Shown here in pieces: positions 1 through 64,000 of a DNA stretch of 64,000 nucleotides. The notes under the pieces are model-generated. The model had not been told where the DNA came from, searched no databases, and saw nothing but the letters and a program-made list of their open reading frames with translations. The translations under genes were made by a program, and so were the position numbers. The stretch is from positions 1 through 64,000 of the forward strand of contig BROI01000023.1 of assembly GCA_027923505.1 (NCBI GenBank). Direction: 5' to 3'. This stretch comes from Mayamaea pseudoterrestris (Eukaryota; Bacillariophyta; Bacillariophyceae; Sellaphorales; Sellaphoraceae). Each line of letters begins with the position of its first letter. Positions within the stretch are counted from its first letter, which is position 1.

Positions 1-3000
1 ATGATGTTGGCACCATTCTGGTGTAATTTGGGCACCTACAGGGCTTGCAGTAGGGGCGTTTGAATGTCATGGCATCTGCGGGCTGAGACTGGTGACAAGT
101 TGTCACCAAATACATTGCCATCCCCTGAGACACTAGCCAAGCCTACCACCCTGTAGCGCAGCTGGAATAATGATGTTGGCACCATTCTTGTGCAATTTGG
201 GCACCTAAAGGGCTTGCTGTAGGGGCGTTTGAATGTCATGGCATCCGTGGGCTTAGACTGGTGACAAGTTGTCACCAAATACATTGCCATCCCCTGAGAC
301 ACCAGCCAAGCCTACCATTTTGTAGCGCAGCCTGGAAAATGATGTTGGCACCATTCTGGTGTATTTTGGGCACCTACAGGGCTTGCTGTAGGGGCGTTTG
401 AATGTCATGGCATCTGCAGGCTGAGACTGGTGACAAGTTGTCACCAAATACATTGCCATCCCCTGAGACACCAGCCAAGCCTACCATCTTGTAGTACAGC
501 TGGAATAATGATGTTGGCACCATTCTGGTGCAATTTGGGCACCTAGAGGGCTTGCTGTAGGGGCATTTGAATGTCATGGCATCTGTGGGCTGAGACTGGT
601 GACAAGTTGTCACCAAATACATTGCCATCCCCTGAGACACCAGCCAAGCCTACCATCTTGCCGCGCAGCCCGAAGAATGATGTTGGCACCATTCTGGTGT
701 AATTTGGGCACCTACAGAGCTTGCTGTAGGGGCATTTGAATGTCATGGCATCTGTGGGCTGAGACTGGTGACAAGTTGTCACCAAATACATTGCCATCCC
801 CTGAGACACCAGCCAAGCCTACCATCTTGTATCGCAGCCGGAATAATGAAGTTGGCACCATTCTGGTGTAATTTGGGCACCTACAGGGCTTGCTGTAGGG
901 ACATTTGAATGTCATGGCATCTGCGGGCTGAGACTGGTGACAAGTTGTCACCAAATACATTGCCATCCCCTGAGACACCAGCCAAGCCTACCATCTTGTA
1001 GCGCAGCCCCAAAAATGATGTTGGCACCATTCTGGTGTAATTTGGGCACCTACAGGGCTTGCTGTAGGGGCGTTTGAATGTCATGGCATCTGCGGGCTGA
1101 GACTGGTGACAAGTTGTCACCAAATACATTGCCATCCCCTGAGACACCAGCCAAGCCTACCATCCTGTAGCGCAGCCTGGAAAATGATGTTGGCACCATT
1201 CTGGTGTAATTTGGGCACCTACAGGGCTTGCTGTAGGGGCGTTTGAATGTCATGGCATCTGCAGGCTGAGACTGGTGACAAGTTGTCACCAAATACATTG
1301 CCATCCCCTGAGACACCAGCCAAGCCTACCATCTTGTAGCGCAGCTGGAATAATGATGTTGGCACCATTCTGGTGTAATTTGGGCACCTACAGGGCTTGC
1401 TGTAGGGACGTTAGAATGTCATGGCAACTGCAGGCTGAGACTGGTGACAAGTTGTCACCAAATACATTGCCATCCCCTGAGACACCAGCCAAGCCTACCA
1501 TCTTGTAGCGCAGCCCAAAAAAGATGTTGGCACCATTCTGGTGTAATTTGGGCACCTACAGGGCTTGCTGTAGGGGCGTTTGAATGTCATGGCATCTGCG
1601 GGCTGAGACTGGTGACAAGTTGTCACCAAATACATTGCCATCCCCTGAGACACCAACCAAGCCTACCATCTTGTAGCGCAGCCTCAATAATGATGTTGGC
1701 ACCATTCTGGTGTAATTTGGGCACCTACAGGGCTTGCTGTAGGGGCGTTTGAATGTCATGGCATCTGCGGGCTGAGACTGGTGACAAGTTGTCACCAAAT
1801 ACATTGCCATCCCCTGAGACACCAGCCAAGCCTACCATCTTGTAGCGCAGCTGGAAAAATGATGTTGGCACCATTCTGGTGTAATTTGGGCACCTACAGG
1901 GCTTGCTGTAGGGGCGTTTGAATGTCATGGCATCTGCGGGCTGAGACTGGTGACAAGTTGTCACCAAATACATTGCCATCCCCTGAGACACCAGCCAAGC
2001 CTACCATCCTGTAGCGCAGCTATAATAATGATGTTGGCACCATTCTGGTGTAATTTGGGCACCTACAGGGCTTGCTGTAGGGGCGTTTGAATGTCATGGC
2101 ATCTGCGGGCTGAGACTGGTGACAAGTTGTCACCAAATACATTGCCATCCCCTGAGACACCAGCCAAGCCTACCATCTTGTAGCGCAGCCTCAAAAATGA
2201 TGTTGGCACCATTCTGGTGTAATTTGGGCACCTACAGGGCTTGCTGTAGGGGCGTTTGAATGTCATGGCATCTGCGGGCTGAGACTGGTGACAAGTTGTC
2301 ACCAAATACATTGCCATCCCCTGAGACACCAACCAAGCCTACCATCTTGTAGCGCAGCTAGAATAATGATGTTGGCACCATTCTGGTGTAATTTGGGCAC
2401 CTACAGGGCTTGCTGTAGGGGCGTTTGAATGTCATGGCATCTGCGGGCTGAGACTGGTGACAAGTTGTCACCAAATACATTGCCATCCCCTGAGACACCA
2501 GCCAAGCCTACCATCTTGTAGCGCAGCCCAAAAAATGATGTTGGCACCATTCTGGTGTAATTTGGGCACCTACAGGGCTTGCTGTAGGGGCGTTTGAATG
2601 TCATGGCATCTGTGGGCTGAGACTGGTGACAAGTTGTCACCAAATACATTGCCATCCCCTGAGACACCAACCAAGCCTACCATCTTGTAGCGCAGCCCAA
2701 AAAATGATGTTGGCACCATTCTGGTGTAATTTGGGCACCTACAGGGCTTGCTGTAGGGGCGTTTGAATGTCATGGCATCTGCGGGCTGAGACTGGTGACA
2801 AGTTGTCACCAAATACATTGCCATCCCCTGAGACACCAGCCAAGCCTACCATCCTGTAGCGCAGCCTGGAAAATGATGTTGGCACCATTCTGGTGTAATT
2901 TGGGCACCTACAGGGCTTGCTGTAGGGGCGTTTGAATGTCATGGCATCTGCGGGCTGAGACTGGTGACAAGTTGTCACCAAATACATTGCCATCCCCTGA

Positions 3001-3788
3001 GACACCAGCCAAGCCTACCATCCTGTAGCGCAGCCCAAAAACCGATGTTGGCACCATTCTGGTGTAATTTGGGCACCTACAGGGCTTGCTGTAGGTGCGT
3101 TTGAATGCCATGGCATCTGTGGGCTGAGACTGGTGACAAGTTGTCACCAAATACATTGCCATCCCCTGAGACACCAGCCAAGCCTACCATCTTGTAGCGC
3201 AGCCCAAAAAATGATGTTGTCACCATTCTGGTGTAATTTGGGCACCTACAGGGCTTGCTGTAGGGGCGTTTGAATGTCATGGCATCTGCGGGCTGAGACT
3301 GGTGACAAGTTGTCACCAAATACATTGCCATCCCCTGAGACACCAGCCAAGCCTACCATCCTGTAGCGCAGCTGGAATAATGATGTTGGCACCATTCTGG
3401 TGCAATTTGGGCACCTAGAGGGCTTGCTGTAGGGGCGTTTGAATGTCATGGCATCCGTGGGCTAAGACTGGTGACAAGTTGTCACCAAATACATTGCCAT
3501 CCCCTGAGACACCAGCCAAGCCTACCATCTTGTAGCGTAGCCAGAATTATGATGTTGGCACCATTCTGGTGTATTTTGGGCACCTACAGGGCTTGCTGTA
3601 GGGGCGTTTGAATGTCATGGCATCTGCGGGCTGAGACTGGTGACAAGTTGTCACCAAATACATTGCCATCCCCTGAGACACCAGCCAAGCCTACCATCCT
3701 GTAGCGCAGCCTCAAAAATGATGATGGCACCATTCTGGTGTAATTTGGGCACCTATAGGGCTTGCTGTAGGGGCGTTTTGAATGTCAT

Positions 3789-6175
3789 GGCATCTGCGGG
3801 CTGAGACTGGTGACAAGTTGTCACCAAATACATTGCCATCCCCTGAGACACTAGCCAAGCCTGCCATCTTGTAGCGCAGCCCAAAAAATGATGTTGGCAC
3901 CATTCTGGTGTATTTTGGGCACCTACAGGGCTTGCTGTAGGGGCGTTTGAATGTCATGGCATCTGTGGGCTGAGACTGGTGACAAGTTGTCACCAAATAC
4001 ATTGCCATCCCCTGAGACACCAGCCAAGCCTACCATCCTGTAACGCAGCTGGAATAATGATGTTGGCACCATTCTGGTGTAATTTGGGCACCTACAGGGC
4101 TTGCTGTAGGGGCGTTTGAATGTCATGGCATCTGCGGGCTGAGACTGGTGACAAGTTGTCACCAAATACATTGCCATCCCCTGAGACACCAGCCAAGCCT
4201 ACCATCCTGTAGCGCAGCCGGAAAAATGATGTTGGCACCATTCTGGTGTAATTTGGGCACCTACAGGGCTTGCTGTAGGGGCATTTGAATGTCATGGCAT
4301 CTGCGGGCTGAGACTGGTGACAAGTTGTCACCAAATACATTGCCATCCCCTGAGACACCAACCAAGCCTACCATCCTGTAGCGCAGCTGGAATAATGATG
4401 TTGGCACCATTCTGGTGTAATTTGGGCACCTACAGGGCTTGCTGTAGGGGCGTTTGAATGTCATGGCATCTGCGGGCTGAGACTGGTGACAAGTTGTCAC
4501 CAAATACATTGCCATCCCCTGAGACACCAGCCAAGCCTACCATCTTGTAGCGCAGCTGGAATAATGATGTTGGTACCATTCTGGTGTAATTTGGGCACCT
4601 ACAGGGCTTGCTGTAGGGGCGTTTGAATGTCATGGCATCTGCGGGCTGAGACTGGTGACAAGTTGTCACCAAATACATTGCCATCCCCTGAGACACCAGC
4701 CAAGCCTACCATCCTGTAGCGCAGCTGGAATAATGATGTTGGCACCATTCTGGTGTAATTTGGGCACTTACAGGGCTTGCTGTAGGGGCGTTTGAATCTC
4801 GTGGCATCTGCGGGCTGTGACTGGTGACAAGTTGTCACCAAATACATTGCCATCCCCTGAGACACCAACCAAGCCTACCATCCTGTAGCGCAGCCCCAAA
4901 AATGATGTTGGCACCATTCTGGTGTATTTTGGGCACCTACAGGGCTTGCTGTAGGGGCGTTTGAATGTCATGGCATCTGCGGGCTGAGACTGGTGACAAG
5001 TTGTCACCAAATACATTGCCATCCCCTGAGACACCAACCAAGCCTACCATCTTGTAGCGCAGCCCAAGAAAAGATGTTAAAGCCATTATGGTGTAATTTG
5101 GGCACCTATGGGGTTTGCTGTAGGGGCGTTTGAATGTCATGGCATCTGCGAGTTGAGACTGCCGACAAGTTGTCACCAAATGCATTGAGATCCCCTGAGA
5201 CACCAGCCAAGCCTACCAACTTGTAGCGCAGCTGGAATAATGATGTTGGCACCATTCTGGTGTATTTTGGGCACCTACAGGGCTTGCTGTAGGGGCGTTT
5301 GAATGTCATGGCATCTGCGGGCTGAGACTGGTGACAGTCAGCAAATACATTGCCATCCACTGAGACACCATCCAAGCCTACCATCTTGTAGCGCAGCTAG
5401 TATAATGATGTAGGCACCATTCTGATGTAATTTGGGCACTTACAGGGCTTGCTGTAGGGGCGTTTGAATGTCATGGCATCTGCGGGCTGAGACTGGTGAC
5501 AAGTTGTCACCAAATACATTGCCATCCCCTGAGACACCAACCAAGCCTACCATCTTGTAGCGCAGCTGGAATAATGATGTTGGCACCATTCTGGTGTAAT
5601 TTGGGCACCTACAGGGCTTGCTGTAGGGGCGTTTGAATGTCATGGCATCGGCGGGTAAAGACTGGTGACAAGTTGTCACCAGATACATTGCCATCCCCTG
5701 AGACACCAACCAAGCCTACCATCTTGTAGCGCAGCTGGAATAATGATGTTGACACCATTCTGGTGTAATTTGGGCACCTACAGGGCTTGATGTAGGGGCG
5801 TTTGAATGTCATGGCATCTGCGGGCTGAGACTGGTGACAAGTTGTCACCAAATACATTGCCATCCCCTGGGACACCAGCCAAGCCTACCATCTGGTAGCG
5901 CAGCCCAAAAAATGATGTTGGCACCATTCTGGTGTAGTTTGGGCACCTACAGGGCTTGCTGTAGGGGCGTTTGAATGTCATGGCATCTGCGGGCTGAGAC
6001 TGCTGACAAGTTGTCACCAAATACATTGCCATCCCCTGAGACACCAGCCAAGCCTACCATCTTGTAGCGCAGCCCAAAAAATGATGTTGGCACCATTCTG
6101 ATGTATTTTGGGCATCTACAGGGCTTGCTGTATGGGCGTTTGAATGTCATGGCTTTTACGGGATGAGACTGGTGA
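3789..6175. repeat. 2387-bp duplicated satellite block, copy A
   Basis: This block is followed immediately by a second copy (6176-8562) with the same order of monomer variants, including unusual ones: a monomer with GTGACAGTCAGC, one with TTAAAGCCATTATGG and one with a TTTTACGGGATGAG end. Every translated frame compared between the two copies was identical. The junction GGTGA/GGCATCTG is out of register with the 169-bp period, which fixes the breakpoint. 2387 bp is 14 monomers plus 21 bp, so the event was not a simple in-register slip. Confidence 0.93.
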
Positions 6176-8562
6176 GGCATCTGCGGGCTGAGACTGGTGA
6201 CAAGTTGTCACCAAATACATTGCCATCCCCTGAGACACTAGCCAAGCCTGCCATCTTGTAGCGCAGCCCAAAAAATGATGTTGGCACCATTCTGGTGTAT
6301 TTTGGGCACCTACAGGGCTTGCTGTAGGGGCGTTTGAATGTCATGGCATCTGTGGGCTGAGACTGGTGACAAGTTGTCACCAAATACATTGCCATCCCCT
6401 GAGACACCAGCCAAGCCTACCATCCTGTAACGCAGCTGGAATAATGATGTTGGCACCATTCTGGTGTAATTTGGGCACCTACAGGGCTTGCTGTAGGGGC
6501 GTTTGAATGTCATGGCATCTGCGGGCTGAGACTGGTGACAAGTTGTCACCAAATACATTGCCATCCCCTGAGACACCAGCCAAGCCTACCATCCTGTAGC
6601 GCAGCCGGAAAAATGATGTTGGCACCATTCTGGTGTAATTTGGGCACCTACAGGGCTTGCTGTAGGGGCATTTGAATGTCATGGCATCTGCGGGCTGAGA
6701 CTGGTGACAAGTTGTCACCAAATACATTGCCATCCCCTGAGACACCAACCAAGCCTACCATCCTGTAGCGCAGCTGGAATAATGATGTTGGCACCATTCT
6801 GGTGTAATTTGGGCACCTACAGGGCTTGCTGTAGGGGCGTTTGAATGTCATGGCATCTGCGGGCTGAGACTGGTGACAAGTTGTCACCAAATACATTGCC
6901 ATCCCCTGAGACACCAGCCAAGCCTACCATCTTGTAGCGCAGCTGGAATAATGATGTTGGTACCATTCTGGTGTAATTTGGGCACCTACAGGGCTTGCTG
7001 TAGGGGCGTTTGAATGTCATGGCATCTGCGGGCTGAGACTGGTGACAAGTTGTCACCAAATACATTGCCATCCCCTGAGACACCAGCCAAGCCTACCATC
7101 CTGTAGCGCAGCTGGAATAATGATGTTGGCACCATTCTGGTGTAATTTGGGCACTTACAGGGCTTGCTGTAGGGGCGTTTGAATCTCGTGGCATCTGCGG
7201 GCTGTGACTGGTGACAAGTTGTCACCAAATACATTGCCATCCCCTGAGACACCAACCAAGCCTACCATCCTGTAGCGCAGCCCCAAAAATGATGTTGGCA
7301 CCATTCTGGTGTATTTTGGGCACCTACAGGGCTTGCTGTAGGGGCGTTTGAATGTCATGGCATCTGCGGGCTGAGACTGGTGACAAGTTGTCACCAAATA
7401 CATTGCCATCCCCTGAGACACCAACCAAGCCTACCATCTTGTAGCGCAGCCCAAGAAAAGATGTTAAAGCCATTATGGTGTAATTTGGGCACCTATGGGG
7501 TTTGCTGTAGGGGCGTTTGAATGTCATGGCATCTGCGAGTTGAGACTGCCGACAAGTTGTCACCAAATGCATTGAGATCCCCTGAGACACCAGCCAAGCC
7601 TACCAACTTGTAGCGCAGCTGGAATAATGATGTTGGCACCATTCTGGTGTATTTTGGGCACCTACAGGGCTTGCTGTAGGGGCGTTTGAATGTCATGGCA
7701 TCTGCGGGCTGAGACTGGTGACAGTCAGCAAATACATTGCCATCCACTGAGACACCATCCAAGCCTACCATCTTGTAGCGCAGCTAGTATAATGATGTAG
7801 GCACCATTCTGATGTAATTTGGGCACTTACAGGGCTTGCTGTAGGGGCGTTTGAATGTCATGGCATCTGCGGGCTGAGACTGGTGACAAGTTGTCACCAA
7901 ATACATTGCCATCCCCTGAGACACCAACCAAGCCTACCATCTTGTAGCGCAGCTGGAATAATGATGTTGGCACCATTCTGGTGTAATTTGGGCACCTACA
8001 GGGCTTGCTGTAGGGGCGTTTGAATGTCATGGCATCGGCGGGTAAAGACTGGTGACAAGTTGTCACCAGATACATTGCCATCCCCTGAGACACCAACCAA
8101 GCCTACCATCTTGTAGCGCAGCTGGAATAATGATGTTGACACCATTCTGGTGTAATTTGGGCACCTACAGGGCTTGATGTAGGGGCGTTTGAATGTCATG
8201 GCATCTGCGGGCTGAGACTGGTGACAAGTTGTCACCAAATACATTGCCATCCCCTGGGACACCAGCCAAGCCTACCATCTGGTAGCGCAGCCCAAAAAAT
8301 GATGTTGGCACCATTCTGGTGTAGTTTGGGCACCTACAGGGCTTGCTGTAGGGGCGTTTGAATGTCATGGCATCTGCGGGCTGAGACTGCTGACAAGTTG
8401 TCACCAAATACATTGCCATCCCCTGAGACACCAGCCAAGCCTACCATCTTGTAGCGCAGCCCAAAAAATGATGTTGGCACCATTCTGATGTATTTTGGGC
8501 ATCTACAGGGCTTGCTGTATGGGCGTTTGAATGTCATGGCTTTTACGGGATGAGACTGGTGA
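6176..8562. repeat. 2387-bp duplicated satellite block, copy B
   Basis: Second copy of the block at 3789-6175. It ends with the same TTTTACGGGATGAGACTGGTGA sequence as copy A, after which unique sequence (GAACTTCACAC) begins. Near-identity means either a very recent duplication or gene-conversion event, or an assembly duplication. Confidence 0.93.
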
Positions 8563-8798
8563 GAACTTCACACATAGACTGTCGAACAGTTGTGCCAACA
8601 ATTAAGGAGGTAAGTGATGGCTCTCTGAGAGCATACTCTTAAAGTATAGCAATGTGTTTGGGATAGCTAACATGTTTATATAATTAGGGGTCATTGCATG
8701 CACCACAACCATGACATCATCTAAGTCGCAGCTGCAGTCCAAGTATTGTCGTGAGATATGTCCGGATATATCCTACTGCAACCTACTCCATTGTATTA
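8563..8798. other. Array-edge spacer with a dispersed module
   Basis: Non-coding sequence between two satellites. About 8610-8680 (GATGGCTCTCTGAG followed by AATGTGTTTGGGATAG) reappears in diverged form at about 10021-10090, so it belongs to a dispersed or formerly tandem repeat unit. No gene seen. Confidence 0.6.
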
Positions 8799-9835
8799 CA
8801 GTGTGTGGCCTTCAACAACTACCCCCACTAATCTTGTTCCATGAGTTCTGTTCTGGCTATGCTTAAGGACACATATTCAATAAGATTGGTGCATAACAAT
8901 CATTCCTGGCTCACATGTAGCATCAGTTGTTGGGAAGGGCAAAGATCATCACAGTAACCAGCTCCTTGGTGCTACAGTGTGTGGCCTTCAAAGACTACCC
9001 CCAATAGTCTTGTTCCATGAATCCTGTTCTTGCTATCCTTGAAGCCACATATGCGGTGAGATTGGTGCATAACAGTCACTCCCAGCTCACGTGTAGCATC
9101 ACTTGTTTGGGAGGGCAGAGGTCCACACAGTAACCAGCTCCATGGTGCTACAGTGTGTGGCCTTCAAGGACTACCCTTAAAATTATTGTTCCATGAATTC
9201 TGTTTGGGCTATGCTTAAGAACACGTAGGTCATGAGATTGGTGCATAACAGTCATTCCCAGCTCATGTGTAGCATCAGTTGTTTGGGAGGGCAAAGATCC
9301 ACACAGTAACCAGCTACACGGTGCTACAGTGTGTGGCCTTCAACGCCTACCCCCAATAGTCTTGTTCCATGAAGTCTGTTCTGGCTATCCTTGAAGACAC
9401 TTATGCGGTGAGATTGGTGTATAACAGTCACTCCCAGCTCACGTGTAGCATCAGTTGTTTGGGAGTGCAAAGATCCACACAGTAACCACCTAGACGGTGC
9501 TACATGTGTGGCCTTCAACGACTACCCCCAATAGTCTTGATCCATGAATTCTGATGTGGCTATCCTTGGGGATACATTTGCAATGAGATTGGTGGATAAC
9601 AATCATACCTGGCACACGTGTAGCATCAGTTGTTGGGGAGGGCAAAGATCCACACAGTAGCCAGCTACACGGTGCTACAGTGTGTGGCCTTCAAAGACTA
9701 CCCCCAATAGTCTTGTTCCATGAAGTCTGTTCTGGCTATCCTTGGGGACACGTATGCGGTGAGATTGGTGCATAACAGTCACTCTCAGCTCACATGTAGC
9801 ATCAGTTGTTTGGGAGGGCAGACGTCCACACTTTA
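8799..9835. repeat. 176-bp tandem repeat (about 6 copies)
   Basis: The anchor CAGTGTGTGGCCTTCAA recurs at 8799, 8975, 9151, 9327, 9503 (one base lost) and 9678, a period of 176 bp. Copies share GATTGGTGCATAACA and GTGTAGCATCAGTTGTT segments and differ by roughly 5-10 percent by eye, so they are older or less homogenised than the 169-bp array. There is no convincing coding potential. Confidence 0.92.
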
Positions 9836-10300
9836 AACATATTCACGGGGCGGGGAGGTGCGGTGGTAGGATCAATGGTTTCGCAACGCCTGAACAGACT
9901 TTTGTGCACTCCGTGCACACAAACGTGGTAAGAACAACACTGGCCTTCAAAGCAACAATTTAAAGGGTCAGTGCCAAATATGGAACAGAAGGAGAGGCTA
10001 GAGACTGCAGTAATTGAGTGGTAATTGATGGCTCTCTGAGTGCATAATTCTAAAGTAAAACAATGTGTTTGGGATAGGTAACATGGTCATAGTCTTTTTA
10101 ATTAATGTTGTGAAGCATGTCCAGATAAACACATCCGCGGGGCGGGGAGGTGGTACAAGCTTGTAGGATCAATGGCTTCACAAAGCCTGCAGTGACTTTT
10201 GCGTGCACCTCATGCACAAACAAACCCTGCCAAGCAGTGAACAGTAAAATTGACACTGGCCTTCAAAGCAATCATTTGATGGGTTATGCCAACATCTCTC
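9836..10300. repeat. Two-copy module (about 290-bp spacing)
   Basis: CGGGGCGGGGAGGTG followed by GTAGGATCAATGG, a TGCACxxxxTGCACA stretch and CACTGGCCTTCAAAGCAA occurs at about 9847-9960 and again at about 10137-10275. Between the copies lies the diverged copy of the 8610-8680 module. The arrangement suggests remnants of a longer tandem unit. Short frames here are repeat-derived and not supported as genes. Confidence 0.7.
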
Positions 10301-10304
10301 TACT

Positions 10305-10915
10305 AACTCTGTCAACTTCTAGCTATCAAGTTATACCTCTGGTCGTTGGAGTGGGTTATGGCAGCCACTGACTGTGGACAAGCCTGGGGCCACAAAATTC
10401 AGGCAGTCCTACTGGCAAAACATGGAAAACTAGGTGGGCTAATGATGAATGCACTGCACTTTCAAAATCATGAAACAATGCCTGTCAACTGCTAGCTATC
10501 AAGTTATACCCTCTCTGGCCAATGGAGTGGGTCATGGCAGCCAGCTACTGTGGACAAGCCTGGGGTCACGAATTCAGGCAGTCCTACTGGCAGAACATGG
10601 AAACTAGATGGGCTAGTGATGAATGCATTCCACTTTCTACATCATGAAACAATGCCTGTCAACTGCCAGCTATCAAGTTATACCTCTCTGGCCGTTGGAG
10701 TGGGTTTATGGCAGCCAGCTACTGAGGACAAGCCTGGGGCCACGTAATTCAGGCAGTCCTACGGGCAGAACTTGGAGACAAGATGGACTAGCAATGAATG
10801 CATTGCACTTTTTACATAATGATACAATGCCTGTCAACTGCCAGCTATCAAATTATACCTCTCTGGCCGTTGGAGTGGGTCATGGCAGCCAGCAACTGTG
10901 GACAAGCCTGGGAAA
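10305..10915. repeat. 175-bp tandem repeat (about 3.5 copies)
   Basis: The motif GAGTGGGT followed by ATGGCAGCCA recurs at about 10349, 10525, 10698 and 10873, a spacing of 173-176 bp. Each copy also carries AGGCAGTCCTAC, ATGAATGCA and GCCTGTCAACTGC. The array runs directly into decayed 169-bp-type monomers at about 10915. Confidence 0.88.
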
Positions 10916-11340
10916 TCTCACCAGTCACATTGCCGCAAACTGAGACACCAGCCAGGCATACCGCCTTGAAACGCAGCCTGAATAATGATGTTGGCAGCAT
11001 TATTGTGTGATTTGCGCATATTCATGGCACCATTCTTGTGTGATTTGGTGTATACATGGCTCAATGTATGGACATTTGCATGCCATGGCATCTGTTGGCT
11101 GAGACTGGTGCAAAGTTATCACCAGTCACATTGCAGTCTCCTGAGGCATCAGCTGGGCATACCACCATGCAACGCAGATGGAATTTCAATGTTGGCAGCT
11201 TTCTCATGCCTCCTGGTTATGGACATGGCCCACCAAATGGACGTCCGAATGTCATGGCCCCTGCCAGTGGGGCTTGGTTATAACTTCTCTGAAATCACAT
11301 TGCAATTGTGTGGGGCACCAGCTAGGCTTTCCTCCTTATG
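10910..11340. repeat. Diverged relatives of the 169-bp satellite
   Basis: About 2.5 degenerate monomers. GAGACACCAGCCAGGCATACC, CGCAGCCTGAATAATGATG, GGCATCTGTTGGCTGAGACT and TGAGGCATCAGCTGGGCATAC align in order with the 169-bp monomer, but substitutions and length changes are many. They lie 2.3 kb outside the homogeneous array, as expected when monomers escape homogenisation. Confidence 0.85.
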
Positions 11341-11945
11341 GTGAAACATCTCATAGAGTAGATACTTTGGTACACAACAACTGCTACTTGGAATAGTAGT
11401 CGCTACTGCCGGTAGTATCCCATTGTACCGGTACAGTACGGTAGATCGTGACTCATTGAATTATCAAATACGTGTCAAAAAGAACAAGTAATATTGCCCC
11501 AGGACATGAATCAGTTGAAGCTAGTCACGCGGACATTGTAGACGACGAAGGCACTCCACGGATGCGTCACTTTGACATAAAGCCAAATTCTGCGACTGAC
11601 GTTTCACGGAATAACTCCTCATGGATCGTAATCTTGCCAGCGCATCAGACTGCTGTCATATTGCATGTATTCATTGCACTTGCACGCTTAACGAACTCAC
11701 GGGAGTTACTCGAAGAGAATTCGGCGCGGATGAACTTTCGTCCACACGTCGACCCGGGTTCCCGAGATCTTGAAGCAGCCGCTCGCCTCGCAAACCTCAC
11801 AATCCATCATCACGCCGCCGCGCAGTTGCATCCGATTCAGGGACAGAGTCACTGCTAGTGCAGTTATTGCGCTGACCAGTCATTCACTCATCTAAAGCAA
11901 TCATTCCATCGTTATATATTTACTTATTTGTAGTAGATCAACATC
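11341..11945. other. Intergenic, upstream of the phosphatase gene
   Basis: No supported gene. A 128-codon frame (11472-11858) begins with GTG, has no recognisable domain and is not credited. GTACCGGTAC (11425-11434) is a perfect palindrome, one of several TACCGGTA sites in the window. An AT-rich stretch with TATATATTTAC lies about 30-40 bp before the ATG at 11946. Confidence 0.5.
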
Positions 11946-13064
11946 ATGCTTCACCTTGCCGCGACTACCGGTAGCAACGCGACTCGACATGCGCTTCGGC
12001 CAATGGTTTCAAGCGTGCTGCAACGCGCGACTACCGCCAAATTCGTCTCGTCGCCCGTGACGAGACAGCAGTCATCATGGACCAAGTCGAGTTCATCATC
12101 GTCTGGCTCGCAGCAGAACCAGCGCCGCCGCTACCAAGTACAAGTTCCCGCTCTGGCGCAGCTCAAGCGACAGCAGCAGCAAGCGCTCCACCGCCCCCAA
12201 GTCAATGGCCAAGCCGTTCCCTTTCACATTTCCGAGCTCGCCATGGTGCAGCAGCAATCGCGCGCCAGTGGAACTCCCATGCTGGCTCCGCCGCGTCACT
12301 ACGAGTCCGACTTGGTGGTTGTCTTGGACATGGACGAGTGCTTGATTCACTCGCAGTTTCTCGCGTCGTCTCCGACTGTTTCGAGCGACTATGCGCATCA
12401 ACTGCTGCGAAACAAGACTTCTTACAACAATACGTCTTCGACTTGCACTGCAGTCGAGTCGTTTCGCTTTCAGCTGCCGCACCAGGGAGACACGGTTCAC
12501 GTGCATTTGCGTCCCGGATTGGCAGAGTTTCTGCACAAGGTGTGCGAGCGATTCGAGACGCACATTTTTACGGCTGCCAAGGTATGTATTCATGTATGGA
12601 GTGAAGAGAGTTACAGTATATGTCTTTAAGACTTAACTAACTCTTGCTTTTACTTTTACTTGCAGGACATTTACGCCAATCCTCTCCTGGACCACATTGA
12701 CCCGGAAGGCAAGCTTGCCGGCCGCTGGTTTCGAGAGTCTTGCGTGTACGACGCTAGTCGACGCGCCTACGTCAAGAACTTGTCGCACTTTAGACCACTG
12801 CTTGATCGGGTTGTCCTTGTCGATAACAACCCATTGAGCTTTTTGCATCAACCCGAGAATGGCATTCTCGTCAGCAACTTTTACGATGACGCCACGGATA
12901 CGACACTTGAGAGCGTCTACCAACTACTCGAGGAGCTTGACGAGAGCGGCGCTGACGTTCGACCCGTCCTGGAGGAAAAGTTTGGCTTGGCGAGTGCCTT
13001 GGCCGAGCTGACGAACGGTCCATCGGTTCGTCCGGCACCCGCGGCGGCTGCTGTTGCAGCGTAA
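11946..13064 (+). CDS. FCP1/SCP-type (HAD) protein phosphatase
   Basis: Exons 11946-12581 and 12666-13064 join in phase 0 across an 84-bp GT-AG intron (donor GTATGT, acceptor TTGCAG) to give 344 residues. The C-terminal two thirds is an FCP1-homology domain: the aspartate motif LDMDECLIHS at about 127-136, a lysine in YVKNLS (about 248) and the second acidic motif VDNNP (about 265). The family dephosphorylates Ser/Thr, classically on the RNA polymerase II C-terminal tail, although NEM1- and TIM50-like relatives act elsewhere. The usual DLDET threonine is cysteine here. The first 120 residues are Gln/Ser-rich and basic and could include an organelle presequence. Substrate and location are not decided by the sequence. 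It converges on the gene at 13494. Confidence 0.88.
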
Positions 13065-13493
13065 CTCAAGCCAACTGCTGACAAGGCTCCAAACAAGTCA
13101 ACAGACACACTGCTACTTGATCCACTCAAGCTACAACCCATTTCACCACAATCAAGATTTGACCACACGAGAATCATGCTTCATTTTCGCCCGAAGCCTC
13201 TTTTTGAGTCCGACTCTTTTTTCCCACCATGTTACACTTTTACATTGTTTCCTTTTTCCCTTTACGTCATCACTTCACACGCACTATCATCTACGTTTAC
13301 CTGCACTCTCTCATCACTTGCATGGAACATTCTCATCACACGTTATTCAATGACAATTGTAGTTTGAATGTTATTTTCTTTACGTTTCGTAGCTTATTCT
13401 TACAGGCAAGAGTAAACGTCGGGTATTCGTACGGAGTACGTTACTCAAGAGTAGCACTCACTCTAAGCAACGCCGCTAGGGTAGATACTCAGA
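13065..13493. other. Convergent 3' intergenic region
   Basis: Pyrimidine-rich plus-strand sequence between the stops of two convergent genes. Short frames are low-complexity Phe/Ser/Leu translations. Nothing supportable. Confidence 0.6.
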
Positions 13494-15149
13494 CTATGTA
13501 GAATCCTTCATATACGACGTAGTCTTCGTGCTCTCTATCTCTAACCTGCGCTTTCGTGCGTTGCCTTCATCAACAACCGATTCAAGAGCACGCTTCTTGG
13601 GTGTTTCCCGCGACATATCGCTCGATGTAAGACTGCCGGAATCATCACCGTTAGACAATGACGTTTGGCTTGGACTAAGTTGCGACTTGAGATGTTTCTT
13701 GAGCAAATGCCGTATCTGGGCGCTTGATATCCACGTCGTTGCCGTCGCTCCATCATGGGTCGCGAGAGGAACGACAGGCATACAAGCGAGCAAACTTAAA
13801 TCCAACTGAATGACAATCAATACATCCTTGTCCGAGACGACCGAGCAAAGTTGATCCATCGTGCGACGTTGAACTCCTTTGTCTTGCTTGATCATGCGAA
13901 CGAAGCGTCCGCAAACCGCCAGAACGTCGCTGAAGAGAGCGCGGATCAAGTATGAATGATCGTCCGGAGCCGCATTATTCAGCAAGCGACTCGTATGCTC
14001 AACAAGTCGACGGTAACTATCGTTGCCCGCATGGCCCCGAGTGCAGTAATGCAGTGCCGATTTGCACGTACGACCGACTATAACGTCCATCTGATTCAGC
14101 ACAACTCTCTCAAAAGCAGCCTCTTCATCAATATCAAAAGACAATCTCAGAGTAGCCGAGGCCAGTTTCGGCTGCTTCTTTGCCCGCTTGGTTTTTGTCC
14201 CCTTTTTCGCTTTTAGTCTTTTGACCACATCTGAGGTCTCACCTTCGCTCTTTGGGTCCGTCAATTCTCGGACGAGATCCGCCAGCTTTCCTTTGACATA
14301 ATCCAAATCGTAAGGAATATTCTTTGCCGTGATATTAGCAAAAGAACTTGCACCTTTTGGTACATACGTTATGGTTTCCGGCGTGTGCGTTTGCACCGGC
14401 CCGTCTGTGTCCTTGACGAAGTTGGAGGATGGCCCTATTCCCCGCGAGACTTTCAAGCCGGATTTTTCATCTTGATATTCATCAACCGGAATGCATTCTT
14501 GTGTCTTGCCATGAACGCGGCCAGTATTGTCATTTGCTGGCGAAGAAAATGGCGTCACAATGGTTGGCTTGCCTCTTACCAAGCTACGAGTGGGTTTTGG
14601 ATCGGTTCCATTATCCTTTACTGATAGATTTAGCTCTTTTCGAATAATACATCTCACTCTTGCATCGGGCAAAATGGTAAAGGTTGGTGCTCGTGACTTT
14701 GCTCTAAAGCACCCCAGGATAACGCGATGGCCCGAATTGTTCAATTCAAGGAAAAGTTTGTCGACCAAAATATTTGGATCGTCCGGCTTGACTGTTTCAA
14801 GCAAAGAACGATAGTAGACAATTAATTTTCTAAATTTGATATTGCCAGGGTGTTGTGTTAGTTCAATATTTCTCGCCGCAAATGCAAGATCTTGTTCAAT
14901 GATGATATCGTCCGCGCGCGGTATTGTCGTCACAGCCTTTGCCTTTGTCATTTCCCGATCCCTGCCGCTCGGCACAAGCGCAGCCGGCATCTTCGTATTA
15001 ACAGTAATACTGGCGTCTGTGGCGACTCGGTCAAGAGTCAATTTGCTGGTCGTGGCGCTCATGGTCAAACGGATTTTGGAGGATGACCCTCTTTTGCCAG
15101 TCATGGAGCGACGCGGTGCGAACCATTGCATTGGACCAGCTTGCGTCAT
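13494..15149 (-). CDS. DUF6824-like nuclear-type protein
   Basis: 551 residues from ATG at 15149. Residues about 80-165 resemble the diatom-expanded DUF6824 family: an HPGN motif followed by FRKLI, then a Lys/Asp-rich helix and NSGHRVIL near a basic stretch. In that family the consensus is HPGNxxFR plus a G-x-R-F/V-L element. The rest is Ser/Lys-rich, and basic runs near 290-320 and at the C-terminus resemble nuclear localisation signals. The DUF6824 biochemical role is not established. It is divergent with the small membrane protein at 15252 across a 102-bp shared promoter. The family call is by motif memory only. Confidence 0.7.
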   Translation of the reverse strand: MTQAGPMQWFAPRRSMTGKRGSSSKIRLTMSATTSKLTLDRVATDASITVNTKMPAALVPSGRDREMTKAKAVTTIPRADDIIIEQDLAFAARNIELTQHPGNIKFRKLIVYYRSLLETVKPDDPNILVDKLFLELNNSGHRVILGCFRAKSRAPTFTILPDARVRCIIRKELNLSVKDNGTDPKPTRSLVRGKPTIVTPFSSPANDNTGRVHGKTQECIPVDEYQDEKSGLKVSRGIGPSSNFVKDTDGPVQTHTPETITYVPKGASSFANITAKNIPYDLDYVKGKLADLVRELTDPKSEGETSDVVKRLKAKKGTKTKRAKKQPKLASATLRLSFDIDEEAAFERVVLNQMDVIVGRTCKSALHYCTRGHAGNDSYRRLVEHTSRLLNNAAPDDHSYLIRALFSDVLAVCGRFVRMIKQDKGVQRRTMDQLCSVVSDKDVLIVIQLDLSLLACMPVVPLATHDGATATTWISSAQIRHLLKKHLKSQLSPSQTSLSNGDDSGSLTSSDMSRETPKKRALESVVDEGNARKRRLEIESTKTTSYMKDST

Positions 15150-15251
15150 TAAATCGTGCGTTTTTACAAGACTGATCCGTCAGCTCGCGCGCCGGCCAAG
15201 CCAGGCGTCACTCGATGAACGTCGCAAAACCTCGCTCACCTGCCTTTGACC

Positions 15252-15542
15252 ATGGAGTCTTTCGCATCGCATTCCGTATTGTGCGTTCTAGTTTGCATCG
15301 TGCTTGCTGTCGCTGTCTACGTAGTATCAGTCTTTAATCGCAACAAGAAACCAGCCTTCGAAAAGATTGGAATGAGCTACGACAATCATGGAGAATTGCT
15401 GTGGATCTGCCGCAGCTCGGAAGCCAAGCAAGTTTTCACCATGCGAGCCGACGCTATGGGACGAGCGGAACGACGGCGGACTTGGACGGCTGGTATGGAT
15501 GATGGAGTCTCAAAACATTTGAAGCATTTAAACAGCAAGTAA
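15252..15542 (+). CDS. Small single-pass membrane protein, unknown
   Basis: 96 residues from ATG at 15252. A hydrophobic segment at about 8-29 (VLCVLVCIVLAVAVYVVSVF) is followed by a positive NRNKK stop-transfer sequence and then a soluble basic tail, suggesting a single-pass protein with the C-terminus in the cytosol. I do not recognise a family. The divergent arrangement and 102-bp spacing to the gene starting at 15149 argue for a real promoter here. Small size keeps confidence moderate. Confidence 0.55.
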   Translation: MESFASHSVLCVLVCIVLAVAVYVVSVFNRNKKPAFEKIGMSYDNHGELLWICRSSEAKQVFTMRADAMGRAERRRTWTAGMDDGVSKHLKHLNSK

Positions 15543-15892
15543 GAAGAATGGGGAATGAGGCGACGCAAGGCCTAAACCACATACACGACGTCATTCCCTC
15601 GTAATGCAAGCGATGAGAACCAGGCACAAATAATACTTGCTATGCGAAGGTTTTGCAACTTGATTTTGCGGCTTTTTATCCGTACCGATTAAGTAACTAC
15701 ATCGGCACTTGATCGATCAAATAGATTATTTACCAACCCTGACAGACTACCGACGGCCTACAGTACCGTCACGAATGCTTCACAATTAATGCGCACCCAA
15801 TTTAGCCTTTATTTATTTGTTACCGAATCAGCATTTATAGCGTCGCGTTAAAGACTAGAAACGACGTTTGCAACGGTTAGCTCGCAACGCAT
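15543..15892. other. Convergent 3' intergenic region
   Basis: 350 bp between convergent stops, AT-rich around 15640-15840. No gene, RNA or strong repeat seen. Confidence 0.6.
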
Positions 15893-17641
15893 TCACCGTC
15901 GAATCAGAATTGCGCCGCCTTGTCCGTTTCTGTCGCGTCCCTTGTAGACATTGTAGCCTTCCACTTGTAGCCAATCCAGCACGGCGGCTTCCAATGCGCC
16001 GCCCCCTTTTTGATCCGTCTGACTCCCAACGTGATGGCCGGTTCCTGTCACAATCCAAACGGAGCTCATCGTCTCTAGCTTGGCGGGCAGTACATTGGAA
16101 AGAACGGCAGAAAACGTCTTGGTTGATTGAAAGTGCAAATCAATCACGTCGTTTCGCCGAACTGACTTTAAAATCTGCAAGTATCGTTCCATGGGATCAT
16201 TGATGAAAAAGACGGACGAGTCTCGGTTTTCATGTGGATTCCAAAGGTTCTGAGGGATTGGTACGGTAGGAATGGTGGCTGGTTGCAGCCGTTTGGCCTG
16301 CATTTGATCGAGATTGGCAGGAGCAGCGAATGACGCTTGAGAGAAGCCTTGCGATGCAATTGCGGCAAATGTTGATTGTTTCTGTGCCTGGCTATCCGAA
16401 CATGCATAGTCATGCGATGCGATGTCGTCATGTATTCCTTCGCAACTATTAAAGTGCCGTCCATCGTCGTCAGTTTCGTGATCAAAGTACTCAATCTCAG
16501 CTGCTTTCTCTTGCATGTTTGCCAAAACATCATACACTATTTGTTTATCAAAGTGATGGTAGAACGGACAAGATCCTGCCTTCCATCGACATGAACCCTT
16601 GATCCAAAAGAGGCAAACCCCAACAACGTGACTAAACGCACAATCCGCACGATAGCAGCCCTTGTCCAAGTAGTGTCGGCAAACTTGAGGGGATGCCAGT
16701 GCCAAGTCGATCAAGTATTGCGCCATGGCAGGGTTGGCGTCGGCAGTCAGTGCAGCGTCGACGGCCGCAGCTCGAGCCAGTGGAAGATGCGTGTTCATGG
16801 CGACCAAGTATTCGACGCAGGAGTTTAGTGTCTCTTCATCGACAAATTGTTGCGGCTCCTGAACTTGCTCCCGCTGCTCATTTGATGAGTAGTGATGTGA
16901 GTCATATACGGCCGTGGTCGCATGTAGTGGCTGCTGGAGCAAGGTGCTGGTGGTTGAGTTACTCGTCGTTGTTTCGTCCAGTGACGACTCTCTGGAGCGA
17001 ACGCCGCCAACGGAATCGTAAAGAGACGCCTGACCTCCATGACTCATTTTTCGCAGTTTCGTTTTGGAGATTGTCGAAGCTGTGCCAAGTGGAGGAAACT
17101 CGTACTCGCCCAAGGAGGAAGCTGATGCATGCATCCTCGGAGAATTCCTTGTTTCTCCGACAAAGCCAGTCGGGGTGAGAGCTTCCTCCACGTAATGCTC
17201 CATGTCATCATCATCTTCTCCAAGCAAATCATTTGGAATAAGCGATTTGGCTTGCTTTGGAGAAAGCGCATCGACCATGGAAGCCTGAGCAATGGACGTG
17301 GAAATGTTCCGTTGCTGAGCAATTTCATGGATAGCTTGGTGAACTTCTTCCAAAGCCTCTAGCGCCGCTGGTTCGTCCAAGAGACAATGCTCCTGCACTA
17401 GCTCGAGCAAGGAATCCTTCAGATCTTGATCAACCTTGTCGAAAGACGGTGAATCGTCTTTATTAATGCTTATAGATGCTGTTTCCTCCGCATTCGCATT
17501 ACTTTCCAGCAGCAAACTCACCACATATGAACCGAGACTAGAGTCCGGATGGGCTTCTTCGCTAGCAAGCTTCTCCAGAATAGTTTGTGCTATATTCTCA
17601 ATGGATAAAGGTTTGTGAGATCCTCCGTAGTGAGTAGGCAT
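15893..17641 (-). CDS. CCCH zinc-finger and Smr-domain protein
   Basis: 582 residues from ATG at 17641. Two CCCH fingers lie at about 321-338 (C-x7-C-x4-C-x3-H) and 343-362 (C-x7-C-x6-C-x3-H). The C-terminal about 85 residues form an Smr domain with the DLH motif (about 501-503) and GTGHH (about 533-537). An EFPPLG motif sits near 181. Smr domains bind or cut nucleic acid, and CCCH fingers bind RNA. Plant CID5-7 and animal N4BP2 relatives pair Smr with protein-binding modules. An RNA-binding factor acting in mRNA turnover or quality control is the likely role (inference). TACCGGTA lies 18 bp upstream of the ATG. Confidence 0.85.
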   Translation of the reverse strand: MPTHYGGSHKPLSIENIAQTILEKLASEEAHPDSSLGSYVVSLLLESNANAEETASISINKDDSPSFDKVDQDLKDSLLELVQEHCLLDEPAALEALEEVHQAIHEIAQQRNISTSIAQASMVDALSPKQAKSLIPNDLLGEDDDDMEHYVEEALTPTGFVGETRNSPRMHASASSLGEYEFPPLGTASTISKTKLRKMSHGGQASLYDSVGGVRSRESSLDETTTSNSTTSTLLQQPLHATTAVYDSHHYSSNEQREQVQEPQQFVDEETLNSCVEYLVAMNTHLPLARAAAVDAALTADANPAMAQYLIDLALASPQVCRHYLDKGCYRADCAFSHVVGVCLFWIKGSCRWKAGSCPFYHHFDKQIVYDVLANMQEKAAEIEYFDHETDDDGRHFNSCEGIHDDIASHDYACSDSQAQKQSTFAAIASQGFSQASFAAPANLDQMQAKRLQPATIPTVPIPQNLWNPHENRDSSVFFINDPMERYLQILKSVRRNDVIDLHFQSTKTFSAVLSNVLPAKLETMSSVWIVTGTGHHVGSQTDQKGGGALEAAVLDWLQVEGYNVYKGRDRNGQGGAILIRR

Positions 17642-18052
17642 GGCAAGGTTTTATAAGGTACCGGTAGCAAGAATGAAGGTTTTCGATAATTGTCAGTTGA
17701 GGTGCAGCCTCTTCTCGTTTCACTTCTCAATGACCCTGGTTACAAAGCGTCAATATCTTGGCTAGAATACGGGGTTCCTAGTGAGCTTGGCAGACAGATT
17801 CTGACAGTCAAACAATGCATTCATGGGCAACTCCCGACAACGTTGAAAAGCACGCTACAAAGTATCGTTGCCATGCAGCCGCGCACCGCACCACTTCCAC
17901 ACTCCCATTCGTTCGAGGAGTACCGGTCGGATTAAGCAGCTATGATAGTGTGCCTTTGTAAACTACGGTAAGTTGAGTAGGCATGCAGTATGAGCATGCA
18001 GACTTGCGTAACATCCTATAGCTGTTTAAAATTCGCTCAAGGTTTACTATTC
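17642..18052. other. Intergenic region
   Basis: 411 bp between the 5' end of the CCCH-Smr gene and the 3' end of the STIMATE-family gene. It contains TACCGGTA (17659-17666) and GTACCGGTC (about 17922). A plus-strand frame at 17690 starts only with TTG and is not credited. Confidence 0.55.
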
Positions 18053-19060
18053 TTAAACAGACGTAGTTGTTGGTTGCGACTTCATTTCTACTACTCGCTC
18101 ATCTTGATCAGGCGAATCCGTTGGCGGTGCTCCAAATATGTTGTAGGCACCAAAGTAGGAGCTCCAGGGTGCTGGTTGGCCAAGGCCCGGTGCAGGTTGC
18201 TTTTCAACGTCGTCGTCTGCCATGAGCTTTTGCTTCTTGTCTTCCAAACCAGTCTCGTCGTTTTCAAAGGCTTCGCCGCTGTGATTGCTTGGTTTGGCCT
18301 TGAGAAACGAATCGGCAATCCAAAAGTAAATGACGTTCAAAAACCCTGGAAACAGAATCATGACAAAGACCAGTTCGAAGCGAATGTTGAATTGAATCGG
18401 CGCAAACAAAATAGCTCCAAGCCAAGCCAATTGATCCGAAAATAGCCACATGAACAGGTAAATAATCATCTTGACAATGGTCTGAATCAATAGCCATGCA
18501 AAGCATTGACTGACCCAATGCATCAAGCCATTGGGTCCAGTATAAACGCCGGAATGTTTCAGATGGGTCCAATCGCGCTGGTGCGCCACCTTGTCAAGTA
18601 GATTCAAGCAGATAATGGCAAGGACCAAGCCCAAGGTCGTGTCAATCAGATAAGACAAGCCGTACCAAGCGCATTGGTCGTTTAATACAGTGTCACCGCG
18701 AATGTTTTGAGAGATTATCGATGCGATTATCTAAAGAGAACAGTGTGAGTGGATGCGACTGATGCAAAAAAGGCAATCAAAGATTCAAAGTATTCCATGA
18801 CGTACCATATTGAGTACATGAGCATAGCACGCTCCGATACCCTGCTTTCCAATATCCAGGCTCCATGTTCGACAGGTTCTTCTTGGCACTTCGCGAAGTC
18901 TCTTCCAATACAAGGACAGCAATGCGCCGAGCGCCAAGGCAATCTGCACGAGGGCGGTGAAGAAGTCATTGCGATCATAGACTTTGCAATACTGCTCCTG
19001 CTGCTCGGCATTGTCTTCTTCATCTAACAAACGTGAGTATATTGAGTTGACTATAGACAT
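18053..19060 (-). CDS. STIMATE (TMEM110)-family multipass membrane protein
   Basis: Exon 1 18806-19060 (85 codons) and exon 2 18053-18730 join in phase 0 across a 75-bp intron (GTACGT...TTTAG), giving 310 residues. The family core is clear: KRLREVPRR, then RTWSLDIGKQGIGACYAHVLNM, a counterpart of the human FLDTSKQAIG signature, then several TM helices, FVMILFPGFLNV and WIADSFLK. The C-terminal about 65 residues are acidic and disordered. The human member is an ER protein that promotes STIM1 conformational change at ER-plasma membrane contacts, and fungal members are vacuolar. STIM is not a known diatom protein, so the local partner is unknown. The intron splits the conserved core. Confidence 0.87.
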
Positions 19061-20265
19061 GGCCGAAGATTGTTGGGTGGTCGAAACAATCGAAAAGTAT
19101 TTGCGAACGGCTAGCAGATGCAACGGCTTTCGTCGAGGCGAAAAGTGGGCCTCGATAGGATCCTAGCGCTAAATTGTCGCGTGATGAACTTTTAAATTTC
19201 TTGGCTATCTAAGGTAATGATTGATTGTATTGCTTTGTTCTTCTCGTCGACTCGTTGTCGACAATCCGATGTGTCGCTAAACTCGTTTCTCATGGCCGTT
19301 CGCAACGGAAGTGCGAGGCATCGGCGAAACGAGCGAGGCGGTCTCCGGCGCGCTGAAATAATGAGAGCGACATCGCAGCGGCTCCTAAACGGTTATCAAA
19401 TCCTGCGGGAGGTACAGGTACGTATCATAATCACGCTCACTAACGATTATATATTACGGAAGCATAGACGAAGTTTTCTTTGCATGCTTAGGAAGCTAAG
19501 CAATCAGCTTATCTGAGCAAGCACATTGTGCAGAGCGAAGTACTAATGTTGCAACTCCACTGCCTTTGTGCCGTGATGCTTTTGTGTTGACTACCGCGGT
19601 GTATATAAAGCGCTACTCGCAGTGCACAGCAACATTTGAACGAGAACAGACTGCCTACATCGTTAGCGTGCAGCCATTCGGAACGATAGCAATCCATGCT
19701 AATGTTTATCGGTAGCTAAATTTTGTCTCAAGGTTAGGCGATACTCGACAAAGCGTGACTCATCAACGTCTAAACACGAAACGTGTTCTAGTTAAGCCAG
19801 CCTCGCCCGAAAACTTCTTCATCCATGGACAGCCATCCGCATTTGTTCGATAGCCGCACAACCGACGCAGCGTCGAACCTCTACTCACTCATTGCATCAT
19901 TCACCTTCCCAATCTACTGTAAGTTTGCCGGCCGACTTTTTCGAAAGCTGCATTGTACAGAATTACAAATTGGGCGAACAAATTAGCAAGTCTTCTCGCT
20001 TGGCAAGTCGCTCGGAAGCAACGCGCTCAACTCGCCTATTGAACTTTTAAATTTGAAACGGTTACACGAGACACACACGGAACAAACTGTCGACGAGATT
20101 ATCAAATCAATTCCATCATTGCTGAAACAAATGAAACGTTGCATCATGTCTTGGCTAGGCGAAACGAACGAAAGTGCGAGCCGAAGGGCGAACGACAACG
20201 ACAAGAACAAATTGACTGCCGCTCACCTAGAAACCACAAGGTTTCGCCAAAGGTTTGCATATAGA
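19061..20265. other. Long intergenic region between divergent genes
   Basis: 1.2 kb between the STIMATE-family ATG and the PDZ-protein ATG. A TATA-like TATATAAAG (19602-19610) has no convincing gene directly after it. Plus-strand frames at 19217 and 20053 lack domain signal; the latter runs in frame into the PDZ gene and offers an alternative start ATG at 20131. Otherwise nothing recognised. Confidence 0.5.
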
Positions 20266-22256
20266 ATGCCTTTTGAATCAGGCTGCTCGGTACATATTGC
20301 AGCGTTGATGCTTTTTGCCGTCAGCAGCCTTCTATGGATCGTTCCATGCCATGCACAATCATCGCCTACATCACCCACATGGAATGCTCCAACTTGGCCT
20401 TCTCCCTCGTGGCCAGCGAATTCTCCGTCTTGGGCAAATGCTCCCTCCTTTGGTATGTAACGTACAGGATTAATAGCTGCAGTGTTCGCTTGCGACGTGT
20501 CATGCACAGATCTCACTCGCCGCAATTATCTTTCACAGGACGACAGCAAGTTACTCCATCGGTTGCACAAACACCGGAGCGTGCTCCATATTCGGACAGT
20601 ACTTCTTCTCCGACTATTGTCTCGAATGAAACCTTTTCACCGAATGAGAAGAACCAAACCATGGCCCCAACGAACTACACTGATTCGCCAACGCCGCAAC
20701 CCACAGTATATACGACTTCCGAGCCAACGTACATGCCTACAGGAACACCAACTATAGCTCTGACGACTGTGAGTCCGACGAATGAACCCACCGTCACGCA
20801 GACGGAGCAACCAACTGTTAGCTTTGGCGTGCCAACCTATCTACCGACTCTCAAGCCGACGCCAAGGCCGACGAATCGGAGAAAAACACCTTTACCGACA
20901 GTCAAAAATGACGACAATGACCCAACTCCCTCCGAGGCTCCAGTATCATCTTCGACGGAGTCACAAACGGTAGATTTGGTGTTGCTGCTCCAGTCAGTCA
21001 GTGATTTACTCGATGGAGAAACGTCAGATTCCTTTGACAGCGCCACGGCCCGTTACATTGAAACATCCATTTTGCAGCAGCAGAATGGAGTTGACAGTGT
21101 TTCCGTGGTGGTCACTCGTCTGGCGCAGCGTCTCATTACGACTGTGCCATCCAATGCTGACAATTCACAGCGGCGACTCTTGACGACTCGAGTATTGCAG
21201 AGTGATGCGTCGGCAGTGTATCCGCTACAAGTCATAACAACTGCCGAAGTAAATTACAAGTTGAACGAGTTTGAATCTATGCAAAATGACCCTAATGTTT
21301 GGGTCAGCAGTGCCTTCAACAGCCAAGCCAAGCGTGACGCCTATACGCAGGCGCTGCAGGCAACGAACGATCCTTATTTTAATCCAGTCAACGAAATTGG
21401 CGTCAAAGTTGATGGTGCCACTCCTGCGGAGGAGACTGACTTTGATGGCGAAGCTGCATCGGGCGATGACGAAGATAATAACAATAATAATCAAATGCTT
21501 GGTATTATTATCGGGTCGGCGCTTGGAGGCGTTGCCGTACTTGGGCTTGGTTTTCTTGGGTATCGCAAATTTGTTGGTAACGACGACGCGCAAGTTGATC
21601 CAGGCAAGGCACATTCGTTGAGCGGGCCTAGTATATCGCAGCACCTTGCGTTTCAGACGGAAATCCTTGTGGATGGCCAACGAGCCGATGATATTTCGAC
21701 GCTGGGGGATTTAACCATGTGGGGGCACATGGCAGTGAGCGACGGCCCCGGACGTGATGAGCGAACGGCGAGCCTTGGTGACTATGACTACGCTAAACAA
21801 TTTTTGCAGCAGAGGAACGGATCCAACGATACTGGCGATCATACTCATTCGGTTTCGGAATCCAACCCAGTATCGAGGGTATCCTCGAGTCAATCCGGCT
21901 ATTCTACCAAAATTGGATTGCCACCCATGAACGCATCAGTGTTTTCCGACGATGCGTCGTTCGAGCAGCAATTTGCGGATGGAGATGCCGTCGACGAAAA
22001 ATTTGAAATTAAAGTGCCGCCAGGTAAACTTGGAATGGTGATTGATACGCCTAATGGTGATGTGCCCATTGTTCATGCCATCAAGAGTGAAAGTATTCTT
22101 TACGACCAAGTCAAAGTGGGTGATCGATTACTGTCCGTGAATGGTATCGACGTGTCGAGTATGACAGCTTTGCAAGTCTCCAAATTAATCAGTTTGAAGG
22201 CCGATCAGCACCGTGTCTTGAATTTCCATCGCAGTGGACCTCTGAGGGAACGATAG
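20266..22256 (+). CDS. Secreted PT-rich, single-TM protein with a cytosolic PDZ domain
   Basis: Exons 20266-20452 and 20539-22256 join across an 86-bp intron (GTATGT...TTTCACAG, phase 1) to give 634 residues. Residues 1-30 form a signal peptide ending near PCHAQ. Residues about 31-55 repeat PTW/PSW, and about 70-185 form a dense x-P-T region typical of diatom wall-associated or adhesive proteins. A globular stretch follows. A TM helix lies at about 383-408 (LGIIIGSALGGVAVLGLGFL) and a PDZ domain at about 549-629 (GKLGMVID, GDRLLSVNGIDVSS). The predicted topology is PT-rich ectodomain outside and PDZ inside, suggesting a wall-to-cytoskeleton link or receptor. An upstream in-frame ATG (20131) would bury the signal peptide, so 20266 is preferred. 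Confidence 0.83.
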
Positions 22257-22359
22257 GGGGTCACACCTTTGCTACAGTTCCAATAGTGTAATAATAGTTG
22301 GTTGCCACATCATGACTGTTTTAAATAGTTGCGCGTACGAATATTGACATCTTATACAG

Positions 22360-25329
22360 CTAATCCACAAACTCGCTGGCGTCAGACAAACTCATCGTGA
22401 CGCTTCTGATTTCCTCCTCCTGATCCTCGGCCCTCAACTCTGGCAGCTCCACTCTTCCGAGTACGGGCTCTGTGCAGATGCGCTTGCAGCATTTAGATCC
22501 AGGCTCGTCCCCACTCATGCGCAGCATGCACGGAAGGCACGTGCCGCAATTTTCTTTCATAGTACAACCAGTGCACAGTTCACATGCAAAATACCTGTGC
22601 CGCAGCCTGATTTGCTCAGGTAAGCGTTTCCGACTTGACGTTTGCGCCAAGATAGCGCTTGCTTTCTTGGCCGCCGATTTTGCACCGCCACGCATTGAGC
22701 GTATGTTCGCTCTATCCGCATCAGCGTCAAAAACACTCCTTTCGCGAATCGCTCTTTTTTTAGTTGACTCTTCAAGCTTCATTGGAACAACATCTGTTGT
22801 TGATAAAATCAACGCTCTATTTGCTTTATGCATCCCATGCATCCCAGGTTGTACTAGTGCAGCTTGCTTCTTTGGTCGCCCTGGACTCTTCTTCACCCTA
22901 ATTGCAGCTTCATCGGCAGGTGGACGCACAAAAATGTTGTTAAGCGATTGCGTTTGTCCACTTGTCGTCTTCGACAGCTTCACTGCTCCCGAAAATTCCC
23001 AGAGGCCAGTATATTCATTCCATTGGCGTCCTTCAGGTGCGCGTCCTTTCGGGCGCACGAAAGTTCCATCAGACGACAGCGCTGGCGGCTTCTTCGGTGA
23101 CAATGAAAAATTTGCGACAATCTGATTTCGGCTTGTACCATGTCCAGCCTCGCCAAGCACACCAACATCGTTCGTCGATACACGAGAACGCTTCGCATCA
23201 TGCTTGTCGTCATGCCGGATCTTCGGCCTTCCTCGCTTACGTTTTGCAACAATTTTGTCATTGTCATCGTCAGAGCTCTCTGATGCTGCTGTCAATGTAG
23301 CTTCCAAACCCGATCGTGGCTTGCCATGGGAGGGTACAACAACGAGGCGATCTCGCTTCATATTCTTCTTTTGCGACGTAGTTAGTCTACTATCCAGCAA
23401 ATGAATCGTAGTTGAGTCTGGCTGCCAAACACCTTTATCATCATCCCACTCAAATCCCAACAAGCTTCGACCCTTGGGACGGCCATAGCCTCCATCGTCA
23501 CGTCGACGAGGTGACGATTTCGGTACAACGCAACCATCCGCAAGCAATCGATTGGTACTTATTGCCATTTGGATATTCTTTTCCACCTTTTCAATGTATT
23601 GATCCGTGACGAAAGCACGCTCGCTTGTTTCTTGTTCATTCGAATGCTCAGCCGATAATTCATCGTCCGACGATTCAACTCCAGCAGCTTGACTGAACAG
23701 TGCCTTTCGTTTGCTAGACGCATGCGTATGGAGTGCCTTTGGCGGAGTAGATAGATTTGTCGCCAAAGTGTCGGTTGCTGGGCGTTGTCGTTTTACGCCA
23801 CTGCTGTTGCCTGCCATTTTATCATATTCGATCCTCAACACCTCCAAGGTGTTTGGCTTGGCTTCCCAGTGTCCCTTTACTTCGTCCCAACAAAAGCCTG
23901 CGAGAATGAGTTCCGGCCGAGCAAAAGTGCCATTAGGTAGTTTCGTCAACTGACCCTTTGGGACGATGCGACCGTCCTTTCGTCTGCGATGGTTCCGCTT
24001 TAATTGTCGAATGACTTGGCGGGCCTTGGCCGAATCGAAAGTATCGTTGTCGGGAATATTTTTCAATACATTGGCATTACTGCCTCTGTCGGCCTTTCCT
24101 TCTCCAACAAGAAGAGCGTTATGTTTGCTTGCAGTTGCCACGTTTGCTGGATACTTGCGCTTGAGGTGTACATAGCTAGCTGCGTCAACTTTTGCAAGCA
24201 AAGGAATGGTTTCTGGCTGAGGCGTCCACTTGGCCGTAGTCTCGTTCCAGTAAAAGCCAGAACGAGCCGGTCCCCTCGGTTGCGCAAATGTTCCGTCCGC
24301 CTTGATCACCGGAGGATTTTTGGGAGTAATGCATCCATCCTTTGATAGGCGATTTTCCCGACGCGCTCGTTCAATCGTTTCGCGAATTGTTGTTTCATCA
24401 CCCAAGTCTTGGTCGCCAGTATTTAGTTGCTCTCTCGATTCATTTTTAGCGCGACTGGCTGCAATGTTCTTTTTATGGCTCTTTGTTTGCTTGCCAGATT
24501 CTGTTCCTTGTTGCGCAGATTCTGAAGCAGCTCGTTCAACCATTTCTCGAATTGCAGTTTCTACGAACAAGTCTCGGACGCTAGCATTTGGTTGCTCGCT
24601 AGATTCATTCTTGGCGCCATTGGCTGCAAAGTCTTGGTCGCTATTAGTATTTGGTTGCTCGCTAGATTTATTCTTGGCGCGATTGGCTGGAGAAATCTTT
24701 TCTTTGCTCTTTGTTTGCTTGCTGGATTCTTTTTCTTGTTGCGCAGATTTTAAAGCAGCTCGTTCAATCGATTCGCAAGTTGATGTTTCGTCGAACAAGG
24801 CTTGGTCGTCATTTGGTGGCTCGCTAGGTTCATTTTTAGCGCCACTGGCTGCAGCGTTGTTCGTTTCGCTCGTTGTTTGCTTGCCAGATTCTTTTCCTCG
24901 TTGCGCAGATGTTGTAGCAGCCATCTCTTTCGTTCCAGAGCCAGAGCTACCGTCATGCACTTCCTCCGTCTCGTTCTTGCTCTTGTCTGGCGACTGATTT
25001 ACTTGCTCCAGCTGCGACGGCTGCTGTTGCTCTCTGATTGATTGTTTGCTTTGTCTAGTAGTCTTTGATGCAGCTTTACTCGTCGACGCCGCAGCCGCCA
25101 CCATCGTTTGCCCTGTCGCAGCATCGAACGCATACTTTACGGGCGTTCCATTGATTTCCCGGTTTCGCTTGGTCGCGTCCACCTTTTCGTTGGAGAGTCT
25201 TGGAATCCCATTGTGAGCCAAGGTGGCAAGCTGCTGCCAGGAAGGAACGTTGCGAAGTTGCTGCGGTTCGCTCTGCTGTGCAAGCAACGGTTCCTGATTA
25301 CTCTCTATTTCCATATGTTGATTGCTCAT
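22360..25329 (-). CDS. CXXC zinc-finger, AT-hook protein with four novel repeats
   Basis: 989 residues from ATG at 25329. A CXXC-type finger sits at about 916-952: the order CxxCxxC, CGxCxxC, then two distal cysteines is intact (8 Cys). Two AT-hook-like cores, RGRPK (about 699) and SPGRPKK (about 815), lie upstream. Four copies of a motif of about 42 residues (about 331-373, 452-494, 598-640 and 746-782) share DG-x-PK, DGTFxRPKG and GFxWDxxxGxW. The N-terminal third has Glu/Lys/Ser-rich repeats. CXXC fingers of this type bind non-methylated CpG and AT-hooks bind the minor groove, so a chromatin-bound protein is likely. No enzymatic domain is seen. It is divergent from the oxygenase gene with about 236 bp between ATGs. 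Confidence 0.8.
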   Translation of the reverse strand: MSNQHMEIESNQEPLLAQQSEPQQLRNVPSWQQLATLAHNGIPRLSNEKVDATKRNREINGTPVKYAFDAATGQTMVAAAASTSKAASKTTRQSKQSIREQQQPSQLEQVNQSPDKSKNETEEVHDGSSGSGTKEMAATTSAQRGKESGKQTTSETNNAAASGAKNEPSEPPNDDQALFDETSTCESIERAALKSAQQEKESSKQTKSKEKISPANRAKNKSSEQPNTNSDQDFAANGAKNESSEQPNASVRDLFVETAIREMVERAASESAQQGTESGKQTKSHKKNIAASRAKNESREQLNTGDQDLGDETTIRETIERARRENRLSKDGCITPKNPPVIKADGTFAQPRGPARSGFYWNETTAKWTPQPETIPLLAKVDAASYVHLKRKYPANVATASKHNALLVGEGKADRGSNANVLKNIPDNDTFDSAKARQVIRQLKRNHRRRKDGRIVPKGQLTKLPNGTFARPELILAGFCWDEVKGHWEAKPNTLEVLRIEYDKMAGNSSGVKRQRPATDTLATNLSTPPKALHTHASSKRKALFSQAAGVESSDDELSAEHSNEQETSERAFVTDQYIEKVEKNIQMAISTNRLLADGCVVPKSSPRRRDDGGYGRPKGRSLLGFEWDDDKGVWQPDSTTIHLLDSRLTTSQKKNMKRDRLVVVPSHGKPRSGLEATLTAASESSDDDNDKIVAKRKRGRPKIRHDDKHDAKRSRVSTNDVGVLGEAGHGTSRNQIVANFSLSPKKPPALSSDGTFVRPKGRAPEGRQWNEYTGLWEFSGAVKLSKTTSGQTQSLNNIFVRPPADEAAIRVKKSPGRPKKQAALVQPGMHGMHKANRALILSTTDVVPMKLEESTKKRAIRERSVFDADADRANIRSMRGGAKSAAKKASAILAQTSSRKRLPEQIRLRHRYFACELCTGCTMKENCGTCLPCMLRMSGDEPGSKCCKRICTEPVLGRVELPELRAEDQEEEIRSVTMSLSDASEFVD

Positions 25330-25565
25330 GATTAAAAAAAATCAATATTTAGTTGCTGGCCTTGAACAATCAGAATGAAAGTTCCAAAGGCAAAGATCTC
25401 ATGCCATGAGAAGCAAATGCCGGTCGCGCGTGTCGTCGCGAAAGCTTTCAAAGTCGCAGTGAGAACCGTTACGACTCTTTCTGCCACTCGTTCCATCAAC
25501 CGTTCATTCTTCCAAATCTCGCCGTCGCCGAGCAGCACAGCAACGACAGCAAGCGCACCGCCGCC

Positions 25566-27596
25566 ATGGCCGAAGAGTCATCTCCATCACCCGCTAACAA
25601 GCGAGCCAAAACGATTGATCTTGATGAAGTCTGCAAAGATGCGTTTGCAGGATTCCGATCATTTCTAGACTCTTGTGTACCCGAGAATCCCGAAGGCGAC
25701 TTTGACGAGCTGTTGAACATATTGCAATTGCTTCGAGACTCCAAATTCACAGGATCCTTTGACATTATCGATAATCCCAAGTCACTCGTTGACTTGCTAC
25801 CCGCGCTGCAAAGCGTTGTCGCAACGCTAGTTGCCGACGAACTCATGGCGCAATACTTGTGCATGCCGGCCGACGACGAAAACGAGGAACGCGAGCAACT
25901 TGACGTTCAGATTCGCCTCATGCTGCAAACCGCTCTAGACTGCATGCCCATCAATGCCTTGGTTATGAACATTTGCGCCAATACTGCTCGCATGACGCAG
26001 TCGCTGCCGCTGGCCAGTGTGGCGCGCCTCTACATGTTTGCGGCGGACTGCGCGTCCGATGTGCGCGTGCGGGCCATGGATTGGTTGGACGATGACTCGT
26101 CCATTAAGAATGATAGTGTCAAGGAATGGATTGAAATATTGCTGCTACAGCAAGTCACGGGAGTGCAATGGATGGGAGGTGCTGACAAGGACGAGGATGA
26201 ATCAAACGGAGACGAAGCTGATGCAAATTCGGAACCGCATGATAAGCCAAACGGAAACAAGGAAGAAGTAAAGGAATCTGCCGACGAAGATGCAGAAGAC
26301 GAGGAGGAGGAATATTGGTCGTCTTCAATAGTCGAGTCGACCGCACGCTTCATGGCGGCGACGCTGCTTAGTATGTTCAACGAGCATGAATTGGCAAGAC
26401 ATCAGCTCCAAGTGTTTGACTTGACGCACCGGCTCCATCCAAACGTTTGGAAGGGCGCCACAAAATTCTCAGACGTCAAACTATCTCCGGTCGATCCCAA
26501 TCAACTAGAACCAGCCTTGTTTCCCAAGAATGTATTGCCGGACAAGTTATATCAGCGTTTATGCAAAGTGTTTGCTCATGACGCACCATACTGGAAGGAG
26601 AGCAGCTACGAGCAACGAGGTTACTACTCGTACTATAGCGATTTGCCAGAGTCAGACGATGCGCAGCCCAGCAATCTGATTGAAAATATTATATGTACGG
26701 AGATACTTCCACTCGTTCAGCAACGTTTGTCCCAGGAGCAAGCCGACTCCATTGTTGGTTACGAGTGGTGGGTCCACACTCGTCCCATCCAAGCCAATCT
26801 TGGACACAATCTACACTTTGACACGGATGAGTCCATGCTGCGGCAGTCGCAAAAGGTGACGCATCCAATATTCTCCAGCGTTTTATATTTGACGGGTGGT
26901 GCCAAGAGCGGCGCCACCATTGTGCTGGACCAAACGCCAGATTCCGATTCGCTGCCAGAAAAGTGTTGGTATCAAAAGGCGAGCGACAACTCCATGCTAC
27001 TGTTTCCCGGCAATCTGCTGCATGGCGTCATGCCTTGTCCAGGCAATTTAGACGCAACCTCGCTAGCCAATAATGGTTCCATGGTCCAGGGCAGGCGTCC
27101 AAACTTGAGTGAATGGTTGGAAAAACCCTTGACGCGTTCTGGAAAAGTGGAGGAGCACCGACTGACGTTCATGGTCGGCTTTTGGACACGACGCGTGCCA
27201 GACACAATGGAAAGTCAATCGTTGTATGGTCCCTGTGGACCATTACCTCCCAACACACCGGAACATTCCTGGGTGGAGCAGATTTGCGAAGGATACAATG
27301 ACGGAAATGAGTTACCTGCCGAAGCAATAAGGCGCCGCATTCAACCGCTTCCAGTGCCACAAATCTCTCCAGTGTGGGAAGCATTAACATGCCAGCCATT
27401 CGATCCTCCGTTGGTCTTCCCTCGCATGATGAATCACCGGTTTTTTGTCAAGGACGCCCCAAAATGCTTTCATGACAGTCTCTTTGAGCGCGATGAGTCT
27501 GACGAGGAGGACGGCGATGATGGCCACTACCACGTACATGATCACCACCACGATCATGATCATGACGGAGGGTGCGGCTGCCAAGAGAGTTTATAA
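25566..27596 (+). CDS. 2OG-Fe(II) oxygenase-like protein with His-rich tail
   Basis: 676 residues from a Kozak-like GCCATGG at 25566. The C-terminal half has a prolyl-4-hydroxylase-like metal triad: H417-x-D419 (HFDTDE) and H486 (LLHGVMP). A basic R532 (HRLTFMVGFW) could bind 2-oxoglutarate. An EEEE/DE-rich acidic insert lies at about 220-255. The protein ends with HYHVHDHHHDHDHD and GCGC, a possible metal-binding tail. The N-terminal half is helical and unassigned. The fold assignment rests on motif order; substrate is unknown. The stop lies only 46 bp from the convergent ARV1 gene. Confidence 0.72.
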   Translation: MAEESSPSPANKRAKTIDLDEVCKDAFAGFRSFLDSCVPENPEGDFDELLNILQLLRDSKFTGSFDIIDNPKSLVDLLPALQSVVATLVADELMAQYLCMPADDENEEREQLDVQIRLMLQTALDCMPINALVMNICANTARMTQSLPLASVARLYMFAADCASDVRVRAMDWLDDDSSIKNDSVKEWIEILLLQQVTGVQWMGGADKDEDESNGDEADANSEPHDKPNGNKEEVKESADEDAEDEEEEYWSSSIVESTARFMAATLLSMFNEHELARHQLQVFDLTHRLHPNVWKGATKFSDVKLSPVDPNQLEPALFPKNVLPDKLYQRLCKVFAHDAPYWKESSYEQRGYYSYYSDLPESDDAQPSNLIENIICTEILPLVQQRLSQEQADSIVGYEWWVHTRPIQANLGHNLHFDTDESMLRQSQKVTHPIFSSVLYLTGGAKSGATIVLDQTPDSDSLPEKCWYQKASDNSMLLFPGNLLHGVMPCPGNLDATSLANNGSMVQGRRPNLSEWLEKPLTRSGKVEEHRLTFMVGFWTRRVPDTMESQSLYGPCGPLPPNTPEHSWVEQICEGYNDGNELPAEAIRRRIQPLPVPQISPVWEALTCQPFDPPLVFPRMMNHRFFVKDAPKCFHDSLFERDESDEEDGDDGHYHVHDHHHDHDHDGGCGCQESL

Positions 27597-27642
27597 CAAG
27601 AATAGTAGCAACTTGTATATAACATGAACATGATATATTATT

Positions 27643-28929
27643 TTACTGGCGTATTGCTCTTGAAAATTCTTTAAACAAAACACTAAACAAGAGAGCCCGA
27701 CTGGCGAGAGCAGCAACCGTGGTCCCTGCCCAGACTCGCATCTTTGCCTTGCTCTCGTTGACGGTGAGTGCATCTGCAGCCGATGCTGCGGCAGTTTCGT
27801 CGCGAACGCACACATCAACGACGGCTTGCACTGCAAGAGCTTGATACACCGTCACGAGCAATGAAGAGATCATCCGATTAGTTTCACTGCCAGCAGATGA
27901 TGATTCCCATGTATGCAGGAAAAGGGTCAAGAGGTAGAAACTCGTCGGAAGTACCCACGCCAGTATGAGCCTCGGAAGCAGCTGCACGTCAATTTCTAAA
28001 CCATTGGCCGTGTCGCTTGCATCAACAACTGTAGACGGTCGATAACATTTCACAAGTCGCTTCAGCGCCAAGTAGCTTGAACATACGAGAGCGGCGAGCT
28101 GCCCAAGAAACCGTAGTGTTAGCCCGGCAAGTCGAAGAGGCTCCCAGCTCATTTCTCCGTGATTTTGATCATCGTCCAAGTCGCCGGTTTCGCTCGTCTT
28201 GATCCATAAGACAGCTTGTAGGAAGCTTGACATTACGCAATACTGAAGAACAAGGTCGGCTGCCGCCGTTGGCACTGACCCAGCCTTTGGAGTTGGATGG
28301 CAGGTTGGTTTGTCGGTGGGCGGTTTTAGCGGTCGGGTAGCTATCCAACTATTGCCTGCACACCACTGTCGTAGCTAACAGCTTGTGCGGGACCTGTTCG
28401 CACGAGACTCTTCGTAGTTCGCAAGAGACAGTGGTTGGGTAGCTATCCGTCTATTGCCTACACAGGCGTCACGCGTACTGTTCGCAATGCAGGGTAGCTA
28501 TCCGACATAAAGATGTCGCACTGGTGTTACTCACTCACACACGCACGCACACGAAAAACTTTTAACTCACTGAGCCCGTTCCGGGTCAGTGATTGTCATC
28601 ATAGCATCATCTTGCCTCCTTTTCAATAACCTTTGTTCCTCCTGTAGCTGCCACAGAAAAACGTTTCCATTCCAAAGAACATGCCGAAAGGCGGCTTGTC
28701 GCAGCAATATCAGGTCTAAAACCACAAGCAGCCACTCGGGCTCACAGTAAGGATCGACCGTTTCATGACAACAACTGCAATCCGCTAGTTTCACATTGGT
28801 CGAAGCACTGCTATTCTTGTTGTTGCTATTCTCTCGTCCTCCTCCAGCATGCAGGCGACGAAACAAGAGAGGATTCGGCGTCAGGCAGTGGATGCAGCGA
28901 AAGGATCGATTCATCTTTGCGTTCGTCAT
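27643..28929 (-). CDS. ARV1: ARV1 sterol/lipid-homeostasis membrane protein (two exons)
   Basis: Exon 1 (28571-28929, ATG at 28929) encodes the ARV1 homology domain: FRCIHC, then a CSCC knuckle, then DPYCEPEWLLVVLDLILLRQAAFRHVLWN, matching the family order C-x2-C...C-x2-C followed by a D-hhhhDL-hL-x-h-A-x-RHhL-x-N segment. Exon 2 (27643 to about 28348) encodes several TM helices as in the ARV1 C-terminal half, about 354 residues in total. The donor CA/GTGAGT at 28570 is strong. The acceptor after AATAG at 28349-28350 fits the frame but is weak and gives an intron of about 222 bp, far longer than the others here, so exon 2's start is provisional. ARV1 acts in the ER in sterol and sphingolipid distribution and GPI synthesis. 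Confidence 0.78.
28336..28504. repeat. Threefold GGGTAGCTATCC near-palindrome
   Basis: GGGTAGCTATCC occurs at about 28336, 28436 and 28493. The first two are each followed by a shared CTATTGCCT segment, and the last two share TGTTCGCAA-like flanks. The 12-mer is palindromic apart from one pair. The copies span the putative ARV1 intron and may be a small degenerate tandem or mobile sequence. Confidence 0.6.
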
Positions 28930-29133
28930 GATGAGGATGATAAAGCTCGTTCATCAACCGAGATGCTTGCCTAGTATAGGGGAGGACAGCGACGGCAGCA
29001 AATTACAGCTTCCCAAGATTATCATCATGGTTCGCACGATCGCGATTTTCTATTCTGAGTCCCGGGGCGACACTAGCTACCCGCCGTTTCCTTGTCCGTT
29101 TCTATTTGTTAGCAGGCTAGCAACAGTTTATTT

Positions 29134-30721
29134 CTACGCTTCCTCTTCCTCGTCATCTTCTAAATCTGCTCCATCCACTTTTTCGCCTTCCGTTTCCAAT
29201 TGAAAGGCTGTACTTCGAATGCTTTCATCCGCCAAGACGTCCCGCCGCACCATGTCACACATGATCGATAGTCGCAGCGTCCCTTGAAACGGATCCTCAA
29301 TGCGGACACCAATCTCGTAGACGCCAAACAAGAGCCAAGACACAAGAAATATAATGGGACCCGTTCCGCCCTGCAAGTCTTTGACGACGGCAAAGGGCAA
29401 GGTGAATAACCAAAGGGTCAATGCGCGGAGCGTGTGCCTGGCGTAGTTCAGCGGAACAACCGTCTGATGTATCCGCTCTGAGCCTCCAATGCATCGTGAC
29501 AGCTGTATGTTTCGAAAAAGTATGTGTCAATGATTAAAATTCAATCGTTTCTACACAAAACAACCAATAGCACAACCATATATGTACCTTGTTGATATGA
29601 TCAATAATGAGTAGTCGCTCTCGATTCAAAAAGTTTGGTTGATCCGGCACCATACAAATCTCCTTGGCCATGCGATCGCACACCCACAGTGGTCGGTTTT
29701 GCGCCCGAGCGCACTTCTCCAGTGCTTCTGGCGGCAACAGTCGCCACGGCAAACTCCGCTTGTCAACCCAATACAATGGACGAGTCTTGCGGCGACTTTT
29801 GCCAGTAGTTTCCTCCGTTTGCGCAACAGCAGCTGCTTCATAGTCCATGTCTTTTGGGCCAGTGTCTTGGTAAAGTAGAATAGTGTTGGTTGGATCGCGC
29901 TCGAACTGTTCATCGTCAAGTCGCTTCATGACCAAGTTTGGGCGAATCCGATGGCGTAGCAAGTAGGGAAAGGCTGCTAATAGGCTCTGCATGCGCCGGC
30001 GCTTGTCCATACCAATTTCATTCTCATAAAGCATTAACATTCTAAACAAGTCTCGTGATGTATTGACAATAACTTCCCATATTTGTCGACCTTCCGCAAA
30101 TCGCTGGTAGGCAGAGTTTGTTCGAAAAACGAGCAACAAACCGAGAGCACTCATCATGAGTGAATGAGGAGCTGAAGGAATATACAGTCTTGCGGCGGCT
30201 GCAGGGTTTGTTTGCAGAAGCTTGCGATGGACAATCGACAGAAAGACTCCCCATGAAGTTAAACAAAAGACTGGACTTCGAATGTCTTTCAATATTCCCG
30301 AAGATGGTAGCGTAATTGTATTGTGGAACCAATCCTTGCTCGAGTATCGTTCACTTCGGGCAACGCCTCCAAGCTCCACAGCTTCGCGCATGTAAACTTT
30401 ACTCGTGCCGCGAGGCTTGCCGGTGAGTAACCAGCCAATCCAGCTGTCCTTTTGGTCGTTGCTGTGCTTGACATCATCCGTTAAATCCTCAATGACAGCC
30501 TTTCCGGTGCTCCCAAATGAAGACGATATTGGTGATGATAGTAGCTGCAGTGTTCGTATTCGTGGTGGTATTCTCAGAAAGGCTTCACAGGCCTGCATGT
30601 GTAAAAGGTGCGCTAGCAGAAGGACGACTGATGACTGCTGCCATTGCCGCCTTCTTGTTGTAACATGAAGTGTCTCGCTGGGATTGATCACTTCCTCTTT
30701 CAAAAGAGACAACCTTGTCAT
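29134..30721 (-). CDS. Bestrophin-like anion channel, probably plastid-targeted
   Basis: Exons 29588-30721 and 29134-29502 join in phase 0 across an 85-bp intron (AAG/GTACAT...ACATACAG) to give 500 residues. The bestrophin/UPF0187 signature FRTNSAYQRFAEGRQIWEVI followed by NTSRDLFRML is intact, and the second exon supplies the late TM region and the conserved VYEIGVRIEDPF segment. The N-terminus has a hydrophobic core VVLLLAHLLH ending QACEA/FLRIP. A Phe just after the predicted cleavage site is the hallmark of diatom complex-plastid presequences. Plant VCCN1 is a thylakoid chloride channel and green algal BST1-3 are linked to bicarbonate uptake, so either anion is possible. The first in-frame ATG is 30721. 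Confidence 0.85.
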
Positions 30722-30889
30722 GAGCGTGCTAAATGTTGATAGTATTCTATACAATAGTAACGTCAAGGAGAAGGATCGTTGATTGCCTTTTACTACTACT
30801 TGGTTGGTTGACTCGAATTTCCTGCGTCGAGACGATGGATGACGCACCGGTTATGGCCACAAAAAAAAGTACGGCTACGTCGTAGTCGT

Positions 30890-33430
30890 AGGCCATACCC
30901 ATGGTGTGAGCCTCCAGGCAGTCCGTTTTGCACCATTTCAGACCATCCTCATGTCAATGGCACACCCTGGACATGTTTTGCCTGATTCATTGGGTTGTTG
31001 GGTGGCCAGGGCATGGGGCGTTTGACAGGTCAGAATCTGCAACTTGTGGTGCTGGCCATACCCACATTGGAGGCCGTACCCATGGTGTCAGCCTCCAGGC
31101 AGTCCTTTTTGCACCGTTTGAGACTCTGCACCTGTCAATGGCATACCCTGGACATGTTTTGCCTGACTCATTGGGTATTTGGGTGGCCAGGGCATGGGGC
31201 ATTTGAGAGGTCAGAATCTACAACTTGTGGTGTTGGCCATACCCACAGTGGAGGTGGGCCGTACCCATGGTGTCAGCCTCCAGGCAGTCCTTTTTGCACC
31301 ATTTGAGACTCTGCACCTGTCAATGGCATACCCTGGACATGTTTTGCCTGACTCACTGGGATGTTGGGTGGCCAAGGGACGGGGCATTGTAGTGGTATGA
31401 TTCCATAATTTGGGGTGTTGGCCACACCCAGCCTGCAGACCATTCCATGGTGTAGGCCTCCCGGCAGTCCGTTTTGCACCATTTCAGACCATCCTCATGT
31501 CAATGGCACACCCTGGACATGTTTTGCCTGACTCATTGGGTATTTGGGTGGCCAAGGCATGGGGCGTTTGACAGGTCAGAATCTGCAACTTGTGGTGCTG
31601 GCCATACCCACATTGGAGGCCGTACCCATGGTGTCAGCCTCCAGGCAGTCCTTTTTGCACCGTTTGAGACTCTGCACCTGTCAATGGCATACCCTGGACA
31701 TGTTTTGCCTGACTCATTGGGTATTTGGGTGGCCAGGGCATGGGGCCTTTGAGAGGTCAGAATCTACAACTTGTGGTGTTGGCCATACCCACAGTGGAGG
31801 TGGGCCGTACCCATGGTGTCAGCCTCCAGGCAGTCCTTTTTGCACCATTTGAGGCTCTGCACCTGTCAATGGCATACCCTGGACATGATTTGCCTGACTC
31901 ACTGGGATGTTGGGTGGCCAGGGCACGGGGCATTGTAGTGGTATGATTCCATAATTTGGGGTGTTGGCCACACCCAGCCTGCAGACCATTCAATGGTGTA
32001 GGCCTCCCGGCAGTCCGTTTTGCACCATTTCAGACCATCCTCATGTCAATGGCACACCCTGGACATGTTTTGCCTGATTCATTGGGTTGTTGGGTGGCCA
32101 GGGCACGGGGCATTGTAGTGGTATGATTCCATAATCTGGGGTGTTGGCCACACCCAGCCTGCAGACCATTCCATGGTGTAGGCCTCCAGGCAGTCCGTTT
32201 TGCACCATTTCAGACCATCCTCATGTCAATGGCACACCCTGGACATGTTTTGCCTGACTCATTGGGTTGTTGGGTGGCCAGGGCACGGGGCATTGTAGTG
32301 GTATGATTCCATATTTCGGGGTGTTGGCCACACCCAGCCTGCAGACCATTCCATGGTGTAGGCCTCCAGGCAGTCCATTTTGCACCATTTCAGACCATCC
32401 TCATGTCAATGGCACACCCTGGACATGTTTTGCCTGACTCATTGGGTTGTTGGGTGGCCAGGGCATGGGGCATCCTAGTGGTATGATTCCATAATTTGGG
32501 GGTGTTGGCCACACCCAGCCTGCATACCATTCCATGGTGTAGGCCTCCAGGCAGTCCGTTTTGCACCATTTCAGACCATCCTCATGTCAATGGCACACCC
32601 TGGACATGTTTTGCCTGACTCATTGGGTTGTTGGGTGGCCAGGACACGGGGCATTGTAGTGGTATGATTCCATAATTTGGGGTGTTGGCCACACCCAGCC
32701 TGCATACCATTCCATGGTGTAGGCCTCCAGTCAGTCCGTTTTGCACCATTTCAGACCATCCTCATGTCAATGGCACACCCTGGACATGTTTTGCCTGACT
32801 CATTGGGTTGTTGGGTGGCCAGGGCACGGGGCATTGTAGTGGTATGATTCCATAATTTGGGGTGTTGGCCACACCCTGCCTGCACACCAATCCATGGTGT
32901 AGGCCTCCAGTCAGTCCGTTTTGCACCATTTCAGACCATCCTCATGTCAATGGCACACCCTGGACATGTTTTGCCTGACTCATTGGGTTGTTGGGTGGCC
33001 AGGGCACGGGGCATTGTAGTGGTATGATTCCATAGTTTAGGGTGTTGGCCACACCCAGCCTGCAGACCATTCCATGGTGTAGGCCTCCAGGCAATCCATT
33101 TTGCACCATTTCAGACCATCCTCATGTCAATGGCACACCCTGGACATGTTTTGCCTGACTCATTGGGTTGTTGGGTGGCCAGGGCATGGGGCATCCTAGT
33201 GGTATGATTCCATAATTTGGGGTGTTGGCCACACCCAGCCTGCAGACCATTCCATGGTGTAGGCCTCCAGGCAGTCCTTTTTGCACCATTTGAGACTCTG
33301 CACCTGTCAATGGCATACCCTGGACTGGTTTTGCCTGACTCATTGGGTTGTTGGGTGGCCAGGGCATGGGGCATCTGACAGGTAAGAATCTAAAACTTGC
33401 GGTGTTGGCCATACCCACAGTGTACCGGTA
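30890..33430. repeat. About 181-bp satellite array (about 14 monomers)
   Basis: Monomers of 180-184 bp share CCTCCAGGCAGTCC, TTTTGCACCATTT, GTCAATGGCA followed by CACCCTGGACATG, TTTTGCCTGA and GGGTGGCCAGGGCA. Two monomer types occur: one with CAGACCATCCTCATG and TGTAGTGGTATGATTCC, the other with GAGACTCTGCACCTG and GAGGTCAGAATCT. 30925-31470 and 31471-32016 form a 546-bp three-monomer higher-order unit present twice, followed by a run of the first type. The array lies 169 bp upstream of the bestrophin ATG. Frames within it are repeat translations. Confidence 0.95.
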
Positions 33431-33595
33431 GGCCATACCAAAGTTGTAGCAAGAGGTGTTACGACTCCATCCTTAAAAAAAGGAATTACACTCTCATAAA
33501 TAATAGACTATAGAGTAAGGCTTGTATACAATGAATAATTGCTTCATGTAACATATGGATGGATGGCCTGCAATTACTGCAGAGATTGGTGGCAG

Positions 33596-34606
33596 TCATC
33601 GAGAATCGCTCGCATTACCCACAGATGACTCGTCTTCATCGCTTTCAATGTAGTACCATATTTTCTTATAGGGTGTCATTATAATCCACGTAAGACTGTC
33701 GTTTGATGGCGCGACGATTCGTAGTGTCGCCGCGCTGTTGGTATCAGAGAAAAGAGACCGTCTCCATCGTCGCCACAGTTTTCGATTCTTACCGGCATCA
33801 GGCTGGACAAGTCTTGCAGGCATCCACGCAGGGTACACATACGTGCCACAAGAATCAATGTTACCACCCTTCCACCAGCAGTAAAAGGTTGTTGAAAGAG
33901 CTGCTGGGCTTCGTAAGAACTTGTTGTCAGGTTGCAACCAACTGGCCGACGATGCGTTGGACGAGGATGAGGAGTCTGAATCTGGCTCCATCGCTTCGAC
34001 CACTAAGCTTTCGTTTCCTCCAGGACCTCCTTCTTCCTTTTTGTTGGTGACACAGAGAAAGTAGGAGTTTGGATGGAAACCGCCGCTTCCATTTCTATTG
34101 CAGTATACGGTCGCTACGTCACCCTTGACATTAAAGATGGAATCAGTCATGTAAGCAACAAGATCATGTAGTGAAATCCATCCGTCGCCATCAACATCGG
34201 CTGAATGTTCTCCCCGAGTGGCATCAATCATACAGCTTGTCAATGTCCAGTCAGGTCCTGCTACTTCGTTGGCAAGTGTGGACATAATTGCCAGATATGA
34301 GCATCGGAGTGGTACCGGATGCTCTTGTAGCGCCATAGCAAGACTTCCAGAGTAGCAGCAGTCCACGAGAAACATAATGTGTCGTCCTTGAAACAGCAAC
34401 TCAAGGTCGCTGATAATGTCTTGGTAGCGCCACAATTCGTTGTCACCGTGGGCTATTAGTGGCAGAGCTTCAAATTCTAGGAATTGATTCGACTCCTCTG
34501 GTGCTCTTCCTTCATCGTGGCTAATTGAATTTATCAAATCGTTGGTGGAATCAACACTTGTTCCCCCCAACGCTTCATCTACTTTTTCGTCATCGTCGCT
34601 GTCGGC

Positions 34607-34661
<55 letters not shown>

Positions 34662-35038
34662 CCACTTACACACAATCCATTCGGTAAGCCGTGTCCTCCA
34701 AGGTACAAGATTACTGTAGTAGTAGCTGACGATGATGCGTCGTTGAGAAATGTTTGAAACGAGTCTTGTACAACCTTCAAACCAGCATCCTTGTGGAGGC
34801 AAACGTTTGGAACGCCCGCCTCTTGGAGGGCGTGAGCGAGCGCAACGTCACCGTGAGTGTCACGACGCTGTGACCATTCGCTACTGTTTCCGACAATAAA
34901 GGCAGCGATCGAGTCGGGACGCGATAATGGTCCTTCCAGTTGTGAAATCTGGCTGGCCAAGTGTTTGGCAGCAGCAGCACCTCGACGCCTCAATCGTCTG
35001 ACGCCTGACTGATCATGGTTTCGTCTCTCTCGCATCAT
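33596..35038 (-). CDS. C14 caspase-like (metacaspase/orthocaspase-type) protease
   Basis: 480 residues from the first in-frame ATG at 35038. The p20-like core has catalytic His in YLGGHG (about 116) and catalytic Cys in FLVDCCYSG (about 228). A run of about 17-19 Ser encoded by AGC repeats followed by an acidic stretch sits between them, lengthening the His-Cys spacing. Downstream, DVDGDGWISLHDLVAYM matches the EF-hand-like loop commonly seen in orthocaspase-type C14 proteins after the active site. The C-terminal about 130 residues contain a WW-rich/Tyr segment of unknown type. Such enzymes cleave after Arg/Lys, but the sequence does not show specificity here. Confidence 0.82.
34608..34659. 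repeat. (CTG)n microsatellite, about 17 units
   Basis: A pure CTG/CAG tract inside the caspase-like gene, translated on the minus strand as poly-Ser. It sits between the catalytic His and Cys. Confidence 0.95.
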
Positions 35039-35618
35039 GCTTCCAGCGTATCGTAGCACTACAACAGAACATTCGAACAACAAGTGTGTTGTTCATGCTC
35101 GACTCGGAGATAAAGCAACCGTCACTCACTGCAGATGAACCGAACGGGCGGTTGATGGATGTTGTGCGCGAGAGGATCTTTGTTTTGGCGATGGTAACGC
35201 TGCGACTTTTAAACTACGTACACTCACATATTATTTTGTTTCACATACTACCATTTGTCATCAACTCTACTAGTAGAATACTGTGAAAATTTCTATTGTT
35301 CGTAAGATATGAGTGGATTGGTTATATCAAATTTCGAACGACGAAACACAGCACGCCAATATATACAGCGCGCGACCCGTTCTCACAATGACTGGCAATG
35401 CGTTTCACTGGCAACAAGTCTACCGGTAGTTACCATTTACGAGTCAAGATAATATGCATTTTTAGTTTAGTAAGGAAAGACGACAAAAGGGAGGTACATA
35501 TCGAGTTTACAGTTCGCTCGAGAAGTCCACCCCTAGATCGGTCTTCGGAGCGTCATGCTGCAATTTCAGATATAAATTTGGTCTCGAGCGACATGAGACG
35601 ATTCTCGACGGATGTAAT
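35039..35618. other. Intergenic region
   Basis: 580 bp between a gene start and the stop of the 35.6-36.9 kb locus. It contains a TATA-like ATATATACAG (about 35359) and TACCGGTA (35421-35428). The short frames at 35086 and 35398 show no domain signal. Confidence 0.5.
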
Positions 35619-36888
35619 TCAAAGTTGACTGAGTTGCGCATGAGCGGCCGCCGGGGCTTCTTCAGGACCAAATTCCTTTTGTTTAATGCTGATGAGCTCC
35701 TCCTTGCTCAATTCAATAAGGTCCGCCAACACAATACCAGGCGACCCTTGATTATAGTCAAAGGAGTAAGCAGTTGTTGAGAACGCTGATAGTTGCAACC
35801 CATCGCGTACAATGAGTTGAAACTTACCGTTGAACTGATTCGGACGAGTCAGTTCGAAAGCTACCATTCCGTTGACAGCACGGATCTGGCGGCAATCCCA
35901 ATGCAAGACGCTTGCAGTAGGGCGGTTGTTCTCGTCGACTTGAGCAAAGGCGACTCGAACGACTTGACTCGGCGAGCCATCTGCCAAGCGCACGATTGTC
36001 TCCAGAGCAATCATCGTACAAACTTTCATGACGATCGTTGCGCGATGAGTGGGAATCGCAAGCCAGGCGGACAACCAATCCGAAAAGGCGGGCGTCGTGG
36101 TTTCGGTGAGATCGTAGCCGTATAGCTCAAGCATGATTGGCTCAATGCGATCGGCGTCGTCGATACCTTTGGCGCTCAAGAGGCTACCATGTCCAACAAT
36201 CATATTTGACGACTTGACTCGTGGCGGCAAACAAGTACGGGACGACAATGCCGTTCGCCTCCATGATGAGAAATTTGACGAACGCCAATGCCGCCAAGCT
36301 CTCCGACGCGGGTTGAAACTTGAAGAAATTCAAAGACGCCAGTTTCTTGCCCCAGTCTGCTTGACTGAACGCCTTGCCGTAGGCTGCTGGAGTGAAGATG
36401 TCCGTCATGAATTCCGCGTCGTTCGACTCGGTCGTCATTTCAAACTCGCGAAACTCGCCCTGGATTGGAAGACCAGCGGCGAAAATGAGGACAGCGTCGG
36501 CGTCTGCTTGATACTTGGCGCGAATGTCGCTTGTCAACGGCGTTTCCGCCTCCGGAATGTAAGCTTGGATATTCCCATGGTCGTTATGCTGCATGGTGGG
36601 CCCGTAGCGAACGTACTTGGGCGCCGCCTCGCCTTCGCCATCAATGAGAAACGCTGGCGGCTTGCCTTCAATGAGGAGGACGACCAGTCCACTCAGGAGC
36701 GAAATGAGCTTTCCTACGTAGGGAAAGAGATAAAGATCCACGAATGCAAATCGAATATCACGGTTGAGCGCGGAGAATTCGCACCCCGGCAACGAACGGA
36801 AATGAGGCATCCCGTTACCTTGGGCGAGTCCATCGTTGACTTGTTCAAAGCGAGGATTGCCTTGATAGTCGGGGAAAGTATCGTCCAT
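35619..36888 (-). CDS. Uncharacterised locus in two overlapping frames
   Basis: Two minus-strand frames read as one gene. The upstream part runs from ATG 36888 to a stop at 36184 (234 codons: FVDLYLFPYVGKLISLLSG, FIPEAETPL-like acidic text). The downstream part is open from 36248 to the stop at 35619 (first ATG 36203, 194 codons). They overlap by 65 bp and differ by one base in register. Neither half is recognised. A splice of length 1 mod 3 is possible (for example a GTCAAA donor with a TTGAG acceptor, 85 bp) but uses a weak donor, so a one-base indel in gene or assembly is equally plausible. Composition is even across both halves. Confidence 0.55.
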
Positions 36889-37324
36889 GGTGATCAAGAG
36901 AGGAATGAAGAATAGATAAGGAGAACGCACTGCTTTTTGTGGCGCGGATCGATCCAAGAGTTGGCAAATTCTGCTTGGAAGCGCCGAAGACTCGCTGCGG
37001 CTCGGGCATCTGTTTTGTCGGACGACCAATGACGCATTGGATTCTTCGTGACTCAATTTCGCGTTTTCCAACGTGGACACAATTTTATATTGCCCTTTAT
37101 ACTATTGCCCAAGCGATGTCGGAAGTCCTCCTTTTATGCCCAAGGTCGTGACGCAGTTCCATTCCCAGTCACGTTGCGACAGCTTTCGATGATGGAACGA
37201 TCCGAAGAACAACCTCCTGTATCCGAATTTCGGTTGCTCTCGCCATGGCAACGACTTGAGCCTGCGTCAATAAAAGCACTTCTCGCTTTGCAACGCTAGC
37301 GTAGCAAACAAACGGCCAGAGGAA
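36889..37324. other. Divergent promoter region
   Basis: 436 bp between the ATGs of two divergent genes. The minus-strand frame stays open upstream to 37080 but without an ATG. No repeat or RNA gene seen. Confidence 0.5.
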
Positions 37325-37756
37325 ATGTCATCCATGAATGATAATCAAGGTGGACTTCACGGTGAAGCTGCGCGAGCTTCCTACTACGACGAGGAAAATG
37401 AGGACGATGCAGATGATGATTCGACCCTCGATAGTGATGAAAGTGAAGTCGACACTGACGATGAAGATTTGGATGACGACTACTCGTCCGATAGTGATCC
37501 TAATCTAGATTCTCCTGATCGCTTCGCACTCTCGCATTTCCTGCAAGCTGAATGGGCGCGGACAGAAGAGTCTCAAAAGCGGCATGCCATTGAGCACCTT
37601 TACCTTGTCATTGGTAGCCCGCCCACGGAGGAATGGAACGGTCCAGATGGAACATTTGCAAACATTCGACGTCGCATGTACTTGACGCCGGCGGATGTTA
37701 GCGATTCTTACCTGCATGCCATTCTTGCCGCCTTTTGCGAGCGCAATGCAAATTGA
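37325..37756 (+). CDS. Small acidic protein, unknown
   Basis: 143 residues from ATG at 37325. Residues about 20-65 are almost entirely Asp/Glu/Ser with a DDDSTLDSDESEVDTDDEDL-type stretch. The remaining about 75 residues look folded and helical (FLQAEWARTEESQKRHAIEH, MYLTPADVSDSYLHAILAAF). I do not recognise the family. Acidic tails of this kind occur in histone chaperones and ribosome-assembly factors, but nothing here proves it. It converges with the AAA-TPR gene, leaving a 162-bp gap. Confidence 0.6.
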   Translation: MSSMNDNQGGLHGEAARASYYDEENEDDADDDSTLDSDESEVDTDDEDLDDDYSSDSDPNLDSPDRFALSHFLQAEWARTEESQKRHAIEHLYLVIGSPPTEEWNGPDGTFANIRRRMYLTPADVSDSYLHAILAAFCERNAN

Positions 37757-37918
37757 TCTTGACTCGGAGCTTTCAATTGTCAAATCGCCATTCGATATGA
37801 GTTTTGAAGATGTCTTTAACCAAAATAAACTTTATATATTATGTATACGTATTATGTATATCACTTCCGGAGCACGGCACTTTTCAAAGGTCAACTGTGA
37901 AAGATATAACTCTCTCAA

Positions 37919-40900
37919 TCAAGCATTCGCAACGGGCAGACCTTGTTCAGCCACGTCCCTTGGCTCAATCTTACTCCACCATGACGATTCTGAGTCAAAA
38001 ATGTCACTATCTCGTCCAAAACTGGTGCTGCTGCCGCTCATGAGACGCCTCGTTGCCAGACGATTGGGGCGAGCATCGCTGTTGACAACGTCACCCAGCA
38101 ATGCACCATGTGCATTTGATAAGCGCTGCAACACTGCACCGGCTTCCCAATCCCGGTAAAGAGTATAACTTCTTTGTATGTAGTCTGATGCCAGTTCCTC
38201 GTCGTCCGCCGCCAATGCGTGCAAGGCAAGTAGTTCGCAAGCGACTGCTTCCAAGTGCCGCAGACCAGATCGATGCAAAGCAATAATCGCCTTTTCGAAT
38301 CCTTCCTTCACGTCAGGAAGCTTGCCATTGGTGACCGCGAGATGCTGGGCTTCGACAAGCCAAAAGCTTGCCGTGACATTGACGCAGCCTTTGGACACGA
38401 ACCGTTCCAATACCTTGCGACAAGCGTTTCCAGCGGCTAATGCTTTTCTACTCTTACTGCGCATATAATCCTTGTACCAAACAAGGCCGGAGAAGGTGCA
38501 AATGACAGCGAAACTGTAATGCCCACTTAAGTTGCGAAAAAATTGCAATGGAATGCTAGAGACAATCTGTGTCGCCAATTCCCACTCGTCCATAAACACG
38601 TAAAGTTGCATTTGCAGCTTGGAAACAAAGCGGGCAATGACGCCACCTTTATGCACGAAGCGGGCCATAAATGCTTCCTCGCCCAGGATGCGCCCGTCAA
38701 ACGCCAATGGATCCTCTGATTCGCCCGCCAAATTAAAAGTATATTGCCAGATAAATAAGAATTCTGCAGCCATGTGATCTTGGTTGCACTGACGGGCCTG
38801 TCGGAAATAACCAGCGCTATCATGCATCATTGCACTCAAGGGATAGCTGCAACAATCTTGAAATGAAAGTCTGGTACCTGCGCATATAAAGGCCGATTCT
38901 GGATCGCCCGACGCCATGCCCATGTGATATCCTTGTTCCAGCAAGCGAAGACTCTGATACAGAGGCTTGCGGAGATGGTCGACAAAAGCAACCAAGAAGA
39001 AAATGACAATCGCTCGGTTCTCTTTGGATATCTTCCTTTTCGATAGATGCACTGCAAGCTCTCCAAACCGAAATGCATCCTCGTATTTTCCTTCGTGAGA
39101 CAGCGCTTGCGCGTAAAAAGCGAAAATCGCTGGCGAAGCCTTGCATAAACCGAGTTGTGCCGTGCGAGAGAGGCATCGCCTCATGACTAAGGTTTTGAAG
39201 GAATGATCAGCTTGCATATAGGAATTGACACCCAGCATACATAGCAACATTAATCGGTAGCGGTCCGCCTTATTTCTTATGGTCGGGAGATGAGCAATTT
39301 GGTCGTTTGACATGCTCAATATAGCACTCACGTCGTTGCGAGACCAAAAGAGGTTTTTTTGAGATGCCCGTGGAGGGAACGACTCTCCGAGCAATCCCAA
39401 TGCACGCAGCATGATCTCACGACTTTCGACCAGCTTACTCTGTATGCGCAATGACTTGGCCAACACAATGTACGCAGCAACTTTTTCCGTATCGTTTTTG
39501 GCATTGTCGACCACAATATCTGTCGCAAATTTGACTCGATCGTGCCGACCGACTACCAGTTCCACTTCGGCAGATCGTTGATACAAATGCCGCGTGAGGT
39601 CATAGTCTGACTCCCACGAATCTGTTGTTCGCGCAATCACATCAACGGCCGTGGACAAGTAGTCGGCTGCGTGCGCGAAAGCGGATCGCAGGGCAGCTTG
39701 CTCAGCCGCTTCCAAATTAAGCTTAGCGAGCGTCAGCTTGGAATGACAATCCGCCAAATTGTCAACTCCTCGATTTAAAACTTCGACTGCTGCAAACAGT
39801 TTGCACTTTTTGTCTGGTCGTAATCGATACAAGCCAAGTATTACAAACCCCAGTCGCAGATAGCTCGCCGCAAGCTCATTACAGGTGCAAACGGATGGGT
39901 CGCCATTGATGCGACGGTCCGACATTTCAAAAAAGGCCGCTTGGATTGTGTTATGGGTGAAACTGTACCAACCATTAGCCTGCGCGGCCAGCAGTCGCAT
40001 TGAAACGCACTGCTGTAGTCGTTCAATGACGTAAATTTTGGTCTCGGACAACGCCTTGTTCGCGCACATGCCATTCACACACCGCATTGTGGCATCTGCT
40101 GCCAATGTATTTACGTTCGAAACAACACTCATGCCCTGCCAGACTATTGCCAGGTCATCTTGGTCAAACGAAAAACCAAGATAGGATGCAATCTGCAAAA
40201 GAGAGCGGGTTGTTCCATCTAGCCTCTCAATCTGTTCCAACACGAGCGAGGCAACATTGTCAGCGACATGTACCAAGCTTTCTTGCAGCTTAGTTTCGTC
40301 ATCCCACGTCCACTTGTAGGTATCAAGTGAATACGTCAGTAACTCTTGTCGCTGAAGCAAATCTAGAAATTGAACAATGAAAAGTGGATTGCCAAGTGTC
40401 TTGGCGTAGAGAATGGTCGCCAATGATTGCGTTTCCTCGGGCCTCAGCTCCAACACGGTAGATAGCATTGCATTCACATCATTTACAGAAAGATTGTTCA
40501 GCGTCATGGTAATGCTCAAGGTGTCGTTATTGTTGCTACTGCTATCGTATTCATCGTTGCAACACGAAGCCTCGCGCACAAGGCAAGCGACTCGAGTCAC
40601 TCCTTGTTCGTTGACGTTGGTTTCATCGTCCGTTGTTCGCTCGGATAGGATCAAACGACAGTTTTCTATACCAAAGTCATTCTCCAGTATTGCCTTGAGT
40701 AGCTCCAAACTATTATCGTCGGCCCATTGTACATTGTCAATCCACAAGACGCACTGCTGCTGCTGATTCTTCTGTGCTGCTGCACTACTGATTGCTCGAC
40801 ATACGCAGGCCAGCAGGGAGCAATACAAATGGGCGAAGCGGTCGACGGACGTTGCCGCAAACGTGCTATGAGTGTACACGGAATGCGTGCTGCTGGCAGT

Positions 40901-41404
40901 GTCGGACTCGGCGAGGAGAATGGAACTACTGGAGCTTACTTCATCGTCGCAAATTGCCGACGCTCTCATATAGACGCCTAGTTGTGGTATGAGATCCAGT
41001 AGACACTGAACGTCACTTAGTGTCATGCGTTGATATATAATGGCTTGGAGTCGTTCATTCTGCCTTGTCGCCACCAGTCGCACCAATTCAACCAGGGCAA
41101 ACGTCCAAGCTGCGTATGGAATGGAATGCTTCTGGATCAAATTGAAGACACCCGTCGCAAACAGAAGATTATGTGAATCTTGTTGGCTATTCAGCCAATG
41201 TTCCATAAGATACGACTTGCCAGTTCCCAAAGAGCCTTGTATCAGTAGTGATTGAAGTGGATTATATTGTGAATAGTGATGGTAACGATGCAAAGGTTGC
41301 TCATGGATGGAAGTCGATTCCTGCAGCAACGCGTCGAGCTGCTCGAGCTGCAACTCTCGACCGACTAAGGGAACACTCTGCAGGTCCAATTGAACGGTCG
41401 GCAT
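37919..41404 (-). CDS. AAA/STAND ATPase with long TPR-like solenoid
   Basis: 1161 residues from ATG at 41404. The start is LVGRELQLEQLDALL, the entry motif of AAA_16/ORC-like ATPases. Walker A GSLGTGKS lies at about 57-64 and Walker B VLWIDNVQWADDNSLELL at about 220-237, where the aspartate plus QWAD is the form found in MalT-like and adenylyl-cyclase-associated modules. From about residue 540 to the end are paired amphipathic helices resembling TPRs. In relatives this ATPase-TPR core is fused to kinase, cyclase or histidine-kinase domains. I see none here, so the protein may be a stand-alone scaffold or regulator. Confidence 0.78.
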   Translation of the reverse strand: MPTVQLDLQSVPLVGRELQLEQLDALLQESTSIHEQPLHRYHHYSQYNPLQSLLIQGSLGTGKSYLMEHWLNSQQDSHNLLFATGVFNLIQKHSIPYAAWTFALVELVRLVATRQNERLQAIIYQRMTLSDVQCLLDLIPQLGVYMRASAICDDEVSSSSSILLAESDTASSTHSVYTHSTFAATSVDRFAHLYCSLLACVCRAISSAAAQKNQQQQCVLWIDNVQWADDNSLELLKAILENDFGIENCRLILSERTTDDETNVNEQGVTRVACLVREASCCNDEYDSSSNNNDTLSITMTLNNLSVNDVNAMLSTVLELRPEETQSLATILYAKTLGNPLFIVQFLDLLQRQELLTYSLDTYKWTWDDETKLQESLVHVADNVASLVLEQIERLDGTTRSLLQIASYLGFSFDQDDLAIVWQGMSVVSNVNTLAADATMRCVNGMCANKALSETKIYVIERLQQCVSMRLLAAQANGWYSFTHNTIQAAFFEMSDRRINGDPSVCTCNELAASYLRLGFVILGLYRLRPDKKCKLFAAVEVLNRGVDNLADCHSKLTLAKLNLEAAEQAALRSAFAHAADYLSTAVDVIARTTDSWESDYDLTRHLYQRSAEVELVVGRHDRVKFATDIVVDNAKNDTEKVAAYIVLAKSLRIQSKLVESREIMLRALGLLGESFPPRASQKNLFWSRNDVSAILSMSNDQIAHLPTIRNKADRYRLMLLCMLGVNSYMQADHSFKTLVMRRCLSRTAQLGLCKASPAIFAFYAQALSHEGKYEDAFRFGELAVHLSKRKISKENRAIVIFFLVAFVDHLRKPLYQSLRLLEQGYHMGMASGDPESAFICAGTRLSFQDCCSYPLSAMMHDSAGYFRQARQCNQDHMAAEFLFIWQYTFNLAGESEDPLAFDGRILGEEAFMARFVHKGGVIARFVSKLQMQLYVFMDEWELATQIVSSIPLQFFRNLSGHYSFAVICTFSGLVWYKDYMRSKSRKALAAGNACRKVLERFVSKGCVNVTASFWLVEAQHLAVTNGKLPDVKEGFEKAIIALHRSGLRHLEAVACELLALHALAADDEELASDYIQRSYTLYRDWEAGAVLQRLSNAHGALLGDVVNSDARPNRLATRRLMSGSSTSFGRDSDIFDSESSWWSKIEPRDVAEQGLPVANA

Positions 41405-41576
41405 GATAAATTTGTGGAAGAACAGTGATTTGGTGCAGTATAATGCAAGTGATACAGTAATGAAGCAGGCAATTGAGTGCTGTGCCGACTCGGAATGATC
41501 CGATGTGGCGCATTTTTGCAAATTAGCGAGTCGTGCAGAGATCAAATGCCAAAGGACGTCATCTGAAGTCACAACA

Positions 41577-41649
41577 GCACCATTAGCTCAGTAGGTAGAG
41601 CGCAAGACTGTTAATCTTGAGGCCATTGGTTCGATCCCAATATGGTGCG
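41577..41649 (+). tRNA. trnN-GUU: tRNA-Asn (GTT)
   Basis: 73 nt. The acceptor GCACCAT pairs with ATGGTGC (41642-41648) and the discriminator is G. The D-arm is GCTC/GAGC, the anticodon stem CAAGA/TCTTG with loop CTGTTAA gives anticodon GTT, and the T-arm is ATTGG/CCAAT with TTCGATC. No intron and no encoded CCA. A TTTT run at 41655-41658 could terminate Pol III. It starts 173 bp upstream of the divergent AAA-TPR ATG. Confidence 0.97.
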
Positions 41650-41742
41650 CACCCTTTTGGTTCTGTTTTAATGCTTTTCTATTGCTGTAGTAAGAAATAG
41701 AATAACGCAACAACAGCTCTATCATTGTAATGTCGCAACTAA

Positions 41743-42215
41743 TCAGTGCAGTTGGTTTATTGTTACGCCAGTTTCATTAACTCGAAAGGGAGCAGGGGCT
41801 GTAACCTTCAGCATGGCACCATTGGCCAGCACTGGAATCTCGAGGCTTGCGGCATGCAGGCACATGCGTTCCAATCGTTCCGCAGCATCATGACTGGATG
41901 AAGTCTGATATGTATGATCGCCGACAATGCCATGTCCGAGCAGAGCCATGTGGACGCGTAATTGGTGCCGACGACCGGTCAGTGGCGACAGTGAAACTTG
42001 CGTGACTGGTCCCTTTTTAGCCTTTGGCTGCAAGTAGCCATGCGCCGCGTTTTCGATTCGACATTCCGTCAAGGAAGGCTTAAAGTCCAAAGTAATGTCG
42101 TCGCTGTCGTTGGCGCATACGAGATTGGAACCTGACGCTTGCTCTTGTTGATTGGAATGAATGCGCATGGCGAAATCATCCTCCGTCTGGGCGAGCGGCG
42201 CAAAAATGTAAAAGA

Positions 42216-42262
<47 letters not shown>

Positions 42263-43179
42263 TCTAATGCCTCGCCTTCCTTGACGCGAAAAAAGGTGGG
42301 AAGCTGTAGCGGATCAATGTGATCGACCTTTGATGCGTCCAGTTTGCGCTTGGCAGTAACATTGTAAATATTAGCGGCTCGCTCAAAGTAATGCGTCTTT
42401 CGCGCATCCTTGACTTGTTTCCATCTCATGGTTTCAAGCGCATGTATCTCCTCTGCGGACAATGTTTCTAATTGTTGCCACACGTCCTTCCATTCGTTGG
42501 GCGTCAGCTTGGATTGGGTTCGTTCCTTGCCAATGTGCTTGCGCTGCATTTGCCACTGCTGAAACAATGCATGCGGAGGTTGGAAACCATTCCAAGTGTC
42601 TTTTCGACGCTTACGTCTCGTCGATCGATACAATGACTCTTGCATCTCCATCGAAGATTGCAGTTGCTCGCGAGAAATCACGGGCCAGTCTTTGTGTATC
42701 TGAACGTGTCCGTGAACGAGCGCAACGTAGCCCTTCTTGGCCTGCCGATTCTCAAACGCCAGTCGAGCAGTATTAGCAGCAACCTTGTGTCGCGCCACAA
42801 GTAATATACCGCTGGTAGCATAGTCGAGTTGATGGCATGGTCGCAGCAAGCCATCCGAGTCCGAATCTTGGTCGAGTGGCAAAGGCTGTGAAGGAAACCA
42901 AGTTGCCAAGAGCTTTCGCACCGTCGCAGGGTATTCACCGTCCATTCGCAAGTCAGGAGGCTTGTTGAGCACAATGTAGTCGTCAGATTCGTAAATGATA
43001 CTCTTGGATCGATCCAGTTGCTGCATCAAGTGTGACAAGGAGCACTGGCTTGACGATCCCCAGCAGGGATCGTCAACGATTGCATGAGCAGCATCTCCTG
43101 CAGCAGCAGTCATTCGAGCTCGCTTGCCTGATGCCACAGAAATTCGTTTCGCCCCACAGAGAACTGATCGGCTCAGCAT
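41743..43179 (-). CDS. RluA-family (RPUSD1-like) pseudouridine synthase
   Basis: 478 residues from ATG at 43179. YIVLNKPPDLRMDG (about 68-81) and CHQLDYATSGILL (about 115-127) carry the family motifs, with D119 as catalytic aspartate. The HQLD rather than HRLD form matches RPUSD1-like enzymes. The C-terminal GRRHQLRVHMALLGHGIVGD is also typical. The enzyme converts uridine to pseudouridine in RNA. An N-terminus rich in Ser/Arg/Ala could be a mitochondrial presequence. Two inserts stand out: a Lys/Arg-rich helical insert at about 185-275 and a poly-Ser run near 312-325. Confidence 0.88.
42218..42255. repeat. (CTG)n microsatellite, about 12 units
   Basis: Trinucleotide tract in the pseudouridine synthase gene that encodes poly-Ser on the minus strand, the same repeat and same reading as in the caspase-like gene. 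Confidence 0.93.
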
Positions 43180-43451
43180 TCATGGACAGTGGCCAGGAAG
43201 ATGGGAAAGTGGACACAAGATAGACGAAATTTGCTGCGTTGCTTCTTCCTTGTGATGGTCGGCGCGTCGAATGTGTCGCGCATGTCGCACCGTTAATAGT
43301 TTGCTTTCCACTTCCAAACGCACCTCGGAGACTGTATTTGATAGTATACTATAGCGTACTATGTTCGATTGTTGACGAGATATAAAGCACTTCACGTTAC
43401 AACAACATGCATCCCTAACATACATAGTAGCTGCGAGCATTCAAACCGCGA
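43180..43451. other. Intergenic region
   Basis: 272 bp between the pseudouridine synthase start and the diacylglycerol kinase stop. Nothing supportable beyond a likely promoter for the minus-strand synthase gene. Confidence 0.45.
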
Positions 43452-46343
43452 TTAAAAAGCTATACCTCCAGGCCAGGGATTCGATGAGTTCATGTTCGAA
43501 GCGAGCGCATTCTGTGAAATTGCCTTTTTCAGCGTTAGCATAATGTTGTCTTGCTCGCGCACACGCCGCTGCCTCGTTAAACTCTCAATCCGCCGGCTAA
43601 ACTCCTTCATGAGAACTGCATGAGCCTCGCGGGTAATCAGCTGGCGCTCCTCGGCAAAATCCAGCAACTTGCTCATTTCCGCTTCAATGCCTCCGTCATC
43701 CATGGAACGATGGAGCATGACGGCATGTTCAGGCTTGCGCCTCACCTTGATGGTGCAAGGTCGCTGCTTCCATGGCTCGCCGTCAATCTGCACGGCAACC
43801 TTATTCTTGACTGTAATGACAGCTTCGCGACATTGACAAAGGCGCTGCGCATTGCCAAGCCCGACGCGAATCTGACCTAGATGAAAGGCTCCACGAATCG
43901 AAACGATCTCTAAAATGCCGTCTTGACAGCTGCTTGATCTGTCGCATGCCGTGACATACTCGTATCGCTCTTCGTCCGACATGGTAAGCATTGACAAATC
44001 ATCTGCGCTGTCTGTTCTGTCCAGCGGTCCACCCCGTTGTCGCTTGAACGCAAGTGAGTTGAGACTCTTTGACCGCCGTGGCGGAGGTTGTCGCCATTCG
44101 TTATAACTAGCATCTTTCACTCCGTGAGACCACATGGGAACACCGCCAGCGTACGAGTCTATATTCAGAATGATAATGCCTTGCGAATCAGGCGGCAACG
44201 GAATGGACACACCGTCTGCCACCAGCTTGATTTCCTTGCGCACATTGACAGAGGAAGCCATGATGATATCTTCCGCTCCAAAAATACCATACCAGACCTT
44301 GTTAACGATCCGGGAGAAGAACCAGTCTGGCCGACTCTCTCGCAAGTAATGCACCTGCAAAGCTGCTTGCGCGTCAGCTCCAACGCCCAGATAGTTCATA
44401 AAGCTCTTGCTATCTTTCTTTTTGGATTGTTTGTTGTTTATCGTGACATCCCATCGATCGAGAAGCGAAATGTAGCTTTCCGATATCTGTTCGAGTATCG
44501 TCAGCAGACTCTCATTGTTGTAGCCACCACCCCATCCATGCATGCGCGCCAAGTCATTCCCAGTACCCAGCGGCAATATGGCAATTGGGGGCCACTTGCG
44601 CTGTAGCTTCATCTTTTCTAGCGAATTAATCATCCAACTAACTGTTCCGTCACCTCCGCATACCAAGATCCGAAGCCGCGTCAAAGCCACCATGGATTCC
44701 AAGACAATGTCCGGACCACCATTCGCCAAGTCCCAAATTTGAATCGGGTTCAATAGCCGCCGCAACTGAGTAATGATTAGCTGGCCTTGCTGCGCCCCGG
44801 AACGTGAATTAACAAATACCAACAGCGGCGTCGCATTTTTCGAGTCTGACAAAAACCGATCACCAACGATGTATCCATTCTTGTCTGGTACAGGGATATC
44901 GATCGACAGTCTCTTTAATGACATGTCATTTTGAGCAGAATCGAAGTAGAAGCGTCCTGACCATTCCCCTTGAGGTGATGAAAGGGTTGTCGCGGGCTCA
45001 TGTTGTGCTTGCGAGGTTGGTCTCGACGGGGTGGCGTCTTGTTCGATATCTTGCTCGTACTCATCATCCAATGGCGGACTGTCACTGTGCGATTCTTCAA
45101 CAGGTGATTCAAAAGTAGTTGGCAAGTCTCCAATTAACAAGTCGTCCAATTTCCGGTGCGACCGTCTCCAGGCAATCAAGGCATCCTTCTTTGGCTGAGA
45201 CGCCACAGCAGAATCGGAACTCCCTCGCTGGCGTACGAGGCTCGTGACCAAACCCGACCTGCCATCGCTCGTAGACTGCGTCGAATGGCTATTATCCATA
45301 TCATCCGATAGCTCACTGTCTGATCGTGGACGCCGTAACTTTGCTTCTTTTGGAGAGGCTGCTGCCTTGCCTTGTACGTTGGACAAGGATTTTGTTTTAG
45401 TGACTAAAGGAGACGCCTGCGCCAGCCCAGAGCTCCCCGCGACTTCATCGTCAGTCGTCTCAGGCACGATGGTGGGGTGGTATTGGGCGCTTCGAGGCGA
45501 TTTCATGGGCTTTTTACTCTCGCCACTAACAGTTTCGTCTTCTGCCAAGTCATCGTCCTGCTCAACATCAGAGTTGCTATTCTTTCGATGTCGTTGTATG
45601 CCCTGCAGCCAGTTAATCAACGTCCAACCTGCTCCGACAAAATCGAACCAAAATATGGAACGAATCAATTGCCAAATCTGTCGACAGTAGTTGGACAAGC
45701 GCTGCGCCGGATTTTCCTCCTCGCTGCGCGAGTCCTTGTTCTTTTGGCTTTGCTGCTGCTTCTTGACTTCAACCTTTGCCGGCTTCTCCACCAACCGGCA
45801 GCTTGGAGAAAGGACTAGCCGTCGCAGAAAGCTTGTCTCGTCCAAAGACGCAAAGAATTTTTCAAAGCGCTCCTCGTCCGATTCATCGTCATGGCATGAC
45901 AAGCCATGCTCGTCAACCTGCGACCCGCTTCCAGCAGCTGACTGACCAGGGCTAGGCGACGATGCAGAACTTATTTCTCCTAAATGTATAGCGCCCGACA
46001 ACCAATTGCAGCTTTGATTCCAAACCGTCTTGCCTCGAATGCTTGTCTGCCGAGGGGCCAACACGTAGCATCCCCACAAAAACAAGAGGAATGCAATACC
46101 CAAATGCTGCAAGTCCTGATAAAATCTCGACGAGTCTTGCTGGTAGACAATCACCATTGGAAACAGCCATTCCAGTAAAACTAACAAGCGATACTTTAAA
46201 GCCGTCGCGTCGGTGCAAACATCCTTCCAAACGTGACGAGCAGCCGTCGATCCAAATTGCTCCAGCTTTTCGCGAATGACTTCGTCCTGGTGGATCTCAT
46301 CGTCATCAAGAACTGGATCTGCTTGATTCATGTAGGAAAACAT
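43452..46343 (-). CDS. Diacylglycerol kinase
   Basis: 963 residues from ATG at 46343. The catalytic domain begins at about 505 (LLVFVNSRSGAQQG) and contains the nucleotide-binding GGDGTV (about 563-568) and LPLGTGNDLAR (about 590-600). The accessory DAGK domain follows (SYAGGVPMWSHG, then KVAVQIDGEPW). Two hydrophobic segments at about 52-67 and 79-97 anchor the N-terminus, followed by a long Ser/Asp-rich linker. No C1 fingers are evident, unlike most animal isoforms. The reaction is diacylglycerol plus ATP to phosphatidic acid, at a membrane. It is divergent with the gene at 46883. Confidence 0.92.
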   Translation of the reverse strand: MFSYMNQADPVLDDDEIHQDEVIREKLEQFGSTAARHVWKDVCTDATALKYRLLVLLEWLFPMVIVYQQDSSRFYQDLQHLGIAFLLFLWGCYVLAPRQTSIRGKTVWNQSCNWLSGAIHLGEISSASSPSPGQSAAGSGSQVDEHGLSCHDDESDEERFEKFFASLDETSFLRRLVLSPSCRLVEKPAKVEVKKQQQSQKNKDSRSEEENPAQRLSNYCRQIWQLIRSIFWFDFVGAGWTLINWLQGIQRHRKNSNSDVEQDDDLAEDETVSGESKKPMKSPRSAQYHPTIVPETTDDEVAGSSGLAQASPLVTKTKSLSNVQGKAAASPKEAKLRRPRSDSELSDDMDNSHSTQSTSDGRSGLVTSLVRQRGSSDSAVASQPKKDALIAWRRSHRKLDDLLIGDLPTTFESPVEESHSDSPPLDDEYEQDIEQDATPSRPTSQAQHEPATTLSSPQGEWSGRFYFDSAQNDMSLKRLSIDIPVPDKNGYIVGDRFLSDSKNATPLLVFVNSRSGAQQGQLIITQLRRLLNPIQIWDLANGGPDIVLESMVALTRLRILVCGGDGTVSWMINSLEKMKLQRKWPPIAILPLGTGNDLARMHGWGGGYNNESLLTILEQISESYISLLDRWDVTINNKQSKKKDSKSFMNYLGVGADAQAALQVHYLRESRPDWFFSRIVNKVWYGIFGAEDIIMASSVNVRKEIKLVADGVSIPLPPDSQGIIILNIDSYAGGVPMWSHGVKDASYNEWRQPPPRRSKSLNSLAFKRQRGGPLDRTDSADDLSMLTMSDEERYEYVTACDRSSSCQDGILEIVSIRGAFHLGQIRVGLGNAQRLCQCREAVITVKNKVAVQIDGEPWKQRPCTIKVRRKPEHAVMLHRSMDDGGIEAEMSKLLDFAEERQLITREAHAVLMKEFSRRIESLTRQRRVREQDNIMLTLKKAISQNALASNMNSSNPWPGGIAF

Positions 46344-46882
46344 GATAGTAAATCTTTCTAATGATCAATTTGTATCTTAATTGTAATTTCTACTCGTGGT
46401 CAAGTTGAAGAGGGGAGAAGAGTTCCGAGCCGAGCTGATGCGAAAGAGTTCGAGTAGAATTCCTGGAGCTCACGACGTGAATTGCGAGTAAATATGGTAC
46501 CAACTAACCAAGCGACGTTCTCCTTATTTCTATGCTATTCAATAATGATTTCCATTGCCGATGTTGTGGTTCATGCGCTCCATCATTGTCGTTGAAACCT
46601 TCCATCGTGCTGCGAAAAGGACGACACCAGCGAATGGCAATCGCAGCTGTAACCACTGCGACTTGCTACACAGATGTCGCAGCGGCTCGCATCGGCATTG
46701 CCGGACCGACATAAGCACGGTTTACTCCACGGTGGCGCATCGCGCACAAGTCACAAGAAGGCACTTTCCATCTGCATTTTGTGCCTCGCAGAACTCTCAT
46801 CTCTGCTTGATTTCAGAAAAAGAGGCACACCATTCGCAAGAGCAGATTATATTTTCCTTCCTCTATTTCATTCATCATTTGA
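46344..46882. other. Divergent promoter region
   Basis: 539 bp between the ATGs of the kinase and the helical protein. Overlapping short frames exist in all phases but none has a domain or good start context. Nothing else recognised. Confidence 0.5.
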
Positions 46883-47746
46883 ATGAGCGAGCCCCAAACC
46901 ATGGCCGACGGAGCATTCGACGCGACGCAGCCTTTCGATCCTGTGATTCGAATCCGCACCGCTAGGCTTTCTCTCAACCGCATGCTTCAGGAAACTGGTT
47001 TGGTAGACCATATCGTTGATGGTTACTTCAAGGAAACTTTGGCGAATGATGCTGGTATCCGAGTTTTTTCCATCATGGAAGAGCTGCAAGAGCTGTCCCA
47101 GGCCGCCGGCCCGGTAAATGATCGCTCTACTGGTCTCACTCAAGAATTGTCTCGCCTCTCGCACTATTATGTCAGTCATGGCAGCTTTGGCTTGTGCTTC
47201 ATGTATATGATGATTTGGTCATCAGTACTAGATCGGGCCGTTCGCGAGGAAATAATCGCGCGCCTGATGGACCTCATTGTTCAAGCGGCAGATCTACAAG
47301 GTCTTTTGGGTGTCAAACTTTTTGTAAAGTTCTTGTACATGAATCTCACTTTCGAAGAAGTTATTCTAGAAGGAGTTTTTGAACTTTTCCAAACTGAAAC
47401 CTGGACTGCTTACTTTACGGAACGTCTGATTAATGCGACTGGAGGGATTGATTTGCTACTCCGCTTGGCCAATGCTGCGGACGCGGAGCTAGCGGAAACA
47501 CCAAAGGCCGTACGACTCTTGCGCTCGACCATTAAATGGCTACTACTTGTTCTTTTCCGTTATGTGGACTCGACACCTCATCGTCACGAACACTTGCGTG
47601 AACCACTGCGTGCGGCCGCCACTGCCGCCTTTGCAATGGAGGACAACGAACAGAATGGAAACGATGGCGAGAATGGAGAGGATGCAGCGGGTGCCGAAAG
47701 TGATAATGAGGATGCGTTGGACGCGATCAATGAGGCTGAGGATTAG
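46883..47746 (+). CDS. Alpha-helical protein with acidic tail, unknown
   Basis: 287 residues from ATG at 46883. Residues about 20-230 are predicted all-helical with regular Leu spacing (IMEELQELSQAAG, LVKLFVKFLYMNL-like), resembling ARM/HEAT-type folds. From about 238 the chain is Asp/Glu/Asn-rich and disordered. There is no signal peptide and no catalytic motif that I recognise. It is divergent from diacylglycerol kinase. Confidence 0.7.
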   Translation: MSEPQTMADGAFDATQPFDPVIRIRTARLSLNRMLQETGLVDHIVDGYFKETLANDAGIRVFSIMEELQELSQAAGPVNDRSTGLTQELSRLSHYYVSHGSFGLCFMYMMIWSSVLDRAVREEIIARLMDLIVQAADLQGLLGVKLFVKFLYMNLTFEEVILEGVFELFQTETWTAYFTERLINATGGIDLLLRLANAADAELAETPKAVRLLRSTIKWLLLVLFRYVDSTPHRHEHLREPLRAAATAAFAMEDNEQNGNDGENGEDAAGAESDNEDALDAINEAED

Positions 47747-48129
47747 ACCGCCGGTGAGGATGGAAACGAAAATTATGCTGGACGCCATGGCCGGCCAGGA
47801 CAAATGTTGGAACTCGCGCAAGACGTAAGATTTTGTATTTACGCATGTGTTGGAGAAGTGAATAATAGTTGATACAGTAGATTGCTCGTACAATTACACT
47901 CTACCGTAGGTGAATTTGCATCGTGCTAAAGATTGCACAAGGTAGTGTGGAGCTCATGAGGCTCGCGTACTAATGACGTCCACATCCAACCTTCAATATC
48001 ATATATAAAGGTAACTGTCGAATTCGTTCCTACAAAACTGAGCAATGCCGGGATGGGCCCGTGCTCGTCATGCTTTCATAATGCAGACCGGCGCGCTAAA
48101 AGGTAGTCGATAGTTGCAATCTGTCAACA
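47747..48129. other. Convergent 3' intergenic region
   Basis: 383 bp between convergent stops. A TATA-like ATATATAAAGG (about 48001) is present without an associated gene. Nothing else seen. Confidence 0.5.
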
Positions 48130-49248
48130 TTATCGATTCAGATAACGCTTCAACAAAGCCGTCGTATCATCCGGTGCCTCAGCGTGAATCCAATGACCAG
48201 CTCCGCGAATCGTCGTCAGCAAATGGTTCGGAAAGTATTCGCCAATCCGTCCAAGGTAGCTGCTCTTGACGAACCTTGACTGTCCTCCGTGAATGAAGAA
48301 GACGTCGCCATGGTATTGGTGGCTGGTTGGAACGTCAAAGGCTGCTAGCTGTTCCAATTGATCAGCAATCGTTTCAATTGGAATCTTCCACTGGCACTCA
48401 CCTCCCTTGCGCTGCTCCAAGTTTGTCAAGACAAAGGCGCGCAACGCTGGATCTGGAACGGCGTTTCGAAGCTGCAGGTCGACCTGGGCCTTTGTCACGC
48501 CCGGTCCAACCTGCACCTGGCACATGGTTTGTATAATGTCTTGAACAGCCTTCCAATGCGCATCCTCGCTCGAGTAGGAGACGGGTGCAATGTCCAAAAC
48601 GACCAATCCATCCACTCGCTTTGGTTCCAAAAGGGCGCAAGCCTGTCCAACTTTGCCTCCCATGCTGTGTCCGATTAATACGGCGCGAGGAATGGATTGC
48701 TGATTCATAAACTCTAGTACATCTCCAGCCATGTCTTGGTAATTCATGCTGCTGCATGGCTGTTTGCTAGTTTCTCCGTGATTGCGAAGGTCGACGCCAA
48801 GTATGCGACGATGCTGTCGCGACGGTTGTTGCTGCTTGGCAAGGGACGTGCCAATGGAAGCAAAGTTTCGCTTTGAACCAAGAAGGCCGTGTAGAAATAT
48901 AACTGGAGGTACTTCATCTTGCTCTTGGCTGGAGGATGGTGTACTTGCAGCAGCAGCATTGAAATCAGTGTGAGAGAGTGTGACTGTGACTGTAGGTGCC
49001 GATGTCGTAGTGGAAAACAGGCGGGTAATTTCTGCGGAAAGATTCCTGGAGTCTTTCAACGTGGATGACAGTACAAATGCATAAGCTCTTCTTGCAGCAA
49101 GAAGAACTGTTATTGTCAAATGCAGAGCTGCATAGCTGGTCAATCTGAATGTAGCAGTCTGTTTAGCAAGGTTGATGGAACATGAGGACTCGCGCACTCG
49201 ACGTTTCGTTCGTGCTGTTGTCACAAATAGTGTCTCCAGCACCATCAT
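48130..49248 (-). CDS. ABHD11-like alpha/beta hydrolase, possibly plastid-targeted
   Basis: 372 residues from ATG at 49248. The oxyanion-side motif IFLHGLLGSKRNF (about 117-129), VDLRNHGETS and the nucleophile elbow LIGHSMGGK with S195 define the ABHD11 subgroup. The terminal GAGHWIHAE provides the catalytic His (about 352). The first 57 residues contain hydrophobic LTITVLLAARRAYA followed by F, a plausible signal peptide with Phe at +1, the diatom plastid presequence pattern. Human ABHD11 is a mitochondrial lipid hydrolase, so the location here is inferred and may differ. Confidence 0.86.
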   Translation of the reverse strand: MMVLETLFVTTARTKRRVRESSCSINLAKQTATFRLTSYAALHLTITVLLAARRAYAFVLSSTLKDSRNLSAEITRLFSTTTSAPTVTVTLSHTDFNAAAASTPSSSQEQDEVPPVIFLHGLLGSKRNFASIGTSLAKQQQPSRQHRRILGVDLRNHGETSKQPCSSMNYQDMAGDVLEFMNQQSIPRAVLIGHSMGGKVGQACALLEPKRVDGLVVLDIAPVSYSSEDAHWKAVQDIIQTMCQVQVGPGVTKAQVDLQLRNAVPDPALRAFVLTNLEQRKGGECQWKIPIETIADQLEQLAAFDVPTSHQYHGDVFFIHGGQSRFVKSSYLGRIGEYFPNHLLTTIRGAGHWIHAEAPDDTTALLKRYLNR

Positions 49249-49581
49249 ATTTCGTCTTTGCAGTCGATACTTCAGTATCTTGGCGACTTTGCATACTGAG
49301 GACGAGAGAGAAGTAACATCATGGTGGTGATGGCGACTTTTTCCGACGCGTACGTCGCCGTTTTGTTCTGTGAAAATGGAGTGGTGGCATTGGTTGTTTT
49401 GGTCAACGGTGCGACGTAGGCTATGTGTCGTTCAATTTCGACCGGCGCGAGTGTTTGCCGCCTCCCTTCGACCACTCGCACTCTCAAACCGTTCTAGTAT
49501 GAAGAGGTTCTAGCATTGTGTACCTTAAAGACACATGAATAAAGTATCTACTAATACCTGTACAACCTCGATGGTGAGTCC
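49249..49581. other. Intergenic region
   Basis: 333 bp between the hydrolase ATG and the stop of the WW-domain gene. No supported feature. Confidence 0.45.
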
Positions 49582-52500
49582 TTATAGTTGACGCGTAGGA
49601 GGTTTTCGGACGGCAGCGTTGCGGGCCGGAACTCGTTTCTGGCCACGGCGGCGCCGAGGAAGCGACTCGGACCCACTCGATGATAGTACAGATCCAACCG
49701 AAACAGAATAATCTTCCGACTCGTAGGATGTTACACTTCCACCCGTCTCCCAACTTTCCAGCGACTCAAAATCTTCGTAAAGATCCGCCCCTCCTTCGCG
49801 CGGCTGTCCATTGTGCTGAAGCTGCGACCTTGCCCCAAACCGCTTGCGAAGCTTGCCTTGACTTGTTGCGGTCCCCGTGGCCGGTTTTTGAATGGTACGC
49901 CCCTGTCCCATAGAGCTCGTCACTGCATCCCAGTCATGTTCGGAAATGTAACGGTCGAGCTCCGTCTGTGCCCATTCACCCTTGGCTTGTGGCGCCATCT
50001 TGGCTTTTGAGCGCGATCCACCCGGAAGAGCGGCAGCCGATCCCAACTTTTCGACACTCGTAGTAGCTTCATCAAGAACAGCACACCGTTGACTGCCATT
50101 GTGGTTGCTGTAATCCAACATATAATCAGCTTCGCTCAAGGCAGAAATTGAATCACCTGGATGGGAATGAACATCTTCGGTGTCGCCGTCCTCAGCATCA
50201 CCAAGATAGTTGATGGGCGTGACTGTCCCTTCCGAAAAGGTTTTAGTTGCAGCCGGGCTTGGACTTCTAGTAGTGCCCATTAGCCGCGCATGCAAAAACG
50301 GCTTGCGTGCTGTGACCAACCGATTCTTCACATCAAATGTTTGAGCCTTGCAGCCGCTAGAGTTGAACTCTTCCACAACAAGCTCACGAGAACGAGCAAC
50401 TGGGACTTTGCAGTGGATCTTGTCGACTGAAATAACCGGATTAGCCGACATTTCGTGGTCTAAGTGCTCAGAGTCGCGGTTCCTTTGCAGAAGCACTTGC
50501 TGCCTGGCGGATGAGAGACTGCTAGTCTCAGATCCGCTGCGTTTCTTCTTGTCGGGATTAAAAGTATTTTTGACATGGACAGTTGACTCAGTAATATTGC
50601 TTTGGTGGCTGATCTGCGTCACATGAGTCTGCACTCTGGTCATGGCAATTGGCGATGTTGGCACAACTGGCTTCGAGCCGACTGAAACTGTAGACGTAGG
50701 ATACTTCGGCGCGAGCGGTGGCTTTACTTGGAGGACCGTCGGTTCTGGGCTTGAAACTTTTTCAAGAGGCTCGTCAAATGGTTTCGACTCGGAAATATTC
50801 AACAGATGCGATAAAAGCTGGTCTTCTTGGCCGTCGAATTGCGACAGTAAACGAGTGACACTTGGGCCTTCTGCAGGAGCCAATGTCTTCAGAATGGCGA
50901 CAATGTCTTCCTTGACTGCCCATAGTCGGCGTTCGTACTCACTTCCTGGTGTGTCCGATCGTTCAACCGTGACTTCGGGCGATTCTAGTACCTTGGCCAC
51001 ATCCTTTGGTGTAGAAACTCTCGCCTCGTCGGATGGTCTTTCAGTCATCTCGTCGACTGCGTAGTCGGACTTCGCACACTGGGTGATTTCAATTATCGCA
51101 GCTTGATTCTTGTCGGCTTTAGCTTCCAGCAGTTTTTCGGACATCTTCTCGGATCTGGCTGTCTGTACTTTGGTGTTCGGCTGCACAATCTCGTCTTCCG
51201 GCGGTTCAGCCCAAGTTGTTGCGCGTGTCTCACGATTGTACCAGTAAGTTCGTCCAGAACTTGCACAGATTGCAGTCTTCCAAACTCGCTTTTTCGTTGA
51301 CAAAAAATCGTCCCGTTCTGTTACCGAAGAATGAGTCACTGGTAACATACTCTGCTTTGCGATTGTCATAGCGTGCATGTCGTCGACGTCCTTGAGCACA
51401 CTTTGGGAGACGTTCTGATTCTGACAGCTCAGTGTCCAGGGCCTGCTGGGCAGCTTGACGAATGCTTTCTTCGGCACAATGAATCTTGTTCGAGCTTTCA
51501 TGGTTGCCACAAGAGAATGGCTCGTGTACGCTTTAGTCGTCGTCTCAGTTGATGAAACAAACTGCATGTCCTGTCCGTCAGTGCTCATCATGCAAGTTCT
51601 GTTTTCCTCGTTACTAGACCGGCTTGCAATCTCCCCCTGCTCTTCCTCTATGTCGTCGTCGCTGTATGAATCTTCCTCCTCGACAATGCCTTGCAACGAC
51701 GACCTCTCGTGGCTTGTGCACTCCTCGCCAAGCAAATCGTCCGACGACAGGAACTTGTCAGGATTCTGCAGCCCAGGGACTCTGACGAATGCGTCCGTTT
51801 CGATTGCTGGTTCCTCCTTGACGGGCGTTAACCGGTGGCTAAGCAGGTTACCGAGCAAGTGTTTGTAACGCGATTCCTTGTTAGACTTGCTCAAGAGTCT
51901 TTCCTCAGCAACCGAAGGAAACATGGTTGAATCCGCATCGTCGTCTTCCTTCTTTTCCTCCTCTGTTTCACTGCAACCTAATAGCTTGAGCTCCTTGTTC
52001 GCCGCTTGTGAAAACGGCACCGGAAAATCGTCATCGTCCGAGTCGTCGTTCACATCCATGGCGCTTTCCATTTGAGTTGGCTCCGGAATTAATTCCAGGC
52101 TAATGCTTCCTTCCTCATCGCCATGTGACGAGCACGATTCAGTGGGAACCACGTTGAGATTCGCTGCGGATGCCTTTCTCCTGGACGAGCGTCGGCGACG
52201 AAACGGCCAAAACAGCTTTAGCTTTGGCGATGGTGTTGTTTCCTCCAAAATCATTTCAAAAGTTTCCACCATGGGTGGTCCTTGAGCAGCTGGTGCTGAT
52301 AGTAACGGTGATGTCTTAGAAGAGTGACTCGATTCTGTTGGTGGCTCCGCAATGTCATTTGTGCCACCATTGCATGGAATGAGCCATTTATCCGCAGCAT
52401 CATCTCCGCTTGTAAAGGATGGAGCATTCATTTTGTCTTCTGCCGACGCAGCTTCCACTTCATCGTCCTGCGAAAAGGTTTCGCTTACATCGTCTGGCAT

Positions 52501-53463
52501 ATGCTTTGTCTCCGTACTTGTGATTGTTGTTACTTCGTTGGACGCAGACTTGTCCATCTCCTCGGGCAGCTGATTCGCTAGCTGCGCTGGGGAAATTGTC
52601 TGCTTGACGGGTTGCATTTCCGAAATGTCACTTACGGCTGCGGAAGTAATGGCATTGCCGAAGCTACACGGCAAGGCATTGGATGCACCTTGCTTGCAAA
52701 TGGTCCAGTGCTTTTCAAAGAGTGATTCGCCAATGCCATCTTCTTTTTCGTCTGGGTTTGTCAATGCGGTCTCCTTGCAAACTGCTCCAGAAACGTCATC
52801 AATGTTGGTCGTCTCCTTGTCTTGATCAGAATACAAGAGCGCCTTGTCCACCATGGACAGCAAGTTTTGCACCATGGCCGTGGACGTTTCACCAAGACTC
52901 GTGTACAGTTCATAGTCTCTCAAAGTTCCTTTGTCATCGTCATCGTCGTCACCACCATGGCCCAAGGCGTAGCAGCTCATGAGGTTGTTTCGCGTCGAGC
53001 AAAGGTAGGCGGTATTGCTTGGCTGAAAGCACAATCCGGGTGGATCGACTGATACGGAGGGAGTAATGGTGTCGACGCTGGGACTAGGCAATGATGGGGT
53101 GAAGAGCGAATCATCATCGCCGTTATATTCTTGCTGATTGTGATCAGCTGCCGTCTTTATGCTGCTCGCCGGCATGTTGCAATGCTGATGCTGCTGCTTC
53201 TGCGGAGACGGCGTCAATGGTGGCGTCGGAGGAGTGTAGCAAGTTCCTTTGCTTGTGTTTGCCTTGACTGGTGTCGCGTATTGCGCCATGCAGTTGTAAC
53301 GCTGGTTTGCTGGCTCATAATCGTCGGCATGGTAGCTGTCGGACCGGTTGGTTCGCGCGGCTCCTGCTTCTGCTCCCATTGGCTCCAAGAGAGAGACGGT
53401 ATCGTCAAATTCCTTGGCGCCGTTGCTGCTACTGTGGCCGTTGGTAAAGATCAAGGTTCTCAT
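49582..53463 (-). CDS. Large disordered protein with one WW domain
   Basis: 1293 residues from the first in-frame ATG at 53463. A single WW domain near 725-757 has the spacing VWKTA...GRTYWYNRETRATTWAEPP with both Trp and the Tyr-Tyr-like YWYN core. WW domains bind Pro-rich ligands such as PPxY. The rest is low-complexity: acidic, Ser/Thr/Pro-rich segments, a basic RRRRSSRRK stretch at about 424-432 and an Arg-rich C-terminus. Coiled-coil or enzyme domains are not evident. It probably acts as a scaffold or adaptor. It is transcribed away from the DDX47 gene. Confidence 0.75.
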   Translation of the reverse strand: MRTLIFTNGHSSSNGAKEFDDTVSLLEPMGAEAGAARTNRSDSYHADDYEPANQRYNCMAQYATPVKANTSKGTCYTPPTPPLTPSPQKQQHQHCNMPASSIKTAADHNQQEYNGDDDSLFTPSLPSPSVDTITPSVSVDPPGLCFQPSNTAYLCSTRNNLMSCYALGHGGDDDDDDKGTLRDYELYTSLGETSTAMVQNLLSMVDKALLYSDQDKETTNIDDVSGAVCKETALTNPDEKEDGIGESLFEKHWTICKQGASNALPCSFGNAITSAAVSDISEMQPVKQTISPAQLANQLPEEMDKSASNEVTTITSTETKHMPDDVSETFSQDDEVEAASAEDKMNAPSFTSGDDAADKWLIPCNGGTNDIAEPPTESSHSSKTSPLLSAPAAQGPPMVETFEMILEETTPSPKLKLFWPFRRRRSSRRKASAANLNVVPTESCSSHGDEEGSISLELIPEPTQMESAMDVNDDSDDDDFPVPFSQAANKELKLLGCSETEEEKKEDDDADSTMFPSVAEERLLSKSNKESRYKHLLGNLLSHRLTPVKEEPAIETDAFVRVPGLQNPDKFLSSDDLLGEECTSHERSSLQGIVEEEDSYSDDDIEEEQGEIASRSSNEENRTCMMSTDGQDMQFVSSTETTTKAYTSHSLVATMKARTRFIVPKKAFVKLPSRPWTLSCQNQNVSQSVLKDVDDMHAMTIAKQSMLPVTHSSVTERDDFLSTKKRVWKTAICASSGRTYWYNRETRATTWAEPPEDEIVQPNTKVQTARSEKMSEKLLEAKADKNQAAIIEITQCAKSDYAVDEMTERPSDEARVSTPKDVAKVLESPEVTVERSDTPGSEYERRLWAVKEDIVAILKTLAPAEGPSVTRLLSQFDGQEDQLLSHLLNISESKPFDEPLEKVSSPEPTVLQVKPPLAPKYPTSTVSVGSKPVVPTSPIAMTRVQTHVTQISHQSNITESTVHVKNTFNPDKKKRSGSETSSLSSARQQVLLQRNRDSEHLDHEMSANPVISVDKIHCKVPVARSRELVVEEFNSSGCKAQTFDVKNRLVTARKPFLHARLMGTTRSPSPAATKTFSEGTVTPINYLGDAEDGDTEDVHSHPGDSISALSEADYMLDYSNHNGSQRCAVLDEATTSVEKLGSAAALPGGSRSKAKMAPQAKGEWAQTELDRYISEHDWDAVTSSMGQGRTIQKPATGTATSQGKLRKRFGARSQLQHNGQPREGGADLYEDFESLESWETGGSVTSYESEDYSVSVGSVLSSSGSESLPRRRRGQKRVPARNAAVRKPPTRQL

Positions 53464-54717
53464 ATCAGAAGTTTCTGGGACTGCTTTTGTTTCTATCAAG
53501 CGAGTGTCAAGAATGAATGATGCAATGTGTTGCGTAACTCTGTCGAGCAAGCAAGCAAATCAAGAAGAAGTCTGGCTCACAAAGAGGCAGTCAAGAACGA
53601 TGCTTGCTTAATTCGAAACAAGACTGGGTGATTGTACCGTCTCTTTCGAGCAAAGTCTCTGCCGGTCGTAACAAAGACAGAGGTCCGTCTTCTCTTTGTC
53701 AAGGATATTGGTGTCGGAAGTGCATTGCATCCAAGTCCGACCCGGCCGGCTCGTTTAGAAATTTGGAAGCAACGCCGACTCGCAATCTTCGGTGATGGCG
53801 CGACAAATTCAGCTACTATACTATAACAACAGCAAGGAGTATATTTGTAGAGGGCCGCTGATATTCTACTACAAACTTACAGTGTAATGATGATGAAAAA
53901 GGTGTAGCAAAGCAGGTTCGAGAAAAACTGCGGTTGGCGGTTTTAAATGACGGCAGACAATCAAGTTTACAGTTAATGCGTGAAAATAATCGCAACATTT
54001 CTAATTCAAAACTGTATTCGTGCATTCAAGGCACACAATGCACGCATGCGCTTCAGCCATCTGCTGTACAACGAAGTAGATAGCTTCAGCGGCGTTACGT
54101 TCGTACTGTGGTCGACTTGAACGACATGTTCAAGAGCGCAGGATTGCCAAGCTCGCCGACAATTATCATTCAAAGACAAGTTGCACGACGTCAAAGCATT
54201 GACAGCCTTCAAGCGGTCCAAAGCGTTGCTTTGATTTTAGAGTGCATAACTGCCGCGTGTAGTGTGGGCGCCAATGAAGCGTCATCCTGCACGTTTCAGT
54301 TAAACATGTGCATGGCGAAAGTTTTGAAACGTGTCGTTGCTGCTGCTGTTGCTGTAGTAATTGACTGGCTGAAACGCTGCTATCGACGCCTCCCGATAGT
54401 GCAATGACTGTCGTCTTTGAATCTCAGGTGGCATTTGTTGCGCGCGTATATATGTAGCAAGTGTTCGGTGGAAACTTGAGCAGCATGCTGATTAGCTGAT
54501 GGCTCGTCAAGACGATGGCGACGATGTCTTTTCGCATGCAATTACACAGAATCAGCTCCGGCTACCGTCCTTCTCAATGCAATCATGATGACAGGCAACA
54601 GCGTTACCTACTTCCTTTGATTGAGACAATCATCTGTCGAGCAACCAGAACGACGAGATCGTACGAAACGAGAGTGCCAGTGATCTACCGTAAAAATTAT
54701 GCCGTGAAAACTGTTGT
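53464..54717. other. Divergent intergenic region
   Basis: About 1.25 kb upstream of both the WW gene and the repeat array. A 99-codon plus-strand frame at 54108 starts with GTG and shows no domain. A TATA-like GTATATATG lies at about 54446. GAAACGAGAGTGCCAGTG at about 54665 is a first, isolated relative of the array monomer that follows. Confidence 0.5.
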
Positions 54718-54719
54718 TC

Positions 54720-55045
54720 GAAACGAGTGCCAGTGAAAACTGCGTCATAAGGCATTAGCACGAAACGAGTGCCATTGTCAATTACGTCATATGGCAATAG
54801 TATGAAACGGGTGCCAGTGTCAATTACGTCACAAGGCTATATTACGAAACGAGTGCCAGTGTCAATTACGTCACAAGGCATCGAAACGAGTGCCAGTGAA
54901 AACTGCGTCATAAGGCATTAGCACGAAACGAGTGCCATTGTCAATTACGTCATATGGCAATAGTATGAAACGGGTGCCAGTGTCAATTACGTCACAAGGC
55001 TATATTACGAAACGAGTGCCAGTGTCAATTACGTCACAAGGCATT
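54720..55045. promoter_or_regulatory. 42-bp-phased CRE-like motif array upstream of DDX47
   Basis: Eight monomers, each with GAAACGAGTGCCA followed by a CRE-like hexamer. Hexamers start at 54742 (GCGTCA), 54784, 54826 and 54868 (ACGTCA), 54905 (GCGTCA), 54947, 54989 and 55031 (ACGTCA). Spacing is 42, 42, 42, 37, 42, 42, 42 bp. 54720-54882 and 54883-55045 are two 163-bp blocks. 42 bp is four turns of B-DNA, so sites face the same side. ACGTCA and the complement of GCGTCA (TGACGC) match elements reported in diatom CO2/cAMP-responsive promoters bound by bZIP factors. The last site is 94 bp before the DDX47 ATG. Function is inferred. Confidence 0.8.
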
Positions 55046-55129
55046 TCGCCTCGGAAAGCGGACGAAAGACGGTCGGCCCTCGGCCTCCATTCATTTTCAC
55101 GGAACTAACCGACAACGACAACTTTCGCC

Positions 55130-56689
55130 ATGGCGGACCAAGAGGACGACCTAACTCGCAAGCTTAGCAGTAGTGGCGAAGCTATCAAAGAAGATGACGA
55201 TGTACCTGATGATGATTCGGCTACCGATACTTTAACCAAGCAAACCTTTCAAAGCTTGTCGCTCGTCGAACCACTCTGCAGGGCATGCGATGCTCTGGGA
55301 TGGAAGACGGCGACGCAGATACAGGCTCAGGTACTACCAGAAGCTTTCGCTGGAAATGACATGATTGGCTTGGCGGAAACTGGATCTGGCAAAACGGGAG
55401 CTTTTGTCTTACCCATATTACAAGGCTTGCTCACATCCGCAACGGCATCCAAGCATCAAACGCGGGCGCTCATTTTATGTCCGACGCGTGAATTGGCCTT
55501 TCAAATTCTGGAAGTTGTTCAGGCGCTTGGGCAAACCATTGCGGCAACCTCCACGTGCATCGTGGGAGGAGTCGATCGAGCGAGTCAGGCAATTGCATTG
55601 GCGCGAAACCCGCACATTGTCATCGCAACGCCAGGTCGACTGATTGATCACTTGCAGGATACCAAGGGATTTACACTTCGTCATGTACAGTATTTAGTCT
55701 TGGATGAAGCTGACAGAATGTTATCGATGGATTTTGAACAGGAGCTTCATCGCATTCTCGATAACTTGCCAGCCTGCCACGGTGAAGGCTCCAATGGCGT
55801 TGGCCGACAAACGTTTTTGTTTTCCGCCACTATGACTTCCCAAGTTGCCAAGCTGCAGCGAGCCAGTTTGAGGAGCACGGCCGTTCGCATTCAAATCTCA
55901 GAGCACAAGTTCGTGACGCCAAAGCAACTCAAGCAATTTTACATGTTTCTTCCGGCAAAGTACAAGGACTGCTACTTGGTTTATCTACTTTCACAACCAG
56001 ATCACTTGGCCGGCAAGTCCATCTTGGTCTTTGGCGCGACATGCAACAATGTTCAGCGCTTGGCCCTCATGCTTCGCCAGCTTGGACTACCTGCCATGGC
56101 ATTGCACGGACAAATGAGTCAGCCGCAGCGACTTGGCGCCTTGCAAAAGTTTCGGGCTGGTCAGCGGCAGATTTTGGTATGCACCGATGTTGCGAGTCGC
56201 GGATTGGACTTGCCGGCGGTCGATAGTGTCATTCACTACGACTTGCCTGGCCATGGAAAGGAGTATATTCATCGAACGGGTCGAACGGCGCGTGCCGGCA
56301 AGTCGGGTTTGGCGATTGCCATGGTGACACAGTATGATGTTGAAATATATCAGCGACTAGAAGGCTTGCTGGGCACCAAGCTGCCCGAATACAACATGGC
56401 TGCGACCGAGGAGACGGTGCTGATACTGCTTGAGCGAGTGAGTGACGCGCAGCGACTAGCAACGCGCGAGTTGAAGGAACAGTTGTCGTCGCGTGATCGA
56501 AAGGGAGGCGGTGGTCGACGCAAGCGACGAAGTGGAGATGATGGCGAGGAAGAAGATAATGGAGGGATGGAGAAGATGTTGCAGAAGGAACTGGATCGAC
56601 GTTACAAGGGCGGTTCGGGTGGATCTGGAGGAGCGTTAAAGAATCAACGTGGTTCTGGGAAGCAGAGTAAAAAATATCGGCAAAAGTAA
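55130..56689 (+). CDS. DDX47: DEAD-box RNA helicase, DDX47/RRP3 type
   Basis: 519 residues from GCCATGG at 55130. All helicase motifs are present: Q-motif region with F40 and TQIQ (about 62-65), motif I AETGSGKT (about 83-90), PTREL, TPGRLIDH, motif II DEAD (192-195), SAT (234-236), DVASRGLD and HRTGRTARAG. VLDEADRMLSMDFEQE matches the DDX47/Rrp3 subfamily signature (MDFE after the DEAD helix). The basic Gly-rich C-terminus probably contacts RNA. The family acts in the nucleolus in early 18S pre-rRNA processing. The promoter carries the 42-bp CRE-like array. It converges with the next gene across a 69-bp gap. Confidence 0.93.
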   Translation: MADQEDDLTRKLSSSGEAIKEDDDVPDDDSATDTLTKQTFQSLSLVEPLCRACDALGWKTATQIQAQVLPEAFAGNDMIGLAETGSGKTGAFVLPILQGLLTSATASKHQTRALILCPTRELAFQILEVVQALGQTIAATSTCIVGGVDRASQAIALARNPHIVIATPGRLIDHLQDTKGFTLRHVQYLVLDEADRMLSMDFEQELHRILDNLPACHGEGSNGVGRQTFLFSATMTSQVAKLQRASLRSTAVRIQISEHKFVTPKQLKQFYMFLPAKYKDCYLVYLLSQPDHLAGKSILVFGATCNNVQRLALMLRQLGLPAMALHGQMSQPQRLGALQKFRAGQRQILVCTDVASRGLDLPAVDSVIHYDLPGHGKEYIHRTGRTARAGKSGLAIAMVTQYDVEIYQRLEGLLGTKLPEYNMAATEETVLILLERVSDAQRLATRELKEQLSSRDRKGGGGRRKRRSGDDGEEEDNGGMEKMLQKELDRRYKGGSGGSGGALKNQRGSGKQSKKYRQK

Positions 56690-56758
56690 TTTTTTAACGG
56701 TGATGCTTATCTATTTCTCTTGAAAATATCGGTATCGTATAAACATCATAGATTAATA

Positions 56759-57583
56759 TTATTGAATGTTGTTTTCGTCTTCTTCGCCAACCACGGAACT
56801 GGCCACACTAGCAATCATGAGCAACCCGAGCGCTGGCTGCACAAAAGCTTGAAAGTTGCTGTTGAAGGCAATCTGGACCGTATCATCCTTTAACACGCTC
56901 GAACAAAAGATGCCCGCCAAGAACCACAGCAAGAATCCGCAAACGACGAAAAAGTCGACCGTGACAATGGTGCTGAGAATGCTTCGGATGGGATTCACGT
57001 CCTGGCTCGCAGAGTCTGACGATTCCGACGATTGCATTTGTTGAGCGTCAATGAGTAGCTGCTTCAGCGAGTCATTATCTGCACTTCCCGTGGAAGATAA
57101 AGATGCTGATTGTCGTGTTGACGGTGCAGGCGACGACGACTTTTGAAAAGGATTGCTTAGAAAAGACCTTGGCGAAAACGCTGATGGACTAGTCGGCTCG
57201 TCAGATTCATCATTACTTTCGCTGCCAACCATTAGTTCATTGACATTTTGTACTTTGAAAGTCACAGGAGCATCTTTCGGTCGTTTTATCGGTAATTGAT
57301 CTGTGGCTTGTGGTACTTCTGATTCTAGCGCAGCTGATTGGGGATCGCCAAGGGGAACCTTGCGCTTTCGTCTGCGCGCGCCAGTGCTGCTGGATGCTTC
57401 GTTCTCCGCAAACAACGCACTCAATCGCGAACTTGATCTGCTTCCGAAGGAAGCATTTTGTTGCAGAAAATTAGCTCTTGTTGCGCTAATCAATGAGGGT
57501 TGGATTGTTCCATAGGCAGACGATGGTGTCAGGCTGAGCGACACCAGAAAAATGGTCCGAACGAGAGGCGACATAGCTGCCAT
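56759..57583 (-). CDS. Two-TM protein with signal peptide, unknown
   Basis: 274 residues from ATG at 57583. An N-terminal signal-like segment TIFLVSLSLTPSSA is followed by Y, and a Ser/Thr/Arg-rich, acid-poor stretch follows, compatible with a complex-plastid presequence (aromatic at +1). The middle is Ser-rich and disordered. Near the C-terminus are two hydrophobic helices, FFVVCGFLLWFLAGIF and FVQPALGLLMIASVASSVVG, separated by a short polar loop. No family recognised. A second ATG three codons downstream (57574) is possible. Confidence 0.66.
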   Translation of the reverse strand: MAAMSPLVRTIFLVSLSLTPSSAYGTIQPSLISATRANFLQQNASFGSRSSSRLSALFAENEASSSTGARRRKRKVPLGDPQSAALESEVPQATDQLPIKRPKDAPVTFKVQNVNELMVGSESNDESDEPTSPSAFSPRSFLSNPFQKSSSPAPSTRQSASLSSTGSADNDSLKQLLIDAQQMQSSESSDSASQDVNPIRSILSTIVTVDFFVVCGFLLWFLAGIFCSSVLKDDTVQIAFNSNFQAFVQPALGLLMIASVASSVVGEEDENNIQ

Positions 57584-58063
57584 TTTGTTTGGCGGATTTA
57601 TCAATTGTCTTCACTAGCTTATTCTTTGACGCTTTGTACGGTAGCAGCTGATTGAGGAAGCTGTTAAGGTGATGGACGGATGCGCTCAAGATCTTTTAGT
57701 ACACTTCAATGAGCGGTCAAACGAACAGTCGTTCCGTTTCTCAGAGTGTGACACGCGACGCGAGCGAGCCGGTCGGTTACTTAGGTAAACAAATTTGGAT
57801 ACCTCAACTACTTGGAGGCTTTTCACATGCGCTGCCAATTCGATAGCGATTTGACTTTCCAACCGGACCGTTGCAACGCATGATCAATATCTAAGTAAAC
57901 ATGCCTCGCGTCGCTATCTACACTGTCATGAACCGCACCGAATGAACGTCCATCAAGAGCCAGCAACCGTGTCAAAATAGAAGCTGCGGGAACCCCTTAG
58001 TAACGTCCATTCACTCGAACAGCACGAAAGGTGCAGCATCAGGCACTCTCTGAGACTGCAACC
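57584..58063. other. Divergent promoter region
   Basis: 480 bp between two divergent ATGs. No repeat, RNA gene or credible short gene seen. Confidence 0.5.
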
Positions 58064-61000
58064 ATGAACGACCGATACAAGGTTGAAATATGCGCAACCT
58101 TGCTGGTGGACAAGCCACCAAAACTGCCGCTACGCGAGGAGGTCATGAGTCTGGGGTTTGAGATCATTTACAATGCCGACCGCCTTGGAGAGAGTGTCGC
58201 CGTCATTGAAGCCGAAAAGGCGGTTGCTCGCTTTCGACGCGAGGAAGAATATCGAGAAGCTAAAAAGATTCGCCTCTTTCCAAGGAGCGCCAAACGCATC
58301 AAGCAAAAGGAGGAAATACGGCGTAAGAAGGAGGACGAGCTCAAGGCGCCACATGCCTTTTCGTACGAATCATACGAGCATGAGCTCTACAGTCACAGCG
58401 TCTCGTCATCTGAATCGGCAGACGATGATGATGACGACAATGACGTTGTGGACAAAGTCCTACAATCCAAGACGGAAGAGTCGAACACATCGATGAAGTC
58501 GAATCGTTTCCGAGCAATCGTTCGAGCTCGACGAATGAAATCGTTTGGCTGGTTAAAAAAGAATCACAGCATTGACGAAAAGAAGGAAGGATTAGCCGGT
58601 GTCAGGCCGAAGCCACTTCAGCACAATGAAAGTCCCGAAGATGTTTTCGCCAAGGCTGGATTTCGCGATATTTTGGTGTCTGTCAGATCTCAGGAAACGG
58701 AGGCAACCTATCAAAGCCGGACGGCGCACGACACGGAGCTGACGTCGGCCCATAGCGGTTTCCTTTCTACGCACGGGTCAACGGCGCCAAGCAATGCCAA
58801 CACTACTATTTCGACGCGACTTGGTGATGCGATTCAGAACATGGAGATTCAGTTTGTCGCGTCGAATGTTGCGGACAAGTACTTACCAGAATTGAATACG
58901 GTGCAAGAGTTGAATGACGTGGACGCTGATCGTGATATAGACGCGGCGAAAGGAAATGCGAGCAATGGCTTAAACGATGACGCAAAGAATGCTTTTGCAA
59001 ACTTAGGACCGGTGAAGGATGCGTTTGCTGACTTAAAACCTGCCAGCGGCTTGTATGGAGCTCCGTCAGACAGTGGAACAATGGCGGAGCAGAAAGAGGT
59101 TGTTCGAGAAAGCAATTCGTCATCAAATGCTTGGCTTTCGTCTGCCTTGAACTATTACAAGGACAAGGCATCACCAGTAAAAACAAACGACTCAAAAGGA
59201 GTTAAACAGCACGCCAAGAAAACAAGCGCTACAAAAGGTCAAGCGCATGACGGGGACGAAGCTGGGTTTGTTCGGTCTGCAAACGGCGATGAGTCCTTTA
59301 CGACCTTTCTTGACGCCTTGACGGACATGTCTACCACCGTTAACCAACTAGAAGAGATGCTGACAAATGACCCGGGGCTTTTGCAAGTCAAGCAACATGA
59401 TTTGGGACGATTTCCGCTACATATCTTGTGTCAGCGCCCCATGCCGGACCGTCACGACAAATCGATAGAGAGCTTGACAGACCACCTCGTCAGTGATATT
59501 GCCGCCTTCAAGGGTTTGATAGAGCTTGTTGTTGGATTTTTTCCAGAAGCATGCAAGCACAGCGATAAGAAAGGTGATCTTCCGGTCCATCTTGCAGCAC
59601 GAATGCTTATGGAGTGGGAGGCAGTCTGGTACGAAGCTGTTTATGGCGAAGCGGCGACAGAAAATGATGCGAATGGCAAGACAACAGTGGCGATATCGAA
59701 GCTGTATCAGTCCATGTCTGAATGTATTGAAATTGTTCTCCAGCCTATCTGTGCGACGCCTGAGCTTTGTCGTGAACCGGGAAGCATTGGTGAAGTTCTC
59801 CCACTACATATCGCGTCAATTTTTACTTCAACAGTGCGCACCTTACGAATCACACTCGAGTCGTATCCTCAAGCTGCCGGAATTGCTTGCCAGCTGGGTG
59901 GGTTGACTACTTTTGTCCCTGATAACTTTTTGGCTCTTCAGTTACATGAAGAACTCTCAACTGACTTTCCCAAATGGGAAATCGAAACAAACGCTGAGAC
60001 AGATCCCAGCATCAAATGGTCGCGTTCCCATGCTTGTCCACAAAACGATACACAAAATTGCATTAAACGCTCAGATCTCATCTTTGCCTACTATCCCCAT
60101 ATCGAGCCAACTCGATTTGAGAAAGCAAGAATACGCAATCTCGAGGCACTGGTTCATTTTGAAGCATCACAGCTCGCTTCCGGTAAGGTGACGGGTATGT
60201 CGCACGCCTCTCAACGCCTCTGGAGATGGATGTGCATATTCACAGAAGGAGATTCTGGTCGCGCCACTTACGTCAACAGTGTGCAACGAGTGCTCGACGG
60301 CTTGCCGCTAGTATCAGTCAAATATCTAGCTTCGATGAAAACGGCAGCTGGTGAACAACTCTTCAAAGAAGCTGCTACTGACTGCTCAACCTTAATTCGT
60401 CGACGATTACGAGAGCTTGAAGCGACGACGATTGCAACAAGGCACACATATAATTATCGGTCGTGGGATGAGACGCATTGGGGGCGGCTCTTCCAGCACA
60501 TGAAAGGACAAGTTGCTCAATTGTGCCGAATGCTGTTCAACATTGAAGCTGGACCCTTTCCAACTACCTTTGTTGTGCTGCCTTACGAACTATCCCAGAA
60601 TGCTGATGGTTCGCTCGGCATGGCTGACCCGGCGGCAGTCAAAATTGCAGTCAAATTTGCCGAATGTCTTTTACAGCTCACCGAACCCGCTTCGCTGCTT
60701 TATTTTCTTAACGAGAAATCATTGAAATACTATGATCAGTCCATTTTTGAATCGCCTATTTTGAATCAATTTGATGAACTCGAAAAGCCAAGGGCCCGCA
60801 TACAGGAATATCGCGATAGCTTGATAAAACTCTTCGGCAGCCAAGACAAGGCATACCTTTACCTCATTGACGAAGCTACTGGAACTCCAGTTCTTCCTTT
60901 AAGCGATTCAACGCAACCTGCGGCGTATCCGATTGTACTGGAAGAGCCGGGCAGCATCGTACAAAAGCTCTTCTCGTTCATGCTGGTGGGAATGAGTTTA

Positions 61001-63064
61001 ATGAGAGGTGGTAGGACGCTCTCTTCTCTAATTGAGGTACTTTTGGACGACAATGTGACGGTACTTCCGCAGACTTGGTTGGATGCTGCTGCGGAGCTGA
61101 TTGGAAGCCTTGACGAAGATGCGATGGACGTCGAGACAGCAAAAGTTGCAATGGATCTTAAAGATGATTTATCAACATTTACATCGAATGCAACTCGACG
61201 CTTGAAGCGGGCGGCAAAGCACAATGAGGAAAGTTTGGAGTGGAAAGATGAGCGATCCATTCTGAAGTCGCTTTTAGAGATGCATGATCAGCAATATACA
61301 TTCGCCGGACTGTCAGCAAAGTCAAACAAGGCGTCGGAGCTGCTATGGTCGCGTGCCGAGACGAGTATCGGTCGTCACGTAGGAAGAAGTTACTCGATGC
61401 TAGACACTTCAATAAATTTGGAAAAGAATGACGATCTTTCTCAGTCGGGTGGTTCAGCAAGCCTGAACTCGACTCGGAGCTTTGATATTGACGAACGAGG
61501 CAATGCCTCGTTTCCCGATAAGTTGCTCGACGTCGAAGGACAATTAGGATCAGACACTGCAGGCGAGCGCATGCAAATGAGGACTGGAGTTGCGGGTTGG
61601 TTCGCGAAAGTGGCGCAAAATCTGAAGGCAGAGGTGGAGAGTCCAGTCCAGCTGCGACGTAGGGCTTCGGTGGACAGTGGTTGTCGATCAGCTGAGCGAA
61701 GTGGAATAGCAACTTCCACACGATCTCGGAGTGAGGATAGCCACAAACGAAGGCAAAGACCATTTAACGAATCTCATAAGCAGCTCAATGAAGCTAATCA
61801 ACAAGCTGACGTATTTGGTCGTGTAACCAAACGCAAAGGCAAGAGGAGTCAGAGTCCGACGCGCAGTAACACTCCAAAGCGCCACACGAGTCCAAAGAAG
61901 GGAACGAAAAAGTTCAACCACACGCACACGTCAAATTTGCTGCAGGATCGCAACTGGGCTAATGCTCCGGTCAGCAGACACCCCGCAAAGAAACCTGATT
62001 TGAGTGAGGTTTCGAAGAAATTTGCGGAGCTAACGAAGAAGCACGACGATATGAGTCACGAGTACCAAAGCAAGCCCTTTGGCAATCCCATTGAAGAAGT
62101 ACACGAAGAACGACAACCTGACAATGAATACGAGCATCGTTACGACGCAAGCGAGCCATACATAATTGATTTGACTAGCATGCGCACTCCTTCGACCGTC
62201 GAACGAGCAGAGAATTCAACTAGCACGGAAGAACTTATCCTACTTCAATCGGATGCCCATACCGGAAGCGAAATGACTAGTTGGGACGGCTCGAGAGCAG
62301 AAGAGTTGCTGTCGCGGACTAGAACTCTTGTGGCTAAAGCAAATCGTAGGAGCGACGAAACCTTTTGGGGTCGTCGGCAAGAGAAGGAGTTCCGACACAA
62401 GCACTCAATGCTTTTTGATGAATTTGCATTCAATGCAACATTCAATAATGATGCCAATTATAAGCAAAGTGCTAGGGCTGGGTCCCCCAAAATGAGCACT
62501 TTCGAAAGCACAAGAATTTGGCACGACCTTTCAAGTCAGTTGGACACCAACACATACATCGAAGACCACCAGATCCTCATGTTGAAGGTGGAACTTGCGG
62601 AAGAGGCTAAGAAAATGGCGAAAATAAGTAAGCAAGTTGACGAGGTTTCAAGGCAAGAGATGATAATCGACGAGCGGCAGTCTGAGCTACTTGGTAAACC
62701 GAGCACCGAAGATCAGGATGCCTACGATTCGGCAACTTCACTATCACGGTCGCGAAGGCTGCTCATACGTCTGTGTGACTTGGAAGACCGCATTTTGTGC
62801 GATGATATCGATATCCAGCATTTGTCTTTGGAGGTTTTGTCGATTGATTTACAGTTAGATGAAATTCAAGCCAAATCGAATAACGTCCCTTCATCTTCGA
62901 CAGCTCCGAAAGCGTCATTTATACCACCTAATGAGATTCGCATACATGCCGCAGCGGAGGACGCAAGAAAAGTGCAATCACAATTGAGCCGGGGACAAGA
63001 GAAGGAGAAGCTTAATGGCCGGGGATCACGTGCGACCAAAGCAAGACTTAGATCTGCCTCGTGA
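58064..63064 (+). CDS. Giant protein with ankyrin-like repeats and coiled-coil end, unknown
   Basis: 1666 residues from ATG at 58064, uninterrupted. The start (residues 1-110) is charged and helical. Residues about 445-530 and 575-620 contain ankyrin-like elements (GRFPLHILCQ, KGDLPVHLAARML, GEVLPLHIASIF), the x-LPLHxA form common in diatom ankyrin proteins. A folded region at about 740-1050 follows and is unassigned; its FPTTFVVLPYEL and LYLIDEATGTPVLPL segments occupy the place where such proteins often carry a kinase-like domain, but kinase motifs are not visible. The last about 150 residues are Glu/Lys-rich coiled coil. It is likely a scaffold. Confidence 0.72.
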   Translation: MNDRYKVEICATLLVDKPPKLPLREEVMSLGFEIIYNADRLGESVAVIEAEKAVARFRREEEYREAKKIRLFPRSAKRIKQKEEIRRKKEDELKAPHAFSYESYEHELYSHSVSSSESADDDDDDNDVVDKVLQSKTEESNTSMKSNRFRAIVRARRMKSFGWLKKNHSIDEKKEGLAGVRPKPLQHNESPEDVFAKAGFRDILVSVRSQETEATYQSRTAHDTELTSAHSGFLSTHGSTAPSNANTTISTRLGDAIQNMEIQFVASNVADKYLPELNTVQELNDVDADRDIDAAKGNASNGLNDDAKNAFANLGPVKDAFADLKPASGLYGAPSDSGTMAEQKEVVRESNSSSNAWLSSALNYYKDKASPVKTNDSKGVKQHAKKTSATKGQAHDGDEAGFVRSANGDESFTTFLDALTDMSTTVNQLEEMLTNDPGLLQVKQHDLGRFPLHILCQRPMPDRHDKSIESLTDHLVSDIAAFKGLIELVVGFFPEACKHSDKKGDLPVHLAARMLMEWEAVWYEAVYGEAATENDANGKTTVAISKLYQSMSECIEIVLQPICATPELCREPGSIGEVLPLHIASIFTSTVRTLRITLESYPQAAGIACQLGGLTTFVPDNFLALQLHEELSTDFPKWEIETNAETDPSIKWSRSHACPQNDTQNCIKRSDLIFAYYPHIEPTRFEKARIRNLEALVHFEASQLASGKVTGMSHASQRLWRWMCIFTEGDSGRATYVNSVQRVLDGLPLVSVKYLASMKTAAGEQLFKEAATDCSTLIRRRLRELEATTIATRHTYNYRSWDETHWGRLFQHMKGQVAQLCRMLFNIEAGPFPTTFVVLPYELSQNADGSLGMADPAAVKIAVKFAECLLQLTEPASLLYFLNEKSLKYYDQSIFESPILNQFDELEKPRARIQEYRDSLIKLFGSQDKAYLYLIDEATGTPVLPLSDSTQPAAYPIVLEEPGSIVQKLFSFMLVGMSLMRGGRTLSSLIEVLLDDNVTVLPQTWLDAAAELIGSLDEDAMDVETAKVAMDLKDDLSTFTSNATRRLKRAAKHNEESLEWKDERSILKSLLEMHDQQYTFAGLSAKSNKASELLWSRAETSIGRHVGRSYSMLDTSINLEKNDDLSQSGGSASLNSTRSFDIDERGNASFPDKLLDVEGQLGSDTAGERMQMRTGVAGWFAKVAQNLKAEVESPVQLRRRASVDSGCRSAERSGIATSTRSRSEDSHKRRQRPFNESHKQLNEANQQADVFGRVTKRKGKRSQSPTRSNTPKRHTSPKKGTKKFNHTHTSNLLQDRNWANAPVSRHPAKKPDLSEVSKKFAELTKKHDDMSHEYQSKPFGNPIEEVHEERQPDNEYEHRYDASEPYIIDLTSMRTPSTVERAENSTSTEELILLQSDAHTGSEMTSWDGSRAEELLSRTRTLVAKANRRSDETFWGRRQEKEFRHKHSMLFDEFAFNATFNNDANYKQSARAGSPKMSTFESTRIWHDLSSQLDTNTYIEDHQILMLKVELAEEAKKMAKISKQVDEVSRQEMIIDERQSELLGKPSTEDQDAYDSATSLSRSRRLLIRLCDLEDRILCDDIDIQHLSLEVLSIDLQLDEIQAKSNNVPSSSTAPKASFIPPNEIRIHAAAEDARKVQSQLSRGQEKEKLNGRGSRATKARLRSAS

Positions 63065-63113
63065 TAGTAGATAAGAATATTTGTATTTTAACGTTTCACT
63101 TAATCTGATCTGT

Positions 63114-63205
63114 CATTTTCGTTTGTCTACAATTTGCATTCTTTCTTTCGATTGCTGCTCATTTTCGTTTGTCTACAATTTGCATTCTTTCTTTCAATTG
63201 CTGCT
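63114..63205. repeat. 46-bp tandem duplication over a stop codon
   Basis: TCATTTTCGTTTGTCTACAA and what follows begins at 63113 and again at 63159. The right-hand copy encodes the last residues and stop (TGA, complement of 63159-63161) of the minus-strand oxidoreductase. The left-hand copy lies in its 3' flank and differs by one base (TTCGATTG versus TTCAATTG). Confidence 0.9.
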
Positions 63206-64000
63206 TTTCATTGTTGCCAATCCAACGCTCCGTTAGACTCGACGTTGCCGGCCAAGGCCGCTTGCCAACTAGATCGACAGGAACGCCATTCTCGCGAGCG
63301 ATAATAGCACGAACACGACCCTCGCAATTGTAATTGTCCGGATCGCCTTGGCAGTGTCCCATGCCAGCTCGCGTGCGCTTGCGAATGCCCTGCGATGAAT
63401 CAATAGGAAGCGAACGCCGCATTGCTCGAACGACTTCCATTTCCGTCACCTTCTCGCATTTGCATATTACATTTTGCTCCATTTGACGAGTATTTGAGCC
63501 GTCACTGTCATTTTTGCCGACAGGGCCCATTTTGAGTCCTTTCATGCCAGCCTTGGGTGTGATGATGGGAGCTCTGTTTGGATTGAAACTAGGGTCCTTC
63601 TCCAGACGCAGGCCTTCCTTTCTTAAAAGCTCAACGACATCCAAGGCAATTGCAGGACTGCCAGCTAGGCCAGGAGAGTCAATGCCGGCTACATGTATGA
63701 ATCTGCTATTCTTCTGCGACGATTCAATGATCCAATCGCCCCGATCACTCTTGGCTCGCGCTCCGCAAAATGCGTGGATTGTCTCCTTGGGATCGAATGA
63801 TGGTACCAGTGCCTTGCATTTGGACAAAATATACTCTTGAATATCGGCCTGTGTCATGTCGCGAGCCTCTACCTTGTAAGTGTCCCTGGCCGTCGGCCCC
63901 AAGATTAAATTACCCCAAAGTGTTTGTTGTACCAAAACTCCTTTACCAAGCACAGGATCCGGGCAGGGAAAAATGGTGTGTCGCGTCAGGTGGCCCTGTT
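63159..64000 (-). CDS. FAD-dependent oxidoreductase with [2Fe-2S]-type Cys tail (5' partial)
   Basis: The frame is open to the right window edge, so the N-terminal FAD domain is missing; about 280 codons are present. PCPDPVLGKGVLVQQTLWGN, then LILGPTARD, HAFCGARAKSDRGDWII and HVAGIDSPGLAGSPAIA match the substrate-side half of DAO/LhgO-GlpA-like oxidases, where the last segment closes the FAD site. The C-terminus has CKC and GHCQGDPDNYNC, a BFD-like cysteine arrangement as in bacterial GlpA/LhgO-type fusions, although the last pair is wider spaced than CxxxxC. The substrate may be an alpha-hydroxy or amino acid; undecided. Confidence 0.8.
   Translation of the reverse strand, partial: QGHLTRHTIFPCPDPVLGKGVLVQQTLWGNLILGPTARDTYKVEARDMTQADIQEYILSKCKALVPSFDPKETIHAFCGARAKSDRGDWIIESSQKNSRFIHVAGIDSPGLAGSPAIALDVVELLRKEGLRLEKDPSFNPNRAPIITPKAGMKGLKMGPVGKNDSDGSNTRQMEQNVICKCEKVTEMEVVRAMRRSLPIDSSQGIRKRTRAGMGHCQGDPDNYNCEGRVRAIIARENGVPVDLVGKRPWPATSSLTERWIGNNEKQQLKERMQIVDKRK

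What the first reader, a model, noticed from the sequence alone, without database searches (positions are those of the whole stretch)
54720..55045. Helically phased array of eight CRE-like sites in a helicase promoter
Eight ACGTCA/GCGTCA hexamers sit at a 42-bp period (one 37-bp step) in two 163-bp blocks, each paired with GAAACGAGTGCCA. 42 bp equals four DNA turns, so all sites in a block face one side, ideal for cooperative bZIP binding. The two hexamer forms match the ACGTCA/TGACGT and TGACGC elements described in diatom CO2/cAMP-responsive promoters (recalled from the literature). The DDX47 gene starts 94 bp later, hinting that ribosome biogenesis is tied to this signal. The second conserved box may bind a partner factor.
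Basis: partly seen in the sequence, partly recalled or inferred. Interest (0 to 1): 0.75.

Follow-up and report, generated by a model that had tools for sequence, protein, structure and literature searches.

The report
Dispersed promoter repeat arrays in diatom
The repeat in front of this helicase gene is one of about a hundred or more similar repeat arrays in a diatom genome, which in the sample studied mostly sit where two neighbouring genes start back to back, so it looks like a widely copied gene-control module rather than a switch special to this gene.

Summary
In detail: window 54718-55043 is two perfect 163-bp copies of four units (42,42,42,37 bp), each with one RCGTCA hexamer and one GAAACGRGTGCCA box, ending 86 bp before the DDX47 start codon. 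But it belongs to a dispersed family. The 30.6-Mb genome holds 599 exact and 1,194 near (up to 3 mismatches) unit matches, none for the reversed control; I counted 117 distinct places on 27 of 41 contigs. In 34 sampled arrays, 46 of 53 called neighbouring gene ends are starts, and 17 of 21 arrays with both neighbours called lie in divergent promoters, against 28% of background intergenic length (p about 1e-6). Array edges tend to one phase, and the scanned flanking genes are functionally mixed. A promoter link is thus supported genome-wide; a specific tie to ribosome biogenesis or CO2/cAMP is not, and helical phasing is weak. Best reading: a lineage-specific, copied cis-regulatory module, a composite of a bZIP-type site and a partner box. 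Regulation itself is inferred: no expression or binding data were available. The main rival is a selfish minisatellite tolerated in open divergent promoters.

The parts
54665..54713 (+). decayed remnant unit(s): GAAACGAGAGTGCCAGTG (54665-54682) and GTGAAAACTG (54704-54713)
   Evidence: read from sequence; D2 family copy at 54661-54672
54718..54880 (+). block 1: four units (42,42,42,37 bp)
   Evidence: TRF period 163, 100% identity; units listed
54881..55043 (+). block 2: perfect copy of block 1
54720..54732 (+). A box (GAAACGAGTGCCA), first of eight (54720, 54762, 54804, 54846, 54883, 54925, 54967, 55009)
54742..54747 (+). B box GCGTCA (reverse complement TGACGC), first of eight; the others at 54784, 54826, 54868 (ACGTCA), 54905 (GCGTCA), 54947, 54989, 55031 (ACGTCA)
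55130..56689 (+). DDX47/RRP3-like DEAD-box RNA helicase, one uninterrupted ORF of 519 aa
   Evidence: Pfam DEAD and Helicase_C; homologues named DDX47/RRP3
49582..53550 (-). divergent neighbour: large ORF with a weak WW-domain match, head-to-head with DDX47
   Evidence: WW 26.2 bits, just under the Pfam cut-off of 26.9; called as an upstream start

Best explanation
The array is one copy of a dispersed 42-bp minisatellite family that sits in promoters, mainly between head-to-head gene pairs, of a diatom. SHOWN in the 34 sampled arrays: units of the form GAAACGAGTGCCAGTG-NNAANT-RCGTCA-NNAGGCAATAGTAY, 4-10 per array in all but two, usually entered through a spacer (often with RCGTCA before it) and usually ending without the spacer after the last RCGTCA; placement next to gene starts. 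INFERRED: each unit is a composite binding element, a bZIP-type site (TTACGTCA or TGCGTCA) plus a second factor on the 16-bp A box, so an array gives many cooperating sites that help open or drive the promoter region shared by both neighbours. INFERRED: the family spread by copying of arrays into open divergent promoters, and arrays exchange units by recombination, which keeps units alike genome-wide. The DDX47 array grew by a 163-bp tandem duplication, recent to judge by its identity (unless an assembly artefact).
For: Genome counts: 653+541 matches with up to 3 mismatches and 0 for the reversed control; 328+271 exact; 117 distinct places on 27 contigs, typed from the capped lists (not each checked to be a full array). 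Placement: 46 of 53 called sides (of 68) are gene starts, expected share 0.553, p=1e-6; 17 of 21 arrays with both sides called are divergent, against 28.4% of background intergenic length, p=9e-7; looser and stricter gene calls give 18 of 23 (p=7e-6) and 13 of 16 (p=8e-7). Edges: left consensus over 34 arrays acGtCA.aAGGCAATAGTAc (capitals 60% or more, small letters 45-60%); on the right the spacer after the last unit is not found in 26 of 32 arrays. Constraint: rare variants 1.6% per site in the A box (33/2032) and 2.5% in the B box (19/762) against 3.3% in the spacer (59/1778), A+B against spacer p=0.002. Unit exchange (weak): a duplicated aconitase locus on C6 keeps nine units in both copies while the array centre differs by 18%, against 0.5% (left flank), 6% (right flank) and 10% (start of the coding region). 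bZIP_1 proteins: 14 matches over the cut-off, one with a stop inside.
Against: No expression, chromatin or binding data. The scanned flanking genes share no theme (21 of 40 had a Pfam match), which a dedicated regulon would not predict. The constraint signal is modest: the unit finder demands 28-mer similarity and would miss about 11% of units mutated at the spacer's rate, and the linker (28/762) varies as much as the spacer. The right edge at CGTCA is partly made by the search pattern, which ends there; the left RCGTCA is only a majority feature. The 34 arrays were not a random draw from the 117 places: best matches to the window array plus contig order. The coding model was trained partly on loci that also flank arrays. 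No exact unit lies in C1:1-2.24 Mb although that stretch holds ordinary genes (an LHC gene at C1:257 kb), so promoters in general do not need the module. Seven called sides are gene ends. In the aconitase pair the 10% difference at the start of the coding region leaves room for plain old divergence plus conversion of the left part, and no donor was found.
Confidence: 0.52

Rival explanations
1. Selfish or neutral minisatellite: arrays were copied (insertion or ectopic recombination) into open chromatin of divergent promoters and persist because they do little harm there; they bind nothing of consequence.
For: Divergent gaps with arrays are longer (seven: 384-2252 bp) than without (18, median 397 bp), as an added insert would give. 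Mixed genes. C1:1-2.24 Mb has no exact unit. Within-array unit distance (6.2 of 42) is little below between-array distance (7.5) once the two homogenised arrays are dropped, as expected of copied arrays.
Against: Edges tend to one phase and the boxes vary less than the spacer; gaps that are not divergent, also non-coding, hold only 4 of the 21 arrays with both sides called.
Confidence: 0.3
2. Boundary or nucleosome-clearing element: arrays bind an abundant general factor that separates or opens head-to-head housekeeping promoters (as recalled for yeast Reb1/Abf1/Rap1 or fly BEAF-32; no call), without signal-dependent regulation.
For: Strong divergent bias; neighbours include likely housekeeping genes: a tubulin-family protein, L19, guanylate kinase, aconitase, a TELO2-like protein and Snf7.
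Against: 18 of 25 divergent gaps lack an array even in the stretches read, some of which were fetched for their arrays; no protein evidence.
Confidence: 0.12
3. CO2/cAMP regulon: the hexamers act as CCRE elements and array genes respond together to CO2 through cAMP and a bZIP factor.
For: Hexamers identical to CCRE1-3 (PMC7378808 and PMC4915529 passages); bZIP genes present.
Against: Six-base match only; I recognised no carbon-concentrating gene among the 21 of 40 scanned neighbours with a Pfam match; the 16-bp A box is about as conserved as the B box (non-consensus 3.1% and 2.8%) and I know of no CCRE counterpart for it.
Confidence: 0.05

Closest known systems
Diatom CO2/cAMP-responsive elements CCRE1-3 of the PtCA1/PtCA2 promoters (Ohno 2012, Tanaka 2016, as cited in PMC7378808 and PMC4915529; passages of these two read)
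   Same: Same hexamers TGACGT/ACGTCA/TGACGC upstream of genes in a diatom.
   Different: There: three hexamers between -86 and -42 of carbonic anhydrase promoters. Here: a 42-bp composite unit with a 16-bp partner box, in arrays before many unrelated genes.
Promoter minisatellites that multiply an activator site, e.g. the apple MYB10 R6 promoter insertion (mentioned in the start of the abstract of PMC11321683, seen in the listing; details recalled)
   Same: Tandem array of a site-bearing unit inside a promoter; unit number could tune expression.
   Different: There a single locus; here about a hundred or more dispersed places, with edges that tend to one phase, mostly in divergent promoters in the sample.
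Dispersed short satellites in euchromatin (fly 1.688, Tribolium TCAST1; recalled, no call)
   Same: Short tandem arrays scattered near genes.
   Different: Those have longer units and other placement (recalled); here a 42-bp unit concentrated next to gene starts.
MITEs or transposon ends with internal tandem repeats (P. gingivalis example PMC4596501, title and abstract start seen in the listing)
   Same: Dispersed copies; some right ends carry an inverted copy of the spacer.
   Different: No shared interior of 400 bp or more between paired arrays, no target-site duplication evident by eye, no transposase looked for or seen.

Membership tests
CCRE/CRE promoter element | core hexamer TGACGT/ACGTCA/TGACGC | tested here: met
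   eight hexamers; definitions
CCRE/CRE promoter element | position -86 to -42 from the transcription start | not testable with these tools
   no TSS data; in the window the hexamers lie 94-388 bp before the ATG
CCRE/CRE promoter element | response to CO2 or cAMP through a bZIP factor | not testable with these tools
   only the presence of bZIP_1 matches shown
Generic satellite unrelated to promoters | placement independent of gene starts | tested here: not met
   46 of 53 called sides (of 68) are starts, expected 0.553, p=1e-6
Large transposon with subterminal repeats | homologous interior between paired arrays | tested here: not met
   the 21-23 kb between inverted arrays on C1, C3 and C4 share no match of 400 bp or more with each other at E<=1e-10
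MITE | terminal inverted repeats | tested here: inconclusive
   inverted spacer within 60 bp of the right end at p<=0.05 in 7 of 32 arrays, clear in about 3; in the left flank 1 of 32
MITE | target-site duplication | tested here: inconclusive
   edges looked at by eye only; none evident
Promoter minisatellite | tandem array of 10-100-bp units in a promoter | tested here: met
   promoter meaning the gap before called gene starts, no TSS data
Promoter minisatellite | unit number or sequence affects expression | not testable with these tools
   no expression data

The most novel reading that the evidence does not exclude
A diatom lineage spread one prefabricated cis-regulatory cassette, arrays of a bZIP site and an unknown 16-bp partner box, into roughly one to two hundred mostly divergent promoters, bringing a few hundred unrelated genes under one factor pair, with ectopic unit exchange keeping the cassettes alike.
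Probability: 0.33. Interest if true: 0.82.

Novelty: new variant of a known kind. Interest (0 to 1): 0.58.

Why it matters
If the arrays regulate, they would be a clear case of a minisatellite family wiring many genes to one regulator, in a group (diatoms) where few cis-elements are known (my general knowledge). The 16-bp A box could be used to fish out an undescribed factor, and natural differences in unit number, together with the duplicated aconitase locus, allow direct tests. If they do not regulate, they still mark where new DNA can settle in a compact genome.

Tried and rejected
Large-transposon idea: arrays in inverted pairs 21-23 kb apart (C1, C3, C4) suggested element ends, but the interiors share no match of 400 bp or more; rejected. 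Orientation towards one gene: a first look suggested that units point at a downstream gene, but most arrays with both sides called lie in divergent promoters, so both sides are starts and orientation carries no clear meaning; rejected. Functional theme: 40 neighbour proteins scanned (39 of the 52 listed, plus one from L038), 21 with a Pfam match, no theme. Terminal inverted repeats: only some right ends; left open. Structural RNA: Rfam none at gathering scores in 54400-55200, and block 1 as single-strand DNA folds no better than shuffles, z=0.09. Presence elsewhere: exact unit pattern, 0 in viral contigs and 0 in genome contigs (prokaryotes); other diatom genomes could not be searched. Donor of the diverged tract in the aconitase pair: outside that locus nothing matched better than 92%, and nothing better than 89% over the full tract, among the 40 of 207 and 40 of 205 candidates scored; no donor found. 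Replication-origin orientation: considered from array order on C1, C3, C4 and C15, not tested. Literature: looked for such a repeat; (the string GAAACGAGTGCCA) held 0 papers, and in the listings of 22 (20 of 608 shown), (2 of 2; 10 of 15 shown) no title or abstract start describes it. Searches asked other questions. I cannot say that it is not in print, only that these searches of the held library did not show it.

Full report
Observation. The array is as described. Eight RCGTCA hexamers lie at 54742-55036 with steps 42,42,42,37,42,42,42 and eight GAAACGRGTGCCA boxes at 54720-55021. TRF finds a 163-bp unit twice at 100% identity, so the eight sites are four sites duplicated once; the 37-bp step is the junction, which puts block 2 about half a helical turn off block 1. 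Decayed unit remnants lie just to the left. The ORF at 55130-56689 is a DEAD-box helicase (Pfam) whose relatives include many named DDX47/RRP3. The organism names shown among the 120 listed relatives are nearly all diatoms (Entomoneis, Fragilaria, Nitzschia, Seminavis, Epithemia and others); the row ranked after the window's own protein carries a sandfly name at 51% identity. With 53 chlorophyll-binding matches, some of them exon pieces, I take the genome for a diatom's; the species is not known to me.

Genome-wide family. The unit pattern has 1,194 matches with up to three mismatches (653 + and 541 -) and none for the reversed control; 599 are exact. Place lists are capped, so I pooled six searches and counted 117 distinct places, more than 1.5 kb apart, on 27 of 41 contigs. 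This is a lower bound for places; some rest on a single listed unit and were not checked to be arrays. On C1 to C4:421 kb the first 100 exact units listed fall in 31 such places, so the whole genome may hold about 190 (rough estimate). The exact pattern is absent from viral contigs and from the prokaryote collection.

Anatomy. I compared 34 arrays, those that I held; of the duplicated C8 pair one copy was used (L048, L049). Interior units give GAAACGAGTGCCAGTG-(AAAACT or TCAATT)-RCGTCA-NNAGGCAATAGTAY. Two linked subtypes dominate: TCAATT-A (56 of 142 units) and AAAACT-G (37 of 142), with AAAACT-A at 21. Of 226 steps 184 are 42 bp and 29 are 43 bp; the other 13 range from 31 to 82 bp, and the three longest span a decayed unit. 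Edges: to the left of the first unit the consensus runs acGtCA.aAGGCAATAGTAc (capitals 60% or more, small letters 45-60%) and nothing beyond. To the right, the spacer after the last unit is not found in 26 of 32 arrays. The conserved CGTCA at the right end is partly a product of the search pattern, which ends there, so the informative points are the spacer on the left and its lack on the right. Arrays cut at random phase would show a whole spacer on the right in about two thirds of cases (my arithmetic). Two arrays are followed at once by an inverted array (L050, L051), and some right ends carry an inverted spacer: 7 of 32 at p<=0.05, about three of them clear. Beyond the edges I found no common sequence, apart from duplicated loci (C8 pair, 99.9% over 2.9 kb; C6 pair).

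Placement. Gene calls came from an in-frame hexamer model trained on ORFs of 400 aa or more from the window and the 10-kb loci. In gaps without arrays (193 kb read, 80 genes called) divergent gaps are 28% of intergenic length, tandem 54% and convergent 18%. Of the 68 array sides 53 had a called neighbour, and 46 of these are gene starts (expected 0.553, p=1e-6). Of 21 arrays with both neighbours called 17 are divergent, 3 have a start on the downstream side only, and 1 is convergent, the duplicated C8 locus (p=9e-7 for the divergent share). Looser and stricter settings give 18 of 23 and 13 of 16. One array (L056) was left uncalled by the script although an epimerase ORF starts 75 bp from it; it counts as missing. 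Divergent gaps with an array are longer (384-2252 bp, seven) than those without (median 397 bp, 18), as if the array were added DNA. In the window the array lies between DDX47 and a divergent large ORF with a weak WW match.

Neighbours. Of 40 flanking proteins scanned 21 had a Pfam match at E<=0.001, some under the curated cut-off: nuclease-fold, GCIP, AhpC/TSA, tubulin, TPR, guanylate kinase, SAP, a Rossmann oxidoreductase, TELO2-like, ribosomal L19, glycosyltransferase, WD40, ATPase N-terminus, aconitase, SDE2, hydrolase, patatin, ribulose-phosphate epimerase, Snf7 and others. No theme that I can see; DDX47 and L19 are the only ones I would link to ribosomes.

Constraint and turnover. With the homogenised array L052 dropped and only block 1 of the window used, rare variants (under 5% at a position) are 33/2032 in the A box, 28/762 in the linker, 19/762 in the B box and 59/1778 in the spacer; A+B against spacer gives p=0.002. 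The unit finder tolerates six mismatches in the 28-mer and would miss about 11% of units mutated at the spacer's rate, a bias towards conserved boxes. Units within an array differ by 6.2 of 42 bases and between arrays by 7.5 with two homogenised arrays dropped (4.9 and 7.3 with them), so arrays are only somewhat more alike inside than across the genome. A natural test is the duplicated aconitase locus on C6 (987 kb and 1012 kb, proteins 99% identical). Both copies have a nine-unit array in the same place (second copy counted by eye). Differences are 2/370 in the left flank, 0/113 in the first array part, 31/170 in the array centre, 6/105 in the last part, 13/217 in the right flank and 22/220 at the start of the coding region. 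The centre has changed more than its surroundings while unit number held, which fits unit exchange with other arrays. But no donor was found, and old divergence with recent conversion of the left part, or plain mutation, is not excluded.

Mechanism. Best supported: a copied promoter module whose unit joins a bZIP-type site and a 16-bp partner box. Shown: the family, its placement in the sample, its edges and a modest excess of conservation in the boxes. Inferred: binding, cooperation, effect on transcription and mode of spread. The hexamers equal the diatom CCRE1-3 (passages in PMC7378808 and PMC4915529), and the genome has 14 bZIP_1 matches over the cut-off, but six bases are too few to name the signal. 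The main rival is a selfish repeat tolerated in open divergent promoters; the added-DNA look of the gaps, the mixed genes and the uneven spread speak for it. No exact unit lies in C1:1-2.24 Mb; the chance is 6e-5 if the seven places on C1 were spread evenly, a figure worked out after seeing the gap, and units with mismatches there are not excluded.

Verdict. A real and more interesting thing than the one locus suggested, but not the special ribosome-CO2 switch proposed. New variant of a known kind (promoter minisatellite); function to be tested.

Noticed in passing
window 1-8562: 169/338-bp satellite array of about 50 copies at the contig start; the same family occurs inside C3 (656359-660583; consensus 94.7% identical).
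   Followed up: partly
window 8797-9831, 10309-10912, 30899-33417: Further satellites of 176, 175 and 180 bp; their consensus units gave no match to the 169-bp family at E<=1e-5.
   Followed up: no
G000 C1:1-2.24 Mb: No exact unit in the first three quarters of the largest contig although it carries ordinary genes (an LHC gene at 257 kb); exact units are regionally uneven.
   Followed up: partly
L069 and L053: Duplicated aconitase B locus with both arrays kept at nine units but the array centre diverged.
   Followed up: yes
L050 1580-1918, L051 1545-1883: Two pairs of adjoining inverted arrays in which the units point towards each other.
   Followed up: partly
L012, L039, L057 right edges: Inverted spacer (TACTATTGCC or a close variant) near the array end, like a terminal inverted repeat.
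   Followed up: partly
L048/L049 (C8:37-50 kb): 12-kb-spaced duplication, 99.9% identical over 2.9 kb, carrying an array; the called neighbours of the second copy are gene ends, an exception to the promoter rule.
   Followed up: no
window 63113-63205: 46-bp repeat twice at 97%, just after a large ORF.
   Followed up: no
window 41577-41650: tRNA-Asn.
   Followed up: no
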